From NCBI RefSeq assembly GCF_000496735.2, contig NZ_AYLO01000044.1, positions 1 to 64,000 on the forward strand: a stretch of DNA of 64,000 nucleotides. Reading direction: 5' to 3'. The notes below the pieces were generated by a model. It searched no databases and was not told the DNA's origin. It worked only from the letters and a program-made list of their open reading frames with translations. Source of the stretch: Methyloglobulus morosus KoM1 (lineage in GTDB: Bacteria > Pseudomonadota > Gammaproteobacteria > Methylococcales > Methylomonadaceae). Positions 1-64,000 of the stretch are shown here, piece after piece; the stretch's first letter is position 1, and the number at the start of each line of letters is the position of its first letter. The position numbers and the translations under genes were made by a program.

Positions 1-350
1 GGCTAAGATGGATTGTGCACGTTTTTTACTCATAACTTACTTTAAATAGGTTAATTATCTCACTGTTTTTAATATAAAGTATTTCTTAACTTAATGGCAG
101 TGACGCAGGGGCGTGGGAATGAGAAAAAAGCCCTTCGACCGCTGCGAGGCGGGAAGCCGAGTAGTCCCCAGAAGCGATAGGGCTGGGCGTTTTCACGGAT
201 GTGCGTCAGCGCTGGAGTGAAAATGCAAAGCCATACGAAATCGCGTCGAGTCATTTGCGCAGCGCCGTCATCGGCCGCTGTTGGTGGTCGATGGCTAGCG
301 TAGCAGGACGGCTGGGGCGCCGAAGGCATGAGCGGTCGCGTTAAGTTTTT

Positions 351-409
351 GCCGCTTGCTTGGGCTGGGATGCCCAAAACAAGCTTTCGCAAAAATAGCG
401 ACTCCCCGA
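351..409 (+). repeat. 59-bp dispersed repeat, copy 1
   Basis: The same 59 bases recur in direct orientation at 16445-16503 with a single mismatch (C at 365, T in the other copy). The unit starts GCCGCTTGCTTGGG and ends AGCGACTCCCCGA. Flanks of the two copies do not match, so the repeat is short and bounded. This is seen directly; its origin (mobile element end, MITE fragment or regulatory element) is unknown. Confidence 0.85.
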
Positions 410-438
410 AAGCCCAGGCCGAACGGCAAGGCGTTGAT

Positions 439-521
439 ACCGTTCGTGGTGAGCCTGTCAAACGATCTCATGAGCAAGCCGAAGGGCATGAACCGAATCA
501 ACGTGTTCAGGGTTTCCTTAA
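439..521 (+). repeat. partial copy of palindromic REP/MITE-like element
   Basis: The segment contains CCGTTCGTGGTGAGCCTGTC and ends GTGTTCAGGGTTTCCTTAA. Both match the complete palindromic element at 4563-4680 (the first in inverse orientation), so this appears to be one arm of the same family with a diverged centre. Confidence 0.55.
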
Positions 522-538
522 CAATAAAGAAACCGAGT

Positions 539-868
539 TTAATGAAAATAATCCCACGGGTATTCAGGCGTTAAAATCGGGCGAAAGCCTGACGGTGCAG
601 GAAAAGGTGCAGAAACAAATTCATAAACGCCGACCAGTTCACGGGTTACTGTCATCCCCAAACCCCTTGCCAAGCCGAGAGGGAAACCTATCGCCCCTCT
701 AGCGCGTGTTTCCTGAACAATATTGCCCGGTATCTCAAGGAAGCCACAGGTCATTCCAGCCAAGCCCCTGCCAAATTTCTGCGCTGCCGTATGTGCATAG
801 GCATTGGGAAACGAAAATAGCGCCAATGTCGTAAAAGCCGCCAGAACATAACTACTAAACTTTTTCAT
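539..868 (-). CDS. exosortase system-associated protein, TIGR04073-like
   Basis: A 109-residue exported protein. Residues 1-25 form a signal peptide (MKKFSSYVLAAFTTLALFSF, with a likely cleavage after AYA). The mature part carries KFGRGLAGMTCGFLEIPGNI followed by a glycine-rich amphipathic segment (GFPLGLARGLGMTVTRELVGVYEFV) and a C-terminal proline/tyrosine stretch. This organisation matches the small TIGR04073 family found in genomes with exosortase/PEP-CTERM systems. Its molecular role is unknown, and it probably sits in the periplasm or at the outer membrane. No exosortase or PEP-CTERM protein lies in this window. The family call rests on recalled sequence character, not a search. Confidence 0.75.
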   Translation of the reverse strand: MKKFSSYVLAAFTTLALFSFPNAYAHTAAQKFGRGLAGMTCGFLEIPGNIVQETRARGAIGFPLGLARGLGMTVTRELVGVYEFVSAPFPAPSGFRPILTPEYPWDYFH

Positions 869-1002
869 ATGTTGTCCAATATTGTTGTTATGAGGAAAGC
901 TTAGTTTAACCTAATATCTAAAATCGCCTAAAACTTGGGGTATTTGAACGGCTGGTTTCAAGCCCGGCTTGTGGTCCTCTGCGTTTACAGCACCCTACGT
1001 GC

Positions 1003-1464
1003 TCAAATCCATCTGCGCCGCCCCAAGATGTAGGTTCGGTATTCTTCGCCGAATTTCTCAAGAAGAATCCGTTCTTCGGGTTTGATCTGGAACCGAGTGA
1101 TATACGCAATGAAGGCGACCACTCCACCCAAGGACACTGGGGATGCCAGGAATGCGGCCCAACCCATTAGGACTAGCATGAGCCCAACATACATCGGGTT
1201 TCTCGTTATTCTATAGATTCCATTCGTGACCAGAATAGACGTGCCTTCCGGCCTTCGTGGATTCACTGTGGTCTGCGCACGCTTGAATTGCGTAGCCCCA
1301 GACACTGCGAATGCGGCTCCCAGTATAGCGAGACCCATTGCAACCGGAATTCGGGTCGTCCCGAATGCGTTGGTTTTGGGCAGTGTATGGGACAAAAGCC
1401 ACATCAATACGATGGTGACTAGCGCGACGAAGGGGGGAGGGAAGCGGAGTTCGAGGTTCGCCAC
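1003..1464 (-). CDS. isoprenylcysteine carboxyl methyltransferase-like membrane protein
   Basis: A 153-residue integral membrane protein of the ICMT/PEMT-like methyltransferase superfamily. It has three or four hydrophobic segments followed by the family signature: TNGIYRITRNPMYVGL (about residues 85-100) and, near the end, EERILLEKFGEEYRTY. I chose the GTG at 1464 because the longer open frame to 1524 runs through an attC-like site; GTG falls just after that site, preceded by AGAGAGAA. The gene probably entered as, or next to, an integron cassette. Members methylate small or lipid thiols or phospholipids using S-adenosylmethionine; the substrate here cannot be told. A second protein of this superfamily is encoded at 31967-32539. 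Confidence 0.75.
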   Translation of the reverse strand: MANLELRFPPPFVALVTIVLMWLLSHTLPKTNAFGTTRIPVAMGLAILGAAFAVSGATQFKRAQTTVNPRRPEGTSILVTNGIYRITRNPMYVGLMLVLMGWAAFLASPVSLGGVVAFIAYITRFQIKPEERILLEKFGEEYRTYILGRRRWI

Positions 1465-1479
1465 TGGATTCTCTCTGAG

Positions 1480-1569
1480 GCCTAACACCAAGCTAACCGG
1501 GCGCGGCCCACGAGCTTGAAACATATAAAGCGCCAGAAGGCCGCGCTCCGGTTGAGCGTTTTGTCAGGC
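1480..1569 (-). other. integron attC-like recombination site
   Basis: Read on the minus strand this is a 90-base imperfect palindrome. It begins GCCTGAC and ends with GTTAGGC, which fits the attC core consensus GTTRRRY. The arms pair 25 of 29 positions, including an uninterrupted GCGCGGCC stem and an AACCGG block, with two unpaired bases on one arm only. The variable loop is 30 bases. One-sided extrahelical bases and a conserved core are hallmarks of attC hairpins recognised by integron integrases. The stop codon of the toxin gene lies inside the first box, as is common for cassette genes. No integrase gene is in the window. Confidence 0.78.
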
Positions 1570-1821
1570 AAGCAATTTATCATAGTCTGCGTGGTTACCA
1601 ATCCAAAACCATTGAACGCCCTGATCCACAGGAACACCAAGGGCGCGATAACCCAAGCTAACGCGGGCACTACGGAATGCCCCATTTTTAACGGATTTAA
1701 ATTGTAACGAAGGGTGGTGAGGATTTTGTTTAAGTAGCTCGTAGTTATTACGGGCCTGTTGCTGGTTCAATTGGCAAAGCATCGAATATTGCCAGAATTT
1801 TGCCGATGTGAAATGTTTCAA
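1564..1821 (-). CDS. RelE/ParE-superfamily toxin
   Basis: An 85-residue basic protein whose C-terminal half has the RelE/ParE fold pattern: KSVKNGAFRSARVSLGYRALG, then VQWFWIGNHADYDKLL, the usual terminal beta strand with an H-x-x-Y-D ending. RelE-type toxins cleave mRNA on the ribosome and ParE-type toxins poison gyrase; the sequence alone does not separate these. Its ATG overlaps the stop codon of the preceding antitoxin gene (ATGA), so the two are translationally coupled. The stop codon lies in the attC site, implying the pair is or was a mobile integron cassette. Confidence 0.8.
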   Translation of the reverse strand: MKHFTSAKFWQYSMLCQLNQQQARNNYELLKQNPHHPSLQFKSVKNGAFRSARVSLGYRALGVPVDQGVQWFWIGNHADYDKLLA

Positions 1822-2018
1822 AGCTCACGAGCCTTGCCATTTTGATAATCAGCAAGCGCTTCCGCTGCTAAGGCGTCCAGTTTTCCTGCATTTGCATCCT
1901 CTTCTATTTGTGCGTCCCAAGCAGACTCATCAAACTTGGCAAACCATTGGCGAAATTCAGCTAACTCGTGAGCTGGCAATTGTTCAATTGCTCGTTCAAT
2001 AGATTGAATAGAAGGCAT
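1818..2018 (-). CDS. antitoxin of the RelE/ParE-type module
   Basis: A 66-residue acidic protein rich in alanine and glutamate (AIEQLPAHELAEFRQWFAKF, later ALADYQNGKAREL). It has the shape of the small helical antitoxins commonly found just before toxins of this type. No classic ribbon-helix-helix or HTH motif is evident, so DNA binding is uncertain. It is first in the bicistron and overlaps the toxin start by four bases. The antitoxin role is inferred from size, charge and gene order. Confidence 0.72.
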   Translation of the reverse strand: MPSIQSIERAIEQLPAHELAEFRQWFAKFDESAWDAQIEEDANAGKLDALAAEALADYQNGKAREL

Positions 2019-2247
2019 AAAAACTCCAGTATGCTTGTTTTATCGTGGTAGGTTAATTTTAGCACGACCCAAAAAAGCGTACTCGCAAAATCGGTGTAAC
2101 AATCGACTTTATCTGCTCTGGTTATGACGGTTTGCTAGCGCGAAACTGTCTTACGGGTTAATCGCATAATGAGTAGGGCAGCTCTTGTGGTTACACAATG
2201 TCATTTATTTAAATGTGATAATAAATTTTGGTTTATTATATCTGAGA

Positions 2248-2366
2248 AGATAGGCTAAAACTGTCGTAAGGCAGTGGCAGAAAGTCGCGGATCCTGACAC
2301 CCATTATCAGGAAAGTAGTCGAACTACCGATTGCGTATGAAAAGCCGCAAATTGAAGTTCGACTTT
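2248..2366 (+). promoter_or_regulatory. candidate c-di-GMP-I (GEMM) riboswitch with terminator
   Basis: The leader aligns by eye with GEMM-I. There is a first hairpin (AGGCTAAAACTG, loop, CAGT), then GGCAGAAAGTCGCGGATC in place of GGACGCAAAGC-CGG-TC, then a stem (CCTGA/TCAGG) and GTAGTCGAACTACCGAT resembling the 3' GGTAGCCGGGTTACCG element. AAAGTCG at 2281-2287 can alternatively pair with CGACTTT at 2360-2366, which is followed by T residues, giving a terminator/anti-terminator choice. GEMM riboswitches commonly control extracellular and exosortase-linked genes. The core GACGCAAAGC is not exact here, so a covariance-model hit is needed. Confidence 0.5.
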
Positions 2367-2388
2367 TTTTCAAAAAAGAGGTTAATTT

Positions 2389-2634
2389 ATGAAATTGACA
2401 AAAAAATTGATGTTAATTGCAATGTTTTCATTGTTGGTTACCGGTCAAGTTTGGGCAGCGGCCTCAATTACAGGCTGTATAGCGAGTGGTGGTCAAGCGA
2501 ATGGATGTTCTCCCGCTGCTGCTCCAGAAATGGATGCCGCTAACGCGACAATTCCCGTTGCCCTGATGACAGGTATAGTTCTCTTGTTAAAGGAACGGTC
2601 TCGTTCCAAACGGCCTTCTAAATCAGGCCAATAA
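2389..2634 (+). CDS. small secreted protein of unknown function
   Basis: An 81-residue protein not recognised as a named family. Residues 1-24 are a signal peptide (MKLTKKLMLIAMFSLLVTGQ, then VWAA). The mature part is short, Ala/Gly/Ser-rich with two cysteines (CIASGG..CSPAAA) that could form a disulfide. It ends with a hydrophobic stretch (IPVALMTGIVLLL) and a basic tail (KERSRSKRPSKSGQ). That tail resembles a C-terminal anchoring or sorting signal but lacks a PEP motif. An AGAGG ribosome-binding site precedes the ATG, and the gene follows a structured leader, so expression is probably riboswitch-controlled. Confidence 0.65.
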   Translation: MKLTKKLMLIAMFSLLVTGQVWAAASITGCIASGGQANGCSPAAAPEMDAANATIPVALMTGIVLLLKERSRSKRPSKSGQ

Positions 2635-2650
2635 AATTTTAATCCTAGTT

Positions 2651-2676
2651 ATACCTGGTGTGCTAACGCCAGGTAT
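2651..2676 (+). terminator. hairpin after the small secreted protein gene
   Basis: Perfect 8-bp stem ATACCTGG/CCAGGTAT with a 10-base loop, 17 bases after the stop codon. There is no strong T run, so it may stabilise the mRNA end or be a weak terminator. Confidence 0.5.
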
Positions 2677-3023
2677 ATTGCCGCCAGATTGCAACAAACA
2701 TCCAATAATTGCCGATAATCTACGGTAGTTTACAAAAATATCAAAATATCCGTTAAAACGGAGGGCCGAATAGGTCAAGTTGGTATACCGCTTCGTACTC
2801 AACGGAATATTTCCCGTGTGTCCTCTTAGGTGGATTTAATGTTTGTATCGTTAATTTCCGTGGGTCAGCTATTCGTTTTTTTGTAGCCGTTCGCTTATCG
2901 TATCTGATAAGTTTCGTTCCCTGGCGCTCATCATCAGAATCTATAAAACATAGCTGTCATCTTGAGGTAAACGGTTATTATTATGCGTTAGGTTAGCGTT
3001 ATCTTCCCTTTCCGTTTATCGCA
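2677..3023. other. intergenic stretch without recognisable feature
   Basis: AT-rich non-coding DNA between the small secreted protein gene and the MATE transporter. It presumably holds the transporter promoter, but I cannot point to convincing -35/-10 boxes or a strong ribosome-binding site. Confidence 0.5.
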
Positions 3024-4358
3024 ATGAAAACAAGCCAGCAGGCCGAACAAAGTAGCCAGGATGAGGGGATAAGCACCCAAAGCCTTATCTATTTGACCTT
3101 CCCAGCCGCCTTGTCGGCGATGCTGAATAACGCTTACCGCGTCATCGACCAACATGCCGTGCAGTGGCTGGGCGTGGATGCCCAGGCCGCCATTGCGTCT
3201 TGTACGTTTGTGCTGATCGCATTCTTTGCGGGTTACACCATCTTTGCGTCGGGTGCGATTGCCTTGGTGGCCCGTGCGGTGGGTGCCGAGAATGTCCAGG
3301 AACAAAAGAATCTCATCGGCAGTGCGTTAACGGCGGCGGCATCTGCCGGCATAATTATTTTGACGGCTAGTGGCCTGTTCGCTCCCTTAACGGTCAAGAG
3401 CTTAGGTTTGCAGGGCGACCTTGCCGCGCAAGCCGAAACTTACCTGCGCTGGCACGCACTTTATTGTTTGCCGCAAGCCGTCATGCCGACTTTGGATGCC
3501 ATTTTTATTGCGTACGGACGAACCAAGGTCGTGCTGGGTCTGCAAATAACGGCTTCATTACTCAATTTTTTGTTGAACCCTGTCTTTATCTATATGCTTG
3601 GTTTTGGCATAGGCGGCGCGGCAATGGCGACAGGCATAAGTCAGGCGGTAGCGCTTTCAATCGGTCTTGTCGTATTGTCGCGCACCCAAGGTTTCGATCA
3701 CGGAACTTTTCGGCTGAATCATCATGTGTTACGCATCATCAAAGTGGGGTTGCCGATGTGCTGGGGTACATTGGTGTTCGCCGGGGTTTATTGGGCGTTG
3801 CTGCGTTGGGTGATTTCGCCCTTGGGGCCTGCCGTCAATGCGGCTTTGGGTATCGGTTTTTCCGTGTTGGAAGGCTTTACCTGGCCGGTGTTTTGGGGCT
3901 TTTCCATGGGGATAGCCAGCATTGTCGGGCGCTCCTTGGGCGCAGGGGAACTGGCTAAGGCTAAACATGCCATCCGCTTGGCGTTCAGGCTGGTGACTTT
4001 ATTCGGATTATTGGCGTCTGCCGTATTCTGGTGGGGTGGGGAAGTGCTGGCTAGGGCGTTTACCAACGATGCGGAAGTGCTGGAGCAAGCGGTGCTTTAC
4101 GCGCAGATATTGGCTTTTTCGCAATTGTTTGTCGCTTACGAGGCGTTGGCGGAAGGCATCTTAAGCGGCGCGGGCAAAACCAAAGCGATATTTTATTGGT
4201 CCGCACCATTAAATATCTTGCGGATTCCCTGTTGTTGGTTGTTTGCCATCCATTACGGTTATGGTGCGGCGGCGGTTTGGTGGGTGATAAATTGTTCGAC
4301 TTTCCTGAAAGCATTAGGGAAATGGAGTACGGTTCTCAGCGGGCGTTGGCAAGCGTAA
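3024..4358 (+). CDS. MATE family multidrug/cation antiporter
   Basis: A 444-residue polytopic inner-membrane protein with about 12 hydrophobic segments in two similar halves, the standard length and layout of MATE exporters. Typical features are the N-terminal TFPAALSAMLNNAYRVIDQ segment, the glycine/alanine-rich helices around residues 65-90 (GYTIFASGAIALVARAVGA), and a second-half counterpart (WPVFWGFSMGIASIVGRSLGAGELAKAKHAIRLA, written in part). MATE proteins extrude cationic compounds using a Na+ or H+ gradient; the substrate cannot be inferred. It is monocistronic, flanked by non-coding DNA on both sides. The ribosome-binding site is weak. Confidence 0.85.
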   Translation: MKTSQQAEQSSQDEGISTQSLIYLTFPAALSAMLNNAYRVIDQHAVQWLGVDAQAAIASCTFVLIAFFAGYTIFASGAIALVARAVGAENVQEQKNLIGSALTAAASAGIIILTASGLFAPLTVKSLGLQGDLAAQAETYLRWHALYCLPQAVMPTLDAIFIAYGRTKVVLGLQITASLLNFLLNPVFIYMLGFGIGGAAMATGISQAVALSIGLVVLSRTQGFDHGTFRLNHHVLRIIKVGLPMCWGTLVFAGVYWALLRWVISPLGPAVNAALGIGFSVLEGFTWPVFWGFSMGIASIVGRSLGAGELAKAKHAIRLAFRLVTLFGLLASAVFWWGGEVLARAFTNDAEVLEQAVLYAQILAFSQLFVAYEALAEGILSGAGKTKAIFYWSAPLNILRIPCCWLFAIHYGYGAAAVWWVINCSTFLKALGKWSTVLSGRWQA

Positions 4359-4562
4359 TCATCTTTGCAGTTAATGCCTTGCGTGACCGAATCATGAAAA
4401 CACATGGGCAATTAGTTCCTTAACGCGGGTAAATCCGGTAGAATTCGCGGCTTTAAATTCAGTTGGATATGTTGTGCGTCCATTTTTTGCGAAAGCGCAA
4501 ATGGTTAGGATTGTCCAATATTCATTTATTGGTGTCCGGTTCAACACATTCAAATTTTATTC

Positions 4563-4680
4563 TTAAGGAAACGCTGAACAAGTTGATTCCATCCTTGGTT
4601 CGACAGGCTCACCACGAACGGAATCAACGCCTTACCGTTCGTCTAGGGTTTGTCGAAGGACTTGTTCAGGGATTCCTTAA
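4563..4680 (+). repeat. 118-bp palindromic REP/MITE-like element
   Basis: The ends are inverted repeats: TTAAGGAAACGCTGAACAAG on the left, and the right end reads CTTGTTCAGGGATTCCTTAA. Inside, GGTTCGACAGGCTCACCACG faces CGTTCGTCTAGGGTTTGTCG, so nearly the whole element can fold on itself. Related fragments are at 439-521 and at about 26221-26262. It ends 34 bases before prfC. No coding capacity. A non-autonomous mobile or REP-type repeat is the best explanation. Confidence 0.75.
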
Positions 4681-4714
4681 AATATGTACCTAATGGTCAT
4701 ATTTTCATACGATT

Positions 4715-6301
4715 ATGTCAGAAACAGAAATAACCACAGAATCAAAGCGGCGACGCACGTTCGCCATCATTTCCCATCCCGATGCGGGCAAAACCACCAT
4801 CACGGAAAAACTGTTGCTGTTTGGTGGGGCGATACAGCTTGCGGGCTCGGTAAAGGGACGGAAAGCGGCTCGCCATGCGACCTCGGATTGGATGGAGATG
4901 GAAAAAGAGCGGGGCATAAGCGTGACGACTTCGGTGATGCAGTTTGAGCATAAAGGCTGCATTATCAACCTGTTGGATACGCCAGGACACGAGGATTTTT
5001 CCGAAGACACCTATCGTACTTTAACGGCGGTTGATTCGGCGTTGATGGTGATAGACGTTGCCAAAGGCGTTGAAGAACGGACGATTAACCTGATGGAAGT
5101 GTGCCGACTGCGGACTACGCCGATATTGACCTTTATCAATAAGCTGGACAGGGAAGGGAAAGAGCCTATTGAGCTGATGGACGAGGTGGAGAATGTCCTC
5201 AACATCAAATGTGCTCCCATGACTTGGCCGATCGGCATGGGCAAGCGTTTCAAGGGGGTTTATCATTTATATAAGGATGAAATCCATTTGTTCAGTGCCC
5301 AGCACGGTGGAAAAATTGCCGAAGCCGAAGTCATTAAAGGGCTGGATAATCCCAAACTGGATGAATTGTTAAATGACCAGGCCGATGAGTTAAGGGAAGA
5401 GATTGACTTGGTCAAAGGCGCAAGCCATGAATTTAATCTTGCCGATTATTTGGCGGGTAAGCTTACGCCCGTGTTTTTCGGCTCTGCAATCAACAACTTT
5501 GGTATCCTGGAATTGTTGGACGCGTTTGCCGAATATGCGCCTTCACCCAGGCCAAGGCAAGCGGAACAGCGATTGGTCGCGCCGGAAGAAGATAAGTTCA
5601 CGGGTTTTGTATTTAAGGTTCAGGCCAATATGGATCCCGCGCATCGGGACAGGGTGGCGTTTTTGCGGGTCTGTTCAGGAAAATTCGATAAGGGTATGAA
5701 GATTAATCATGTCCGCATCGGCAAGCAAGTTCAAGTCAGCAATGCCATTACCTTCCAAGCGGATACCCGAAAGAACATCGAAGAAGCGTACCCTGGCGAC
5801 ATTATCGGCCTGCATAATCACGGGACGATCCAGGTCGGCGATACGTTTTCCCAAGGGGAAGCCCTGAAATATGGGGGTATTCCGTATTTTGCGCCGGAAT
5901 TGTTCCGACGCGTTGTCTTGAAAGATCCATTACGGGCGAAAGCCCTACAAAAAGGGCTGGTACAATTGACTGAAGAGGGCGCAACCCAGTTATTCAAGCC
6001 CCTAAAGAATAACGACCTTATCTTAGGCGCCGTGGGTATCTTGCAGTTTGATGTGACGGCATACCGGTTAAAAGCGGAATACAATGTGGAGTGCGTTTAC
6101 GACAACGCCCCCATTTCCACGGTGCGTTGGGTAAGCTCGGACAAGCCGACAAAGCTAGAGGAGTTCAAGGCCAGGGTATATGAGAATCTAGCCGAGGATG
6201 GCGGCGGCTACCTGGTTTACCTTGCCACTAGCAGGGTCAACCTCCAACTCACAGAGGAGCGTTGGCCGGATATTAAGTTCAGTGCGACGCGGGAATTATA
6301 G
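4715..6301 (+). CDS. prfC: peptide chain release factor 3
   Basis: A 528-residue translational GTPase that recycles RF1/RF2 from the ribosome after peptide release. The G domain shows P-loop SHPDAGKT (residues 20-27), [12 protein letters not shown] (switch I), DTPGHEDF (G3) and NKLDREG (G4). The [20 protein letters not shown] segment is diagnostic for RF3 as opposed to EF-G or LepA. The EF-Tu-like domain II and the C-terminal RF3 domain ([20 protein letters not shown]) are complete, and length matches the family. It stands alone between a palindromic repeat and the RuMP island. Confidence 0.96.
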
Positions 6302-6415
6302 TTCTTACCATGAATAACTTTACAAAAGCAATACCAGCCCTTGAATAATCAAGCTATTTTAATTTTAAGGAAGAATTATAGGCATTAGCGACACGGCGGT
6401 ATTGAGCAATGGGCA

Positions 6416-6444
6416 TTGACATCCGTCCCCTTTGTACTTTAAAG
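6416..6444 (+). promoter_or_regulatory. candidate promoter for the RuMP genes
   Basis: TTGACA at 6416-6421, then a 17-base spacer and TTAAAG at 6439-6444. The -35 box is perfect, the -10 box is poor. It lies 59 bases before the hps start in a 200-base gap, so it is the most plausible promoter visible there. Confidence 0.3.
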
Positions 6445-6502
6445 TTACCGCCGCATAACGAATATGTAAGCAACAATTATTATAACCTTCGGAGCACGTA
6501 CC

Positions 6503-7144
6503 ATGGCAAAACCATTAATCCAAATGGCATTAGATTCATTAGATTTCGACGCAACAGTAGGGCTTGCTACCCAAGTGGCACCTTATGTTGACATTTTTGA
6601 AATCGGAACTCCTTGCATTAAACACAACGGCGTTAACCTTGTTAGAGAATTACGTTCAAGATTCCCAGACAAGTTAATTCTTGTTGACCTTAAAACGATG
6701 GACGCTGGCGAATATGAAGCGACCCCTTTCTATGCGGCGGGTGCGGATATCTGCACAGTATTAGGCGTATCGGGTCTCGCAACGATTGCCGGTGTCGTTA
6801 AAGCGGCTAACGCACACGGTGCAGAAGCCCAAATCGACCTCATCAATGTTGACGACAAGATTGGCTGCGCTAAAGCATCTGCTGATCTAGGCGCACAAAT
6901 TGTTGGCGTACACACCGGTCTTGACGCTCAGGCGGCTGGCCACACTCCATTTGCTGATTTGAGCGATATCGCAAGATTAGGCTTGCCTGTCAGAATTTCA
7001 GTTGCTGGCGGTATTAAACAATCCACTGTGCAAGACGTTGTTCAAGCTGGCGCGAATATTATCGTGGTTGGTGCGGCAATTTATGGCGCTCCATCTCCTG
7101 CAGAAGCGGCTCGTGAGATCCGTGAATTGGTTGACGCGGCATAA
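6503..7144 (+). CDS. hps: 3-hexulose-6-phosphate synthase
   Basis: A 213-residue enzyme that condenses formaldehyde with D-ribulose 5-phosphate to D-arabino-3-hexulose 6-phosphate, the entry step of the RuMP cycle. It belongs to the orotidine-monophosphate decarboxylase superfamily of TIM barrels. The superfamily D-x-K-x-x-D active site is visible as DLKTMD (residues 62-67). FEIGTPCIKHNG near residue 32 and the phosphate-binding RISVAGGIKQST and IIVVGAAIYGAPSP segments are as expected. Full length. A GGAG Shine-Dalgarno lies 8 bases before the ATG. It is first in a run hps-phi-tkt. The distinctly regular codon use suggests high expression. Confidence 0.96.
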   Translation: MAKPLIQMALDSLDFDATVGLATQVAPYVDIFEIGTPCIKHNGVNLVRELRSRFPDKLILVDLKTMDAGEYEATPFYAAGADICTVLGVSGLATIAGVVKAANAHGAEAQIDLINVDDKIGCAKASADLGAQIVGVHTGLDAQAAGHTPFADLSDIARLGLPVRISVAGGIKQSTVQDVVQAGANIIVVGAAIYGAPSPAEAAREIRELVDAA

Positions 7145-7155
7145 TAAGGACTGAT

Positions 7156-7689
7156 ATGCATCAGAAACTTATCATAGATAAAATATCGAGCATCCTAGAT
7201 GCGACCGACAAGTCTCATGATGTCAGGCTGACAGAAATGCTTGATAGCGCAAGGCGTATATTTATCGCTGGTGCAGGTCGTTCTAAGTTGGTAGGCAATT
7301 TTTTTGCGATGCGGTTGGTGCACGGTGGCTACGATGTTAGCGTGGTCGGCGAAATTGTCACTCCCAGTATCAAAAATGGGGATTTGTTAATCATTATCTC
7401 GGGTTCAGGTGAAACCGAGCAATTGATCGCTTTTACCAAAAGCGCGAAAAAAGTTGGGGCCAAAATTGTCTTGATATCTGCCAAAAGCAGCTCAACTATC
7501 GGTGATATGGCTGATGCCGTGTTTGCGGTTGGCAGCCCAGACCAATATGGGAAAGTGGTCGGTATGCCAATGGGAACGGTTTTCGAACTGTCCACCTTGA
7601 TCTTCCTGGAAGCCATTGTTTCGCACATAATCCATGAGAAGGGGATTGCCGAGGAAGTCATGAGGGAAAGGCACGCCAATTTGGAATAA
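7156..7689 (+). CDS. phi: 6-phospho-3-hexuloisomerase
   Basis: A 177-residue SIS-domain isomerase that converts 3-hexulose 6-phosphate to fructose 6-phosphate, completing formaldehyde fixation. The sugar-phosphate-binding elements are clear: IFIAGAGRSKLVGNFFAMRL (residues 35-54), IISGSGETEQL, and KSSSTIGDMADAVFAVGSPDQYGKVVGMPMGT in parts. The C-terminal helix ends HIIHEKGIAEEVMRERHANLE, typical of HxlB/RmpB. It starts 11 bases after the hps stop with AAGGA as ribosome-binding site, so the two are co-transcribed. Length matches the stand-alone family. Confidence 0.95.
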   Translation: MHQKLIIDKISSILDATDKSHDVRLTEMLDSARRIFIAGAGRSKLVGNFFAMRLVHGGYDVSVVGEIVTPSIKNGDLLIIISGSGETEQLIAFTKSAKKVGAKIVLISAKSSSTIGDMADAVFAVGSPDQYGKVVGMPMGTVFELSTLIFLEAIVSHIIHEKGIAEEVMRERHANLE

Positions 7690-7820
7690 CCCAATCGATT
7701 TACGGACGGATGAAAAAGATCATTCGTTCGTATTTCGCGAGGATAATAAAAATTAAGTTAAAGTGGCGAGCCGGATAAGCGTTAAAGTCACACTAAGAAT
7801 AATTACAACAGGAGATAACT

Positions 7821-9815
7821 ATGACTTCGCGTCGTGAACTAGCGAACGCCATACGCGCTTTGAGCATGGATGCCGTACAGAAAGCAAACTCTGGACATCC
7901 AGGTGCGCCGATGGGTATGGCGGATATTGCCGAAGTGTTGTGGAATGACCACGTTCGGCACAACCCCGTCAATCCTAAGTGGGCCAATCGTGATAGATTT
8001 GTTTTATCCAATGGTCACGGTTCGATGTTGATTTATTCATTATTGCACTTGACGGGTTATGACCTTCCTATCGAAGAGCTTAAAAATTTCCGGCAGTTGC
8101 ATTCCAAAACGCCAGGCCATCCTGAATATGGCTATGCGCCCGGTATTGAAACCACCACAGGGCCGCTCGGTCAAGGCGTCACCAATGCAGTAGGTATGGC
8201 AATTGCTGAAAAAGCATTGGCAGCCCAGTTCAATAAAGACGGTCATAAAATCGTTGACCACAAAACATACGTATTCCTAGGCGACGGTTGCTTGATGGAA
8301 GGTATCTCGCACGAAGCTTGTTCCTTGGCTGGAACACTGGGCCTGGGTAATTTGATTGCGTTCTGGGATGATAACGGCATCTCGATTGACGGTCATGTCG
8401 AGGGTTGGTTTACCGATAATACGCCAAAACGTTTTGAAGCTTACGGTTGGCATGTCATACCTGATGTTGATGGTCATGACGCTAATGCAATTGCCAAGGC
8501 CATTGAAATGGCAAAGGCGATGACTGACAAACCGACAATGATTTGCTGCAAAACAACCATTGGCTTTGGCTCGCCAAACAAGGCGGGTACGCATGCTTGC
8601 CACGGTGCAGCCCTGGGTGATGCAGAAGTCAATTTGACGAAAGCGGCATTAGGTTGGGATCACGGGCCATTTGAAATTCCTGCCGATGTCTACGCAGGCT
8701 GGGATGCAAAAGCAAAAGGCACAAAAGCGGAACAAGACTGGAATGTCAAGTTTGCTTCGTATAAAGCGGCTTATCCTGAATTAGCAGCAGAATTTGAACG
8801 GCGCATGAACGGCGATTTGCCCAAAACGTGGGCGGCTGATGCGGATAAGTTTATCAGTGCCGTCAATGACGAAGCCAAAACGACCGCGACTAGACTTTCT
8901 TCCTTGGCTGCAATCGAAGGTTATGCCAATTTGTTGCCCGAAATTTTTGGCGGTTCGGCTGATTTGGGTTGCTCCAATATGACCGAATGGAAAGGCCACA
9001 AGCCCATGCGGGCGGATAAGCCTGATGCCAATTATGTCAATTACGGTGTCCGTGAGTTCGGCATGTCTGCCATCATGAACGGCATTGCCTTGCACGGTGG
9101 TTTGATTCCCTTTGGCGCCACTTTCCTCATGTTCTCGGAATATGCCCGTAATGCGGTGCGTATGTCGGCTTTGATGGGAATCCGCTCCATTTTTGTCTAT
9201 ACCCATGATTCTATCGGCCTCGGTGAAGACGGGCCGACCCATCAACCAGTTGAGCAAACGGCTACCTTGCGGATGATCCCTAATATGCAAGTCTGGCGCC
9301 CTTGTGATGCGGTCGAAACGGCAGCTTGCTGGAGGGCGGCAATCGAGCGCAAGAATGGCCCTAGCGTCTTAGTGTTCTCGCGCCAGAATTTGCCGCACAT
9401 GCCCCGTACTGCGGAGCAATTACAAGGCATCTACCGTGGCGGTTATATCCTGAAAGATGCGGGTGGTACGCCGGACGCAATCATTATTGCAACCGGATCG
9501 GAAGTTGAACTGGCTGTTAAAGCCGCTGATGAATTAGCGGCAAAGGGCAAGAAAATCCGAGTGGTTTCTATGCCGTCGACAAACTTGTTCGACGCCCAAG
9601 ATGAAGCCTACCGGGAATCGGTATTGCCTGTGGCGGTCAGCAAGCGCGTCGCAGTGGAAGCGGGCGTTACTGATGGTTGGTGGAAATATGTGGGCACTAA
9701 TGGCAAGATTGTTGGATTAAACCGCTTTGGCGAATCCGCGCCAGCAGGTCAATTATTCAAGGAGTTTGGTTTTACGGTCGAAAATGTAGTCAAGCACGTA
9801 GAGGCGGTGCTTTAA
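7821..9815 (+). CDS. tkt: transketolase
   Basis: A 664-residue thiamine-diphosphate enzyme transferring two-carbon units between ketoses and aldoses; here it regenerates the RuMP acceptor. The N-terminal TPP domain has the substrate motif [19 protein letters not shown] (residues 24-42) and the GDG...N cofactor motif ([15 protein letters not shown] ... [10 protein letters not shown]). The pyrimidine domain has [19 protein letters not shown] and [18 protein letters not shown]. The C-terminal domain is complete. Length equals E. coli TktA. A strong AGGAGA precedes the ATG. There is a 131-base gap after phi, so a second promoter is possible. Confidence 0.96.
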
Positions 9816-9909
9816 CACATCCAAGACAAAGAATTTGTTACAAAACTGCGGACAGAGACATTACAAAAACAGTTTCTGCCTATTTATTACGACTTATAGG
9901 GTGAATAGC

Positions 9910-10587
9910 GTGAAAAATATTGATTTGACCAAAAGTGTATTTGCTGCGCTCCTGCTGGTTAGCAGTGTAGCGGGTGCAGAAGACAAGTATCCAGCATCTG
10001 ATTTTCAACCCAAAGTGGTTTTTCAAGATGAAGAGGCAGGAAAGCAAGCGAGCAGTCCAAGTTCATCAACTAGTGCATCGTCTTCGGGCTCTTCCAGTAG
10101 TAGTGATTCCCAATATCCTGCCGCAAACTTTGAGCCTAAAGTCCTCTATTCTGATGCAGATTACAAACATACCGAAGCTAGCCCAGGTTCAGGATCATCC
10201 TCATCGTCAGTTGCTGATTCAGGTTCGGCTGTGAGTGAAGCTGCGGCCACAACAGCGAAAGATGATTACTCAGCAGGTTATTTCCTGGGTTTAATCGTGT
10301 TAGGCATTGCAGGCTATATCTTGTTTAAGAAAGGCGCAGGCTTAGGTGCAACTGCAAAAAGCAGTGCATCTGCACCGAAAGCAGGTGGGCTTACTGGTGT
10401 TGCTAGGTATGTGCTTAAAACTTCAGGAACTGGTGTAACCCGATATCTGGAGAAAAACGCAAAAGCCGCGCCGTCCTCTGCTGCGACTGGCGTAGCAAAA
10501 TACTTGGCAAGCCACGACCAGTCTGCTACGTCTTCGACACGCAAAGCTGCTACTGGCGTTGAAAAATACATGCGTAACAAGGGGTAA
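9910..10587 (+). CDS. membrane-anchored TGVxxYL-repeat protein (novel)
   Basis: A 225-residue protein that I do not recognise as a named family. I chose the GTG at 9910 because AGGG lies 8 bases upstream and a clean signal peptide follows (MKNIDLTKSVFAALLLVSSV, cleavage after AGA). Then come two copies of a YPAxxFxPKVxx motif (YPASDFQPKVVF, residues 27-38; YPAANFEPKVLY, 69-80) separated by serine-rich linkers. A single transmembrane helix follows at about 121-140 (YFLGLIVLGIAGYILFKKG). The presumed cytoplasmic tail has four copies of T-G-V-x-[KR]-Y: TGVARYV, TGVTRYL, TGVAKYL, TGVEKYM (Tyr/Arg-Tyr positions near 167, 179, 198, 220). It ends three bases before the next gene, which carries 15 more such motifs. 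Function unknown; a membrane anchor for a multivalent complex is inferred. Confidence 0.8.
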   Translation: MKNIDLTKSVFAALLLVSSVAGAEDKYPASDFQPKVVFQDEEAGKQASSPSSSTSASSSGSSSSSDSQYPAANFEPKVLYSDADYKHTEASPGSGSSSSSVADSGSAVSEAAATTAKDDYSAGYFLGLIVLGIAGYILFKKGAGLGATAKSSASAPKAGGLTGVARYVLKTSGTGVTRYLEKNAKAAPSSAATGVAKYLASHDQSATSSTRKAATGVEKYMRNKG

Positions 10588-10590
10588 TTA

Positions 10591-11811
10591 ATGAATCAAA
10601 CCAACTTTGGCGTGGCGGTTATTCCTGCGATGACTGGCTTTTTTTCGTTTGGAAAACGAGCCAAAGTTCGGGAGATTCAAGAAGTGCTTCCCAAACATTT
10701 ACCTGCGGTCATAAAGGCTGAAGATAACAGCCTTACTGGGGTGGCTAAATATTTGCTCGCAGCGCCTTTGGTGACAAGCGTTGCCAAATACATGAAGAAA
10801 CAAGAAAAGCACCCAATTACCGGAGTGGCTAAATATGTTTTACGGCAGGCCATAGCCGACAGAAATGCACCGTTGCCAACGGGTGTTGCAAAGTATCTTG
10901 CCCAAGCGGCAAAACAACCTATTGCACCAAGAAAATCAGGGGTTGCCAAATACTTAGCCAAGCAGGCATTGGCGGCACCTAATTTGGACCTGTTGACGGG
11001 TGTCGCAAAATATCAGGCAGAACAAGACTTAATTGCCAAGAAAAAGGCTATTGCCGTGAAAATTCAACAATACAAGGAAGCTGATTTGGCAGCTGCAAAG
11101 GCTGCTAGAGAATCTGCGGAAGCAGCTTATGAGTCGTCCAAGATCTCAGATGAGTTGCAATACGAACAAGCCGTTGAGATGACTGCAACTACACGGTTGG
11201 GTCGGTACATACAAGAACAGGCGGAGTTGTTAAAAAAACGACCTAAAGCGACCAGCGTATCCAAATATATTAACAAGAAAATAGTGTTGGATAGCCAGAA
11301 ACCTGTTGTAAAGTTGAGTAAAGTGGCCAAGTACCTAAAAGATCAGGAACTGGTTCAAAGCAAGAAACCGACCCTTACAGGAGTATCTCGCTATTTGGCA
11401 AAACAACCCATTGTCAAAAATACACCGAAACCAAAAGAAAATCTGGGGCAAAGTGGCGTGGCGCGTTATTTGGCAGGGCAATCAGCGATTGAAAGCAATA
11501 AGCCAGCCCTATCTGGCGTTGCGAAATACTTGGCTAAACAAGCTCAGCTTGATCAAATAAATAAAGATACGCTGAGGTTGGTAGACCACAGTACGGTAAA
11601 ACTTTTGGAAGGGGAGTTTATCCCTGCGAACAGCTTTGCTCCTGCTACCGGCGTTTCAAGGTATCTTGAAAGGCAAGAGTCCGTTGTTTCCATTGCAAAA
11701 GAAAGTGTCACAGGGGTTTCCAGGTATCTTGAAAGACAAGGCCGTTCTGTAAAGCAGGCCATGGCATCCGCGCCAACGGGTGTCGATCGGTACTTGTTGA
11801 AACGGGCATAA
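10591..11811 (+). CDS. soluble TGVxKYL-repeat protein (novel)
   Basis: A 406-residue basic, alanine/lysine/glutamine-rich protein with no signal peptide, no membrane segment and no enzymatic motif. It carries 15 copies of [TS]-[GS]-V-x-[KR]-Y-[LMVI] (two are degenerate). Motif tyrosines fall at about residues 54, 67, 82, 102, 121, 141, 206, 226, 248, 268, 293, 313, 358, 379 and 401. Spacing is mostly 19-22 residues, and the two larger gaps are near multiples of that; the first gap (142-200) looks like a charged helix. The gene is coupled to the preceding membrane-anchored protein with the same motif and sits between transketolase and transaldolase. The pattern resembles multivalent linker proteins such as CsoS2 or EPYC1 in logic, not in sequence. 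Role unknown. Confidence 0.82.
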   Translation: MNQTNFGVAVIPAMTGFFSFGKRAKVREIQEVLPKHLPAVIKAEDNSLTGVAKYLLAAPLVTSVAKYMKKQEKHPITGVAKYVLRQAIADRNAPLPTGVAKYLAQAAKQPIAPRKSGVAKYLAKQALAAPNLDLLTGVAKYQAEQDLIAKKKAIAVKIQQYKEADLAAAKAARESAEAAYESSKISDELQYEQAVEMTATTRLGRYIQEQAELLKKRPKATSVSKYINKKIVLDSQKPVVKLSKVAKYLKDQELVQSKKPTLTGVSRYLAKQPIVKNTPKPKENLGQSGVARYLAGQSAIESNKPALSGVAKYLAKQAQLDQINKDTLRLVDHSTVKLLEGEFIPANSFAPATGVSRYLERQESVVSIAKESVTGVSRYLERQGRSVKQAMASAPTGVDRYLLKRA

Positions 11812-11825
11812 TTCGCTAGAAGCAG

Positions 11826-11862
11826 TGGCTTGACAGCTGTTTCGATAGCATTAATCAAGCCA
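11826..11862 (+). promoter_or_regulatory. hairpin between the repeat gene and tal
   Basis: Perfect 8-bp stem TGGCTTGA/TCAAGCCA, with a smaller AGCT...TAGC pairing inside. No T run follows. It could be a processing site or a weak terminator that sets tal expression apart from the upstream genes. Confidence 0.45.
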
Positions 11863-11975
11863 AGAAATCAAGCGCCCTTACTAAATGCGTCACCCTGCAA
11901 TCTTCTCTTTTGCGGGTTTTTGTGGTAGCATTTCATCCCCAAAAAAATTCTAACTTTACGAAAGGTACACACATT

Positions 11976-12980
11976 ATGGCTAAGAATTTACTTGAACAAC
12001 TCAGAGAAATGACTGTTGTTGTGGCTGATACCGGCGACATCCAAGCCATTGAAACTTTCAAGCCCCAAGACGCAACGACAAACCCATCCTTGATTACGGC
12101 TGCGGCGCAAATGCCGCAATATCAGGATATTGTTGACGATACCTTGAAAGCCGCCAGGAATTCCCTTGGCAATGATGCAACATCCGCACAAGTCGCTTCT
12201 TTGGCGTTTGATCGTTTGGCGGTATCTTTCGGTTTAAAAATACTGGAGATAATACCGGGCCGTGTTTCGACGGAAGTGGATGCCCGGCTATCTTACGACA
12301 CCGAGGCGACCATCGCAAAAGGCCGTGAAATTATTGCTCAATACGAAGCCAAAGGCATTTCCAAAGAACGTGTGTTGATTAAGGTCGCCTCGACATGGGA
12401 AGGTATACAAGCGGCAGCGGTATTGGAAAAAGAAGGTATCCACTGCAACCTGACTTTGTTGTTTGGCTTGCACCAGGCCATTGCCTGTGCAGAGAACGGC
12501 ATCACCTTGATCTCACCTTTTGTGGGACGTATCCTGGACTGGTACAAGAAAGATACCGGACGTGATTCCTATCCGGCCGCTGAAGATCCCGGTGTTGTTT
12601 CAGTAACCGATGTATACAACTATTACAAAAAATTTGGTTACAAGACCGAAGTGATGGGAGCGAGCTTCCGTAACATCGGCGAAATAACCGAACTGGCTGG
12701 CGTTGATTTATTGACCATTGCCCCGTCCTTGCTGTCCGAGTTGCAATCAACAGAAGGCGAATTGCCACGTAAACTTGATCCGCAAACAGCCGCACAAAAA
12801 TCTATCGAAAAAATATCGATGGATAAAGCCACTTTTGATCGTATGCACCAAGAAAACCGTATGGCCAACGATAAATTGGCGGAAGGTATTTTGGGTTTTG
12901 AAAAAGCACTGGAAGCCCTCGAAGAACTATTGTCTGCACGGCTTGCTAAGCTTGAGCACAAAGAATCCGTCCCTGCTTAA
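11976..12980 (+). CDS. tal: transaldolase
   Basis: A 334-residue class I transaldolase of the TalB type, transferring a dihydroxyacetone unit in RuMP acceptor regeneration. The catalytic Schiff-base lysine is K136 in [15 protein letters not shown]; the conserved TTNPSLI (residues 35-41) and [16 protein letters not shown] segments are present, as is the phosphate-binding [11 protein letters not shown] chose the ATG at 11976 because the family start MAKNLLEQL begins there and CGAAAGG lies 10 bases upstream; the open frame extends further up without merit. It is followed by a terminator and then fba. Confidence 0.95.
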
Positions 12981-13030
12981 AGGTTAGTTAGTACGCTTAG
13001 CTAACGTATTGTTTATACAATAATAATATC

Positions 13031-13058
13031 GCCTCGACACGTTGTGTCGGGGCGTTTT
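13031..13058 (+). terminator. rho-independent terminator after tal
   Basis: GC-rich stem GCCTCGACAC/GTGTCGGGGC with a 3-base loop followed by GTTTTT, 50 bases after the tal stop codon. Confidence 0.85.
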
Positions 13059-13085
13059 TAATTTATATCTACACGAATTATCAAT

Positions 13086-14165
13086 ATGTCACAAAAAATT
13101 TTAGATGTTATAAAACCCGGCGTTGTTACTGGGGAAGATGTGCAGAAGCTTTTTGCTATCTGCAAAGCGAACAGTTTTGCATTACCGGCCGTCAATGTCA
13201 TCAATACCGATTCGATGAACGCGGTCATGGAAGCGGCAGCCAAAGCCAAATCTGCGGTCATCATCCAGTTTTCCAATGGTGGCGCGGCTTTTATGGCGGG
13301 CAAAGGGCTAAAGGCAGAAGGCCAACAAGCCTCAATCCTGGGAGCCATTTCAGGTGCCCAACATGTCCATTTGCTGGCTGAACATTACGGCGTCCCTGTT
13401 ATTCTCCATACCGACCATGCTGCAAAAAAATTACTTCCTTGGATTGACGGCTTGTTGGATGCCGGTGAAAAGCATTTCGCAGCAACAGGAAAACCGCTGT
13501 TCAGCTCACACATGCTGGATTTGTCGGAAGAAAGCCTGAAAGAAAACATGGAAATCTGTGGTGAATACCTCAAACGCATGTCCAAAATGAACATGACCCT
13601 GGAAATTGAATTAGGTGTGACCGGTGGGGAAGAAGACGGTGTTGATAATAGCGGCCTAGATCATTCTTTACTGTATACCCAACCCGAAGACGTGGCCTAT
13701 GCGTATGAAGAATTGAGTAAAATTAGCCCACGATTCACGATTGCCGCTTCTTTTGGTAATGTACACGGTGTGTACAAGCCCGGAAATGTTAAATTAACTC
13801 CGACAATATTGGCTAATTCCCAAAAATATGTCTCAGAAAAGTACGGTGTTGCAAAAAATACATTGGACTTCGTATTTCACGGTGGTTCAGGTTCAACACC
13901 AGCAGAGATCAAAGAGTCCATCAGTTACGGCGTTGTTAAAATGAATATCGACACCGATACCCAGTGGGCAACTTGGGCTGGTATCATGGAGTTCTACAAG
14001 AAAAATGAAGGTTATTTGCAGGGCCAAATTGGTAATCCAGATGGCGACGATAAGCCGAACAAAAAGTATTACGACCCACGGGTATGGCAACGCGCAGGCG
14101 AAGTGGGTATGGTGAACCGTTTGGAACAAGCTTTCCAAGAATTGAACTCCACGGGTTCTTTGTAA
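13086..14165 (+). CDS. fba: class II fructose-1,6-bisphosphate aldolase
   Basis: A 359-residue zinc-dependent aldolase, exactly the length of E. coli FbaA. It cleaves fructose 1,6-bisphosphate, or makes it in reverse, linking RuMP products to glyceraldehyde 3-phosphate. Visible elements: catalytic-zinc histidines in HTDHAAKKLLPW (near residue 110), the EIELGVTGGEEDGVDN loop, HGVYKPGNVKLTP, and FHGGSGSTPAEIKE with the phosphate-binding glycines followed by VVKMNIDTDTQWATW. It starts 27 bases after the tal terminator, so it probably has its own promoter. Confidence 0.96.
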   Translation: MSQKILDVIKPGVVTGEDVQKLFAICKANSFALPAVNVINTDSMNAVMEAAAKAKSAVIIQFSNGGAAFMAGKGLKAEGQQASILGAISGAQHVHLLAEHYGVPVILHTDHAAKKLLPWIDGLLDAGEKHFAATGKPLFSSHMLDLSEESLKENMEICGEYLKRMSKMNMTLEIELGVTGGEEDGVDNSGLDHSLLYTQPEDVAYAYEELSKISPRFTIAASFGNVHGVYKPGNVKLTPTILANSQKYVSEKYGVAKNTLDFVFHGGSGSTPAEIKESISYGVVKMNIDTDTQWATWAGIMEFYKKNEGYLQGQIGNPDGDDKPNKKYYDPRVWQRAGEVGMVNRLEQAFQELNSTGSL

Positions 14166-14185
14166 TTCAAGGCAGGCTAGAGATT

Positions 14186-14214
14186 AAAAACCGACCTTAG
14201 TGTCGGTTTTTTTT
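14186..14214 (+). terminator. rho-independent terminator after fba
   Basis: AAACCGAC...GTCGGTTT stem with a short loop and an eight-base T run. Confidence 0.9.
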
Positions 14215-14279
14215 GTCGTTTTTTCAATTGTCCTCTCTCGACATCATCCAGTAGGATAGGGATGAACATGATGGTATTG

Positions 14280-15173
14280 TTAATACGTATCGAGTTGCCA
14301 TAATGATATAAATGGTCGGTAAAAATTCGAATCCACTACGGTTGCGCCCCTTTGCCCTGTTATAGCGGAAGCAAATAATTGCGCCCTTTCCATAGTTAGC
14401 CCTAAAGGCCAGCCAAGATTAAGGCCAAGCAACAATATCGCTGAAAAGGCGTCGCCTGCGCCCACCGTATCTGTAAGGGTCACAGGCGCATTAGGCGATA
14501 CAGAAAAGAATTCCCCCACATTGTTCAATCCCAAGGCACCCTTTTCACCGCAAGTGACAATAATACCTTCCAGCTTATATTGGTGCAGAAATTCATTCAT
14601 GCCGGATTTAACATCAATCTCATGACCGTGCAATGCCTGCAACTCTTGAAAATTCAGCTTCATCCAGTCGGCATCTTTGATGAGTTCAAGCACGCTGGCC
14701 TTATTCCACCACGGTAGCCGCAAATTGACATCAATGAAAATTTTGCCTTGGTGCAATGCTTTTAATGTCGCCAATGTTTGCCTTGATGTGGGTGAACGGC
14801 CAGCCAGCGTCCCATGATAGAAGATACCGGTATGATGGGGTTTATCCAGGCCTTGCATTTCAATATGATCGTAGGCTTGGTCTGGTAAAATACAATAAGC
14901 GGGTTCGCCTTGTTCAATTTTCACTTGTACCTGCCCGGTTGGGGAAGTTGGATCCTGCTGTAAAAAATTCAGGTCCATATCCCATGATTGCATGGCTGCG
15001 CGTATCTGGTTTCCTGTCGTATCGTTGCCCACTCGGCTAATCAATTGGGGTTGTCGCCCAAATGCCTGTAAGTGCCAGGCGACATTGAAAGGAGCGCCGC
15101 CCATGACACGGCTACCATCGGGAAAATGGTCGAATAGGATTTCCCCAAAAATGGTGATCGGTTTTTTTTTCAT
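14280..15173 (-). CDS. PfkB family sugar kinase (fructokinase-like)
   Basis: A 297-residue ribokinase/PfkB-fold kinase. It has the N-terminal substrate motif (FGEILFDHFPDG..MGGAPFNVAWHLQAFG), the di-glycine region and the C-terminal PfkB signature DTVGAGDAFSAILLLGL, whose GAGD aspartate is the catalytic base. The sequence resembles fructokinase or sugar kinases from methanotrophs, where fructokinase is linked to sucrose metabolism, but no sucrose genes flank it. It faces fba and ends 66 bases past the fba terminator. Substrate assignment is tentative; the fold and kinase activity are clear. Confidence 0.85.
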   Translation of the reverse strand: MKKKPITIFGEILFDHFPDGSRVMGGAPFNVAWHLQAFGRQPQLISRVGNDTTGNQIRAAMQSWDMDLNFLQQDPTSPTGQVQVKIEQGEPAYCILPDQAYDHIEMQGLDKPHHTGIFYHGTLAGRSPTSRQTLATLKALHQGKIFIDVNLRLPWWNKASVLELIKDADWMKLNFQELQALHGHEIDVKSGMNEFLHQYKLEGIIVTCGEKGALGLNNVGEFFSVSPNAPVTLTDTVGAGDAFSAILLLGLNLGWPLGLTMERAQLFASAITGQRGATVVDSNFYRPFISLWQLDTY

Positions 15174-15293
15174 TCGCCTTAACGGTTACAAGAGGTGTTA
15201 GTCAATGCGTTAAATTATAAGTAGACTTTTCCTTTATGTGGTAATTTTCTGCCCAATAGAAAGTTAAAACAGCGATATGACTAATCCAGAAAA

Positions 15294-15935
15294 ATGACGA
15301 CTAAAATATTCGATGAAAACTGCCGAAAATGCGAACGCTTAGCCAGTTTTCTTTGCGAAACCAAGCAAACTTATCCCGATTACCACGCCCGTCCTGTAGC
15401 GCCTTTTGGAGCCCAAAATCCAGATTTGCTCATTGTAGGCCTGGCCCCTGGAATGCACGGCGCGAATGCAACAGGACGGCCTTTTACCGGAGATTATGCG
15501 GGTATCTTGTTGTATGAGGCACTTTATAAATTTGGCTACAGCAATAAGCCCATATCGGTATCATTAAATGATGGCCTTGAGCTTATCGACTGCCGGATAA
15601 CGAATGCGGTTAAGTGCCTACCGCCGCAAAATAAGCCGACCCCCGCTGAAATAGCGCAATGCAATTCCTATTTGGCTGCAGAATTGGCAACATTGCCAAA
15701 AAAGACAATCATTTTGGCTTTAGGGCTGATTGCCCATCAGTCCGTGTTAAAGGCATATAAGTTGAAGGCAAGCAGCGCAAAATTCGCCCATAACGCCCAT
15801 CATGTCTTGCCTAATGGCCGGAATCTGGTCGATTCCTATCATTGCAGCCGCTATAACACGCAAACGAATCGTTTGACCCCGGATGCTTTTTTCGATGTTT
15901 TTATTTCCGTTCGTCAATTACGGGTAACGGATTAA
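15294..15935 (+). CDS. uracil-DNA glycosylase, family 5 (UdgB-like)
   Basis: A 213-residue DNA repair enzyme that removes uracil, and often other deaminated bases, from DNA. The first catalytic motif reads GLAPGMHGANATGRPFTGDYAG in two parts around residues 50-70, matching family 5 (GLAPAxHGxNRTGRxFTGD) with no polar aspartate, as is typical. The C-terminal motif appears as DSYHCSRYN. An N-terminal CRKCERLASF with further cysteine suggests the iron-sulfur cluster seen in families 4 and 5. The gene starts about 120 bases from the divergent kinase start. Confidence 0.85.
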   Translation: MTTKIFDENCRKCERLASFLCETKQTYPDYHARPVAPFGAQNPDLLIVGLAPGMHGANATGRPFTGDYAGILLYEALYKFGYSNKPISVSLNDGLELIDCRITNAVKCLPPQNKPTPAEIAQCNSYLAAELATLPKKTIILALGLIAHQSVLKAYKLKASSAKFAHNAHHVLPNGRNLVDSYHCSRYNTQTNRLTPDAFFDVFISVRQLRVTD

Positions 15936-16001
15936 AAAATAAAAGGCATTAAAATGCGTTGAATAAGCAATCTTAAGCTAGTTTATACAGCCCGTATGGA
16001 T

Positions 16002-16048
16002 GATTGCCTATCCACAAAGCCCGATTGCATTGTGGATAGGCCTCAATC
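16002..16048. repeat. long intergenic hairpin
   Basis: Perfect 11-bp stem GCCTATCCACA/TGTGGATAGGC around a 14-base loop, extended by GATT/AATC with a small bulge. It lies 67 bases after the uracil-DNA glycosylase gene with no T run. The rest of 15936-16270 shows nothing I can assign. Confidence 0.6.
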
Positions 16049-16270
16049 GTTAGCACTTATCTAGGGCAACCAAAAGCCCTCATGGACTATTTTGGTTCAC
16101 TTTTTCAGGTCATTTCAAACGAGTGATTGTTGCGTGGTGTCTGGAAAGGCGCGGCTGCCTTACGATTGCCGGCAACCCAGTCATTCCGCCAATGATGGCA
16201 TGTTTGATGCTGCAGTTGTCTATCGGGATAAATTCCCGGCACAATCATTGTCCCTAGTCAGGAGAATATT

Positions 16271-16357
16271 ATGATTTCAATAATAGTTTTCGCAGGGTTC
16301 ATGGTCCTGTTTCTAATCGGCTGGCAACAAATCGATAGCGAGCATAACCCGCATTAA
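16271..16357 (+). CDS. possible 28-residue membrane peptide
   Basis: A short frame beginning MISIIVFAGFMVLFLIGWQQ and ending DSEHNPH. It is one hydrophobic helix with a short polar tail, like accessory microproteins of membrane complexes. It is preceded by CAGGAGA six bases before the ATG, a better ribosome-binding site than many genes here. There is no neighbour to suggest a partner. Conservation in relatives would decide whether it is real. Confidence 0.4.
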   Translation: MISIIVFAGFMVLFLIGWQQIDSEHNPH

Positions 16358-16444
16358 AGCCGGAAATTGAAAACCAGCAGTCAAGAATGGCAGGGCGGGG
16401 TCAGTTTGTCCTTGTCCCGCTGGACTTGTCAGAATTAGTCTATT

Positions 16445-16503
16445 GCCGCTTGCTTGGGTTGGGATGCCCAAAACAAGCTTTCGCAAAAATAGCGACTCCC
16501 CGA
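16445..16503 (+). repeat. 59-bp dispersed repeat, copy 2
   Basis: Matches 351-409 at 58 of 59 positions in direct orientation. It lies between the small membrane peptide frame and the porin terminator, outside any gene. Confidence 0.85.
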
Positions 16504-16515
16504 TGCTAAGAGCAA

Positions 16516-16553
16516 TAAAAAAGCCCTGTTACCTAACTAGATAACAGGGCTTT
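16516..16553 (-). terminator. rho-independent terminator after the porin gene
   Basis: On the minus strand, AAAGCCCTGTTA pairs perfectly with TAACAGGGCTTT around a 10-base loop, followed by a T run. It lies 37 bases past the porin stop. Confidence 0.9.
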
Positions 16554-16589
16554 GGAAAACTAGATAGTTAATTCAGTTCTAGGGAGGGC

Positions 16590-18158
16590 TTAAAAATCAA
16601 CTTGGGCGCGCATTTCAAACATGTCCAGGTCGGCCTTGTTAAAGCCCCGGGTCGTCGAGTTTAGGTCTAAAACATGGATGATATTGCCCATTAAGCGGAA
16701 ATGTGAGTTGGGATACCAATTTAAGCCTAATTTAGCCGTCGAAGCCCGTCCGCCTTTAATATTATCGGTATTCAGGTCGATGTAATCCCAGCCTGCTGCA
16801 AGTTCCCAAGCACCCCAACCGCCACTATGGAAATCAAAGTTACGGCTAGGTTTTAGTCGATCCCATGCGCCAGTCTTGGATTTATAATTACGTGATTCGC
16901 CTGTCAGGAAATAACTGACATAGCCATAGTAACCTTCCAGGGTATCGTTGTGATAACCTTTGCCCGAGATATTCGTTTGTATATATTCAGCCTGCGCAGA
17001 CCAAGGGCCGTAAACTAATGCCGATTCTGCACCGAAGCGGGTGAAATCTTCGACAATTTTGGAACCGTTTGCATTCGTCAAGTTACCTGTATTCAGTACG
17101 TTGCTACGGTCTACGTTATTGTCGAGCACGGAGACAAAAGAAAAGCCGCCGTTGTTAAACGTGCCGTTCTGGCGGAAATTGTTGTTTACATCGACATAAG
17201 AGCCTGATGCACCAATATGCAAGAATTTGGTTTTGCTTTCCATCCAAGGCATACCGCTGACGCGTGCGTTCGCTTCCCAACCGGTGTCGCCTGAACCATT
17301 GTTTCGGTTGCTGCCACCATTGGTATTGATTGATGAAGCCGATGAAGTCGAGCCAGAAGGGTTAGCCCCTACCGGTTCTGTTTGGAACGATGTCGCAATC
17401 TGATAACGCTCTTGTGAATAGTTCGCGCCCACACCAATTTTGTAGGTATTAGGATTATCGATGAACGTATTGACGATCATATTACGTTCTATAAAAGTTA
17501 AGAAACGGTTACTGGTGGCTTCTTCCAAACTGAACGGCTCTTTGAATGAACCGACCTTAATTGAGAACGCTTTGTCATAATTCCATCTCAGGTATGCATC
17601 GGTCACGCCTGCACCGGTTGTGCCATTGCCTCGGGTAAAATCGTATTCGAATTTATAGTCGAAATCCTTGAACATTGTACCTTCCACGCCTAAACGAGCC
17701 CGACGGAGACCAACACCGTCATCTAGTTTATTAGTTAAGGCAGGATTGCCGCTAAAAGCAGGGCTGACTTCATTGACGACATTGACTTGTGAATCGACTT
17801 GCATCCGCCCGTTTAGTGCAATTTTGAAATTACCATCTTTGGTTTTTAGTTCAAGCCCGTCTTCCAGGTGGATTTTGTTTTCTTCCGCTTCTTTGGAGTG
17901 TTCTTTCAGTGCGGCTATTTCGTTGGATTTTAATTCTAAATCTTGCTTAATCGCAGAGATATCTGAACTGGTAGCGGGCGATGCTGCTGATTTGTCTTGC
18001 ACTTGTTCAAATTCCCCCATCAGTTGCCTATGGGGGCCGGGTTCCGCATATATTTGTTTGGTTTTGACGTCGACGTACAGGTTAATGGCAAAGGCCGAGG
18101 ATGCTGCGCTAGTGCCTATAAGGGCAGCAACTGCTAAGGTAAGTTTGGAAATTTTCAT
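16590..18158 (-). CDS. phosphate-selective porin O/P-type outer-membrane channel
   Basis: A 522-residue outer-membrane beta-barrel porin. Start chosen at 18158, where a signal peptide begins (MKISKLTLAVAALIGTSAAS, cleavage after AFA). Then comes a coiled-coil region (about residues 60-95, SDISAIKQDLELKSNEIAAL), usual for OprP/OprO-type porins, followed by a barrel with GLELKTKDGNFKIALNGRMQ and alternating aromatic strands (VGSFKEPFSLEEATSNRFLT). It ends in phenylalanine (EMRAQVDF), as barrel proteins do for assembly. A strong Pho-box-like operator lies 49 bases upstream, implying induction by phosphate starvation. Anion or phosphate uptake is the likely role. Confidence 0.87.
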   Translation of the reverse strand: MKISKLTLAVAALIGTSAASSAFAINLYVDVKTKQIYAEPGPHRQLMGEFEQVQDKSAASPATSSDISAIKQDLELKSNEIAALKEHSKEAEENKIHLEDGLELKTKDGNFKIALNGRMQVDSQVNVVNEVSPAFSGNPALTNKLDDGVGLRRARLGVEGTMFKDFDYKFEYDFTRGNGTTGAGVTDAYLRWNYDKAFSIKVGSFKEPFSLEEATSNRFLTFIERNMIVNTFIDNPNTYKIGVGANYSQERYQIATSFQTEPVGANPSGSTSSASSINTNGGSNRNNGSGDTGWEANARVSGMPWMESKTKFLHIGASGSYVDVNNNFRQNGTFNNGGFSFVSVLDNNVDRSNVLNTGNLTNANGSKIVEDFTRFGAESALVYGPWSAQAEYIQTNISGKGYHNDTLEGYYGYVSYFLTGESRNYKSKTGAWDRLKPSRNFDFHSGGWGAWELAAGWDYIDLNTDNIKGGRASTAKLGLNWYPNSHFRLMGNIIHVLDLNSTTRGFNKADLDMFEMRAQVDF

Positions 18159-18206
18159 GGAAAGCTCGCCGTTATTGATAAACTCGTGCAAGCTTAGGCG
18201 GGTAAT

Positions 18207-18224
18207 GTGACAGTATTATGACAA
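18207..18224 (-). promoter_or_regulatory. Pho box upstream of the porin gene
   Basis: On the minus strand TTGTCATAATACTGTCAC matches the PhoB consensus CTGTCATAWAWCTGTCAY at 16 of 18 positions. A preceding TGTAATGAAAT extends the pattern to three 11-base direct repeats (TGTAATGAAAT, TGTCATAATAC, TGTCACATTAC). It sits 49 bases before the porin ATG. PhoB binding is inferred. Confidence 0.75.
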
Positions 18225-18428
18225 TTTCATTACATTTGTATTACAAAACAACAAACCAGGCTCTTTTGTTGTTAAAATACAACGCAATAGGTGTTTTAGC
18301 CCAAGCTAATTTTGCTTAAGGCATGGCTAAGATGACGTGGATAATCCACTAAAGAATATAATTATTCGTGTTAAAATCGCAGCCCTACAAAAAATTAATC
18401 AATTCTTTAATCGAGCGGCACAATTTAC

Positions 18429-19244
18429 ATGCCCGAATTGCCCGAAGTTGAAACCACCGTTCGAGGCATAGCGCCGCATGTTGAAGGGCAGGTGATTCGG
18501 CAAGTTGTCATCCGGCAACCTCAACTGCGCTGGCCTGTGCCGGTAAATTTGCCTGAAATCCTGCCGAACCTAACTATCAGGTCGGTCTCAAGAAGGGCCA
18601 AATACCTGTTAATCTCCACCGATGCCGGTACGATAATCTTGCATTTAGGTATGTCCGGTAGCTTGCGGATACTGCCGAAAGAAAAACCTGCCGACAAGCA
18701 CGACCATATCGACTTCATCTTCAATAATGGCACGATCTTGCGTTACAACGACCCTCGCCGCTTTGGCGCGGTGTTGTGGACGACATCATCCCCAGCAGGG
18801 CATGACTTGCTTAAGGACCTGGGGCCGGAACCCCTATCGTCGGATTTTGACGGGATGCATCTTTATCGATTGTCCAGAAACCGCAAAGCACCCATAAAAT
18901 CATTCGTCATGGATGGTCACGTTGTGGTGGGTGTTGGAAACATTTATGCAAATGAAGCCTTGTTTATGGCGGGCATACATCCTAAACGTCACGCCGGAAG
19001 AATCGCTTTGGCGCGTTATCAACTTTTGGCTGACTGTATCAAAACCGTATTGCATAGCGCCATCGAACAGGGCGGGACGACGCTGAGAAATTTTGTGAAT
19101 GAAGCCGGAAATCCCGGTTATTTTAAGCAGCAGTTACGCGTGTATGGGCGCGCAGGACAACCTTGTCCACATTGCTTGCGCCCGCTTACGGAAATAAGGG
19201 TCACTAACCGTTCCACGGTATTTTGCGTCAACTGTCAGCATTAA
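18429..19244 (+). CDS. mutM: formamidopyrimidine-DNA glycosylase
   Basis: A 271-residue bifunctional base-excision repair enzyme removing 8-oxoguanine and formamidopyrimidines, with lyase activity. The catalytic N-terminal proline is in MPELPEVETTVRGI; the conserved LRYNDPRRFGAVLW and VVGVGNIYANEALF segments follow. The C-terminal zinc finger has four cysteines (PCPHCLRPL ... FCVNCQ). Full length. Its last 17 bases overlap the convergent cbiA gene. Confidence 0.97.
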   Translation: MPELPEVETTVRGIAPHVEGQVIRQVVIRQPQLRWPVPVNLPEILPNLTIRSVSRRAKYLLISTDAGTIILHLGMSGSLRILPKEKPADKHDHIDFIFNNGTILRYNDPRRFGAVLWTTSSPAGHDLLKDLGPEPLSSDFDGMHLYRLSRNRKAPIKSFVMDGHVVVGVGNIYANEALFMAGIHPKRHAGRIALARYQLLADCIKTVLHSAIEQGGTTLRNFVNEAGNPGYFKQQLRVYGRAGQPCPHCLRPLTEIRVTNRSTVFCVNCQH

Positions 19245-20508
19245 ACCAGGTGTAGGCCTGATTGGGTGCGGAGGCAAAATACCAATGCACATACGAGGCC
19301 CTGGCATTTTTATAGCGTACGCCCTGATCGCCTTGCGTAACGTCAAACGCAGGCCGTAACCCTTCATCCTGTTCCCGTGTGGAGTAATGGAATTCATGGC
19401 CCTTAACACCGGATGCTTCTTCCCGATGGCCTAATGCCGCCAAGCGGGTTTGCATGATTGAAATATAGGGGAAAACTCCCGCCATAGGCCAATTGTCGCC
19501 ATTAACATCGACTAACGATTGACCAAGCAGCATTGCGCCGCCGCATTCGGCCAAGATGGGCGTTCCGGCATCGGCATAAGTACGCATTGAGTGCCAAGTA
19601 GTCGATTGGGATAATTGCCGTGCATACAATTCGGGATAACCGCCCGGCAACCAAATGGCATCGACCCCTTGGGGTACAGGTTCACTTGCCGCAGGGGAGA
19701 AAAAAACCAGCTTTGCCCCTTGTCCCGTTAACCAATCCAGATTGGCGGGATAAATAAAACAGCAAGCGCCATCTCTGGCGACGGCGATAATTTTGCCCTG
19801 TAACCGTGGCTGAGGTGAGGAAAAGGCGGGTGCGTCATACGCAAGCCCTGAGAAAGCATGTAGCAATGCATCCGAATCAACATGAAGGACGCTGGAATAA
19901 TCAGGGATCATCGTTTCTTCCGGCATTTTTAAGCCTAAATGACGTTCAGCCAGTATCTTGTCGCCACGTTCCATCCAGGCGACCAGTGGCGGCAAGTTAT
20001 ACGCATCCAGTGCGTCCCTCAATAATTCGGCGTGATATGCGCCACCCACTTTGTTGGCGATAACCCCAGAAATACCGACATTTTTTTGCTCGGCCAACTG
20101 ACAAAAACCCGTGACAACAGCGGCAATCGTACCGCTCATTCCGCCCGCATCCACCACTAAAATGACAGGGCAGCCTAATACATGCGCCAGATCGACACTT
20201 GAACCTTCGCCTCCTACGCCGCAATAACCGTCAAACAAGCCCATTACCCCTTCAATCAGGGCAATTTCAGCGAGTTGTGACCGTTGCGCCAGTTCTTGAC
20301 GACAGGCGTCTGCGCCCATCATACGGGTATCCAGATTATACGAGGGCTTGCCCGTGACAGCCTGATGCCACAAAGGATCAATAAAATCAGGGCCGGCCTT
20401 GAATGAGGCGATGTTGTGTTGGGCTTGTCGGAAATGCTGTAGCAAAGCCAACGTCAATGTCGTTTTGCCGCAGCCCGAATGTGTACCTGCCAATAATGCG
20501 GTTTTCAT
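19228..20508 (-). CDS. cbiA: cobyrinate a,c-diamide synthase
   Basis: A 426-residue ATP- and glutamine-dependent amidotransferase that amidates cobyrinate side chains a and c in B12 synthesis. N-terminal P-loop GTHSGCGKTTLTLALL, then EGVMGLFDGYCG. The C-terminal glutaminase domain has the catalytic cysteine in ILAECGGAMLLGQSL and the HEFHYS motif with a catalytic histidine. It is transcribed divergently from the B12 riboswitch-btuB unit. Hydrogenobyrinate diamide synthase (cobB of the aerobic route) is the alternative name; the sequence alone does not settle which pathway. Confidence 0.93.
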   Translation of the reverse strand: MKTALLAGTHSGCGKTTLTLALLQHFRQAQHNIASFKAGPDFIDPLWHQAVTGKPSYNLDTRMMGADACRQELAQRSQLAEIALIEGVMGLFDGYCGVGGEGSSVDLAHVLGCPVILVVDAGGMSGTIAAVVTGFCQLAEQKNVGISGVIANKVGGAYHAELLRDALDAYNLPPLVAWMERGDKILAERHLGLKMPEETMIPDYSSVLHVDSDALLHAFSGLAYDAPAFSSPQPRLQGKIIAVARDGACCFIYPANLDWLTGQGAKLVFFSPAASEPVPQGVDAIWLPGGYPELYARQLSQSTTWHSMRTYADAGTPILAECGGAMLLGQSLVDVNGDNWPMAGVFPYISIMQTRLAALGHREEASGVKGHEFHYSTREQDEGLRPAFDVTQGDQGVRYKNARASYVHWYFASAPNQAYTWFNADS

Positions 20509-20668
20509 AGCTTCTTGATTGAGTTGGGGAATGACGCGGATTAAACAGGTTTAAATTTTTTATCCGTGCTTATCCGCTAAGTCCGCGCCGTCCTTTTCTA
20601 ATATTTCGTGCATACTCGATTGGACGAACGTAGCATTTTGACGCAAGGGCTAGAATACGGTGCATCGC

Positions 20669-20696
20669 TTGCTTTATCAATACAAGCGGTTATAAT
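20669..20696 (+). promoter_or_regulatory. candidate promoter of the B12 locus
   Basis: TTGCTT and a perfect TATAAT separated by 16 bases, ending just before the riboswitch aptamer. Position fits a promoter whose transcript opens with the riboswitch. Confidence 0.55.
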
Positions 20697-20700
20697 CCCA

Positions 20701-20908
20701 ACCTGCTTTAAGGTTCCGTACGGTTTCACCACCTGAGGATTAAACGGGAAGTCGGTAAGGCGAATGATGCCAAAGCCGACGCTGCCCCCGCAACGGTATA
20801 TTTAGTAAAGAATCATCTTGTGCCACTGTGTATTTGCATGGGAAGGTGATGATTCAGGCAAAGCCCCCAAAGGTTTCGCCACTGATAAGCCCGGAGACCT
20901 GCCTTTAA
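20701..20908 (+). promoter_or_regulatory. cobalamin riboswitch
   Basis: Clear AdoCbl/B12 aptamer elements in order: AAGGTTCCGTACGG, AAACGGGAAGTCGGT, GCCGACGCTGCCCCCGCAAC (the B12 box), GTGCCACTG, and AAGCCCGGAGACCTGCC. It lies upstream of btuB. Binding of cobalamin is expected to repress the downstream transport and salvage genes. Confidence 0.96.
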
Positions 20909-21029
20909 GCCTATTCGGTACAGCGGAGGGCTGTGTTGCGAAGTAATCCGACGGCTTGTCGGGTTGCGTCTTCGTCCGTCCTCCCCTGTGATTAAGTCAC
21001 GATCATGCGCGGGCGGCGCAGAGGACAAC

Positions 21030-22877
21030 ATGAAAAAATTGCTATTCAGCACAGTATTGCTTACTGGGGCTAACGCATCACTTTTACACGCACAAACCAA
21101 TCTAACCCAAAGCACACTCGATCTCCCCGAAATGGTGGTTACCGCAACGCGGTCAGAAACTCCCAGAAACCAGCTATCGGCTGCATCAACCGTTTACACC
21201 CGCAATGACATTGAGCGTTTACAGGTCAAGACCTTGCCGGAGCTTTTACGTGGATCGACAGGGCTGGATATGACCCAAAGCGGCGGTTTAGGCAAACAAA
21301 CCAGTGTCTTTATGCGCGGCACGAATGCCGATCATGTGTTGGTGTTGGTCGATGGTATTAAGGTGGGGTCTGCTACTTTGGGTTCTACGCCTTTTGAATT
21401 TGTGCCTATCGACCAGGTCGAGCGCGTCGAAATCATACGCGGCCCACAATCCAGCTTGTACGGTTCGGAAGCTATTGGGGGTGTTATCCAGGTTTTCACC
21501 CGTAAAGGGGGCGATTCAGAAACCCCCAAGTTCAGCTTGGATGCGGGGGGCGGTTCCTATGACACCTATCGTACGGCAGGTAATGTGAATGGACGATGGA
21601 AGAATAATTGGTACAGCTTGGGCGCATCTTCAATTGGCACAGAAGGCATTAATGCCCGCCAACCGATTCCCGGCCCATTCGGTTTTAGCCAGCCGGACAG
21701 GGATGGTTACCAAAACACCGCCATGAATGCACGCGCAGGCCACCGCTTTGACAATAATGCTGAAGTGGAAGCCACTTTTATCCGCGCTGAAGGCGATACC
21801 GAATATGATTCCAATTTTGGTGGGGATCATGCGAAGTTTGTCACCCAAACTGTTGGGTTATCAGGCAAAATGGCTATAGCCGATAACTGGCATTCTACGT
21901 TTCGCTTAGGCCAAAGCCTCGATCAAAATGATACGTTTTTCCCTAATAACACGTTTGATAGCCGTTTTAATTCCACCCGCTGGAACGCCAGTTGGTTGAA
22001 CGAGGTTGCTTTGACGGATGAACATAGGCTGATCCTCGGTTCGGATTACCGCTTGGATGAGGTCGAAAGTACCGTTGCCTACACGGTAAAATCACGTTAT
22101 GACATAGGGGTGTTTGGTGAATACCGTGGCCAATTCTTCGACAATCATTTTGTGAATGCTTCCGTGCGTGGGGACAAAAACGAACAATTCGGTGATTATG
22201 TCACCGGTAATGTCGGTTGGCGTTCAAATTGGGATTACGGAATCAGTACGTTTGCCAATTTTGGCAATGCCTTTAAAGCACCATCATTCAATGACCTGTA
22301 TTTTCCTAACTACGGCAATCCTAATTTAAAACCGGAAGAATCCACTTCGGTTGAGGTAGGGCTTGCCGGAAACCATGACTGGGTGCAATGGGAGCTAAGG
22401 GCTTACCACACCGATATCGACAACCTGATTACCCCGGTACCGGACAAGAACTTTAACTTTAGCGCCCAAAACGTCGGAAAATCTCAAATTGATGGCTTAG
22501 AAGCTGAAATTGGCACCCAATGGCAGGGCTGGAATGCCAAGTTGAACATGACTATGCTAAACCCTGAAATCAGGGAAACCAATAAGCGGTTGCCTCGTCG
22601 TGCGGCTAAAACGCTATCGTTCGACTTGTCGCGCTCATTCGGGCAGTTTGATGTAGGTGCTTATGTGTTGGCACAAGACCATCGGTTTGATAATCCCGAC
22701 AATAGCATCAGGGTTGCAGGCTTCGTCACCGTCGATTTGCGTGCCGCTTACCATATCAACAAAAATTGGCTGCTAAGTGCGAAGCTGAATAACTTACTGG
22801 ATAAAAACTACCAAACAGTGAATACTTATAACCAGCTGGGTATGAACTACTTCTTCTCTATCCATTACAATAACTAA
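21030..22877 (+). CDS. btuB: TonB-dependent vitamin B12 receptor
   Basis: A 615-residue outer-membrane receptor for cobalamin. I chose the ATG at 21030 because AGAGGA precedes it and a signal peptide follows (MKKLLFSTVLLTGANASLLH). The TonB box is LPEMVVTATRSE. The plug domain includes RGTNADHVLVLVDGIKVGSA and QVERVEIIRGPQSSLYGSEA, the signature of BtuB-type plugs. The barrel ends with MNYFFSIHYNN. It is the first gene after the B12 riboswitch, which supports substrate identity. Confidence 0.93.
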   Translation: MKKLLFSTVLLTGANASLLHAQTNLTQSTLDLPEMVVTATRSETPRNQLSAASTVYTRNDIERLQVKTLPELLRGSTGLDMTQSGGLGKQTSVFMRGTNADHVLVLVDGIKVGSATLGSTPFEFVPIDQVERVEIIRGPQSSLYGSEAIGGVIQVFTRKGGDSETPKFSLDAGGGSYDTYRTAGNVNGRWKNNWYSLGASSIGTEGINARQPIPGPFGFSQPDRDGYQNTAMNARAGHRFDNNAEVEATFIRAEGDTEYDSNFGGDHAKFVTQTVGLSGKMAIADNWHSTFRLGQSLDQNDTFFPNNTFDSRFNSTRWNASWLNEVALTDEHRLILGSDYRLDEVESTVAYTVKSRYDIGVFGEYRGQFFDNHFVNASVRGDKNEQFGDYVTGNVGWRSNWDYGISTFANFGNAFKAPSFNDLYFPNYGNPNLKPEESTSVEVGLAGNHDWVQWELRAYHTDIDNLITPVPDKNFNFSAQNVGKSQIDGLEAEIGTQWQGWNAKLNMTMLNPEIRETNKRLPRRAAKTLSFDLSRSFGQFDVGAYVLAQDHRFDNPDNSIRVAGFVTVDLRAAYHINKNWLLSAKLNNLLDKNYQTVNTYNQLGMNYFFSIHYNN

Positions 22878-22929
22878 ACACAACTTAATTTTTAACTTTC
22901 AACTTCCCTTTTTTGTATAGGAGACACCC

Positions 22930-23511
22930 ATGAATTTAAACCGCTACCTACAAGTCGAAATGCTGCCCATTCCCCTGATAGCCGCTATGATATTGACGCG
23001 TTTCCATCATTTCGGCGATGTCTTGCATTTGCCGGATGCTTCCTTGGCGGTATTTTTCTTTGCCGGGTTTTATCGCAACAAAATGTTGCTGGGCTTTTTG
23101 TTGGCGTTGGCGGCATTGATTGACTATTTGGCTATTTCTCATGGCACCAGCGGCTGGTGCGTTACCCCCGCCTATGTTTTTTTGATTCCCACTTATGCGG
23201 TCATGTGGCTGGCGGGACGTTATTGCGCTAACCTGGCGGTATTTAAAGCGACGGAATTATCCCTGTCATTGGGTTCTATGGGGGTGCTGGCCCTGACGGC
23301 ATCGGTCGCCTTTGTTATTTCCAACGGCAGCTTTTATGTGTTCTCGGATCGTTATACGGACATGTCATGGCTGCAATATTTTGAACGCGTCGCCCACTAT
23401 TATCCCTTGTATGTCGGTTCTACCCTGATTTACGGGATTGTCGGCATTGCATTGGTTAAGTTGGTTAAAGCCGTTGTTGCAACACAAGATGGACGTAAAA
23501 CCATTTCGTGA
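22930..23511 (+). CDS. polytopic membrane protein of the B12 locus
   Basis: A 193-residue protein with about five hydrophobic helices and no enzymatic motif. I do not recognise a named family with certainty; size and helix pattern recall ECF-transporter substrate components or small DUF membrane proteins. It starts 52 bases after btuB with a TAGGAGA ribosome-binding site, and its stop overlaps the start of the BtuF-like gene. Its place between receptor and binding protein suggests the inner-membrane step of cobalamin or precursor uptake, but this is inference from position. No BtuC/BtuD genes are here. Confidence 0.7.
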   Translation: MNLNRYLQVEMLPIPLIAAMILTRFHHFGDVLHLPDASLAVFFFAGFYRNKMLLGFLLALAALIDYLAISHGTSGWCVTPAYVFLIPTYAVMWLAGRYCANLAVFKATELSLSLGSMGVLALTASVAFVISNGSFYVFSDRYTDMSWLQYFERVAHYYPLYVGSTLIYGIVGIALVKLVKAVVATQDGRKTIS

Positions 23512-24305
23512 TCTACCCTTCGCGGATCGTCTGCCTAACCGAGGAAACCACTGAAACACTTTATCTTCTCGGCGAACAACAGCGCATTGTGGGCATTTCC
23601 GGTTTCACCGTGCGACCCGCCAAGGCGCGTAAGGAAAAACCCAAAGTTTCGGCATTTACCAGCGCCAAGATCGACAAGATTCTGGCGCTTGAACCGGATT
23701 TGGTGCTCGGTTTTTCCGATCTCCAAGCGGATATTGCCGCACAACTGATCCGTGCCGGCATTGCCGTGCATGTGTTCAATCAGCGTTCTGTCGAAGGGAT
23801 TTTACGCATGATTACGCTGCTGGGTGCGATGGTAGGGGCGCCTGAAAAAGCCAATGCCCTGGCGGCGAAATATCGGCAACAAATCGAAGCCATTCAAATA
23901 GAAGCCGTTGCTTTATCGCGTCGTCCTTGTGTCTATTTTGAAGAATGGGACGAACCGATGATTTCGGGCATCCGTTGGGTATCGGAATTGATCGCCATAG
24001 CGGGCGGCAAGGATTGCTTTGCCGAACTGGCTACGGAGCAATCCGCAAAACAGCGCATTATCCCCGATCCATTGGAAGTCGTGCGACGTGCGCCGGACAT
24101 TATCATCGGTTCCTGGTGCGGCAAGAAATTCCGTCCCGATCATGTTGCGATGCGACTCGGTTGGGATTCGATTCCCGCCGTGCGAAACAATCAGCTTTTT
24201 GAAATAAAATCTTGCGACATCCTGCAACCCGGCCCTGCGGCATTGGCTGATGGCCTGCAACAACTCCATAAAATCATCCGGCAGTGGGCGATACAAACGG
24301 CCTAA
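23508..24305 (+). CDS. BtuF-like cobalamin-binding protein without signal peptide
   Basis: A 265-residue protein with the helical-backbone periplasmic-binding fold of BtuF (IVCLTEETTETLYLLGEQQR, then ALEPDLVLGF and GIRWVSELIAIAGGKDCFAE). The GTG start overlaps the previous stop (GTGA). It opens directly with the binding domain and has no signal peptide, unlike periplasmic BtuF. Either an upstream start is missed, which the overlapping stop makes unlikely, or the protein acts in the cytosol. Operon position after btuB and before B12 biosynthesis genes supports a cobalamin role. Confidence 0.82.
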   Translation: MIYPSRIVCLTEETTETLYLLGEQQRIVGISGFTVRPAKARKEKPKVSAFTSAKIDKILALEPDLVLGFSDLQADIAAQLIRAGIAVHVFNQRSVEGILRMITLLGAMVGAPEKANALAAKYRQQIEAIQIEAVALSRRPCVYFEEWDEPMISGIRWVSELIAIAGGKDCFAELATEQSAKQRIIPDPLEVVRRAPDIIIGSWCGKKFRPDHVAMRLGWDSIPAVRNNQLFEIKSCDILQPGPAALADGLQQLHKIIRQWAIQTA

Positions 24306-25334
24306 ATGCCGGTCAATACGATGCACGGCGGTAATATTTATCAGTTTGCCCGGCGCATCGGCTGCTTGCCTGAACAGGTGCTGGATTTTTCTGCCAACAT
24401 TAATCCCCAGCAAGCCGTTGATTGGGTGAGTTTGCGAACGGTCAACTTGACTCCTTATGCCGACCCTGACTACAGCCAGCTCAAACAGGCCTTCAAACAA
24501 CGTTATCCGTATCCAGCCAACGCCGATTGCGAGGTGTTTAACGGCGCGAGTGCCGCCATTTTTGCCTTATTGCGTTTTTTACGGCCCCGACAGTTACTGC
24601 TTTATGCGCCTTTGTACAGTGAATATGTGCGAATGGGTCGGCAATTGGGCTGCCAGTTGTCGTTCATCAACCGTTTTGACGAGGATTTGGATGCAGTTAT
24701 TCCTAGGGGCAGTACGGTCGTTTTTGTGAATCCCGCCACGCCGGACGGTCAATTGTATGACCTGCACCCGTTATTGTTACGGTGGCAACAGGCCGACTGC
24801 ACCATCGTAATAGACGAGTCGTTCTTGGATTTTTGCTTGAGTGAGTCGGCAATGGAGTCGATCAGTCAGTACGATAAGCTGTACGTGATTAAATCGTTAA
24901 GCAAGTTTTATGGCTGCGCGGGTATTCGTATCGGTTTTGTCATTGCGGCGGTTTCAGCGGTCAATGCCCTAAAACAGTATGAGCCAAGCTGGAAATTGTC
25001 CAGCCTGGATATGGCTTATATGCAACAAGCCTTGGTAAACACCGATTTCATCGCGCAAACCCATCAGCAAACTGCAATCTTACGTCAGTTGCTGCATCAG
25101 GCACTGTGTGATTCCGGCCTGTTTGAACACGTTTATCCCAGTGCGGCCAATTTTCTATTGGCGCGGTTGCCCGGTAACTGCGATGGGCACGCATTGCAAT
25201 CGGCACTGGAATCGGAACGAATTTTAATTCGGGTCTGCGATAATTTTATCGGCTTGGACCAGCGCCATGTGCGCTTTGCGGTTAAGGATCAACACACTAT
25301 CGAGCAACTCGCTTATGCCTTAGCCCATGTTTGA
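24306..25334 (+). CDS. cobD: threonine-phosphate decarboxylase-type aminotransferase
   Basis: A 342-residue PLP enzyme of aminotransferase class I/II. It has the N-terminal HGGNIYQFARRIG and DFSANINP signatures of CobD/CobC enzymes, which make (R)-1-amino-2-propanol phosphate from L-threonine phosphate for the nucleotide loop. The PLP lysine is in IKSLSKFYGCAGIRIGF (near residue 200); the VIDESFLDF aspartate contacts the pyridine nitrogen. It begins immediately after the BtuF-like stop and overlaps cbiB by eight bases. Naming varies (cobC in the Pseudomonas scheme). Confidence 0.88.
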   Translation: MPVNTMHGGNIYQFARRIGCLPEQVLDFSANINPQQAVDWVSLRTVNLTPYADPDYSQLKQAFKQRYPYPANADCEVFNGASAAIFALLRFLRPRQLLLYAPLYSEYVRMGRQLGCQLSFINRFDEDLDAVIPRGSTVVFVNPATPDGQLYDLHPLLLRWQQADCTIVIDESFLDFCLSESAMESISQYDKLYVIKSLSKFYGCAGIRIGFVIAAVSAVNALKQYEPSWKLSSLDMAYMQQALVNTDFIAQTHQQTAILRQLLHQALCDSGLFEHVYPSAANFLLARLPGNCDGHALQSALESERILIRVCDNFIGLDQRHVRFAVKDQHTIEQLAYALAHV

Positions 25335-26223
25335 ATTAGCGGCGTTGGCTTATCTTATCGACAAGGCGTTCGGTGAATTTCCCTGCAAGCATCCCGTACA
25401 GTTCATGGGCGGTTTTATCAATCGCTTTGAGCGGCGTTTTTATCGCAACCACTTTTTACCCGGCGCATTGTTAGTCTTTTGCTTGCTGGCAATCACGCTG
25501 TTAATCAGCATCGCAATAACGGCCTTGTGCCGTTTATTGCCCGACACATTGTCGTTGGCCGTCTTGGCCATGGCGGCATCCACCGGATTGGCAAAGACAA
25601 TGCTGCACGACAGTGTTGCTGGCGTACTTACCGCCGATGACCCTAAACGGGCGGTGGGGCTTTTAGTCAGCCGTGACACCGGAGCCATGAGTGAGGCTGA
25701 CATCTACAAGGCCGCTATAGAAACCTGGGCAGAAAACCTGAGCGATGGGGTGATTGCACCATTATTTTATCTATTGCTGTTCGGCCTGCCCGGCATTGCT
25801 ATCTATAAGGCCATCAACACCATGGATTCAATGATAGCCTATAAGACCGAGCGGTATTTTTATTTTGGTAAAATGGCGGCAATTTTGGATGATTTTGCCA
25901 ACTACCTGCCGGCGCGATTGACGGCGGTATTGATTGTCGTTTTGGCGGAAGATAAAGTCCGTGCTTGGCAGTGTTTATGGCGTGATGGCCATAAATTGGA
26001 AAGCCCCAATGCCGGTTATCCGATTGCCGCTATGGCTGGCGCCTTAGGGGTAGCTTTGGGAGGGGATGCGGTTTATCACGGGCAATTAAAATCTAAACCG
26101 AGGTTGGGTGTGGCAGTGAGCCCTATTGACCAAACGACGTTGGTAAAGGCCTTAGCGATGGCGTTGCCTATTGATGTTGCAATACTTGGCCTGTTGTCGG
26201 CGGGCATCTTGTTGGGTCGTTAG
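25327..26223 (+). CDS. cbiB: adenosylcobinamide-phosphate synthase
   Basis: A 298-residue membrane enzyme attaching aminopropanol (or its phosphate) to adenosylcobyric acid. Characteristic segments are FGEFPCKHPVQFMGGFINRFE near the N-terminus, LVSRDTGAMSEADIYKAAIE, ETWAENLSDGVIAPLFY and AINTMDSMIAYKTERYFYFG. It has several membrane helices. It overlaps the preceding decarboxylase gene, whose product it uses, and is the last gene of the riboswitch-led unit. Confidence 0.93.
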   Translation: MFELAALAYLIDKAFGEFPCKHPVQFMGGFINRFERRFYRNHFLPGALLVFCLLAITLLISIAITALCRLLPDTLSLAVLAMAASTGLAKTMLHDSVAGVLTADDPKRAVGLLVSRDTGAMSEADIYKAAIETWAENLSDGVIAPLFYLLLFGLPGIAIYKAINTMDSMIAYKTERYFYFGKMAAILDDFANYLPARLTAVLIVVLAEDKVRAWQCLWRDGHKLESPNAGYPIAAMAGALGVALGGDAVYHGQLKSKPRLGVAVSPIDQTTLVKALAMALPIDVAILGLLSAGILLGR

Positions 26224-26566
26224 GGAATCGCCAAGCAAGTTGATTCCGGCCATGGTTTGATGAACGTGGGACTTAATCGCCATCACAACCTCCATGTTTC
26301 AAAAATAGCCTTTCAATCGGGCAGTGCCGGAGATCATCGCTTGTTGGTCTATGCCTACAAAACATGATTTCAAATGTGTCTTATAATAAAGCGCACAAAA
26401 ACGAAATAACTGTCATAATTGCGCACATTTTATTAAAGACGTAACGAAAAACGGCGCTAACTAAGCTATAAGTTTTTTCGATAACCTATTGACAAAAGAG
26501 TATAACTTAATGATTTGCCCAATAAAGATTAGTATACGTGACAATTTTTGCCCGCATTAAGAATTG
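26221..26566. other. intergenic stretch with a decayed repeat arm
   Basis: The first 40 bases (TAGGGAATCGCCAAGCAAGT then TGATTCCGGCCATGGTTTGA) align with the left arm of the palindromic element at 4563-4680, with several changes, so this is a decayed copy. The remaining AT-rich sequence precedes the DedA gene and shows no gene. Confidence 0.55.
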
Positions 26567-27157
26567 ATGGAAGAATTATTTGTTGGTTGGCTTAAGGAAT
26601 ACGGATACCCAATCCTGTTCCTGTGGAGCATTCTCGAAGGCGAATTAGGGCTGATTATGGGTGGCATCATGACCCATACCGGTGACATGAATTACGTCAT
26701 GGCGATTTTTGTGGCGGGCTTGGGTGGTTTTGCCGGCGACCAAGTTTATTTCTACATAGGCCGCTACAATAAAAGCTATATCCAACGCAAATTGCACACC
26801 CAGCGCCGTAAATTTGCGATTGCCCATTTGCTGCTAAAAAAATACGGTTGGCCCATTATCTTCGCGCAGCGCTATATGTATGGCTTACGTACCGTTATCC
26901 CCATGTCGATCGGCACCACCAAATATCCGGGCAAGCAGTTTGCCATCATCAACTTGATTAGCGCCTGGGTTTGGGCAGCGATTACGATCACCCCAGCTTA
27001 CATCTTCGGTGCGGAAATCCTAAGCGTATTGTCAGTCTCCAAAGACCATTGGTATTTAGTGTTACCGATTGCAGGGGGATTCCTGTTTGCCATCCACACG
27101 TATTTCCAAAAATTGGAAGCGGATTTTTTACACAAAAGGCGACATCGTAACCAGTAG
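26567..27157 (+). CDS. DedA family membrane protein
   Basis: A 196-residue inner-membrane protein of the DedA/SNARE-associated (VTT) superfamily, whose members act as phospholipid or undecaprenyl-phosphate flippases/transporters. It has the conserved LEGELGLIMGGIM segment, the glycine-rich GLGGFAGDQVYFYIGRYN motif and the arginine motif FAQRYMYGLRTVIPMSIGTT. ATG at 26567 is preferred over the TTG one codon earlier. It converges on the carotenoid cluster, with 22 bases between the stops. Confidence 0.87.
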   Translation: MEELFVGWLKEYGYPILFLWSILEGELGLIMGGIMTHTGDMNYVMAIFVAGLGGFAGDQVYFYIGRYNKSYIQRKLHTQRRKFAIAHLLLKKYGWPIIFAQRYMYGLRTVIPMSIGTTKYPGKQFAIINLISAWVWAAITITPAYIFGAEILSVLSVSKDHWYLVLPIAGGFLFAIHTYFQKLEADFLHKRRHRNQ

Positions 27158-27179
27158 TTTTTTACTGATCACGGTATAG

Positions 27180-28697
27180 TTAAAGCTGCTTTTTAAGGTC
27201 AGCCAATATCTTATCCCGCACCAACTGGCCTGAAAGCGTGACCATCGGCATACCGCCGCCGGGATTGACGCTGCCGCCAACAAAATAAAGGTTACTGAAT
27301 TGCTTGCTGCGCTGCGGTATTTTAAAACCCAGGTTTTTGAAGCGATCGGCCACGACCCCGTAAATCGAGCCTTGATTGGAATAGTAGCGCTGCTCTATAT
27401 CTAGAGGTGTCCAGTTTTCTTCACAGACTATATGTTTCCTTAAATCGGTCAACCCCATCCGTTCCAATTTAACCAAAACCCGTTCGCGCATTGCCGCATA
27501 ATCGTCGGCTTGCAATGGTTGTTCGGGGTTAATGTGGGGAATATGCGGCAATATCTTGATAATTTCGCAGCCTGCGGGTGCTTGGCTGGGATCGCTTTTG
27601 ACGGGTGCAACCAGATAAATGGTCGGGTCATCGGATAAGCGGTTGCTGTGAAATATCGCATTAAAGTGCTCGCGAGGGTGAGCCGAGTAAAAGAAATTAT
27701 GGTGGGCAAGTTGCTCGTAGATTCGGTCTACGCCCAGGTGCAGCACCAATCCTGAACAGGAAGGTGCAAAACGACCCAATCGCCTGATTTCCTTGTCCTG
27801 ATTCCGTAGCAGTTTTTTATAAGCGGGTATGGCCTCCATATTGGAGACGACAATGTCCGCAGGAATAACGGTGTTATCGATCAGGTGTACAGCGATTGCA
27901 CGGTTTCCTGTGTATTGAATTTCGGCAACTTCACAATTGACGCGAATGTTGACGCCGAGTTCTTCCGCCAGTTTTTGCAGTCCTTGCGCCATCCCGTACA
28001 TGCCACCTTTGATGTACCAAAGACCGTACCCAAACTGTATGTAGGGGAGCAGATTCATCAATGCCGGCGCATCGTAAGGCGACGACCCCACGTATTTAAT
28101 AAAGTAATTGAGTATGTCAACTAGCTTAGGATCTTTGATGAAGCGCCTGACGCCCTGATCCATAGACCTGAAAACATCAAAATCCATCAAGCTGCGAATG
28201 GGGCCGTAATGGTGGATTAATTCCCAAAATGAATCAATGCCCTGTTCGAAATAGCCTTGTTCGGTGACCTCGCAGAGTTTTTTTGAGTAGGCCAAAAATT
28301 GCTCGAACTCGTATGCCGTGTTGGGGCCAAGCCTGTCCAGTTCTTGCTTCATACGGACAGGGTCTGCGCTTAAATCCAGGGTGCTGCCGTCTTCAAAGAA
28401 GTTGCGCCAATGCGGCTCGACGGTTTGTATGGTGACATAATCTTCCATTTTTCTGCCCGCCCGCTCGAACAGCTTTTGGAAGATGTGCGGCATGGTCAGG
28501 ATGGAAGGGCCTAAATCAAAAGTAAAACCGTCTTTTTTTAATACATTCAGCTTGCCGCCCACCTTATCGTTTTTTTCCAGCAAATCGACCGTAAAACCTT
28601 CCGTAGCCAACGAGATGGCGGCTGATAATCCACCCAGGCCGGCGCCAATCACGACAATTTTTTTATCAGCCATCGGTTTATCAAGGTTGGTGTCCAT
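27180..28697 (-). CDS. crtN2: diapolycopene oxygenase/desaturase-like carotenoid enzyme
   Basis: A 505-residue FAD-dependent amine-oxidase-fold enzyme of the phytoene desaturase family. It has an N-terminal dinucleotide-binding motif (VVIGAGLGGLSAAISLATEG) and DLLEKNDKVGGKL, and a C-terminal FAD signature (FVGGSVNPGGGMPMVTLSGQ). It is the third gene of a crtN-ald-crtN set. In Methylomonas the corresponding gene oxidises the end groups of 4,4'-diapolycopene. The separation of desaturase and oxygenase roles between the two homologues here rests on gene order, not residues. Confidence 0.82.
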   Translation of the reverse strand: MDTNLDKPMADKKIVVIGAGLGGLSAAISLATEGFTVDLLEKNDKVGGKLNVLKKDGFTFDLGPSILTMPHIFQKLFERAGRKMEDYVTIQTVEPHWRNFFEDGSTLDLSADPVRMKQELDRLGPNTAYEFEQFLAYSKKLCEVTEQGYFEQGIDSFWELIHHYGPIRSLMDFDVFRSMDQGVRRFIKDPKLVDILNYFIKYVGSSPYDAPALMNLLPYIQFGYGLWYIKGGMYGMAQGLQKLAEELGVNIRVNCEVAEIQYTGNRAIAVHLIDNTVIPADIVVSNMEAIPAYKKLLRNQDKEIRRLGRFAPSCSGLVLHLGVDRIYEQLAHHNFFYSAHPREHFNAIFHSNRLSDDPTIYLVAPVKSDPSQAPAGCEIIKILPHIPHINPEQPLQADDYAAMRERVLVKLERMGLTDLRKHIVCEENWTPLDIEQRYYSNQGSIYGVVADRFKNLGFKIPQRSKQFSNLYFVGGSVNPGGGMPMVTLSGQLVRDKILADLKKQL

Positions 28698-30293
28698 TTA
28701 ATAATCCCTTCTTCGGAATAGAAATATCAAAAAATTTTCCCAGTGTTGTCGCGCATTGGATTGGGCGTAACCGCGAAATGCCTGTAATGCTTGCCAGTTA
28801 CGGGCGATACGTTGCCAAACAAAGCCGTCGCCAAAAATAAAATCGATAAAGCCGCGCATTTGTAAGTAGCGCAAGTCAGAATAGGGAAACCAGTTGGGTT
28901 CATCGTTCAGTTCGCTGCGGCTCGTCAACCCGGAAACAGTGTAGGTGAAGTTTCGCAACCCTTCAGCGCCGTGGTATCGGCCAAAACCGCTATTCTTGAC
29001 ACCGCCAAAAGGAAGGCCGGCATGGCCAATATTTTTGATGACGTCATTGACCGCCCAATTCCCTACCTGCAATTGCTTAGCTACGCGTTCGGCCCTGTGA
29101 ATGTCGGTGCTCCAGATACTGGCATTCAAGCCATAATCGCTGTCATTGGCAAGCTGGATGGCCTGTCCTTCGGTACCGAATGCCATAACGGGCAAAAGGG
29201 CGCCAAAGGTTTCTTCGCGCATTACTCGCATGTCATGGGTCACGTCCCATAGCACGACGGGGTGCAAATAACGCCCTTGTTTTTGCAAGGGTGAGGAAGC
29301 TTTCGCGCCTTTGGCTATGGCATCCTGATAATGGGCCTCAACAACAGCGTATTGATCCAATGATGTCAATGCCCCCAGATCACCTTCCGTACCGTGACCT
29401 ACAGTGAGTTTGGCTGTCGCCTCCTGCAACATCCGTACGAATTGCGAATAGCAACCCTGTTGGACATACAGCCGTTCTATGGACACACAAACTTGCCCGC
29501 TATTACTGAACGCGCCGTACATGGCGGCGTTACAGGCACGAGTCAGGTTGGCATCGTCAAAGACCAGCATGGCATCTTTGCCGCCCAACTCCAGTATGAC
29601 AGGGATGGGATGTTGTGCGGCCCTTGCCATGATAGCGCGACCTGTTGCAACACCCCCTGTGACAAATACCAAATCCGGCCTGCAATCGATCAAGTGTTCG
29701 CCCGTTTCTGCACCGCCGATAATGTGTTGTATGAGCCCGGTCGGCAAGTCAATACGGTTAACTAGCTGCATGATTAACTCGCCGACCGGAATGCTGAGTT
29801 CGGACGTTTTGAAAATTACGCCGTTGCCGCTAAACAACGCAGTCAGCAAGGGGCTTAAGGTCAACTGAAAAGGAAAATTCCAAGGCGAAATAATGCCGAC
29901 AACACCATAAGGCCGGCGTTCAAATTGTGCGCTGGCATTAGGAAAGGCCAGGGGTGACGTGCTTAACGGGCAAGGTGCGAGAATGCGTTCGGCACTCTTT
30001 TTATAATACCGCAGCAATTCCAGTACGGGATAAATTTCGCCCAGCAGCACTTCGGTTTTCACTTTGCCGGTGACGGACATGATAGTTGTGGTTATGGCAT
30101 CTATGTCGGCCAAGATGGCTGTGATTAGGTCTGACAATAGCGCAACACGCATGGCAATAGGAGTGGCAGCCCAAGTGTCGGCGGCTATCCGAGCAGCCGA
30201 CATTGCCCGCTTGATTTCGGCCAAAGCCGTAATCGGGTGAGTGCCCAAAACACGTTCATCCAAGGCAGAAATCGCTTGTAGCTCAGCAAGCAT
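28698..30293 (-). CDS. ald: carotenoid aldehyde dehydrogenase
   Basis: A 531-residue NAD(P)-dependent aldehyde dehydrogenase. Visible are ISPWNFPFQLTLSPLLTALF (cofactor region), the catalytic glutamate in VILELGGKDAMLV and the catalytic cysteine in GAFSNSGQVCVSIERLY. In the Methylomonas C30 cluster, Ald oxidises diapocarotene dialdehyde to the acid. It lies exactly between the two crtN homologues, with a two-base gap before it and no gap after, so the three form one operon. A tryptophan/arginine-rich C-terminal extension follows the ALDH fold. Confidence 0.88.
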   Translation of the reverse strand: MLAELQAISALDERVLGTHPITALAEIKRAMSAARIAADTWAATPIAMRVALLSDLITAILADIDAITTTIMSVTGKVKTEVLLGEIYPVLELLRYYKKSAERILAPCPLSTSPLAFPNASAQFERRPYGVVGIISPWNFPFQLTLSPLLTALFSGNGVIFKTSELSIPVGELIMQLVNRIDLPTGLIQHIIGGAETGEHLIDCRPDLVFVTGGVATGRAIMARAAQHPIPVILELGGKDAMLVFDDANLTRACNAAMYGAFSNSGQVCVSIERLYVQQGCYSQFVRMLQEATAKLTVGHGTEGDLGALTSLDQYAVVEAHYQDAIAKGAKASSPLQKQGRYLHPVVLWDVTHDMRVMREETFGALLPVMAFGTEGQAIQLANDSDYGLNASIWSTDIHRAERVAKQLQVGNWAVNDVIKNIGHAGLPFGGVKNSGFGRYHGAEGLRNFTYTVSGLTSRSELNDEPNWFPYSDLRYLQMRGFIDFIFGDGFVWQRIARNWQALQAFRGYAQSNARQHWENFLIFLFRRRDY

Positions 30294-30295
30294 CG

Positions 30296-31816
30296 CTAAA
30301 TGGGCGCGGCGTTATAAGGTTTGATATGGCCGACGCCGTGTTTTCGACAAATCAGGTTGGCGGAAATGCGGGCTGATTCATAAATAGTGGGTAAGCCGCT
30401 TCCGGGATGCGTGCCACCGCCAACCAAGTAACATCGATCCAACTCCTGAAATTGATTATGTGGCCGCCAATATAAGAGCTGGCTAAATTTATGTGAAAGA
30501 CTGAACGTTGCGCCCAGAAAAACATTTTCTTCCGTTGCCCAGGTTTGGGGGGTAATCACTTTTTCGCAGACTATTTGTTCGCGTATATCGACCAAGCCCA
30601 GGCGCTTTTCCAATGCGGCCAGCACTTGCTCACGCATATCGGCGCAGGTATTTTTCCAGTCAATGCCGCTTTCATTGTTGGGCATAGGGACCAGCACATA
30701 CAGGGCTGATTTACCGTCGGGTGCTACGCTGGCATCTGTGGCCGAGGCATTTTGCACATAAAACGAGAAATCCTTGGTCAATGTTTTTTTGCGGAAAATA
30801 TTACCGATATTGGCATTGTAGTCGTCAGCAAAAACGATCGTATGATGAGGAATGGCGTAGTGTTTATCCAGTCCCAGGTACAGCATAAAAGTCGAGCAGG
30901 AAAATTCCAGCTTCTTGACCTTCTCATGGTTATGTTGCCGTAGCACATCCGGTTTAACCAGATGGGTCATGGCATACGCAAAATCGGCATTGACGATAAC
31001 GTCGTCGGCCTCAATGACAGTCCCGTCCTGCAAGCGCACTCCTTTAACAGCCTTGTGTTCAATGACTAAGGATTCAACCGGGCTGTTGGTATGTATGGTG
31101 CCGCCTTGCTCAGTAATGACTCTAGCCATCGCCGCCGCTATTTTATTGAGTCCGCCTTTGACATGATAAATGCCGTATTCATGCTCCAGATAGGCCAGCA
31201 TGGTGAACAGCGCAGGGCATTCCCATGGCGACATGCCCAAGTATTTGGATTGAAATGAAAACACCAAACGCATTTTTTCTTCCTTGAAATATTTGCCCAG
31301 GTTGGAAAACACGCTGTGGTTTAGCGCCAAATAGGGTAAGGCCATTATCAGGTCCCAAGAAAAGAATGATTTCAAGCTGGTGTAATCGCGCTTGATGCAC
31401 GGATACAATTTGCGAAAACGCTGCCCTTCCTTTTTGATATATCGGTCAAATCCTGCACTTCCTTCTGGAAATGACTTTTGCAATTCGGCGCGCATCTTGT
31501 CGTGGTCAGAATACACGTCAACGGTACGGTCCGAAAACAGCAGTCGATACATGGGATCTAACTTGAAGAACTCCAGATAATCTTCACTGCGTTTACCGCA
31601 AAGCTGAAACATTTCGTCCAGAATGTATTTCATCAACAAAAATGTGGGCCCTGTATCGAACACAAAGCCGTCCATTCGGATAGGCCTGTTCCGTCCGCCT
31701 ACTTCTGCATTTTTTTCAAAAAGAGTGACCTTGAAACCGCGTCGGCTTAACAGCATACCGGCACATAAACCGCCGGGTCCCGCACCGACGATTACAATAT
31801 GTTTTGCTTTTGACAT
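30296..31816 (-). CDS. crtN1: diapophytoene desaturase-like carotenoid enzyme
   Basis: A 506-residue FAD-dependent desaturase. The nucleotide-binding motif IVIVGAGPGGLCAGMLLSRR is at the very N-terminus when the ATG at 31816 is used; a longer frame starts at a TTG with no family match. The C-terminal FAD motif is CYLVGGGTHPGSGLPTIYES. As first gene of the crtN1-ald-crtN2 order it most likely converts 4,4'-diapophytoene to diapolycopene, giving the pink or orange pigment of these bacteria. The squalene-synthase-like crtM gene is not in the window. Confidence 0.85.
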   Translation of the reverse strand: MSKAKHIVIVGAGPGGLCAGMLLSRRGFKVTLFEKNAEVGGRNRPIRMDGFVFDTGPTFLLMKYILDEMFQLCGKRSEDYLEFFKLDPMYRLLFSDRTVDVYSDHDKMRAELQKSFPEGSAGFDRYIKKEGQRFRKLYPCIKRDYTSLKSFFSWDLIMALPYLALNHSVFSNLGKYFKEEKMRLVFSFQSKYLGMSPWECPALFTMLAYLEHEYGIYHVKGGLNKIAAAMARVITEQGGTIHTNSPVESLVIEHKAVKGVRLQDGTVIEADDVIVNADFAYAMTHLVKPDVLRQHNHEKVKKLEFSCSTFMLYLGLDKHYAIPHHTIVFADDYNANIGNIFRKKTLTKDFSFYVQNASATDASVAPDGKSALYVLVPMPNNESGIDWKNTCADMREQVLAALEKRLGLVDIREQIVCEKVITPQTWATEENVFLGATFSLSHKFSQLLYWRPHNQFQELDRCYLVGGGTHPGSGLPTIYESARISANLICRKHGVGHIKPYNAAPI

Positions 31817-31966
31817 GTTCAGTGATTGGAATTGAAGTAAAGGTTGTGGCAATCAACCCATGAATGTGCCTTTTATGGGCACGATAGTCAAGACAAAATG
31901 CGTCTTTTGTAATCCCTAGCCATTCTGACCAATAGTCATCCGTTTGAGGGAGCGCAATCTGGGTGG

Positions 31967-32539
31967 CTAATAAAGCCACGGAATCAATTTCCAAGTATGC
32001 AAGCAATAATCACCATAAGGTTTACCAAAATGCTCGGACAGGCACTGTTCTTCAAAGCGTATCCGTTTTGCTAATACGTAAGCGATTGGGCAAAATAAGG
32101 CCAGTAATGCCAAGCCGTCCCCCATGGCCAAGCCTGCGGCAAAGAAGCTGATGAGTAAGCCGGTATAAGCCGGATGTCGAATAAATTGATAAGGGCCATT
32201 TTCAATCAGCAGATGTTTGTCTTTAGTGGCCACGGAGGTGCTGAAGAACTGCCCCAAGCTATAGACGGCATAGCAGCGCACGGCAAGCCCTATGATGAAA
32301 AATGGGATAGCGATCATTTGGCGACTCATCGTTTCTATGGGCAATGTCACCCAGTGCATTTGTTTTACGGATAGGGATATAAGCAACGCAAAGGCGACAA
32401 CCAGCCAGATTAGCCGTTCAGAGCGGTATTCCAGTTGAGTTGTGGTTGGAAACTTAACACGGGTTTTTGCTGCGATAACCAGTTCGACCATCGCCCAACC
32501 GGTACCCAGGATGAGCCAAAATAGCTGTATTGAGGTCAT
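31967..32539 (-). CDS. isoprenylcysteine carboxyl methyltransferase family protein
   Basis: A 190-residue membrane protein with four or five hydrophobic helices. It carries the ICMT-type C-terminal motif LIENGPYQFIRHPAYTGLLI and a later EEQCLSEHFGKPYGDYC. It lies 150 bases upstream of the carotenoid operon in the same orientation and may be co-transcribed, which raises the possibility that it methylates carotenoid carboxyl groups; this is speculation from position. Its start faces the divergent ABC transporter gene. Confidence 0.8.
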   Translation of the reverse strand: MTSIQLFWLILGTGWAMVELVIAAKTRVKFPTTTQLEYRSERLIWLVVAFALLISLSVKQMHWVTLPIETMSRQMIAIPFFIIGLAVRCYAVYSLGQFFSTSVATKDKHLLIENGPYQFIRHPAYTGLLISFFAAGLAMGDGLALLALFCPIAYVLAKRIRFEEQCLSEHFGKPYGDYCLHTWKLIPWLY

Positions 32540-32644
32540 CGTGTTGTGTGTCGTGGGAGAGCCATGGTGTCTTGAGAAGTGCCTACATGATAGAATTTAA
32601 AGGTTGACCGCACAACATTATTATTTTCCTGATTTATCCTGCCC

Positions 32645-33346
32645 ATGCCGCCTATCATCAAGCTCAAAAATGTCTACAAGGCATACGTTAATGGACAACT
32701 CAGCCAGCCCGTTTTGTTCGACATTTCGTTGGATATTGGCGCAGGTGAATTTGTCGCTATCGTAGGGCCGTCCGGCAACGGAAAATCGACGTTGTTGAAT
32801 TTGTTGACGGGCATTGACCGACCTAGCCAGGGCGAGGTGACTGTCTGCGGTAGTTCTTTGCATCAGCTGAACGAAGAACAATTATCCCTATGGCGGGGTG
32901 CTAATGTCGGTATTGTGTTCCAGTTTTTTCAGTTACTGCCGTCATTAAATTTATTGCAAAATATCATCCTGCCAATGGATTTCGCGGCAAAAAAATCTAG
33001 GCGACAACGTGTGGAACGGGCAAGGTATTTGCTGGATCTAGTGGGCTTGTCCGATCAAGCACAGCAATTGCCCAGCCAAGTTTCAGGCGGGCAACAACAA
33101 CGCGCCGCGATTGCTCGGGCGTTGGCTAACGATCCACAATTGATTGTCGCCGATGAACCCACGGGCAACCTGGATGCGGAAACGGCTGATGCCGTCTTTG
33201 CGTTATTTTCACGGCTCAACCGGCAAGGCAAGACGTTGGTGATGGTTACCCATAATGAAGGCTTGGCAGAATCTGCATCACGCCGCATTGCCATTCATTC
33301 TGGGCGTATCCATTATGATCGGCAGGACGATCAAGAAACGCCATGA
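32645..33346 (+). CDS. ABC transporter ATP-binding protein, LolD/MacB type
   Basis: A 233-residue ATPase of the family that powers FtsX-type permeases. Walker A is GPSGNGKST, the Q-loop lies in [20 protein letters not shown], the ABC signature is VSGGQQQR and Walker B is [12 protein letters not shown]. The [16 protein letters not shown] segment is characteristic of the LolD/MacB/SalX group. It overlaps or abuts the following FtsX-domain permease gene, forming a two-component transporter that probably moves a lipid, lipoprotein or peptide out of the inner membrane. Confidence 0.92.
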
Positions 33347-35777
33347 CCGGACATCATCCTTGAACCGTTATTGGCATAAAGTCAAGGCAGACCTGCTTGC
33401 CCACAAATCCCGCACTTTACTTGCCGTCTCCAGTATAGCAATAGGCATATTCGTGGTGGGTACCCTATTAGGGATGATTGACTTACAACTGAGTAAGATG
33501 GATGCATCACATCGCTTATCGCAGCCTTCGCACATTAATTTAATCCTCAAAAACGATGCCGATTTTGCTGTCGCAGGCCCAATACGGGGGATTAATGGTG
33601 TCGACAATGTCGATACGCAAACCCAATTTACTGTACGTTATAAAACATCGAAAAATCCGAAATGGCAAACGGGTACGGCAATATTCCGGCCAGATTATCA
33701 GGCGCAGAAATATGATTTATTGTCCTTGCTGTCAGGCCATTGGCCGCACGGCAAAGCATTGGCCGTGGAACGCTTGTCGGCCAAATTCGCCGGTCTTAAG
33801 TTGGGTGAGGAAATTACGCTTGAAACTGTCTCAGGGTCGGAAGCATTTACGGTCGATGGGATTATTCGCCATCCCTTTGTCAAGCCACCGCCTTTCGGCG
33901 GCCAATTGCATTTTTTCGTTTCACCCGAAACAGCGGCTGCTTTTGGCATCAAACCCAACACGTTCCGACAATTATTGGTACGGATAACACCGCCTTATGA
34001 TAAGGAAAAGGCACGTCTGGTTGCGGGTGAAATCCGCACAAAATTAAATACGCTAGCAATAGGGGTTAACGCTACGTTACTGCAAGACCCTAATCAACAT
34101 TGGGGCAGGCCGTTTTTCTCCGGCATTAATCTTATTTTGACTATCATGGCATGGGCTTCACTGGCCTTATGTTCGGTGTTGATCCTGAACACTATCGCCG
34201 CATTGATTACCCAACAGACTGACCAGATTGGCATCATGAAAGCAATGGGTGCGCGGCGTTCGACTATTGCACGTATTTACCTGAGTGTCGTGTTGATCTT
34301 GGCATTGCTTGCGCTAACCTTGGCCGCGCCCCTGAGTATATGGGCTGCGTTTTTTAGCAGCCGCTGGTTATTGGACTTGTTTAATATTGAGATGAATGGG
34401 TTTGAATATTCATCCCGCACCCTGTGGCTGATGATTGCAGGTGGCCTGCTTGCGCCCTTTCTGGCGTCGTTGTGGCCGATAGGGCGGGGTGCATTCATGC
34501 CGGTCCGTCAGGCTATCGCCAGTTACGGACTGGGTGCTGATTTTACCAGCAACCGATTCGACAGATGGTTAGAAGCAAAAATATTCAATACGTTACCGAC
34601 GCTTTATGCCGTCTCATTGGGCAACCTGTTTCGCCGTAAAGCGCGTTTGTTGTGGACGCAGAGTGTGCTGGTCATTGCCGGAGTCCTGTTTATCGTGATA
34701 ATGAGCCTGCTGGAATCCGTCAACCTGACATTGGATAACGAGTTGGCGCGTAGCCGTTATGCGGTGCGTTTGGGGTTTAGTGTCGATCAGCCTATGGCTG
34801 AAGTTGAAGGCCTGGTTCGAACCATTCCGCAAACAACCGGGGTGGAGTTTTGGGACAGGATGCCTGCCGAACTGGCGCATAATGGCCATTTGCTGCGTCA
34901 ATCGGGCAGCTTAGGCGCACAAATCGTTGCTTTGCCTGCGGACACGACGATGTACCGACCGCTGATCGTCGCCGGACGCTGGTTTGCAAATACGGACAAT
35001 GCACAAAAAGTGTTGGTACTGAATGCGGAAACAGCCGAATTAAACGGCATTGCAGTTGGCGACGGAATTAAGGTGAGCCTTTTGGGGCAACCCAACACTG
35101 AATGGCACGTTATCGGATTGTATCGCTGGTTTGCAGGTTCCGGTTATGCCGTCGAGCCCGTTTACGTACCTTTAAGCGCCGTGCAAACGATGACCCAGAG
35201 CAGACAAAACTGTTCGTTTGCCCTGGTTTCGGCAACGATTAACTCCTTGTCTGAAGAGAAAGCTTACGCCGATGCCTTAAAAGAAACCTTTCAGGGGCAG
35301 GGCATAAAGCTGGATGTTTACACCACGATTGCCAAACTGGAGCAACGGCAGTACGCCAAGAATCAATTCCGCCCCATCACCAGCATGTTGTTGGGGCTTG
35401 CGGCATTAATCGCTGCTGTAGGTGCAATCGGGCTGTCCGGCATCCTGGCTATCGGCGTTTTACAACGTACGCGTGAGATAGGTGTGTTACGTGCGATAGG
35501 GGCAAGCACCGGGGCGGTTTTTAAGCTGTTTATGCTGGAAGGTTTTTTTCATGGCCTTATGGCTTGGCTATTGAGCGTTCCTATCGCGTATTGCGTGGCT
35601 GAACCGCTGTCCCGGAAATTGGGTGAAATCATGCTGGGTATACAGCTAGACTTTACCTTTTCATCGCTGGCGGTGTGGATCTGGTTGGGGCTTGTCAATC
35701 TATTGGTATTTCTGGCTTCCTATTGGCCTGCACGCCATGCAACCCGTATTGTTGTTCGCTCTAGCCTGAGTTATTAG
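33315..35777 (+). CDS. FtsX-domain ABC permease, double-length
   Basis: An 820-residue permease with two MacB-periplasmic/FtsX units. It has an N-terminal helix (LLAVSSIAIGIFVVGTLLGM), a periplasmic core domain, a four-helix FtsX block near residues 260-400 (IGIMKAMGARRSTIARIYLS), then a second set ending in TREIGVLRAIGASTGAVFKLF. This is the 10-TM permease class without a fusion partner. The start is uncertain: ATG at 33315 overlaps the ATPase gene, while TTG at 33360 begins after it at LNRYWHKVKADLLAHKSRTL. It pairs with the upstream ATPase. Confidence 0.87.
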   Translation: MIGRTIKKRHDRTSSLNRYWHKVKADLLAHKSRTLLAVSSIAIGIFVVGTLLGMIDLQLSKMDASHRLSQPSHINLILKNDADFAVAGPIRGINGVDNVDTQTQFTVRYKTSKNPKWQTGTAIFRPDYQAQKYDLLSLLSGHWPHGKALAVERLSAKFAGLKLGEEITLETVSGSEAFTVDGIIRHPFVKPPPFGGQLHFFVSPETAAAFGIKPNTFRQLLVRITPPYDKEKARLVAGEIRTKLNTLAIGVNATLLQDPNQHWGRPFFSGINLILTIMAWASLALCSVLILNTIAALITQQTDQIGIMKAMGARRSTIARIYLSVVLILALLALTLAAPLSIWAAFFSSRWLLDLFNIEMNGFEYSSRTLWLMIAGGLLAPFLASLWPIGRGAFMPVRQAIASYGLGADFTSNRFDRWLEAKIFNTLPTLYAVSLGNLFRRKARLLWTQSVLVIAGVLFIVIMSLLESVNLTLDNELARSRYAVRLGFSVDQPMAEVEGLVRTIPQTTGVEFWDRMPAELAHNGHLLRQSGSLGAQIVALPADTTMYRPLIVAGRWFANTDNAQKVLVLNAETAELNGIAVGDGIKVSLLGQPNTEWHVIGLYRWFAGSGYAVEPVYVPLSAVQTMTQSRQNCSFALVSATINSLSEEKAYADALKETFQGQGIKLDVYTTIAKLEQRQYAKNQFRPITSMLLGLAALIAAVGAIGLSGILAIGVLQRTREIGVLRAIGASTGAVFKLFMLEGFFHGLMAWLLSVPIAYCVAEPLSRKLGEIMLGIQLDFTFSSLAVWIWLGLVNLLVFLASYWPARHATRIVVRSSLSY

Positions 35778-35834
35778 TGTGGTTAAGCTAAAATGGGGCA
35801 ATGCGGTACAAATTCCATCAAACCAAAATGATCG

Positions 35835-36875
35835 TCAGGCTTCTATCAATCCGACCACGCCATTAACACCAGGATTAAACGCAACCCCCCGCTCCGTCAC
35901 AATCGCTGAAATCAATCCCGCTGGCGTGACATCAAAAACCGGATTCCATGCGCTGACATAAGTATTATCGGTATAACAATCAGGTAACAGTTCGCTTTGT
36001 TGGCGTTGTTCGATTTCTATCTGATCACCGTTTTCTATTGCACCATCGATGGTCGATGTCGGCGCAACCACCATCACCTTAACATCGTGCTGTTTTGCCA
36101 ATACGGCCAGGGAATACGTGCCGATTTTGTTGGCGACATCCCCATTCAGCGCGATGCGGTCGGCACCCACCACTACCCAGTCGATGGCACCTGATTTCAT
36201 CAGCCAGGCAGCGGCGGAATCGGCGATAAGCGTCACTGGAATTTCGTCTTGTGCCAATTCCCAGACCGTTAAGCGTTGGCCTTGCAGCCAGGGTCGGGTT
36301 TCTCCTGCATAGATTTTGATGGGATTCCGAGCATAGACGGTCCTAATGACACCTAATGCCGTTCCGTAACCGCCCGTTGCCAGTGCTCCGGTATTGCAAT
36401 GCGTGAGGATGCCTGTGGCATTTGCCAGGACATCGGCCCCCAGTTCCCCCATCTTATAATTGGCGGCAATATCATCGGCATGGATTTTTTTCGCACAAGC
36501 AAGAATGGTGGGTAGGGGATCGTCGCTTTGTCCGTCCAAAACGGATTTCATCTGGGTTAAGGCCCAAAAGAGATTGACCGCCGTCGGCCTGGAGTTTGCG
36601 AGTGTGGTTATATCAGTCTGAACTTGCTGTTGCCAACTACTATTGGACTTGGAGTAATGTTGATTGACTGAAAGCACCACGCCATAAGCGGCGGCAATCC
36701 CTATCGCAGGCGCGCCCCGTACGCGCATGGAGGCGATGGCCTGGGCAACGCCTTGAGCATCGGTGTATTCATCATAATTAATTGTGTCAGGTAACTGCCG
36801 CTGATCCAGGACTCTCAGGCTATGTCCCGTCCATTGTAGGGCCAGGACAGCGGATTGTTGTTGTCTTGTCGTCAT
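35835..36875 (-). CDS. mtnA: S-methyl-5-thioribose-1-phosphate isomerase
   Basis: A 346-residue aldose-ketose isomerase of methionine salvage, converting methylthioribose 1-phosphate to methylthioribulose 1-phosphate. Signature segments: SMRVRGAPAIGIAAAYGVVL (residues 49-68), the catalytic cysteine region LTHCNTGALATGGYGTALGV, and VVGADRIALNGDVANKIGTY with the catalytic aspartate. It is transcribed divergently from mtaD, 212 bases away, which supplies the other visible step of methylthioadenosine handling. Confidence 0.95.
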   Translation of the reverse strand: MTTRQQQSAVLALQWTGHSLRVLDQRQLPDTINYDEYTDAQGVAQAIASMRVRGAPAIGIAAAYGVVLSVNQHYSKSNSSWQQQVQTDITTLANSRPTAVNLFWALTQMKSVLDGQSDDPLPTILACAKKIHADDIAANYKMGELGADVLANATGILTHCNTGALATGGYGTALGVIRTVYARNPIKIYAGETRPWLQGQRLTVWELAQDEIPVTLIADSAAAWLMKSGAIDWVVVGADRIALNGDVANKIGTYSLAVLAKQHDVKVMVVAPTSTIDGAIENGDQIEIEQRQQSELLPDCYTDNTYVSAWNPVFDVTPAGLISAIVTERGVAFNPGVNGVVGLIEA

Positions 36876-37087
36876 TTGTTTATTGAAATCGCTATAAATT
36901 CAAAAGCTTTTGCCATGAAAACGTAAGTGTCGCACAACTCGTCATCTCGGTAGGGATTGCCGAAATCCAGGAGTCATGGCCGGAGTAAGTGCGGCGTTAT
37001 AAATTATGGTCTATATCACTGAGTTTTATTAAATGTAGGACTTAGGTTAAAAAGTTATAATTCGACCACCTAAATTTGGAAACTATC

Positions 37088-38401
37088 ATGATCGTCGTCG
37101 ATACCCTTATCCATGCCCGTTGGATTATACCCGTTGAACCGGAATCCGTAACCTATGAATACCATAGCTTGGCCATCGATAAAGGCCGAGTTATTGACTT
37201 AATACCCACGGATGTCGCCAAGTTGAAGTACCAAGGCATAACGACTGAAAACCTCAGCACACACGCCCTGCTGCCTGGTTTTATCAATTGCCATACCCAT
37301 GCCGCGATGACGTTAATGCGCGGCATAGCCGACGACCTGCCCTTGATGGACTGGTTACAAAACCATATCTGGCCGTTGGAACAAAAATGGATGGGCGAGG
37401 CGTTTGTTCGCGACGGTACTGATTTGGCGATAGCCGAAATGTTATTGGGCGGGACGACTTGTTTCAATGACATGTATTTTTACCCGGACGTGACCGCCCA
37501 ACAAGCCGTACAGCATGGCATACGTGCTTGTGTGGGCATGGTCGTGGTCGATTTTCCCACGGTTTGGGCCGAAAACAGCGCGGCTTATATTGCTAAAGGT
37601 CTTGAAATACACGACCAATTGCGCCATCAACCGCTTATTACGACATCGTTTGCGCCTCACGCGCCTTACACGGTTTCCGACGATCCCTTGCAAAAAATCA
37701 GGACATTGGCAGACGAACTGGAAATACCCATCAATATGCACGTCCATGAAACCTTGCATGAAGTCGAACAGGCGCAAGCCAATACCGGGCAACGGCCTTT
37801 ACAGCGATTGCATAGCCTTGGCTTGCTCACGCCGTCCTTTATCGCCGTCCACATGACCCAATTGACGGCCGAGGAAATCAGTTTAGTTGCCGAATCGGGG
37901 GCCCATATCGTCCACTGCCCCGAATCCAACTTAAAGCTGGCGAGTGGTTTTTGCCCAATTGCCCAGTGCCTAAATGCAGGAATCAATGTCGCCTTAGGGA
38001 CTGACGGTGCAGCCAGCAACAATGACCTGGATATGATGGGTGAAATGCGGTCTGCGGCATTGCTTGCCAAAGCCGTTGCCCAAGACGCGAGCAGCGTACC
38101 CGCGATGACGGCCCTGCGGATGGCGACCATCAACGGTGCGAAGGCGTTGGGCTTGGAGCAGGAAACGGGCTCTTTAACGATCGGCAAATCCGCCGATGCT
38201 ATCGCCATCGACCTCGATCATCTGGAAACACAACCCTTATACTGCCCGGTTTCGCAAATTGTTTACGCCGCAAGCCGGCAGCAAGTCACCGATGTCTGGG
38301 TGGCAGGGAAACGACTGCTAAAACAGCGACAACTGACTACCGTCAATGTAACGGCCTTGAAAGAACGGGTTGCTGAATGGCGGCATCGGTTAATGGGTTG
38401 A
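37088..38401 (+). CDS. mtaD: 5-methylthioadenosine/S-adenosylhomocysteine deaminase
   Basis: A 437-residue amidohydrolase of the TRZ/ATZ group. Metal-binding residues are visible in FINCHTHAAMTLMRGIADDL (HxH motif), the histidines of INMHVHETLHEVE and HCPESNLKLASGF, and the aspartate of LGTDGAASNNDLDMMGEMRS. The start at 37088 gives MIVVDTLIHARWI, as in homologues. MtaD-type enzymes deaminate methylthioadenosine to methylthioinosine, whose phosphorolysis yields the MtnA substrate; the divergent mtnA neighbour supports that route. Confidence 0.92.
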   Translation: MIVVDTLIHARWIIPVEPESVTYEYHSLAIDKGRVIDLIPTDVAKLKYQGITTENLSTHALLPGFINCHTHAAMTLMRGIADDLPLMDWLQNHIWPLEQKWMGEAFVRDGTDLAIAEMLLGGTTCFNDMYFYPDVTAQQAVQHGIRACVGMVVVDFPTVWAENSAAYIAKGLEIHDQLRHQPLITTSFAPHAPYTVSDDPLQKIRTLADELEIPINMHVHETLHEVEQAQANTGQRPLQRLHSLGLLTPSFIAVHMTQLTAEEISLVAESGAHIVHCPESNLKLASGFCPIAQCLNAGINVALGTDGAASNNDLDMMGEMRSAALLAKAVAQDASSVPAMTALRMATINGAKALGLEQETGSLTIGKSADAIAIDLDHLETQPLYCPVSQIVYAASRQQVTDVWVAGKRLLKQRQLTTVNVTALKERVAEWRHRLMG

Positions 38402-38461
38402 CTATAATCAATTTGCTATTGGAATCGCTGGAGAGCGGCGCTTTGGATAGGATAAAAAGAC

Positions 38462-38487
38462 AAAAAAAGAGCCGTTAGGCTCTTTTT
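38462..38487. terminator. bidirectional terminator between mtaD and pnp
   Basis: AAAAAGAGCC/GGCTCTTTTT stem with GTTA loop. The A run on one side and T run on the other let it serve both convergent genes. Confidence 0.92.
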
Positions 38488-38515
38488 CATTACTATTGAA
38501 AAGCAGGTTGAAGGT

Positions 38516-40594
38516 TTAGCTTTTATCAACTTCTTTCATGCTCAATCTGACACGGCCTTGACGGTCTATTTCAAGGACTTTAACCCTGACAATATCGCCT
38601 TCACTGAGCTTATCGCTGACTTTGTCTACGTGATCATCCGATATTTGGGAAATATGCACGAGGCCATCTTTGCCGGGCAGTATGGTGACGAATGCACCGA
38701 AGTCCATGAGCCTTGCGACCTTGCCTTCGTAAATTTTTCCGACTTCGACTTCATCGGTGATTTCTTCGATCAACCGACGGGCCTCTTCGCCTGCGGCTTT
38801 ATCGACGGAAGCGATTTTGACTACGCCATCGTCGGTGAGGTCGATGCTGGCACCGGTTTGCTCGGTAATGCCACGAATTGTCGCGCCACCTTTGCCGATG
38901 ACTTCGCGGATTTTGGCGGGGTCAATCTTGAAGCTGATGATACGGGGCGCAAAGTCTGACATCTGGTCGCGGGTAGCGGACAATGCCTTATTCATTTCAC
39001 CCAGGATATGCAAACGGCCTGTCTTGGCTTGGCTTAACGCGGTTTTCATGATTTCTGCGGTGATACCGTCAATTTTGATGTCCATTTGCAGGGCAGTGAT
39101 ACCGTCCGCTGAACCGGCGACTTTAAAATCCATGTCACCCAGATGGTCTTCATCACCCATAATGTCGGACAGCACGGCAAATTTGTCGCCCTCTTTGATA
39201 AGCCCCATGGCAATGCCCGCTACGGGGGTTTTGATGGGGACACCCGCATCCATTAAGGCAAGGCTGGTGCCGCACACGGAAGCCATCGAGCTTGAGCCGT
39301 TGGATTCTGTGATTTCGGAAACCACTCGCAGCACATAGGGGAATTCTTCCATATTCGGTAATACGGCGAGTACGCCACGTTTGGCTAATCGGCCATGCCC
39401 GATTTCACGACGTTTTGGCGATCCGACCATGCCGGTTTCGCCCACACTGTACGGAGGGAAATTGTAGTGCAACATGAAAGGTTCTTTAAATTCGCCAGCC
39501 AATGCATCAATGATCTGCGCATCGCGTTGGGTACCCAACGTAGCAACGACAATTGCCTGGGTTTCACCGCGCGTAAACAGGGCGGAACCATGTGTCCTGG
39601 GCAGTACGCCAGTACGGATGGAAATAGGGCGGATAGAATCCAGGGCACGGCCGTCTATGCGCTTGTTGTCATTGAGAATGGCGTTGCGGACGATTTTGTA
39701 TTCCAGGTTTTCAATGATGGTGCGAATATCTTTTTCGGCATATTCACCCGTAGCAGTCAGTTTTTCTACGACCGCTGCCCTGATTCCTTTGAGTTTGTCT
39801 TGCCGGACCAGTTTTTCGGGGATTTGGTAAGCGGCTTTGATGTCGGCTTCGACGTGGCTGGCCACTTGCTTTTCAAGTTCGGTGTTGGCGGCTGTAGCCG
39901 ACCATTCAATTTTGCCCGTACCTGCAGCTTGGGCAAATTCATTGATCGCGTTAATGGCAACCTGCATTTGTTCATGCCCGAACAAGACTGAACCTAACAT
40001 GATTTCTTCGGATAAGCCTGCGGCTTCAGATTCAACCATCAGGACCGCTTGGGCGGTACCCGCAACCACGAGGTTTAATTGCGATTCCTTGAGCATGGCA
40101 GAGGAGGGGTTAAGCAGGTATTCGCCGTCTTTATAACCGACGCAGGCCGCACCTATCGGGCCGTTAAACGGCAATCCAGAAACCGCCAAGGCGGCGGATG
40201 CCCCAATTAATGCCGGCACTTCGGTGTCCACTGCTGGGTTTAAGGACATCACGGTGGCGACAATCTGGATTTCGTTGGTGTAGCCTTCGGGGAAAAGCGG
40301 GCGGATGGGACGGTCAATCAGGCGGGAAATGAGGGTTTCCTGCTCGCTGGGACGGCCTTCGCGCTTAAAAAAGCCGCCCGGTATCTTTCCCGCCGCGTAG
40401 GCTTTTTCCATGTAGTTGACGGTGAGTGGAAAAAAATCGCCGCCGCTGGGTTCTTTTTTGCCGACCACCGTCACCAACAGCGTCGTGCCTTCCACATCAA
40501 TAATGATGGCACCATCGGCTTGGCGGGCTATTTCCCCTGTTTCTAGGGTGACGGTACGGTCACCGTACTGAAATTGTTTCCTGACTGGATTCAC
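38516..40594 (-). CDS. pnp: polyribonucleotide nucleotidyltransferase
   Basis: A 692-residue 3'-5' phosphorolytic exoribonuclease of the RNA degradosome. Two RNase PH domains ([20 protein letters not shown] and [18 protein letters not shown] in the second), then KH ([20 protein letters not shown]) and S1 ([20 protein letters not shown]) RNA-binding domains at the C-terminus. It starts with GTG (MNPVRKQF) with AAGGAATC upstream. It follows rpsO as in most Gammaproteobacteria, separated by a long hairpin that is probably the site of RNase III autoregulation. Confidence 0.97.
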
Positions 40595-40657
40595 TATAAG
40601 ATTCCTTATGTGCTAAAGATTGAATGGAGGGATTTCACTGCAAAGGAGTGAATCGTA

Positions 40658-40702
40658 AACGACCTGTTTGCGGGGCGTAACAACTAAAGCAAACAGGTCG
40701 TT
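40658..40702 (-). promoter_or_regulatory. rpsO-pnp intercistronic hairpin
   Basis: A perfect 14-bp stem (AACGACCTGTTTGC/GCAAACAGGTCGTT) with a 17-base loop between rpsO and pnp, without a terminal T run. In E. coli the equivalent hairpin is cut by RNase III and then degraded by PNPase, giving autocontrol. The same role is inferred here. Confidence 0.7.
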
Positions 40703-40713
40703 CCAGGTATGGG

Positions 40714-40983
40714 TTATTTACGTAAACCAAGACGCTCAATCAAGGAGCGGTAACGGTTAATATCTTTGTTTTTTAGGTAATCCAGCAGCTTACGGCGTTG
40801 GTTGACCATCCGCAACAATCCGCGACGGGAATGGTTGTCTTTTTTATGTTCGGCAAAGTGCGGCGTTAATTGCAAAATATGCGCTGTCAGCAAGGCTACT
40901 TGCACTTCGGGTGAGCCCGTGTCGGTTTCAGACAGGCGGTATTGTTCGACAACGGCTTTTTTTTGTTCTGCGGTAAATGACAT
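40714..40983 (-). CDS. rpsO: 30S ribosomal protein S15
   Basis: An 89-residue primary 16S rRNA-binding protein of the small subunit. Canonical sequence: [40 protein letters not shown] and [12 protein letters not shown]. Full length (E. coli also 89). It lies between truB and pnp, the standard gammaproteobacterial order. Confidence 0.98.
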
Positions 40984-41127
40984 CTAGTAATCCCTATTAA
41001 GATTAATAAAAAATAAAGCACTCGATTGAATTTAGAAAAACAGCAAGTGCCAGTAACAAACCATTTCCACGATAGGGTGTAGCAATGGCTTGAGTTTAGT
41101 TGACAATCATTACTATCATGATTGGCA

Positions 41128-42030
41128 TTAAATGTTCAGGTTGAACAGTTTTTTCGGCGCTAGTTTACCATCCAAACGCATTTCCCCCAAGCCTAAAAAC
41201 TCAGTCGTAGCATACATGCGGACTGAACCCAGCAAGCTTTCATTCAAGTCCAGTAATTGCCCGTATTTGATGGCCGTAGCTTGTTGGTCGTTTAAATAGA
41301 CAGCCGGCATGGTTTGTAGCGGCGCATCAACATTAATAAGCGTGGCCAGTAATTGTTCATCGTCCAATGCTTGTAATTGCTCCAGTGTATTGGTTTGTCC
41401 AATATGGAATCGCCCGGCTTGTGTCCTGCGTAATGCCTGGACAGTTGCGCCGCAACCCAGTTCTTGGCCAATATCCTCGGCGAGAGAGCGTATGTATGTG
41501 CCTTTTGAGCAATGTACCTCAAGCGCCAGGCTATCTTTTTGGAAAGCCAATAACGTCAATTCAAAAATCGTAATGTGCCTGGCCTTCCGTTCGACGGTAA
41601 TGCCGTCCCTTGCCAATTCATAGAGTTTTTTACCGTTCTGCTTTAATGCCGAATACATGGGCGGAATTTGGTCGATTTCGCCTGTAAATTTTGCCAGGAT
41701 AGCCCGTATCGTTTCAACGGAAAATTCAGGTATGGCATGGGTTTCAACAATGTTGCCTTCCAGGTCGCCCGTATCGGTCTTGATGCCTAGCAGGACAGTG
41801 ACTTGATAGCGTTTGTCGTCATCCAGCATCATCCCGGAGACTTTTGTGGCTTCACCAAAACAAATGGGCAATAAGCCCGTCGCCAACGGGTCCAAGCTGC
41901 CAGTATGTCCGGCCTTATTGGCATTGAACAATCGTTTTACTTCCTGTAAAGCCCTGTTTGACGAGACTCCCAAGCGCTTATCCAGCAGCAATATACCGTG
42001 GATATTGCGTTTGGCGTAGCTGGTTTTCAT
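41128..42030 (-). CDS. truB: tRNA pseudouridine(55) synthase
   Basis: A 300-residue enzyme forming pseudouridine 55 in the T-loop of tRNAs. The catalytic aspartate lies in AGHTGSLDPLATGLLPICFG; KLYELARDGITVERKARHIT and CSKGTYIRSLAEDIGQELG follow. A C-terminal PUA-like domain is present. The start overlaps the rbfA stop (ATGA). Confidence 0.97.
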   Translation of the reverse strand: MKTSYAKRNIHGILLLDKRLGVSSNRALQEVKRLFNANKAGHTGSLDPLATGLLPICFGEATKVSGMMLDDDKRYQVTVLLGIKTDTGDLEGNIVETHAIPEFSVETIRAILAKFTGEIDQIPPMYSALKQNGKKLYELARDGITVERKARHITIFELTLLAFQKDSLALEVHCSKGTYIRSLAEDIGQELGCGATVQALRRTQAGRFHIGQTNTLEQLQALDDEQLLATLINVDAPLQTMPAVYLNDQQATAIKYGQLLDLNESLLGSVRMYATTEFLGLGEMRLDGKLAPKKLFNLNI

Positions 42031-42413
42031 AGGGTATCGTTCTCGTCTTTTTCCGGTGTTGCCGCCTTGTTCGCGTTACTGAGCAACTCTGCGACTCGCA
42101 TCCCCGTGTCGAATGAATCATCGTAAAAGAACTTCAATTCGGAAATGTGCCGCAACTGCATTTTTTTTGCCAATAGATGCCGGATGAGGGGGGACATTTC
42201 GTTCAGCCGCTTAACATGGCTCTTTTTGCCCTGCTCATCAGAATTCAGCACGGTAAAATAAATCTTGGCAGATGCCAAGTCCTTGCTTAACACAACTTCA
42301 TTGATGGTGATAAACCCCAACCTGGAATCATCAATATCGCGTTGCAGTATGAGCGCAAGCTCTTTCTGCATCTGCGAAGACACCCTTGCGCTACGGCCAA
42401 ATTCTTTCGGCAT
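42027..42413 (-). CDS. rbfA: ribosome-binding factor A
   Basis: A 128-residue KH-like protein needed for late 30S maturation and 16S 5' end processing. I start at 42413 (MPKEFGRSARVSSQMQKELA), which matches the family; the longer frame reaches into infB. KDLASAKIYFTVL and LRHISELKFFYDDSFDTGMR are conserved. It begins four bases past the infB stop and overlaps truB by four bases. Confidence 0.95.
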   Translation of the reverse strand: MPKEFGRSARVSSQMQKELALILQRDIDDSRLGFITINEVVLSKDLASAKIYFTVLNSDEQGKKSHVKRLNEMSPLIRHLLAKKMQLRHISELKFFYDDSFDTGMRVAELLSNANKAATPEKDENDTL

Positions 42414-42417
42414 ATCC

Positions 42418-45024
42418 TTACAACACCCGTTTGACTTCGGTGCGTTCAAAGACTTCGATTTGGTCACCTATCTTGACATCATTGTAATTCTTTACGCCGA
42501 TGCCACAATCCATGCCCATTTTAACTTCGGCCACATCGTCTTTGAAACGTCGCAAGGATTCTAATTGGCCTTCATAAATCACCACGTTTTCCCGCAATAC
42601 GCGGATGGGCAGGTTGCGCTTGACATAGCCGTCTACGACCATACAGCCCGCAATCGCACCAAACTTGGGTGATTTGAAGACATCACGGACTTCGGCAAGG
42701 CCGACAATTTGTTCCCTGATTTCAGGTGCCATCATGCCGCTGATGGATTTTTTGACTTCATCAATGGCTTCGTAAATGATGCTGTAATAATGCAGGTCTA
42801 CGCCTTTTTCTTCGATCAAGCGGCGAGCCGTCGCGTCCGCCCTGACATTGAAGCCCATTAAAATGGCATTTGAAGCTAATGCCAAATTAACGTCACCTTC
42901 GTTGATGCCACCAACGCCGCCATAAACAACCTTAACTTCCACTTCTTCGGTGGATAGGTCAACCAAGGAGCCCCGTAAGGCTTCCAAGCTGCCTTGGACA
43001 TCGGTTTTGAGGACGAGGTTGACGCTCGCGATTTCACCAGCCGTCATCCTGGAGAAAACTTCATCCAGTTTGGATGCGCTTTGGGCGGCATGTTTGCTGA
43101 AACGCTTGCGGTCTTCGCGGTGTTTAGCCAAGTCTTTGGCGATACGCTCGTTTTGTACGACCAGGAATTCATCGCCAGCAAAGGGCGTTCCAGACAAGCC
43201 GAGGATTTCTACTGGAACGCATGGGCCGGCTTCTTTGATGGTTTTGCCATTTTCATTGAACATGGCGCGAACCCGACCAAATTCATGTCCGCACAAGACC
43301 ATTTGGCCATTTTCCAACGTGCCTTTCTGGATCAAAATCGTTGCCACCGCACCTCGGCCTTTGTCCAAGCGGGATTCGATGACAATACCGGAAGCCGCGC
43401 CTTCAATAGGGGCTTTCAGTTCCAGGATTTCGGTTTGTACAACCAATGCTTCGATCAGGTCATCAATACCTTCCCCGGTTTTGGCGGAGATTTTAAGGAA
43501 TTGGACATCGCCCCCCCACTCTTCGGGGATGACATTGATGTTGGCTAGTTCCTGCATGACTTTTTCAGGATTGGCATCGGCCTTGTCGATTTTGTTGATG
43601 GCGACGATAATCGGCACATTCGCGGCACGGGCGTGATCGACGGCTTCTTTGGTTTGCGGCATCACGCCATCGTCTGCCGCAACTACGACGATGACTACGT
43701 CCGTGACATCCGCCCCCCGTGCGCGCATTGCGGTGAATGCGGCATGGCCTGGGGTGTCGAGAAAGGTCACCGAGCCGTGGTCGGTCTTGACCTGATACGC
43801 GCCGATATGCTGTGTAATGCCGCCCGCTTCGCCTGCGGCAACACGGGTTTTACGGATGTAATCAAGCAGGGAAGTCTTGCCGTGGTCCACATGGCCCATG
43901 ATGGTCACAATCGGTGCCCTTGGTACGGCTGCACGGTTGTCTTCCTGTTGGGCTTCGGCAAGCAGTTCTTGCTCAAAGTCGTCTTCATTTTGCATGACGG
44001 CCTTATGCCCCATTTCCTCCACCAAGATAGCGGCCGTTTCCTGGTCTATGCTTTGGTTGATGGTCGCCATAATGCCCAGCTTCATCAGTTGTTTGATAAC
44101 TAGTGCGGCTTTTACGCTCATTTTTTGGGCGAGATCGGAGACGATAATCACTTCCGGGATTGTCACTTCTTTGACTATCGGGGCAACAGGCATCTCGAAT
44201 TGATGCTTGCCGTCCGATTGGATGGTATTACGCGAAGAAGTTTTTTTCTTTTTGCCGCGTCGCGGTATTGAGCGACCGTCATCATCCAGTTTATTCCTGT
44301 GCAGCGTTTCCTTTTTGCCTTCTGCCAGTTGCTTGACCCGTTCGGAATTCCTTTTGATGGATTCCTCCAGACGCCGCTCTTTTTCGTCCAGCTTTTTCTT
44401 GGGTTCTTCCGCTTCCTTAAGTTTCGTAGGTTTTTCGTGCTTAACTTTCTTCTCTGTTTTTATGGCTGAAGCATCATGTTCGCTAGCCAAGCCAGGTTTG
44501 GCAATTTCGGGGGCGACCGCTTGCTCAACTACGGGTTTGTCGGCTACGGGTTCAATTATGTCGGTTGTTGAAGTGGGTTGCTGCGATTCCGGCTCGATAG
44601 GTGCAGGACTTTCGTCAACAACTGTTTGTGTCTGCGGAAGGGGTGAAAGATCAGGCTGGATAACTTCCTCGACCACTTCAAGCTTTTCGGGCTCGGATGC
44701 CTTCAATTCTTTAGGGTTGATATAGGTTTTCTTTTTACGAACTTCTACGCTGATGGTTTTTTGTGTGCTTCCAGGTGCATTTGGTTGTTTGATTTCAATG
44801 ATTTTTCGGCGTTCAAGCGTTACCCGCCTAGGGGCGCTTTCAATTTCTGCTGTCGGTTTTCCGTGCCGATTACGCAGATGCGCCAGCAATTTCATTTGAT
44901 CGTCGTCGCTAATGACATCATCAGGTTCGCTGAGCGTAAGCCCTGCTTCTTTAAGCTGTACTATTAGCCGTTCCAAAGGTATTTTTACTACCTCGGCTAA
45001 TTCACGCACTGTTTTGTCGCTCAT
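42418..45024 (-). CDS. infB: translation initiation factor IF-2
   Basis: An 868-residue GTPase that brings initiator tRNA to the 30S subunit. It has the N-terminal IF2_N domain ([20 protein letters not shown]), a long charged linker (about residues 60-260) and a second IF2_N-like region. The G domain shows [32 protein letters not shown] in parts and [14 protein letters not shown]-terminal domains end [12 protein letters not shown]. Length and domain order match gammaproteobacterial IF-2. It lies between nusA and rbfA. Confidence 0.97.
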
Positions 45025-45036
45025 AATTCGCTCCTT

Positions 45037-46551
45037 TTATTCGCCTGATGTTTCAGCAAACCACGGTTCGCGGGCTTTCATAATTAGTCGTCCGGCACGG
45101 TCTTCAGTCATGTCCGTCAAACCCAATAAGTCGTCAACAGACTGTTCCGCCAAGTCTTCCATAGTTAAAATGCCTAGGCTTGCCATTTCATGGGCCAAGT
45201 CTTTATCCATGCCTTCCATGGACAGCAAATCATCCGCAGGCTCTGCTGATTCAATGGTTTCTTCGGCGGCGATGGCCTTGATAAGCAGGGCATCTTTGGC
45301 GCGGCTACGCAATTCGTTGACCAGGGCTTCGTCGAACCCTTCGATTGCCAGCATTTCGCTGAGCGGGACGTAGGCAATTTCTTCGACGGTATTGAAGCCT
45401 TCATCGACCAAGATCATGGCAATATCGTCATCGACATCCAGTTGTTCAACGAATAATTGCTTGATTTTAGCGCCCTCGGCTTCGCTTTTTTCTTCTGCCT
45501 TGGTGGCATCCAGGACATTGAGTTCCCAGCCTGTCAGTTGGGTCGCCAAGCGTACGTTTTGGCCGCCCCGTCCAATAGCTTGGGACAGGTTTTCCGAACT
45601 TACCGCCAGATCCATGCTGTGCTTGTCTTCGTCCACAACAATGGACTGGATTTCGGCAGGTGCCATCGCATTGATGACAAACTGCGCTTCACTCGGATTC
45701 CAGAGAATAATATCGATACGTTCACCCGCCAGTTCGTTGGTGACGGATTGGACTCTTGAGCCGCGCATCCCTACGCAAGCACCCACAGGGTCGAGTCTGG
45801 GGTCATTGCCTTTAACCGCTATTTTGGCGCGGGAACCAGGATCACGGGCCGCCCCCATAATGGAAATCATGCCTTCATTGACCTCCGGCACTTCCAGGCG
45901 GAACAGTGCGATCAACAACTCTGGTGCGGTGCGGCTGATGAAAAGCTGTGGGCCACGAGCCTCCGAACGGACTTCTTTAAGATAGCCGCGAATTCGGTCG
46001 CCATTGCGGATGGCTTCACGCGGGATCATGTCTTCTTTCGCTATAAAGGCCTCGACATGGCCGCCCAAGTCCAGATAGACATTGCCTTTCTCTATGCGTT
46101 TTACGATGCCCGTAATGAGTTCGCCAACCCGGCTTTGATAGGCTTCAACTATTTTTCTGCGTTCGGCTTCGCGCACCTTGTGGATAATGACCTGTTTAGC
46201 CGTTTGTGCGGCAATCCGGCCAAAATCGACGGATTCGATTTCTTCCTGGATGACATCGCCGACCATGATGTTTGGATCTTCCATTTGGGCGGCTTCTAAT
46301 AGGATTTGCGAGGCGGGGAATTCCACGTCGCCGTCTATTTCTGGGTTGGCATCGACGACATCCCATTGGCGATAGGTGACGTAATCCCCGGTTTTTCTAT
46401 CGATAATGACGCGAACTTTTATTTGGTTGCTATGGCGCTTGATGGTGGCTGCTTCCAAGGCTGATTCAATCGCTTCAAAGACAATTTCTTTATCGATGTC
46501 TTTTTCGTTAGAAAATACCTCGGCCACCAATAGAATTTCTTTATTTGCCAT
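45037..46551 (-). CDS. nusA: transcription termination/antitermination factor NusA
   Basis: A 504-residue RNA polymerase-binding factor. From the N-terminus: NusA N-domain (MANKEILLVAEVFSNEKDID), S1 domain (VGELITGIVKRIEKGNVYLD), two KH domains (GACVGMRGSRVQSVTNELAG and SQAIGRGGQNVRLATQLTGW), and two acidic C-terminal AR repeats (VDEGFNTVEEIAYVPLSEML and MASLGILTMEDLAEQSVDDL). Start taken at 46551, eleven bases inside the rimP end, giving the usual N-terminus. Confidence 0.97.
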   Translation of the reverse strand: MANKEILLVAEVFSNEKDIDKEIVFEAIESALEAATIKRHSNQIKVRVIIDRKTGDYVTYRQWDVVDANPEIDGDVEFPASQILLEAAQMEDPNIMVGDVIQEEIESVDFGRIAAQTAKQVIIHKVREAERRKIVEAYQSRVGELITGIVKRIEKGNVYLDLGGHVEAFIAKEDMIPREAIRNGDRIRGYLKEVRSEARGPQLFISRTAPELLIALFRLEVPEVNEGMISIMGAARDPGSRAKIAVKGNDPRLDPVGACVGMRGSRVQSVTNELAGERIDIILWNPSEAQFVINAMAPAEIQSIVVDEDKHSMDLAVSSENLSQAIGRGGQNVRLATQLTGWELNVLDATKAEEKSEAEGAKIKQLFVEQLDVDDDIAMILVDEGFNTVEEIAYVPLSEMLAIEGFDEALVNELRSRAKDALLIKAIAAEETIESAEPADDLLSMEGMDKDLAHEMASLGILTMEDLAEQSVDDLLGLTDMTEDRAGRLIMKAREPWFAETSGE

Positions 46552-47026
46552 TGCGTCCTCCTTTCTCAATTAAATAGTCAGGCACCAAACGCGCTTTGCT
46601 CATCGCTGCGAAAGGCACTTCAAAAATCTGGTCTGCTTCACGCAGGGTAATTATCTCGTCTACAACCTTTTCAATAACACCGGTTATTTTTTTTCGTTCG
46701 CCGATGGCTTGGTACAGGTTCACCAAGACGGTGCTGCCGATAAATTGTTCGAACTGGTGGAGGTTAAAAAACGGCCTGTCCACACCGGGCGAAGACACTT
46801 CCAATTGGTAATTGCCCTGGATCGGGTCTTCCACATCCAACACGCCGCTGATTTGGTGGCTGACTTTGGAACAATCATCCACCAGTATGCCATTGGAACT
46901 GTCGATATAAACCCTGAGTAAGCCGTTTCTGGGGTGCGGGTGATATTCAATGCCCCAGCACTCATAGCCCAGCCCTTCCACAATAGGTTCGATCAGTGTG
47001 AGCAAATGCTCAGGCGCCCGCTTCAT
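46541..47026 (-). CDS. rimP: ribosome maturation factor RimP
   Basis: A 161-residue 30S assembly factor. I use the ATG at 47026 (MKRAPEHLLTLIEPIVEGLG) because it matches the family and follows GAGGAACGA. Conserved parts are GYECWGIEYHPHPRNGLLRV, IDSSNGILVDDCSKVSHQIS and EVSSPGVDRPFFNLHQFEQF. First gene of the rimP-nusA-infB-rbfA-truB operon. Confidence 0.95.
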   Translation of the reverse strand: MKRAPEHLLTLIEPIVEGLGYECWGIEYHPHPRNGLLRVYIDSSNGILVDDCSKVSHQISGVLDVEDPIQGNYQLEVSSPGVDRPFFNLHQFEQFIGSTVLVNLYQAIGERKKITGVIEKVVDEIITLREADQIFEVPFAAMSKARLVPDYLIEKGGRNGK

Positions 47027-47051
47027 TCGTTCCTCATAAATCTTCACACAT

Positions 47052-47073
47052 AAAAAAAGAGCCAACGGCTCTT
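47052..47073 (-). terminator. terminator or attenuator just before rimP
   Basis: On the minus strand AAGAGCC-GTT-GGCTCTT is followed by a seven-base T run, 26 bases before the rimP ATG. In this place it can end an upstream transcript or attenuate the operon, a sensible target for NusA feedback. Confidence 0.8.
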
Positions 47074-47149
47074 CCCTAATCATACCTGCAAGATGTTACT
47101 TGCAAGTGAAACCTGCCCATCCGCTTCCCGTTCCGAAGCCCCAAAATAA

Positions 47150-47171
47150 AAAACCCCAAAGTGGGGCTTTC
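47150..47171 (-). terminator. terminator upstream of the rimP operon
   Basis: On the minus strand AAGCCCCACTTTGGGG followed by TTTTTT. It ends whatever is transcribed from 47180-47270, a segment that resembles a decayed tRNA (see rejected items). Confidence 0.65.
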
Positions 47172-47351
47172 TTATTATTGGTAGCGGAGACTCGCAACCG
47201 TTTTATCCTGCTTTTTTCAACAACAGGACTGCCTGGGCAAGTCCACTAAGCTAAAAGATTATTATACATATAACAAGGAAGATTTGTACAGTCATTTCTT
47301 GAAGGCGTGAAATGATGGGTATTAAAAAGGAGTTCGGTAAGAATTAAGGCT

Positions 47352-47768
47352 TTGCCCCTTTTTCTATCCTCTTTTTCCAAAGTGCCCTATCTTGAACATC
47401 ATTGGCAATTGCCAAAAGGCTTTATCGATAAAAATCAGAAAAATCCATTTAATTTTACGAGGGAAGAATGGAACAAGTCGTTAAGAACCGACAAGCATCC
47501 CGAAAAAATAATAATTCAGCTTCAAGAATGCTGGTTCATCTTCGATAGCCGAAAAGCCTTTGAGCAAGCCTTATATGATGGGGGATATGCTTTGGTTCGT
47601 GACGACAAGCGCGGCTATGTCGCTGTCGATAGCCATGGTGAGGTCTCTCGTGTATTGGCTCAAACCCGACCTGACAGTTACCGAATTTTCAGGGTGTCTG
47701 TCAGTTTAGGTTTGGTTCAGTTTTTTTTCATCCCAAATCAATTCCCCACTGAGCAAGGTTTCCATTAG
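47352..47768 (+). pseudogene. relaxase/mobilisation-protein fragment
   Basis: A 138-codon frame starting with TTG. Its middle (HHWQLPKGFIDKNQKNPFNF, REEWNKSLRTDKHPEKI, FDSRKAFEQALYDGGYALVR, DDKRGYVAVDSHGEV) has the pattern of an internal region of plasmid/ICE relaxases, where a helper domain reads ...AL-x-x-x-GY-x-LA-x-GD-RRGFVAVD-x-x-GEV. The catalytic tyrosine and three-histidine motif are absent, and the last 35 residues look unrelated, so this is a remnant left after integration or recombination. The family call is from recalled pattern only. Confidence 0.5.
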
Positions 47769-48150
47769 CGTTCGACCATTACAGTCCTTGCCTTGATGAG
47801 TCCTTTCATTAAATAAACAAGCCATTTGTCTTGGTTTTTCTGTAAGGTTTCCAAATATCCGTAAAGCCGCCCACGGAAGGTGATTTGATAGAACTCCTGA
47901 GCCTTAAGTGCGCTTAACCGGCCTTTGATGTTTTTAAGTTGTGCCTGAGCTAATATAGAACACATGCCAGTCCCCAGAATAAAGATACCACACTGCGCAA
48001 CTTGTTACTGGTGCGATGTTGGCCGTATGCAGGGAAATCTATGGCGCAACTGATAACGGCTTGTTCGGTGGCATCGAAAATTTAAGTATAGATGTAATTG
48101 CGTTTTCTCACCCCAACTGCTTGCCTATGTGTCGATAAGCCATTGGTAGG
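47769..48150. other. intergenic stretch, probably decayed DNA
   Basis: No gene can be supported. A 66-codon frame on the minus strand (47765-47965) has no recognisable domain and is likely chance or a fragment of the same lost mobile element as the relaxase remnant. Confidence 0.45.
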
Positions 48151-48786
48151 TCATTTGTTAATGATATTAAAGCAACATGCGCCACTACCCTTTGCCATAC
48201 ATTCCGAAAGCTCAATGTCTTTTTCCAATAAGGCCGTCATAAAGGCAATATCAAATTTACAAATCTCAGTATGCTTTTGTGCTAAATCATGAAAAATACA
48301 GTTGTATGCTTTGATCGTATTCTGTTCAGGACTTCCAGGATCAACCTTGTTGTGAGTTTTAAAACCCAATTCGTCCATAATTTTTAACAACTCCAACTTG
48401 CGCTCGTCCGGCGATTTTCCCGTAAAACGGTATAAATAACTTTGCGAGAGGCTTTCGCCCAGCTTAGACATATAACGCTGAAAAGCTTCTGCACCTATTT
48501 CGGTTTTTAGGTCAGAAAGCATAAGTTGGGAAAACCAGGCATATTGCTTAGGGAAGCTGTTGATGCCGGCTTCGGTCAGGACGTAACGCCGCACAGGACG
48601 ACCGCCTGTTTTGTGCAGCACGCCCGCCTGAAGATAGCCTTCCAGTTCCAATACGGAAATGTGCTGCTGAACCGCATTGCGAGATATATGCAATGACTTG
48701 GCAAGTTCATCAATGCACAGCCCTTTTTTATGCTCTAGCAGCAGTTCTAATAATTGGCGTTGGCGCAAGCCGATTGGGTCAGCCAT
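48151..48786 (-). CDS. SufR-like Fe-S helix-turn-helix regulator
   Basis: A 211-residue transcription regulator. The N-terminal winged HTH reads LCIDELAKSLHISRNAVQQH, followed by a wing (LHKTGGRPVRRYVLTEAG). The C-terminal part has cysteines at about 163, 176, 196 and 204/205 (YNCIFHDLAQKHTEICKF and ECMAKGSGACCF). The first pair has the C-x12-C spacing and sequence flavour of SufR, the cyanobacterial [4Fe-4S] repressor, so a redox-, iron- or NO-sensitive cluster is likely. It is divergent from a truncated haemoglobin and a flavoreductase, with a 45-base palindrome between. Confidence 0.82.
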   Translation of the reverse strand: MADPIGLRQRQLLELLLEHKKGLCIDELAKSLHISRNAVQQHISVLELEGYLQAGVLHKTGGRPVRRYVLTEAGINSFPKQYAWFSQLMLSDLKTEIGAEAFQRYMSKLGESLSQSYLYRFTGKSPDERKLELLKIMDELGFKTHNKVDPGSPEQNTIKAYNCIFHDLAQKHTEICKFDIAFMTALLEKDIELSECMAKGSGACCFNIINK

Positions 48787-48830
48787 GTCGTTTCCTATTG
48801 ATGTCGCATTGCGAGCGTATCAGTAAAAGC

Positions 48831-48875
48831 ATGTCAAAGTCTGTGAAATATTACCAAATTCACAGCTTATGACAT
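48831..48875. promoter_or_regulatory. 45-bp nested palindrome, probable operator
   Basis: ATGTCA-N4-CTGTGAA-N11-TTCACAG-N4-TGACAT: two perfect inverted repeats with identical spacing on both sides. It lies in the divergent promoter region between the regulator and the haemoglobin gene, 45 bases from the regulator start. Binding by the Fe-S regulator is inferred. Confidence 0.75.
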
Positions 48876-48998
48876 ATTATTATTGTATTAATAATAGTTA
48901 TTCGATATTATACTGCCATGATCTACAGCATTCGGTTGCGGTAGGGTCATTGCGTGTTTTAGCACTAAATAATTCACTTATATATCGGGAGATTACAC

Positions 48999-49367
48999 AT
49001 GAGCACAACACTTTACGAACGAATCGGCGGTGAACCGGCAGTCAATGCTGCTGTTGAACTTTTTTACCGCAAAGTGCTGGATGACAGCACGGTATACCGT
49101 TTTTTTGGCAACACCGACATGGACACACAAATCGCCAAGCAAAAGGCGTTCTTTACAATGGCGTTCGGTGGGCCCAACAACTATACCGGACAAGACATGC
49201 GGAATGCCCATGCCAAACTGGTCACTATGGGCTTAAACGAAGACCATTTCAATGCCGTCATGAAACATTTGGGTGATACCTTGGTTGAATTGAATGTACC
49301 GGGGGATTTGATCGCCGAGGCCGCAGCCATTGCCGAAAGCGCCCGTGATGATGTGTTGGGCAAATAG
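48999..49367 (+). CDS. glbN: group 1 truncated haemoglobin
   Basis: A 122-residue 2/2 haemoglobin of the TrHbN class. It starts SLYERIGGE-like (TTLYERIGGEPAVNAAVELF), has FFGNTDMDTQIAKQKAFFTM, the GGPNNYTG turn and the proximal histidine region MRNAHAKLVTMGLNEDHFNA. TrHbN proteins bind O2 and NO and several act as NO dioxygenases. It is preceded by CGGGAGA and followed 64 bases later by a ferredoxin-type reductase, a natural electron donor. Confidence 0.93.
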   Translation: MSTTLYERIGGEPAVNAAVELFYRKVLDDSTVYRFFGNTDMDTQIAKQKAFFTMAFGGPNNYTGQDMRNAHAKLVTMGLNEDHFNAVMKHLGDTLVELNVPGDLIAEAAAIAESARDDVLGK

Positions 49368-49431
49368 CTAACACCCCCGTGAACCGTAAGGGTGGTCACG
49401 TAGCCCTCCTTGCGGCTTGCTGGTGCAATCT

Positions 49432-50403
49432 ATGTCTACTACTTTAACTATCGACCAAAACCGTTACAAGTGCGAGGCTGGCGAGACCGTCCTCGATACT
49501 TTATTACGGGAAAATGTTAACCTTTCCTACGCCTGCAAAAAAGGCACCTGCCATAGTTGCCTAGTGCGAAGTGATGTCGCCCCTCCGGGGCTTGCTCAGT
49601 CAGGGTTGAAAAATACCCTGACAAAACAGAATTATTTCCTTGCCTGCCAGTGTTATCCAGAACAGGACATGCAGATAAGGCTTCCCGACCAGTCGGAGTT
49701 TTACCGGATGGGGACAGTCATTACTAACAAGTTGCTAAACAGGAATACGATCCTGTTAGTCATGGCATTTGAGGATGCCTTTGAATTCAATGCCGGGCAG
49801 TTTGTCAACCTGCAACGCAGTGATGGCCTGACGCGCAGTTATTCCATCGCCAATATCCCGGAAGTATCCAATACGCTGGAATTCCATATTCGTCGCTTGC
49901 CTGACGGTGTGTTCAGCACATGGCTGCATGATGAAGTCAATGTCGGCGATTCCATTGCCGTCTCGGAGCCACGAGGACACTGCTTCTACATCCCTGAGCG
50001 CCGTGAGCAAGGAATACTGCTCGTTGGCACTGGAACTGGCTTGGCGCCGCTGGCAGGCATATTGAACGATGCCTTGGCGAATGGTCATTCAGGGCCCATC
50101 CATCTGTTTCATGGTAGCCGTGAACTGGAAGATTTGTACCGGATTGACGAAATGCGTCAGTTAGCCCAACAGAAGCCCAATTTCCATTACACCCCATGCT
50201 TATCGGGCAGCGAAGTGCCTGAAGGTTTTGCCGCTGGTCGAGTCAATGACATTGTGTTTTCACAAATTCCCGATCTCAAAAGCTGGCGTGTCTTTTTATG
50301 CGGTCATCCAGAAATGGTCAACCTGATGAAAAAACGCACTTTTATCAAAGGTGCTGCAATTGCGGATATTTATGCCGATGCATTCTTGATTTCATATCAT
50401 TAA
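49432..50403 (+). CDS. 2Fe-2S ferredoxin-FAD/NAD(P)H oxidoreductase
   Basis: A 323-residue electron-transfer flavoprotein. The N-terminal plant-type ferredoxin domain has CKKGTCHSCLVR and a fourth cysteine in FLACQCYPEQ. The FAD domain includes RSYSIAN (RxYS motif), and the NAD domain has VGTGTGLAPLAGIL and FLCGHPEMV. This is the MmoC/BenC/AscD reductase architecture. Start chosen at ATG 49432, where MSTTLTIDQNRYKCEAGETV begins; a start 15 bases upstream is possible. It likely reduces the neighbouring haemoglobin, forming a two-protein NO or O2 detoxification pair. Confidence 0.9.
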   Translation: MSTTLTIDQNRYKCEAGETVLDTLLRENVNLSYACKKGTCHSCLVRSDVAPPGLAQSGLKNTLTKQNYFLACQCYPEQDMQIRLPDQSEFYRMGTVITNKLLNRNTILLVMAFEDAFEFNAGQFVNLQRSDGLTRSYSIANIPEVSNTLEFHIRRLPDGVFSTWLHDEVNVGDSIAVSEPRGHCFYIPERREQGILLVGTGTGLAPLAGILNDALANGHSGPIHLFHGSRELEDLYRIDEMRQLAQQKPNFHYTPCLSGSEVPEGFAAGRVNDIVFSQIPDLKSWRVFLCGHPEMVNLMKKRTFIKGAAIADIYADAFLISYH

Positions 50404-50442
50404 ACGAAAAAGCTATCTCGATGGACATGGCATCGATTGACC

Positions 50443-51656
50443 TAGTAGTCAGTCATGTTGAAACCGCAGGATAGAGTCGAGCCAGTTTGCGTCGAGCGTC
50501 CTGATTGGTGAAGCGCCAATTGACCGGTGTGGCCTTTAAATTACGTTCCTGCACATTTGCCTCAACCTCACGACGCAGAGTTTCTTTGTCTGGGATTCGC
50601 TTCGACAGGCACATATTGGACAAGACAGCCAGTTCGATTTCGGCGATATTCAGCCAACTCCCATGTTTTGGGGTGTAGTGGAATTCCAACCTTCGCGCCA
50701 ATTCCCGTGCCTGTTCGGCCGGAAATGCTTCATATAAAGAAGCGATTTTATGCGTATTAAGATTATCCAGTACCACACGAATGACCATCGCATCAGGATA
50801 AAGGTCTGCGATATGTTTCATGCAGTGGGCAAATTCAATCTTGGTGCGTCGATCAGTGATGTCCACTTGGCGAAAGCCGCGTTTCGGTTCACAGATCATC
50901 ATTAAATCGCAAACGCCCATGCGTTCATATTCGGTGTCATAGCGTGCAGGTATCCCCGGTTCAGCAGGTATGGGCTCGCGTGCTTCAGCGATAAGTTGCT
51001 TGGGGCTTTCGTCAAAACAAACCATCGGGCGTTTGGGGTCATAAGGTTCTTCGTAAAGATCCAGGACGTCCTCCATGGCGGCCACAAAATCAGAACTTAC
51101 CCCTGGAATGCACCATTCCTGCTTCTGCCAGGGTTTTAGGGTGTTTTTTTAAAAGCTGACGGATGGTTTCATAACTACAACTGTCGGAATAGGACAGCTC
51201 CACGACTTTGTCGGCTAACAGCCGTAATGTCCAGTGATCATGCCCTTCCGGCGCATCACTACAAGCCACGGCAATCAGATGGGCGGCTTGCTTCTCCGTC
51301 AGCTTTGGCGCCTTTCCGGGGCGTGGGCGGTCTTTCAGTGCGGCCTCCGGCCCTTCCTCGACACACCTCTGGCGTGTTTTGTAGACCATTGACGGGGAAA
51401 CAGCCAAGGCTTCAATGATGGCTTAGTCTTGGAAACCGGCTGCGGCCTTTAACAAAATGCGCGCCCGCGTATGGCTTCGCGATGCGCTTTTCCCTTTGCG
51501 TATTAGCCTTTCCAAGTTCTGAATTTCGTCGTCAGACAGAGTCACTTTATATTTAATGGCGGGCATGGGCAAACCTCGGGAGTCGTTTGACCTATGCTAT
51601 AACATAGTGGTTTAAAAATATATCCTATCGCTTTGTTTTATAATGACTGACTACTA
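50443..51656 (-). mobile_element. IS630-family insertion sequence
   Basis: Perfect 15-bp inverted ends CTAGTAGTCAGTCAT (50442-50456) and ATGACTGACTACTAG (51643-51657). TA dinucleotides at both borders fit the TA target duplication of IS630/Tc1-mariner elements, giving an element of about 1.2 kb. It carries one transposase gene on the minus strand that is not intact. Confidence 0.88.
50453..51566 (-). pseudogene. IS630 family transposase, interrupted
   Basis: DDE transposase. The HTH part begins at 51566 (MPAIKYKVTLSDDEIQNLER). An in-frame TAA lies at 51423-51425 in QD*AIIEALAVSPSMVY. A frame change is then needed at an A7 run (51144-51150 on the plus strand as T7); after it the reading continues as LKPWQKQEWCIPGVSSDFVA and into the catalytic half (MVCFDESPKQLIAEA, VLDNLNTHKIASLYEAFP, HYTPKHGSWLNIAEIELAVL) with all three DDE aspartate/glutamate regions. 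Removing one A restores the frame. The stop codon suggests a dead copy; the A7 run could also be a slippage site in active relatives. Confidence 0.87.
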
Positions 51657-51937
51657 GTCCATTTAAGCTTTAAAGGGAAACTCATTTCCGTAGTTTCGTG
51701 TTTCAACGCAATCCTCGTAATCACATGGGTATCTCAAGCGTTTGCATTGAACAGCGACTAGTGAGTGACGGTTTGCTAAAACCATCCGTTTTTTGAGTAT
51801 CCTCATCAAAAAAGCCATCGATAATTATCTAAAGCAGCCAAGTCGGAACTTCATTTTTGGATTGCTTATGCGCCGGTGAATTAAGCCGTTTATGGTTTGT
51901 CCTTAATGCCGTTAATGAAAAATTTCAGCAAAAACCG

Positions 51938-52183
51938 CTAACGGGAAAAAATCGTATCCAAAGCGAAACTTAGGGGGAGATCAACCAGCGGATAACGGGG
52001 CGGTGTTACTTTAATTTTTTTGAGGGCCGCATGATTTTTTGTCAATGCTGACCAATCCAGCCTAGTCCCACTATAAACAAACATCCGCTGATTCAAAGGA
52101 AGGTCAGTGTCCAATGTTTTAAAGGTTGCACAGCCGGATAGGGCAAAGATACAAAAACAGACGGATACAAATTTTTTGAATAT
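51938..52183 (-). pseudogene. YceK/YidQ-like lipoprotein, start codon lost
   Basis: An 81-codon frame bounded upstream by TGA and opening with ATA, so no ordinary start codon exists. It encodes FKKFVSVCFCIFALSGCATF, a lipoprotein signal with lipobox LSGC, then LNQRMFVYSGTRLDWSALTK and RYPLVDLPLSFALDTIFSR. The DLP-x-S-x-x-x-DT ending is characteristic of the YceK/YidQ family of small outer-membrane lipoproteins. Either ATG mutated to ATA, or an unusual ATA start is used. The remainder of 51661-52464 has no gene I can support. Confidence 0.65.
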
Positions 52184-52464
52184 TCATCACTATAATACGG
52201 GTTGGGGTGAACAGAGAAATAGCCTGATAAATGCCTTACACCCGCACATTGCCTAAAGCCATCAATAAGCAGGCTAACGCTTTATAATACTTTAAGTTAC
52301 TGATTACTTTTGATTTTCTCTATGCGGTTAGCTTGGACAGAAAATATTTTCAAAATTGGAAAGGTTACACCGGGACAAAGCCAGTTTGAAGCGTGGCTGT
52401 TTGGGTTGTACATGTCCGCACCCCATTTCCCTTAATCAAAAATCCAATGGAGAGTTAATCATTC

Positions 52465-54778
52465 ATGAAATTTTATTCCTATGCCCTGACGCTTTGTAAC
52501 AACTTACTTGAACGAGTCGCTACAGATACCAACCTCAATTCACCGACCAGCCAAAATCAACAAAACGAAACTAACGCCAGCCACTGCTTAGGAATGCCCC
52601 AAGAACTGTCCCCTGATAAAGAATTAAACGCTGGATTGGATAACCAAGACAAAATTGATCCCATCGTGCGCTTATGGATATTGCGCCTTTTGATACCGTT
52701 GGAATGCCACCGTCAATTTATCCGTAAGAGTGACTTCTATAATGATGAAATTGCCAGGTTGTTTGCTTTGCAGGTTGGTTTCGATGAAGAGGAGGACGAT
52801 TATGAAATCGACCGGATGCTCGAATGTGCGCTCAATCATGGAGACCCTGATTTTCCCAAAAATAAACCTGAACCGCTGTTCGATCCCAAGCAGGCGCTCC
52901 GTCAATTGAAACGCTGCCATAAGGAAGTCGAACAAAGTGCTGCCAAAATTAGCCTGCCACAACCTTTGGCGGGGAACATCCGCTTGCTGGCAAGGCAAGT
53001 AGGGCTTACAGAGATAGAATGCGCTATCCTGGCATTTGCAGTAATGATACACACCGACCGCTTGCTGAATGAAGCCGCTGGCTGGTTGGGTCGGGAACTC
53101 AATCCGCTCGACGTTTACCATGTACTGTCGGTGCTGCTGGGCTATCCAGAATCAGAAATCCGTGCAGCGTTATCCATGCATTCTACCTTGTCGCAAACAG
53201 CTTTGGTGATTATGGACAGGCGTAGGCATGATGACTTGAAAGACATGCTGGACTTGCTCTCTTCTGGGTTTGCCTGCAAAATAATATCGGAAAACGGCTG
53301 TCCGATTGATTGGTTACGAGATATGGTAATCGAAAGCCCATTGCCGCACCTGGGCTTGGCTGACTATCCCCATCTCAAGGATACCCTGGATTTCCTGCAA
53401 CCCTACCTACAACAGGTATTGCGAACCAAAAAGAAAGGCGTAAATATATTCCTGTACGGCACTCCGGGTACGGGCAAAACCCAATTGGCTAGGGTGTTGG
53501 CGCAGCAACTGGCTTGCCCTTTGTATGAGATTGCCAGTGAAGATGAGGACGGCGACCCGGTTGAAGGCGCACAACGATTACGCGCCTTCCGCACCGCCCA
53601 GGCATTTTTCCAAAACTCGCCGACTGTAATGCTGTTTGACGAAGTGGAAGATGTGTTTAATGACGGCAACGGATTGTTCGGTAGGAAAAGCACCGCGCAA
53701 ACCCGCAAAGCCTGGATGAACCGCTTGCTGGAAGAAAATCCTGCACCCACCTTCTGGCTGGGCAACAGCATCGATAGCGTCGATCCGGCGTTTATCCGCC
53801 GCTTTGATTGGGTTATTGAACTGCCAATACCACCTAAAGCTCAGCGTGAGCGCATTATTCTGGAAAATTGCGGCAATATCCTGACCGACAAAGAGATAAA
53901 ACATCTGGCAGCTTGTGAAGACCTTGCGCCTGCCGTGGTCACCCGTGCCGCGCAAGTCATCGGTTCGTTAAAAGATCAGTTTTCGGTCGAACGCTTGTCA
54001 ACCGCCTTACAGCAAATAATGGATAAAACCCTGATTGCTCAAGGTCACCCAGGGCTTAATAGTGATAACGCCATGTGCTTGCCTGCGTATTACGATCCTG
54101 CCCTCATCAATTGCGATTCCGATCTTAGCCAAATTGTGGACGGGATTAAGCGCAATGGCAATGCGCGATTGTGCTTGTTCGGAATGCCAGGAACGGGCAA
54201 AACCGCTTATTCACACTGGTTGGCGAAACAACTTGAAAAGCCGCTGCATGTCAAACGCGGTGCTGACCTGTTGAGCATGTGGGTGGGCGGCACGGAACAT
54301 TGTCCGTATCTTCAAGGAAGCCGAAGAAGACAAGGCTGTGTTGCTGATTGATGAAGTCGATAGCTTTCTACAGAATCGCAGCAACAGCCGACATTCCTGG
54401 GAGATCACTGCCGTCAACGAAATGCTGACCTGCATGGAAACTTACAACGGTGTTTTTATTGCTTCAACAAACCGGATGGATGGCTTAGACCCTGCTTCAT
54501 TACGTCGCTTTGACCTGAAAGTGAAGTTCGATGCCCTCAAACCCCAACAAGCCTGGAAATTGTTGAACAGCTATTGTTTGGCGTTAGGGTTAAAGATACC
54601 GGATGCCAGCTTACAATCCGCCTTGCAAAAGCTCGATGGCCTGACACCCGGTGACTTTGCAGCACTGGAACGGCAACACCGTTTCCGTCCGATTGGCGAT
54701 GCCAACGCACTGATAGCCGCCTTGCAAGCCGAATGCGCCCTGAAAACACCGCATAAAAAGGCGATTGGGTTTACCTGA
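52465..54778 (+). pseudogene. double AAA+ ATPase, frameshifted
   Basis: An N-terminal helical region of about 310 residues without known domain is followed by two AAA+ modules. Module 1 has Walker A GTPGTGKTQLA (near residue 332) and Walker B VMLFDEVED. Module 2 has Walker A GMPGTGKTAYS (near 572), after which the frame breaks at about 54292-54302 (GGCACGGAACAT). The other frame continues as NIVRIFKEAEEDKAVLLIDE with Walker B and a complete C-terminus to 54778. A two-base deletion in an A run explains it; a sequencing error is possible. Without the lesion the protein would have about 770 residues. It opens a group with a small protein, PP2C phosphatase and sirtuin. Confidence 0.8.
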
Positions 54779-54936
54779 TAACGGTATAACCGATACAGCT
54801 TCATTGATCACCCTCTCCCGCCGGAGAAGGCTATTGTGAGGAGATTGATAGCAAACGTTAAATTGGTAGGATGGAAACTTGTACTATCCTTTAACGAAAC
54901 AAGACACGAGCATTCTTGAACCGATGGGAGACAAAC

Positions 54937-55173
54937 ATGAGTAATACGTGGTCAGATGGCCTCAAGGAAGCAACCCGCAAGGCTTTTCAGGATTGCCGGC
55001 CTATTTCGGAAGAGGGTTGCCTTCACATGAAAAACAACAATGGCAGCTTTGGGACGATGCGTTCAGTGGATTTGTTAGACGAAAAATGGTTGATTAAAGA
55101 CAAGAAGGCTGGTGCTGAATATTTTTTCGCCACTATCGACGCGTTGATTGCAGGAGGTTGGGCGATTGATTAG
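54937..55173 (+). CDS. small acidic protein of unknown function
   Basis: A 78-residue protein, not recognised. It starts MSNTWSDGLKEATRKAFQDC and ends FFATIDALIAGGWAID. A central EEGCLHMKNNNGSFGTMRSV and LDEKWLIKDKKAGAEY look like beta strands followed by a C-terminal helix. ATG at 54937 is preferred (GGGAGA upstream); a start 21 bases earlier is also open. It lies between the AAA ATPase and an AT-rich DUF262 gene. A partner or adaptor role with the ATPase is a guess from position. Confidence 0.65.
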   Translation: MSNTWSDGLKEATRKAFQDCRPISEEGCLHMKNNNGSFGTMRSVDLLDEKWLIKDKKAGAEYFFATIDALIAGGWAID

Positions 55174-55273
55174 TGTTATTGGGGTTCACATGTTCACCCC
55201 AACGAACTAAAAAAAGTTGTATCTGGTAACAAACAAAATATACTTTTATTTAATTTGAACCTAAGGTTAAAAA

Positions 55274-57133
55274 ATGCAAGCACAAAATTTAACGGAATTA
55301 TTCTCTAATAGATTTTTTAAGATACCTGATTATCAAAGAGGGTATGCATGGTCTGAAAAACAGTTATCGGAACTTTGGGAGGATTTAAATGAAATACAAG
55401 AAGAAAACGGTGTTTTTAAACATCATTACGCCGGAGCTATTTTTTTAGAAAAAATTAATACCCCCGAAAACGAATTCTGGATTACTGGATCAGGCTTTTT
55501 TAACATTGTCGATGGTCAGCAAAGACTAACTACGGTTTATATTGCTTTATATGAGTTAATAACAATGGATGATGAAGGTTATCAAGAAAGCTCAAAAGAA
55601 CAATTAATAAGAGATTATTTGTACAGAAAAAATAAATCTGGTGAAAGCAAGGCATATAAAATTGATTATGAAATAACTTCAAAAAATCGAGAATATCTCC
55701 ATAACAAAATATTTAATGATAATAATGTAATATTAGATAATAAAGAAAATTTATATACAAATAACTTATGGTTTTCAAAATCATTTTTTAGAGAAAAATT
55801 TAGTAGTACAAACAAGATCAATCGTGAAATTTTATTTAGAAAGATTACAGAAGCCTTGCTTTTTGATATAAGAAACATAGAAAAAGATCTTGATGTTCAA
55901 GTTGTATTTGAAACAATGAATAACAGAGGCAAACCTCTTACAGTTCTTGAGAAACTCAAAAATAGGTTAATTTATTTGGGAGAAAAATTAGATTCCCCAA
56001 TAGAAGATAAAAAGAAATTAAGGGATAACATCAATAAGTCATGGGGTATTATTTATAGTAGTTTAGCTGAAAATAAGGATAAAGTTTTGGATGAGGATGA
56101 GTTTTTATCAGCGCATCTATCACTATACAGAAAGCCAGAAGAATATGTTTTTTCTGAAAAAAAAGCAGAAGAAAAAGTTTTTCAGATGTTTTGCAACAAA
56201 GCCTCAGAATATGGTGAAGAAGAAGTATCCTATAATAAGATTAATGATTATATTTTAGATTTAGCCGTGGCTGCGCCGAATTGGTTTAAAGTTAACAACA
56301 CCGAAGAAAATTCAATAAAAAAAATTCTCATTTTAAATAGCACAAAAGAAATAAAGATATTTTTATTGTCTTTGTTGAAAGATGATGAAATTGAACATAA
56401 AAGTATTTTTGAAAAGGTTGAAAAAATTTTATTTAAAAATAAATTGCCAGGAATAAACATATTAGATGAAAGAGTGTTTTCAAATTGGGCGAGAGATTTA
56501 TATGAAAAAAACAATGATAAAAAAGAAAAACTCTTTGCAGATATAAATAAATATGTTGATACGCCTATTTCTTCAGATAGCTTTATTATTGCAATACAAA
56601 ATATGTATACTTATGAAAGAGGAAACAAAGGCTTTCATAGATGGGTATATCTGAAATATTTTTTATTTGAATACGAAAATTATTTGAAATTAAAATACCT
56701 AGAAATTAATGACAATGTTAAATTAGACGATTATGATTCTACAACAATTGAACATATTATACCTCAAGAATGGAGTTTAAATTGGCGTGGTATTGTTGAT
56801 CCACTAATTATCCAAGCAGATCAAAATTATAAAGATCAGTTATCTAAAGTATTATTAAATACATTAGGAAATTTAACTATATTAAAAGATGGAAAAAACT
56901 CATCCCTAGGCAATAAAAGTTGGCAAATTAAGAAAGAAAGGTTTAGTGTTGGATCATACAATGAAATTGATATTAGTAAAAATCTAAACTGGTCAAAAAA
57001 TGAGATATTTTGCCGTGGTACTGAAATGTTAAATTTTTTAATCAAAAAAGTTGATTGCTTAAAATTATCAGATGATCAAAAAGATAAAATATTATATTTT
57101 GATGATTACTTTATCGATAAACTAAAGCCATAG
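55274..57133 (+). CDS. DUF262/DUF1524 (GmrSD-like) protein
   Basis: A 619-residue protein. The N-terminal DUF262 (ParB/Srx-like) domain has FKIPDYQRGYAWSEKQLSEL and the IVDGQQRLTTVYIALYEL motif with the catalytic DGQQR. The C-terminal DUF1524 domain is of the His-Me/HNH nuclease type: TTIEHIIPQEW, then LNTLGNLTILKDGKNSSLGN. The same pairing occurs in GmrSD type IV restriction enzymes that cut modified DNA, so phage defence is the likely role. Base composition is markedly AT-rich and lysine/asparagine/isoleucine-rich compared with both neighbours, showing recent transfer into the middle of an older gene group. Confidence 0.9.
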   Translation: MQAQNLTELFSNRFFKIPDYQRGYAWSEKQLSELWEDLNEIQEENGVFKHHYAGAIFLEKINTPENEFWITGSGFFNIVDGQQRLTTVYIALYELITMDDEGYQESSKEQLIRDYLYRKNKSGESKAYKIDYEITSKNREYLHNKIFNDNNVILDNKENLYTNNLWFSKSFFREKFSSTNKINREILFRKITEALLFDIRNIEKDLDVQVVFETMNNRGKPLTVLEKLKNRLIYLGEKLDSPIEDKKKLRDNINKSWGIIYSSLAENKDKVLDEDEFLSAHLSLYRKPEEYVFSEKKAEEKVFQMFCNKASEYGEEEVSYNKINDYILDLAVAAPNWFKVNNTEENSIKKILILNSTKEIKIFLLSLLKDDEIEHKSIFEKVEKILFKNKLPGINILDERVFSNWARDLYEKNNDKKEKLFADINKYVDTPISSDSFIIAIQNMYTYERGNKGFHRWVYLKYFLFEYENYLKLKYLEINDNVKLDDYDSTTIEHIIPQEWSLNWRGIVDPLIIQADQNYKDQLSKVLLNTLGNLTILKDGKNSSLGNKSWQIKKERFSVGSYNEIDISKNLNWSKNEIFCRGTEMLNFLIKKVDCLKLSDDQKDKILYFDDYFIDKLKP

Positions 57134-57217
57134 GTGCCTTTATTTCGAGGAACTAGGAATAACTTGAATCATATACTTTCTTCTATTTTTACCTATCATG
57201 ATAATTGAAAACGCAAC

Positions 57218-57985
57218 TTGATTAACTATGCCGCCTTCACCCACACCGGCAAACACCATCGCCAAAACCAGGATGCCATATTCTTGCCTGGAATCGTGCA
57301 GCAAAAAGCCGGGTTTTGGGAAGGCCAGTTTAACCTGGATGCGCCACTGCGCTTTGCGGTAGCGGATGGGGTTGGCGGTTTGCCCAGTGCGGCAACAGCC
57401 AGCCGTATTTTGTTGCAGGAGTTAATGGTGTTAGATACAGCCCAGCCTGATTTATTGCCACGGCAACGCTTGTTCCCGTTACACCACCGCTTGGTTAAAT
57501 CCTGCCAAAGCCAACGTGCGTTACAAAATGCCGGTTCCACGTTGGTTACTGCTGAGATTGCTGCCGATGGCCAGATAGGCTTATGGCATGTGGGTGATTC
57601 GCGTGGTTATCATTACAAGCCGCAAGGTTTGCGCCGACTGACCGATGACCATACCCTGGCCTATTGCCTAAGCCGTTCCGGTAGCCATTCCCAAATCCAA
57701 TTAGATGCCGTTGCCAAAACCCGCATGGGACAAGCGTTAGACAATTTGTTCATCTATTCACCGGAAGCCGAAGAGCCGTTTATCGGCTTGCAACGATTGC
57801 AATTATTGCCGGGCGAGACATTGCTGCTGGTCAGCGACGGAGTGACATCTCACCTGTCCGATGATGCCTTGGCTGTTTGCCTTAGCGGCAACGGCCTTGC
57901 CGCCAATGTCCAACGGATTTTCGATGCAGTGATGGCGCAAGGTGCTGAGGATAATTTGAGTGCAGTGGCTATTGCCATAATGTAA
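57218..57985 (+). CDS. PP2C-family serine/threonine phosphatase
   Basis: A 255-residue metal-dependent phosphatase. Metal-binding aspartates are visible in NQDAIFL, VADGVGGLPSA, and SDGVTSHL, with EDNLSAVAIAIM at the end; LWHVGDSRGYHY is the GDSR motif. It is a single soluble domain. The only in-frame start is TTG at 57218 with no clear ribosome-binding site, and the open frame begins soon after the AT-rich DUF262 gene, so the original upstream region may have been displaced. Composition returns to the genome average. PP2C enzymes usually counter a Ser/Thr kinase; none is in the window. Confidence 0.87.
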   Translation: MINYAAFTHTGKHHRQNQDAIFLPGIVQQKAGFWEGQFNLDAPLRFAVADGVGGLPSAATASRILLQELMVLDTAQPDLLPRQRLFPLHHRLVKSCQSQRALQNAGSTLVTAEIAADGQIGLWHVGDSRGYHYKPQGLRRLTDDHTLAYCLSRSGSHSQIQLDAVAKTRMGQALDNLFIYSPEAEEPFIGLQRLQLLPGETLLLVSDGVTSHLSDDALAVCLSGNGLAANVQRIFDAVMAQGAEDNLSAVAIAIM

Positions 57986-58111
57986 AAACGACCATGTAGG
58001 GTCGTCCCTGCTACCTTTTAGGTTTTGCATTTAAAGGCAGGTCGCGAAAAGCTGCGCGATTCATGGCTTCTGCTCTAGGGTTTTTAGATTTCAATTGATA
58101 GGATACCAACA

Positions 58112-58866
58112 ATGTTTGCAGAAGAGCTGATTGTTAAAGTAAAGAATGCCCGTAGCATTGTCGTGTTTACAGGTGCTGGTGTTTCGGCAGAAAGTGGTAT
58201 TCCCACATTCCGGGATGCACAGGTGGGCTTATGGGAGAATTTTGATGCGACCTTGCTGGCCAGTCCTGAAGGTTTTCGCACCGATAAGGCGTTAGTCTGG
58301 GGTTGGTATGAATGGCGGCGTATGAAGGTGCTGCAAGCCCAACCTAACCCGGCACACTGGGCGATAGCCGAGCTTTCTAATCAAGCAGATCATTTTTCCC
58401 TCATCACCCAGAATGTTGACGACCTTCATGAGCGCTCAGGGATAAACGATGTTATCCATTTACATGGGAGTTTACATCAACCACGCTGCTTTGCTTGTGC
58501 CAGGGCGTACATTTTTCCTGAGACAATGCCGGATGAGCCAATTGACGGGCGACGCTCGGAACCGCCAAGATGTCAGCATTGCAATGGTTACATCCGTCCT
58601 GGTGTAGTCTGGTTTGGGGAGTCGCTGCCTAAAGCAGCGTGGGAAAATGCCCAACTCGCGGTGAGGAACTGTGACGTGTTTTTTCGATAGGTACGTCCGC
58701 TGTCGTATGGCCAGCGGCACAACTCCCCATAGAAGCAGCGCATTCCGGCGCAACCGTCATTCAAGTCAACCCTGAGAAAACCGATTTGGATAAAGTGGCG
58801 CATTATAATTTGCATGGACAGGCTGGAACAGTTTTGCCACAATTGATTGAAGCGTTCACTCAATAA
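58112..58866 (+). pseudogene. cobB: Sir2-family NAD-dependent deacylase, frameshifted
   Basis: Class III sirtuin. NAD site FTGAGVSAESGIPTFRD, then ITQNVDDLHERSG and the catalytic histidine in VIHLHGSLHQ, and four zinc cysteines (CFACARAY ... CQHCNGYIRPG). WYEWRR supplies the Tyr and Arg that in SIRT5/CobB-type enzymes bind succinyl or malonyl lysine. The frame stops at 58690 just after a T6 run (58679-58684); with one more T it continues as SIGTSAVVWPAAQLPIEAAH to the stop at 58866, a normal C-terminus. So a single-base deletion, real or a sequencing error, breaks an otherwise complete gene of about 250 codons. Confidence 0.87.
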
Positions 58867-59124
58867 CAGACATACAAATTTTGAACAAAACAACACCGCA
58901 TTATTAGCTAATTATTAATCGTGACCGACCGCTATCGTTTCTCTTGCAGGCATTAAGGCATAGCTAACGGTGGCGTTTAATCGCCACTCCTAAAACTTTA
59001 AGCTATTTTTGTAAAAAACGAACATTACATCATCAAAGTGTCCAGCCTCAATAATCCCTTTGATGATGGATAATTAGAAGCCCGGATACCACATCGTTTT
59101 ATCCGGGCTTTTAAAGTCGTTGTT

Positions 59125-61204
59125 TTAATGGCTTGCCAGCGGTACTGGGCAGTCAGCTTGGTTGCCGACGCACATCGGCCTCATCATGTCGTTATCCTCG
59201 TGCGATAAGATGTGGCAGTGCCAGACATACAGGCCGGGCCGGTCGAACCGGGCTTTTACCCGAGTCACTTCGCCTGGATAGGCAATTAAAGTGTCTTTCG
59301 ATCCGAGTTCCCATGCTTCTGGTCCACGGACTAGACCCTGTGGTGTTGCTGGGAGCAAAGGGGCGATGGTGTCACTCAGCAATGGCTCACGGTTCACTAC
59401 TTGGAATTCCACCAGGTGCATGTGGATAGGGTGTGCATCTTCGGTGAAATTGTAGATTTCCCATATCTCAGTTGTACCGTTGCCGGGATTTTCAGTAATG
59501 GGGTCCATCCAAGGGAAAGGTGCAGGCGCCCCAAAACTATCCAATGTACCAAGCATCGAAATAGTGGGCCCGAACGGTACGCCCGTGACACTTTCGATAA
59601 TATCCTTTAAGTTTCCGTTGGTATCGGTGTTGTAGTTCGCAAAAACAGTCCCGGACTCCATTTCATTGACAGAAACTTTGCGTACATTTCTGGGATTACC
59701 CAAGTTTTGGGTTGGCAATAAGGCCGGTATTAGATGCGGCGGAACTGAACTATCCACCGACGTCTTGGGTACGACATTAAGTTGCATCACCTGCCCAGTC
59801 GTGTATGGGTCGGAGTATTCATAATCCGCGCCGCCTACGCCGCCACCATAAGGCTCGTCTGGCCCTTCGTTAATCAGGTAAAGCGGACTGCCATTAGGGA
59901 CATGGGTAAAATCAACGACCACATCGAGCCTTTCGGCTGGAGCAATCAGTAGCGAGTCTACTTGTTTCGGTTTAGTTTGGAACCCTCCGTCTCCACCAAC
60001 CACCCAGAACGGTACTGCTGCAGTTGCAGGTCGGGCAATAGCATCGCTGGCGATTTTTAGGATCATGAAGCGTGAATCGGAAGCATTGAGAATGCGGAAA
60101 CGGTAGCGGCGTTTTTCAATGTCTAGACTCGGCCAACTGTTGCCGTTTACCAAGATCACATTAGAAAAAAATTCCGGATTCCAGATAGGCGAAACATCGC
60201 TGTTGCCTCCGGTTGCCGTATGGCTTGGGATAAAAGGTATTTTAAGATCCTTCTTAGCCACTCCCTCGAAGAAAGCCCTGTCTCCCGGATAGAACAAGCT
60301 GCCGTCGCTATTGAAAGCGCGGTCATGTATCAGTAAAGGGATCTCGTATTTTCCTTGTGGCAACAGTAAACTCGGAAGATCTGTCATTCCACCACACAGC
60401 ATATAATTTCCCGCCAAACTTGTATATACGTTGCTGCGGGTCATGCCCAGGGTGTGGTCATGGAACCACATCTGGGTGGCGCGTTGATCGTTGGAATATT
60501 GGTAAGTCGCTGCACTGGCCTCATTCGCCGCGCCGGCAATTTGAGCCCAGTGCGTTCCTCGGGTAGCGTAATGGGCGGGGATGTTCGATGCCGCTGGCAA
60601 TGTCCATGATTCTGGATAACCATCACTGCCGGGACTACATGTGAGCCGTGGAGATGGGTAACTAAAGGTACTGGGCCTTGATACGGAGTTGGATCTGAGC
60701 TCATGCTGTCTTGCCCGCCTGGACCGCCGGACGGATTCGCCCAGTGAACGGTTTGGTCTACGGGTAACAAATGGGGTAAGAAATTTCCATTGCTATCTTT
60801 GAGGTCGTTGGACCATTTCACCCGTACTGGGCGATTGACCGTTGCCTCGATGGTATAAGAAGGTGAATGGAATGTTTGCGGATAATCGCTAGAACCATAC
60901 GCTCAGAGTGTTGTGTTGGGCAGTGTCCTAGGCAGTACCTGCTGCTTAATTTGACGAGCGGCAATCTTACCCCCGGTACGCCACCGTTCACTATTTTGGG
61001 CATTGCCGGAGGGACGTATAAGGGTGTGGCGTATTTGGGTATGGTCATAGGATCTAAACTGCCACCCGGCAATGCTGCCCAAGCCGTACTCACCATCCAC
61101 GGCGTCATAAGCATAAGGCCGATCCCATTGAGTACAATTGTGGGTGTGAGCTTAGTTAAATCGGCATTCACTGCTGCCCTGTTTTGTTGCGTTATCTTCG
61201 ACAT
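59125..61204 (-). pseudogene. multicopper oxidase (CotA/bilirubin-oxidase-like), decayed
   Basis: Exported laccase-type oxidase. N-terminus at 61204 with a hydrophobic export segment; copper motifs in order are THLHGSHV, MWFHDHTLGM, HPIHMHLVEF and HCHILSHEDNDMM, so all type 1 and trinuclear ligands survive. The reading frame is broken three times: one G missing in a run at 60970-60974, a TGA at 60903-60905 where tryptophan is expected, and one G missing near 60629-60633. The last 491 codons are intact (to 59125). Family members oxidise Cu(I), Mn(II) or phenolics. Three lesions make true decay likelier than sequencing error. Confidence 0.87.
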
Positions 61205-61925
61205 TTTGGATACCTCATTGCCGATAGGTTAAGAAGTTTCCCTGCATATGAAAAAATTGTACAAAGCTCAAATAATCCAGCGAAATGTCCGCGATCCGGC
61301 ATCTTTTAGGCAAACCAAGCGGAAAAGTACAAGGTGGACTAATGGCTACACAATAATAAAAAACGGTGTTTAAATAATATACGTACAAATACCTAGGCAG
61401 AATAGGCAGCACTATAGGGCATGGTCCGGCATTTATTCGCAATCAGGCCATGACAGCAAAAGACTCGTAAGGACTGGTTAAAATTAGTGATAGCGGAGGT
61501 TTGAAAAGGAGAATGCAGAAAGGCGAACGGGTGTCGGTTGGGACGCAACTTTGCTAGCTTGGCAGGTGTCGGTTCTTATGGAAAAAGTGAAAAACTCCAG
61601 GATCAAGTCGCCCAGAGTGAACTTGTGTTTTTTTAAGGTTGTTGCTTAAGAAATCGTGGATAGTTTCTTAGAATTGCCAAATGTGGGCTTGGGTGGAAAA
61701 CCCAGGCCACATTTGGCTAAATTAGGGATCAACTTCGACTCGTCCGCAGTTGCCTTAATCACATTGAGGCTAACCAACCAAGCATCCGGTTATGAAGGCA
61801 AAAAAACCGGATTGAAAAGCCACACGGGCCTGTCAGTTAATATGGCCGATTGACCCCCTATGTTTTTTGCTTAATGTGTGGAATATTGCGAACCAACCAA
61901 TTGATTTAAGGATAAGTTGGATGAA
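61205..61925. other. long intergenic region without gene
   Basis: About 720 bases between the multicopper oxidase and pyk. Short frames on the plus strand (for example 61656-61853) have no recognisable domain and one covers a hairpin, so I do not call them. The only structure I see is the inverted repeat at 61676-61717. Confidence 0.55.
61676..61717. repeat. intergenic inverted repeat
   Basis: Perfect 11-bp arms GCCAAATGTGG/CCACATTTGGC, with an inner TGGGT/ACCCA stem separated by a small internal loop. It may be a transcription terminator relic or a miniature repeat. Confidence 0.65.
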
Positions 61926-63374
61926 TCAAGGTGTTAACCCTTGTCCAACGACAATTACCTTAAGCGCATTTGTCCCACCCTTAACGCCTGTCAAATCACC
62001 TTTGGTGATGATGAATTTGTCGCCGTTATTGGCAATATTCCATTTCCGTAGTTCACGTACCACATCGCGGTTAACTTCGGCGTGGTCGTGGCGTTCGTCG
62101 ATTTTATGGTAGATGGGGAATACGCCCCGAAATAAAGTGACCCGCCCTAAAGTGGTTTCCGAGCTGCTCATAGCGAAAATAGGGATGCCAGAACTGATCC
62201 GCGACATCCATAGCGGTGTTGAGCCGGATTCGGTCAATGCGACTATGCCCTTGATTTTAGAATGGTTCGCCATGTACATGGCAGACATGGCAATGGCTTC
62301 GTCATCACGCTCGAATTCCTTATCCATGCGATGGTCAGAAATGCGCACAATCCGTTGTTTTTCCGCTTCCAGACAGATCCTGTCCATGGCTTCGACAGCT
62401 TTGATCGGGTGTTTGCCGGAGGCCGTTTCTGCCGACAGCATGATCGCGTCAGTGCCGTCGTATACAGCATTGGCTACGTCAAAGACTTCTGCGCGGGTTG
62501 GGATGGGGTTGTCGATCATCGATTCCATCATTTGCGTCGCGGTAATCGCAACACGGTTAAGTTCACGCGTACGCTTGATCAACAGTTTTTGGACGGCAGG
62601 CAGGTTGGCGTCGCCGATTTCGACGCCCAAATCACCGCGAGCTACCATCACGGCATCGGATGCGAGGATGATTTCATCCATCACGTCCGGCACGATGGCC
62701 TCCGCCCGTTCAACTTTGGCAACGATACCGGCATAGCAGCCTTCCGCTTGCAATAAACGACGGGCTTCGTTCAGGTCTTCCGCTGTCCGTGGAAAAGAAA
62801 TTGCCACATAATCGCATTTCATCAAGGCGACAGTCTTGATGTCCTCCTTGTCTTTTTCGGTTAACGCCGCCGCAGAAAGGCCGCCACCCAACAGGTTGAT
62901 GCCTTTGTTGTTAGATAAATCGCCGCCGACGACAACTTTACAATTGACGCGCATGTTTTCGACATTCACCACATCCAGCACAATACGCCCATCATCCAAC
63001 AATAGCCTACTACCGGGATTGACTTCCATGGCCAGCGGTTCGTACGTGATGCCGACCTGTGTATTGTCACCAGCCAAAGGATCAAGGTTGATATCCAAAG
63101 CAAAATCCTGGCCTTCATTCAAAAACACTTTGGTGTCTTTAAAGCGGGCAATACGGATTTTAGGGCCTTGTAAATCGGCAAGAATACCGACACGCCGCCC
63201 CGCCTTTTGGCTAAGTTCGCGAATCATGTTGGCCCGATCGATATGGTCTTGTGCTGAACCATGCGAAAAATTCATGCGGACGACATCAACCCCGGCCATG
63301 ATTAATCCATCGAGTACGCCGGGTTTGTCTGTGGCGGGGCCGAGTGTCGCTAAAATTTTGGTTCGTCTTAACAT
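61926..63374 (-). CDS. pyk: pyruvate kinase
   Basis: A 482-residue glycolytic enzyme making pyruvate and ATP from phosphoenolpyruvate. N-terminus RRTKILATLGPATDKPGVLD, the substrate region VVRMNFSHGSAQDHIDRANM, the catalytic lysine/metal region VAKVERAEAIVPDVMDEIIL, MVARGDLGVEIGDANLPAVQ and ITATQMMESMIDNPIPTRAE are all present. Full length, with the C-terminal regulatory domain. It follows gap with 31 bases between, so the two are probably an operon for lower glycolysis. Confidence 0.97.
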   Translation of the reverse strand: MLRRTKILATLGPATDKPGVLDGLIMAGVDVVRMNFSHGSAQDHIDRANMIRELSQKAGRRVGILADLQGPKIRIARFKDTKVFLNEGQDFALDINLDPLAGDNTQVGITYEPLAMEVNPGSRLLLDDGRIVLDVVNVENMRVNCKVVVGGDLSNNKGINLLGGGLSAAALTEKDKEDIKTVALMKCDYVAISFPRTAEDLNEARRLLQAEGCYAGIVAKVERAEAIVPDVMDEIILASDAVMVARGDLGVEIGDANLPAVQKLLIKRTRELNRVAITATQMMESMIDNPIPTRAEVFDVANAVYDGTDAIMLSAETASGKHPIKAVEAMDRICLEAEKQRIVRISDHRMDKEFERDDEAIAMSAMYMANHSKIKGIVALTESGSTPLWMSRISSGIPIFAMSSSETTLGRVTLFRGVFPIYHKIDERHDHAEVNRDVVRELRKWNIANNGDKFIITKGDLTGVKGGTNALKVIVVGQGLTP

Positions 63375-63405
63375 GAGGTGATTGTCAATTTAATGATGAG
63401 TTATA

Positions 63406-64000
63406 TTATTTGGCGTTAACTAGGGCAACTGTTGTATCGAGCATACGGTTTGAGAAACCCCATTCGTTATCATACCAGGATAATACTTTCACGAAATTGC
63501 CTTTCAATATTTTGGTCAGGCTGGCTTCGTAAATGGATGATGCCGGATTATGATTGAAGTCCATGGAAACTAGCGGTTTTTCGTTGATTTCTAGGATACC
63601 TTTCAAGAAACCGTTGGAGGCATCTTTTAGCACCTGATCTACTTCTTCTTTGGTGGTTGCCCTTGAGGCTTGGAAAACCAAGTCCACAACCGATACGTTA
63701 ATCGTCGGAACCCGCATCGCAAAGCCATCCAATTTCCCTGCCAGTTCTGGTAGCACCAAGCCTACCGCAGCGGCAGCGCCGGTTTTGGTGGGTATCATGG
63801 ATTGCGTTGCAGAACGGGCACGGTGCAAATCACTGTGGTATACATCGGTCAACACTTGGTCATTCGTATACGAGTGGATAGTGGTCATCAGGCCGTGCTC
63901 GACACCAATGACATCATGCAAGGCCTTTACCAAAGGAGCCAAACAGTTGGTGGTACAGGATGCATTGGAGATAACGGTATCGGAGGCTTTGAGGGTGTTA
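63406..64000 (-). CDS. gap: glyceraldehyde-3-phosphate dehydrogenase, 3' part
   Basis: Incomplete: the gene runs past the window end, and 198 C-terminal codons are visible. The catalytic cysteine lies in [20 protein letters not shown] at the edge, followed by [40 protein letters not shown] and the C-terminal [20 protein letters not shown]. It converts glyceraldehyde 3-phosphate to 1,3-bisphosphoglycerate. The coenzyme-binding N-terminal domain is outside the window. Confidence 0.97.

Follow-up and report, generated by a model that had tools for sequence, protein, structure and literature searches.

Repeated-motif proteins encoded at the RuMP locus of Methyloglobulus morosus KoM1 and its relatives probably keep RuMP enzymes together, in many cases at the cell membrane

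The memA-solB gene pair and its motif arrays

The window considered here is a stretch of 64,000 nucleotides from Methyloglobulus morosus KoM1 (contig NZ_AYLO01000044.1, positions 1 to 64,000 of the forward strand), and all features given below lie on its plus strand. Four RuMP genes were named by sequence recognition: hps (3-hexulose-6-phosphate synthase, 6503..7144; named without a family scan), phi (6-phospho-3-hexuloisomerase, 7156..7689), tkt (transketolase, 7821..9815) and tal (transaldolase, 11976..12980, start approximate). Between the end of tkt and the start of tal, beside hps-phi, lie two further open reading frames, for which the names memA and solB are given here. The first, memA (9910..10587, GTG start), encodes a membrane protein of 225 amino acids; solB (10591..11811, ATG start), which follows after three bases, encodes a soluble motif-array protein of 406 amino acids. 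Both the coordinates of the two genes and their placement between tkt and tal, beside hps and phi, agree with a preliminary description of this DNA.

The memA protein comprises, in this order, a signal peptide, two periplasmic YPAxxFxPKV motifs recognised in the sequence (residues 27-38, 9988..10023, and residues 69-80, 10114..10149), one transmembrane helix (residues 122-141, 10273..10332, corresponding to the AlphaFold helix H122-141) and a tail. The first three of these elements are as described earlier. The tail carries four copies of a short motif, located by motif scan at residues 162, 174, 193 and 215 (10393..10572) with gaps of 12, 19 and 22 residues between the strict copies. It most likely faces the cytoplasm, since in all 37 homologues, a few of which are near-identical, the flank downstream of the transmembrane helix is more positively charged than the upstream flank.

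The N-terminus of solB contains a hydrophobic stretch. The motif scan located an N-terminal array with copies at residues 49, 62, 77, 97, 116 and 136 (10735..11019; the last copy reads TGVAKYQ) and a C-terminal array with copies at residues 221, 243, 263, 288, 308, 353, 374 and 396 (11251..11796). A long alanine-rich central helix (residues 138-198, 11002..11184) is predicted by AlphaFold and forms the best-predicted part of the model, with pLDDT values of 83, 92, 95, 97, 95 and 88 in successive blocks and 68 for residues 191-200. The stretch LEGEFIPA (residues 339-346, 11605..11628), common to many soluble homologues, is separated from the central helix by five motif copies and is followed by three. 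The gaps between strict motifs in solB are 13, 15, 20, 19, 105, 42, 25, 20, 45, 21 and 22 residues.

The pattern [TS][GS]Vx[KR]Y[LMVI] occurs four times in memA and 12 times in solB, 16 times in total, and the looser core Vx[KR]Y[LMVIQ] four and 14 times, respectively. The motif reported in the preliminary description is therefore repeated as claimed, with a count of 16 for the pattern as written, or 18 with the looser core, instead of 19; the last copy in the earlier count was probably, at a guess, LGRYI near solB residue ~203. The regular spacing of 19-22 residues proposed at the same time is kept only in part, being partly irregular in solB, but across the family of soluble proteins a gap of 20 residues is the mode (116 gaps), followed by 15 (29 gaps).

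Such numbers of copies are far from chance expectation: in 20,000 residue shuffles the mean number of strict motifs was 0.0007 and 0.00075, and never more than one was obtained. The motif is absent from every other open reading frame of the window (52 non-overlapping frames of at least 100 amino acids were scanned). A degenerate DNA pattern, which covers the [TS]Gx form (TG/SG) and leaves TS-type copies outside its coverage, gave 20 matches over the whole M. morosus KoM1 genome, 14 of them in memA/solB and six as single matches elsewhere. The latter are within chance, because a reversed control pattern gave 11 matches in the same genome.

Predicted structure, family searches and conservation of the motif

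The AlphaFold models of memA and solB are of low confidence (mean pLDDT 58 and 69, pTM 0.17 and 0.27, respectively) and consist of separate helices without a global fold. In these low-confidence models a helix starts one residue (16 copies) or two residues (two copies) past the T/S of the motif in all 18 copies. Both proteins thus combine many copies of one conserved short motif with a poorly conserved remainder and no global fold.

A folded repeat (solenoid) protein was considered as a candidate and rejected because AlphaFold, albeit with a low-confidence model (pTM 0.27 for solB), gave separate helices, and no fold match was found in the PDB. The Foldseek search with the solB model against the PDB returned no match with E <= 0.001, the solB sequence had no match in the PDB, and the profile of the Methylophagaceae array proteins described below (A3) had none there below E 0.37.

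Searches of memA and solB against Pfam, NCBIfam and PHROGs gave nothing above cut-off or below E 0.005. The absence of an enzyme domain, claimed earlier, therefore holds for these three libraries, in which no known family was found either. Two further profiles were built, A1 from memA (the window protein and 27 of 37 candidates) and A2 from solB (the window protein and 27 of 29 candidates). Family scans with every protein of A2 and A3 returned sporadic weak matches to unrelated families, most of them in one or two members. Pfam ATP_synth_reg was matched weakly by eight of the 27 A3 members (best E 1.5e-05; the protein of locus L179 reached 18.4 bits against a cut-off of 25), and U1snRNP70_N by ten of the 28 A2 members (best E 3.7e-06; solB reached 17.8 bits against a cut-off of 23). 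Where a bit score is given it falls short of the cut-off, and the matches look like chance or a convergent likeness to the motif; both families were tentatively set aside. Literature searches on the motif, on scaffolds and on the host groups found nothing about proteins of this type. Within the libraries searched, there is no curated family, solved structure or literature that covers them.

The motif itself was collected in 378 copies from 35 soluble proteins and 119 copies from 43 membrane proteins, the common form being [T/S][G/S]V[A/S][K/R]YL; glutamine stands three residues past the motif L in 58% of the copies in soluble and 32% of those in membrane proteins. Array length ranges from one motif (locus L230) to about 18. 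Single slots of the motif were freed in 153 open reading frames, whose selection (at least two full motifs, fewer than 760 amino acids) makes the counts partly circular: the V slot then held 799 V and one L, the Y slot 799 Y and two F, and the first slot 578 T and 221 S with nothing else. The RuMP enzymes themselves are free of the motif, with no copy in 461 RuMP-enzyme open reading frames (136,348 amino acids). These data support the view that the motif acts like a specifically recognised short helix, and the near-invariance of V and Y favours a protein partner over a lipid.

The same counts bear on another explanation, in which amphipathic helices formed by the repeats would bind to intracytoplasmic membranes, shaping or coating them. 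Short helices are indeed predicted, memA is anchored in the membrane, and hydrophobic moments of 0.30 and 0.43 were calculated for two examples, for which no control was run. However, V and Y are hardly ever exchanged for similar residues, which lipid binding would tolerate, and arrays occur both in Methylophagaceae, which are not known to have intracytoplasmic membranes, and inside the linker of a soluble kinase. Membrane-shaping helices are for these reasons regarded as unlikely.

Distribution of the arrays at RuMP loci and the Hps phylogeny

The set of Methylococcales consisted of 61 genomes (M. morosus KoM1 and 60 relatives), and an array was counted where at least two strict motifs lay on the same stretch as hps, phi, tkt or tal. 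Arrays of the memA and/or solB type adjoin these genes in 45 of the 61 genomes. An Hps match was found in 49, and 43 of these 49 carry an array at the RuMP genes. The co-occurrence with hps, phi, tkt and tal, which the preliminary description had proposed to examine, is thus seen in most genomes with Hps but not in all. One of the six exceptions, G011, is a draft of 77% completeness in which the only hps is a fused one; the other five (G041, G047, G055, G057 and G058) possess an Hps only 63-68% identical to that of the window, and no tkt or tal match was found within the 18 kb surrounding their hps-phi. Two genomes (G014 and G036) have an array without an Hps match, the RuMP block being cut by contig ends, and in the remaining ten neither an array nor Hps was found. 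The array of G052 (family f6) is probably a binning error, since its contig is identical to a contig of G038 over at least 2 kb; leaving this genome out lowers the counts to 44 of 61 and 42 of 49. Loci with hps-phi and no array at all are represented by two Methylophilaceae, the f6 genomes and others.

The intact order hps-phi-tkt-array-tal is found in 31 of the 61 genomes, many contigs being cut. The Hps scan gave 22 named Methylococcales loci, at least three of which repeat genomes already counted. Of these loci, 16 hold both tkt and tal, and the array lies between them in 15; at the exception, L230, memA carries a single motif. Where hps-phi-tkt units are repeated (L078 and L070), each unit carries its own copy of the array.

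The second array-bearing family was recognised as Methylophagaceae (Methylophaga and relatives) when its Hps was used as the query of a scan. Loci were assigned to this type by Hps identity of 80-100% (L172-L212, L225, L229, L241, L242 and L246); some of them are labelled to class level only, and two come from one assembly. The array protein has 59-204 residues as listed, with a phenylalanine-rich N-terminal stretch and several TGVERYIRNQ-like motifs. The hydrophobic moment of the phenylalanine-rich N-terminus is 0.36 and 0.38 in two proteins, against 0.11-0.44 for the other N-termini tested, in a comparison made without a control. By a loose motif rule (two or more copies), the array adjoins tal in 42 of the 42 loci of this type with tal on the contig and lies directly after hps in 40 loci; four further loci have no tal on the contig. 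A survey of 57 Methylophagaceae genomes gave a match in 54 and a short array frame in 45 (counted from rows).

No memA was seen at the Methylophagaceae loci, and in three members searched with the memA profile only the motif part was matched. The tethering to intracytoplasmic membranes suggested in the preliminary description does not belong to the common core, because at these loci a soluble array was seen without a membrane protein; the memA anchor is seen in Methylococcales only.

In the class survey (369 genomes), A1 and A2 gave six matches each, all in Methylococcales or Methylophagaceae, and A3 gave six, one of which is a weak match that is not an array (G251). The phylum survey (398 genomes) gave a single match, M. 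morosus KoM1 itself; the two samples overlap, and in some genomes only part of the first-look candidates was scored. Among 17 selected genomes, including eight with a more distant Hps and five array-less hps-bearing Methylococcales, the one match was a non-RuMP protein of G011. Homologues mainly in organisms without the RuMP pathway, which would have spoken against the original proposal, were accordingly not encountered in the class, phylum and selected-genome surveys. Taken at the level of gene neighbourhood, the data support, for each of two separate groups, the assignment of the arrays to the RuMP locus.

A linkage of this kind could also be explained if the array were a regulator, controlling flux through the sequestration or sensing of a RuMP enzyme or metabolite. 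Regulation would explain the constant linkage with hps and tal as readily as scaffolding would, and the presence of the motif in a ChpA-type kinase, considered in the next section, hints at signalling. The length of the arrays, up to about 18 motifs, and their co-amplification with the enzyme units look stoichiometric instead, and regulation is considered quite unlikely.

The arrays follow one clade of Hps. In a FastTree phylogeny of 153 distinct Hps sequences, 77 of the Methylophagaceae type, 59 from Methylococcales and two fused Hps form one clade (support 0.999). The label of array-bearing was given by locus in Methylococcales; it includes L224, L233 and L234, whose contigs end before an array could show, L230 with its one-motif memA, as well as hps stretches lying apart in array-bearing genomes. 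Outside the clade are the Hps of the array-less lineages (G041, G047, G055, G057, G058 and G052), of two Methylophilaceae and of Truepera, and also, as a departure from the pattern, the fused Hps of the array-bearing G024. Support for the deeper nodes is weak (0.37-0.71). No interaction surface of Hps could be named, because only two positions separate the array-bearing clade from nine outside sequences. The topology fits the inheritance of hps, array and tal as one cassette, with movement in either direction.

A candidate scaffold and further carriers of the motif

The reading preferred here, with a probability of roughly one half, is that memA and solB form a multivalent short-linear-motif scaffold, which gathers a protein of the RuMP locus and is held at the membrane in methanotrophs. 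Each motif, [T/S]-[G/S]-V-x-[K/R]-Y-[L/I] and often then x-x-Q, would be a short helix whose N-cap is T/S and whose recognised face bears V and Y. The cytoplasmic solB would present 12-14 copies around the long central helix, and memA in the inner membrane would present four copies to the cytoplasm. Both proteins could bind the same oligomeric protein of the RuMP locus, most likely Hps or Tal: the latter is the most constant neighbour of the arrays, and the former has the best-matching phylogeny (a tree was constructed for Hps only). In this way copies of the enzyme would be brought together, and methanotrophs would keep them at the inner membrane, the site at which formaldehyde arrives. Outside Methylococcales, anchoring could perhaps be realized by amphipathic N-termini. 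Binding, the identity of the partner, clustering and a benefit for formaldehyde capture are what we infer from these patterns; in general terms, proteins of the memA/solB type probably keep RuMP enzymes together, in many cases at the cell membrane.

How methanotrophs control toxic, freely diffusing formaldehyde during its fast fixation is an open question. The 3-hexulose phosphate synthase of Methylococcus capsulatus was reportedly described in the 1970s as a large, partly particulate enzyme. The proposed mode of action resembles that of EPYC1 and CsoS2. EPYC1 is the linker protein of the algal pyrenoid, a low-complexity protein with several short helical motifs at near-regular spacing. It shares with memA/solB a repeated short helical motif tied to one carbon-fixing pathway, whereas its motif, enzyme and pathway are different, and memA/solB gave no family match in the libraries searched. 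CsoS2, the assembly protein of the alpha-carboxysome, is disordered and has repeated short motifs; like memA/solB it is bacterial and encoded beside enzyme genes, but neither the window proteins nor the 28 soluble proteins of A2 match the CsoS2 family in Pfam or NCBIfam, and no shell genes were noticed among the loci read.

Engineered Mdh-Hps-Phi fusions and assemblies have been tried in synthetic methylotrophy (PMC8879981). Like the arrangement proposed here, these assemblies are meant to bring formaldehyde-fixing enzymes together; they are man-made, whereas memA and solB are natural and encoded by separate genes. If the proposal is true, a natural scaffold is present at the RuMP genes of 43 of the 49 hps-bearing Methylococcales, with a second form in Methylophagaceae; the spatial organisation of the RuMP pathway becomes directly testable, and parts for synthetic methylotrophy become available. 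Even with another partner, the near-absolute identity over about 800 motif copies points to an unknown, specific interaction.

Proteins encoded away from the RuMP genes carry the motif as well. One of them, the second carrier in Methylophagaceae, was named by recognition as a ChpA/PilL-type multi-Hpt kinase, and Hpt domains were found in both of the kinases scanned. ChpA-type frames of 733-2065 amino acids were matched in 37 of the 57 genomes (counted from rows). The six frames read, one of which is cut by a contig end, have four to seven motifs in one linker region. In the 29 copies from these kinases, positions 4, 5 and 7 are occupied by E, R and I, as in the RuMP-locus arrays of Methylophagaceae, the corresponding residues in Methylococcales being A, K and L. 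This shared E, R and I suggests one common partner for the ChpA motifs and the RuMP-locus arrays of Methylophagaceae.

These kinases give rise to the main rival explanation, in which the motif binds a general cytoplasmic hub (chemosensory, type IV pilus or polar landmark). Arrays would place RuMP enzymes or ChpA at this hub, and the motif itself would be bound by no RuMP enzyme. The linker motifs of the kinase and their E, R and I residues, common with the Methylophagaceae arrays, are as expected from a hub. On the other hand, the motif is absent from the two ChpA-like regions of Methylococcales that were read (M. morosus KoM1 and G022). The weight of this absence is modest: the Methylophagaceae ChpA matched only two of 15 Methylococcales genomes, both weakly, and the search was probably too weak to recover every orthologue. 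Chemosensory and pilus-type hubs are common across the class, yet the remaining genomes of the class sample yielded no array, and the arrays follow one Hps clade. A hub is a possible but doubtful alternative; membrane-shaping helices and a regulator rank below both it and the scaffold.

The scaffold reading could be extended to include the kinase. In this tentative form, a dedicated motif-and-anchor system would gather the formaldehyde-fixing enzymes into a membrane-associated body and would be inherited or transferred together with one Hps clade, and in Methylophagaceae the motif would also wire the partner to ChpA, linking C1 flux to surface behaviour. The extended form is rather improbable as a whole.

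A third carrier, with three to nine motifs and a cysteine-rich C-terminal domain, was found in seven genomes of Methylococcales; the pattern search, which is blind to TS-type motifs, found none in M. morosus KoM1. A role confined to RuMP, as originally proposed, is therefore too narrow, although the arrays at the RuMP locus stand, and the partner may be a non-RuMP protein because the motif is present in ChpA-type kinases and in this cysteine-rich-tailed protein as well. No RuMP genes were recognised at the third-carrier loci of the seven genomes. At one of these loci, L121, a Fae-like gene was recognised by eye nearby.

Array genes in tandem RuMP units

Units of hps-phi-tkt occur in tandem in two relatives, three of them at locus L078 (genome G017) and two at L070 (G009), and an array gene, encoding several copies of the [T/S][G/S]Vx[K/R]Y[L/I]-type motif, follows each unit. 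A direct repeat of RuMP genes is reported in the Methylococcus capsulatus genome paper (PMC517821).

Disrupted frames and bin assignment

The reading frames of memA, the membrane protein of the pair, are disrupted at L102 (G039) and L113 (G054), in single-contig Methylococcaceae-like genomes. Sequencing errors could be responsible, since tkt is likewise in pieces at L102. The DNA of L112 (G052) and L101 (G038) is identical over at least 2 kb, while the bins are assigned to different families, which is probably a binning error.

YPA-repeat proteins lacking the motif

Many Methylococcales have matches to the YPAxxF-repeat part of memA. In the own genome, a small secreted protein of 134 aa (contig C141, L119:3925-4329) consists of four YPAxxF-type repeats resembling those of memA and lacks the motif array. 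Some memA-like proteins of f6 family genomes (L105, L109, L114, L115) possess YPA motifs and a TM-like stretch, the motif in their tail being replaced by an NRQRANKTKR-type basic end; no RuMP genes lie on the stretches read around them.

The motif in other proteins

A third motif protein of Methylococcales (L072, L104, L120, L121, L296, L297, L298) combines a MAKNLFEQF-like N-terminus, 3–9 motifs and a C-terminal domain carrying QCxAxTxxGxxC...CxQH; at L121 a Fae-like gene is located nearby. In Methylophagaceae, the same motif is present in 4–7 copies within one linker of ChpA/PilL-type multi-Hpt kinases (L299–L304, six read). A short resemblance of the motif to Pfam PF14960 (ATP synthase regulation family) was found in 8 of the 27 members of A3, the set of Methylophagaceae-type arrays, the first of these members scoring below the cut-off; this likeness is probably due to chance or convergence.
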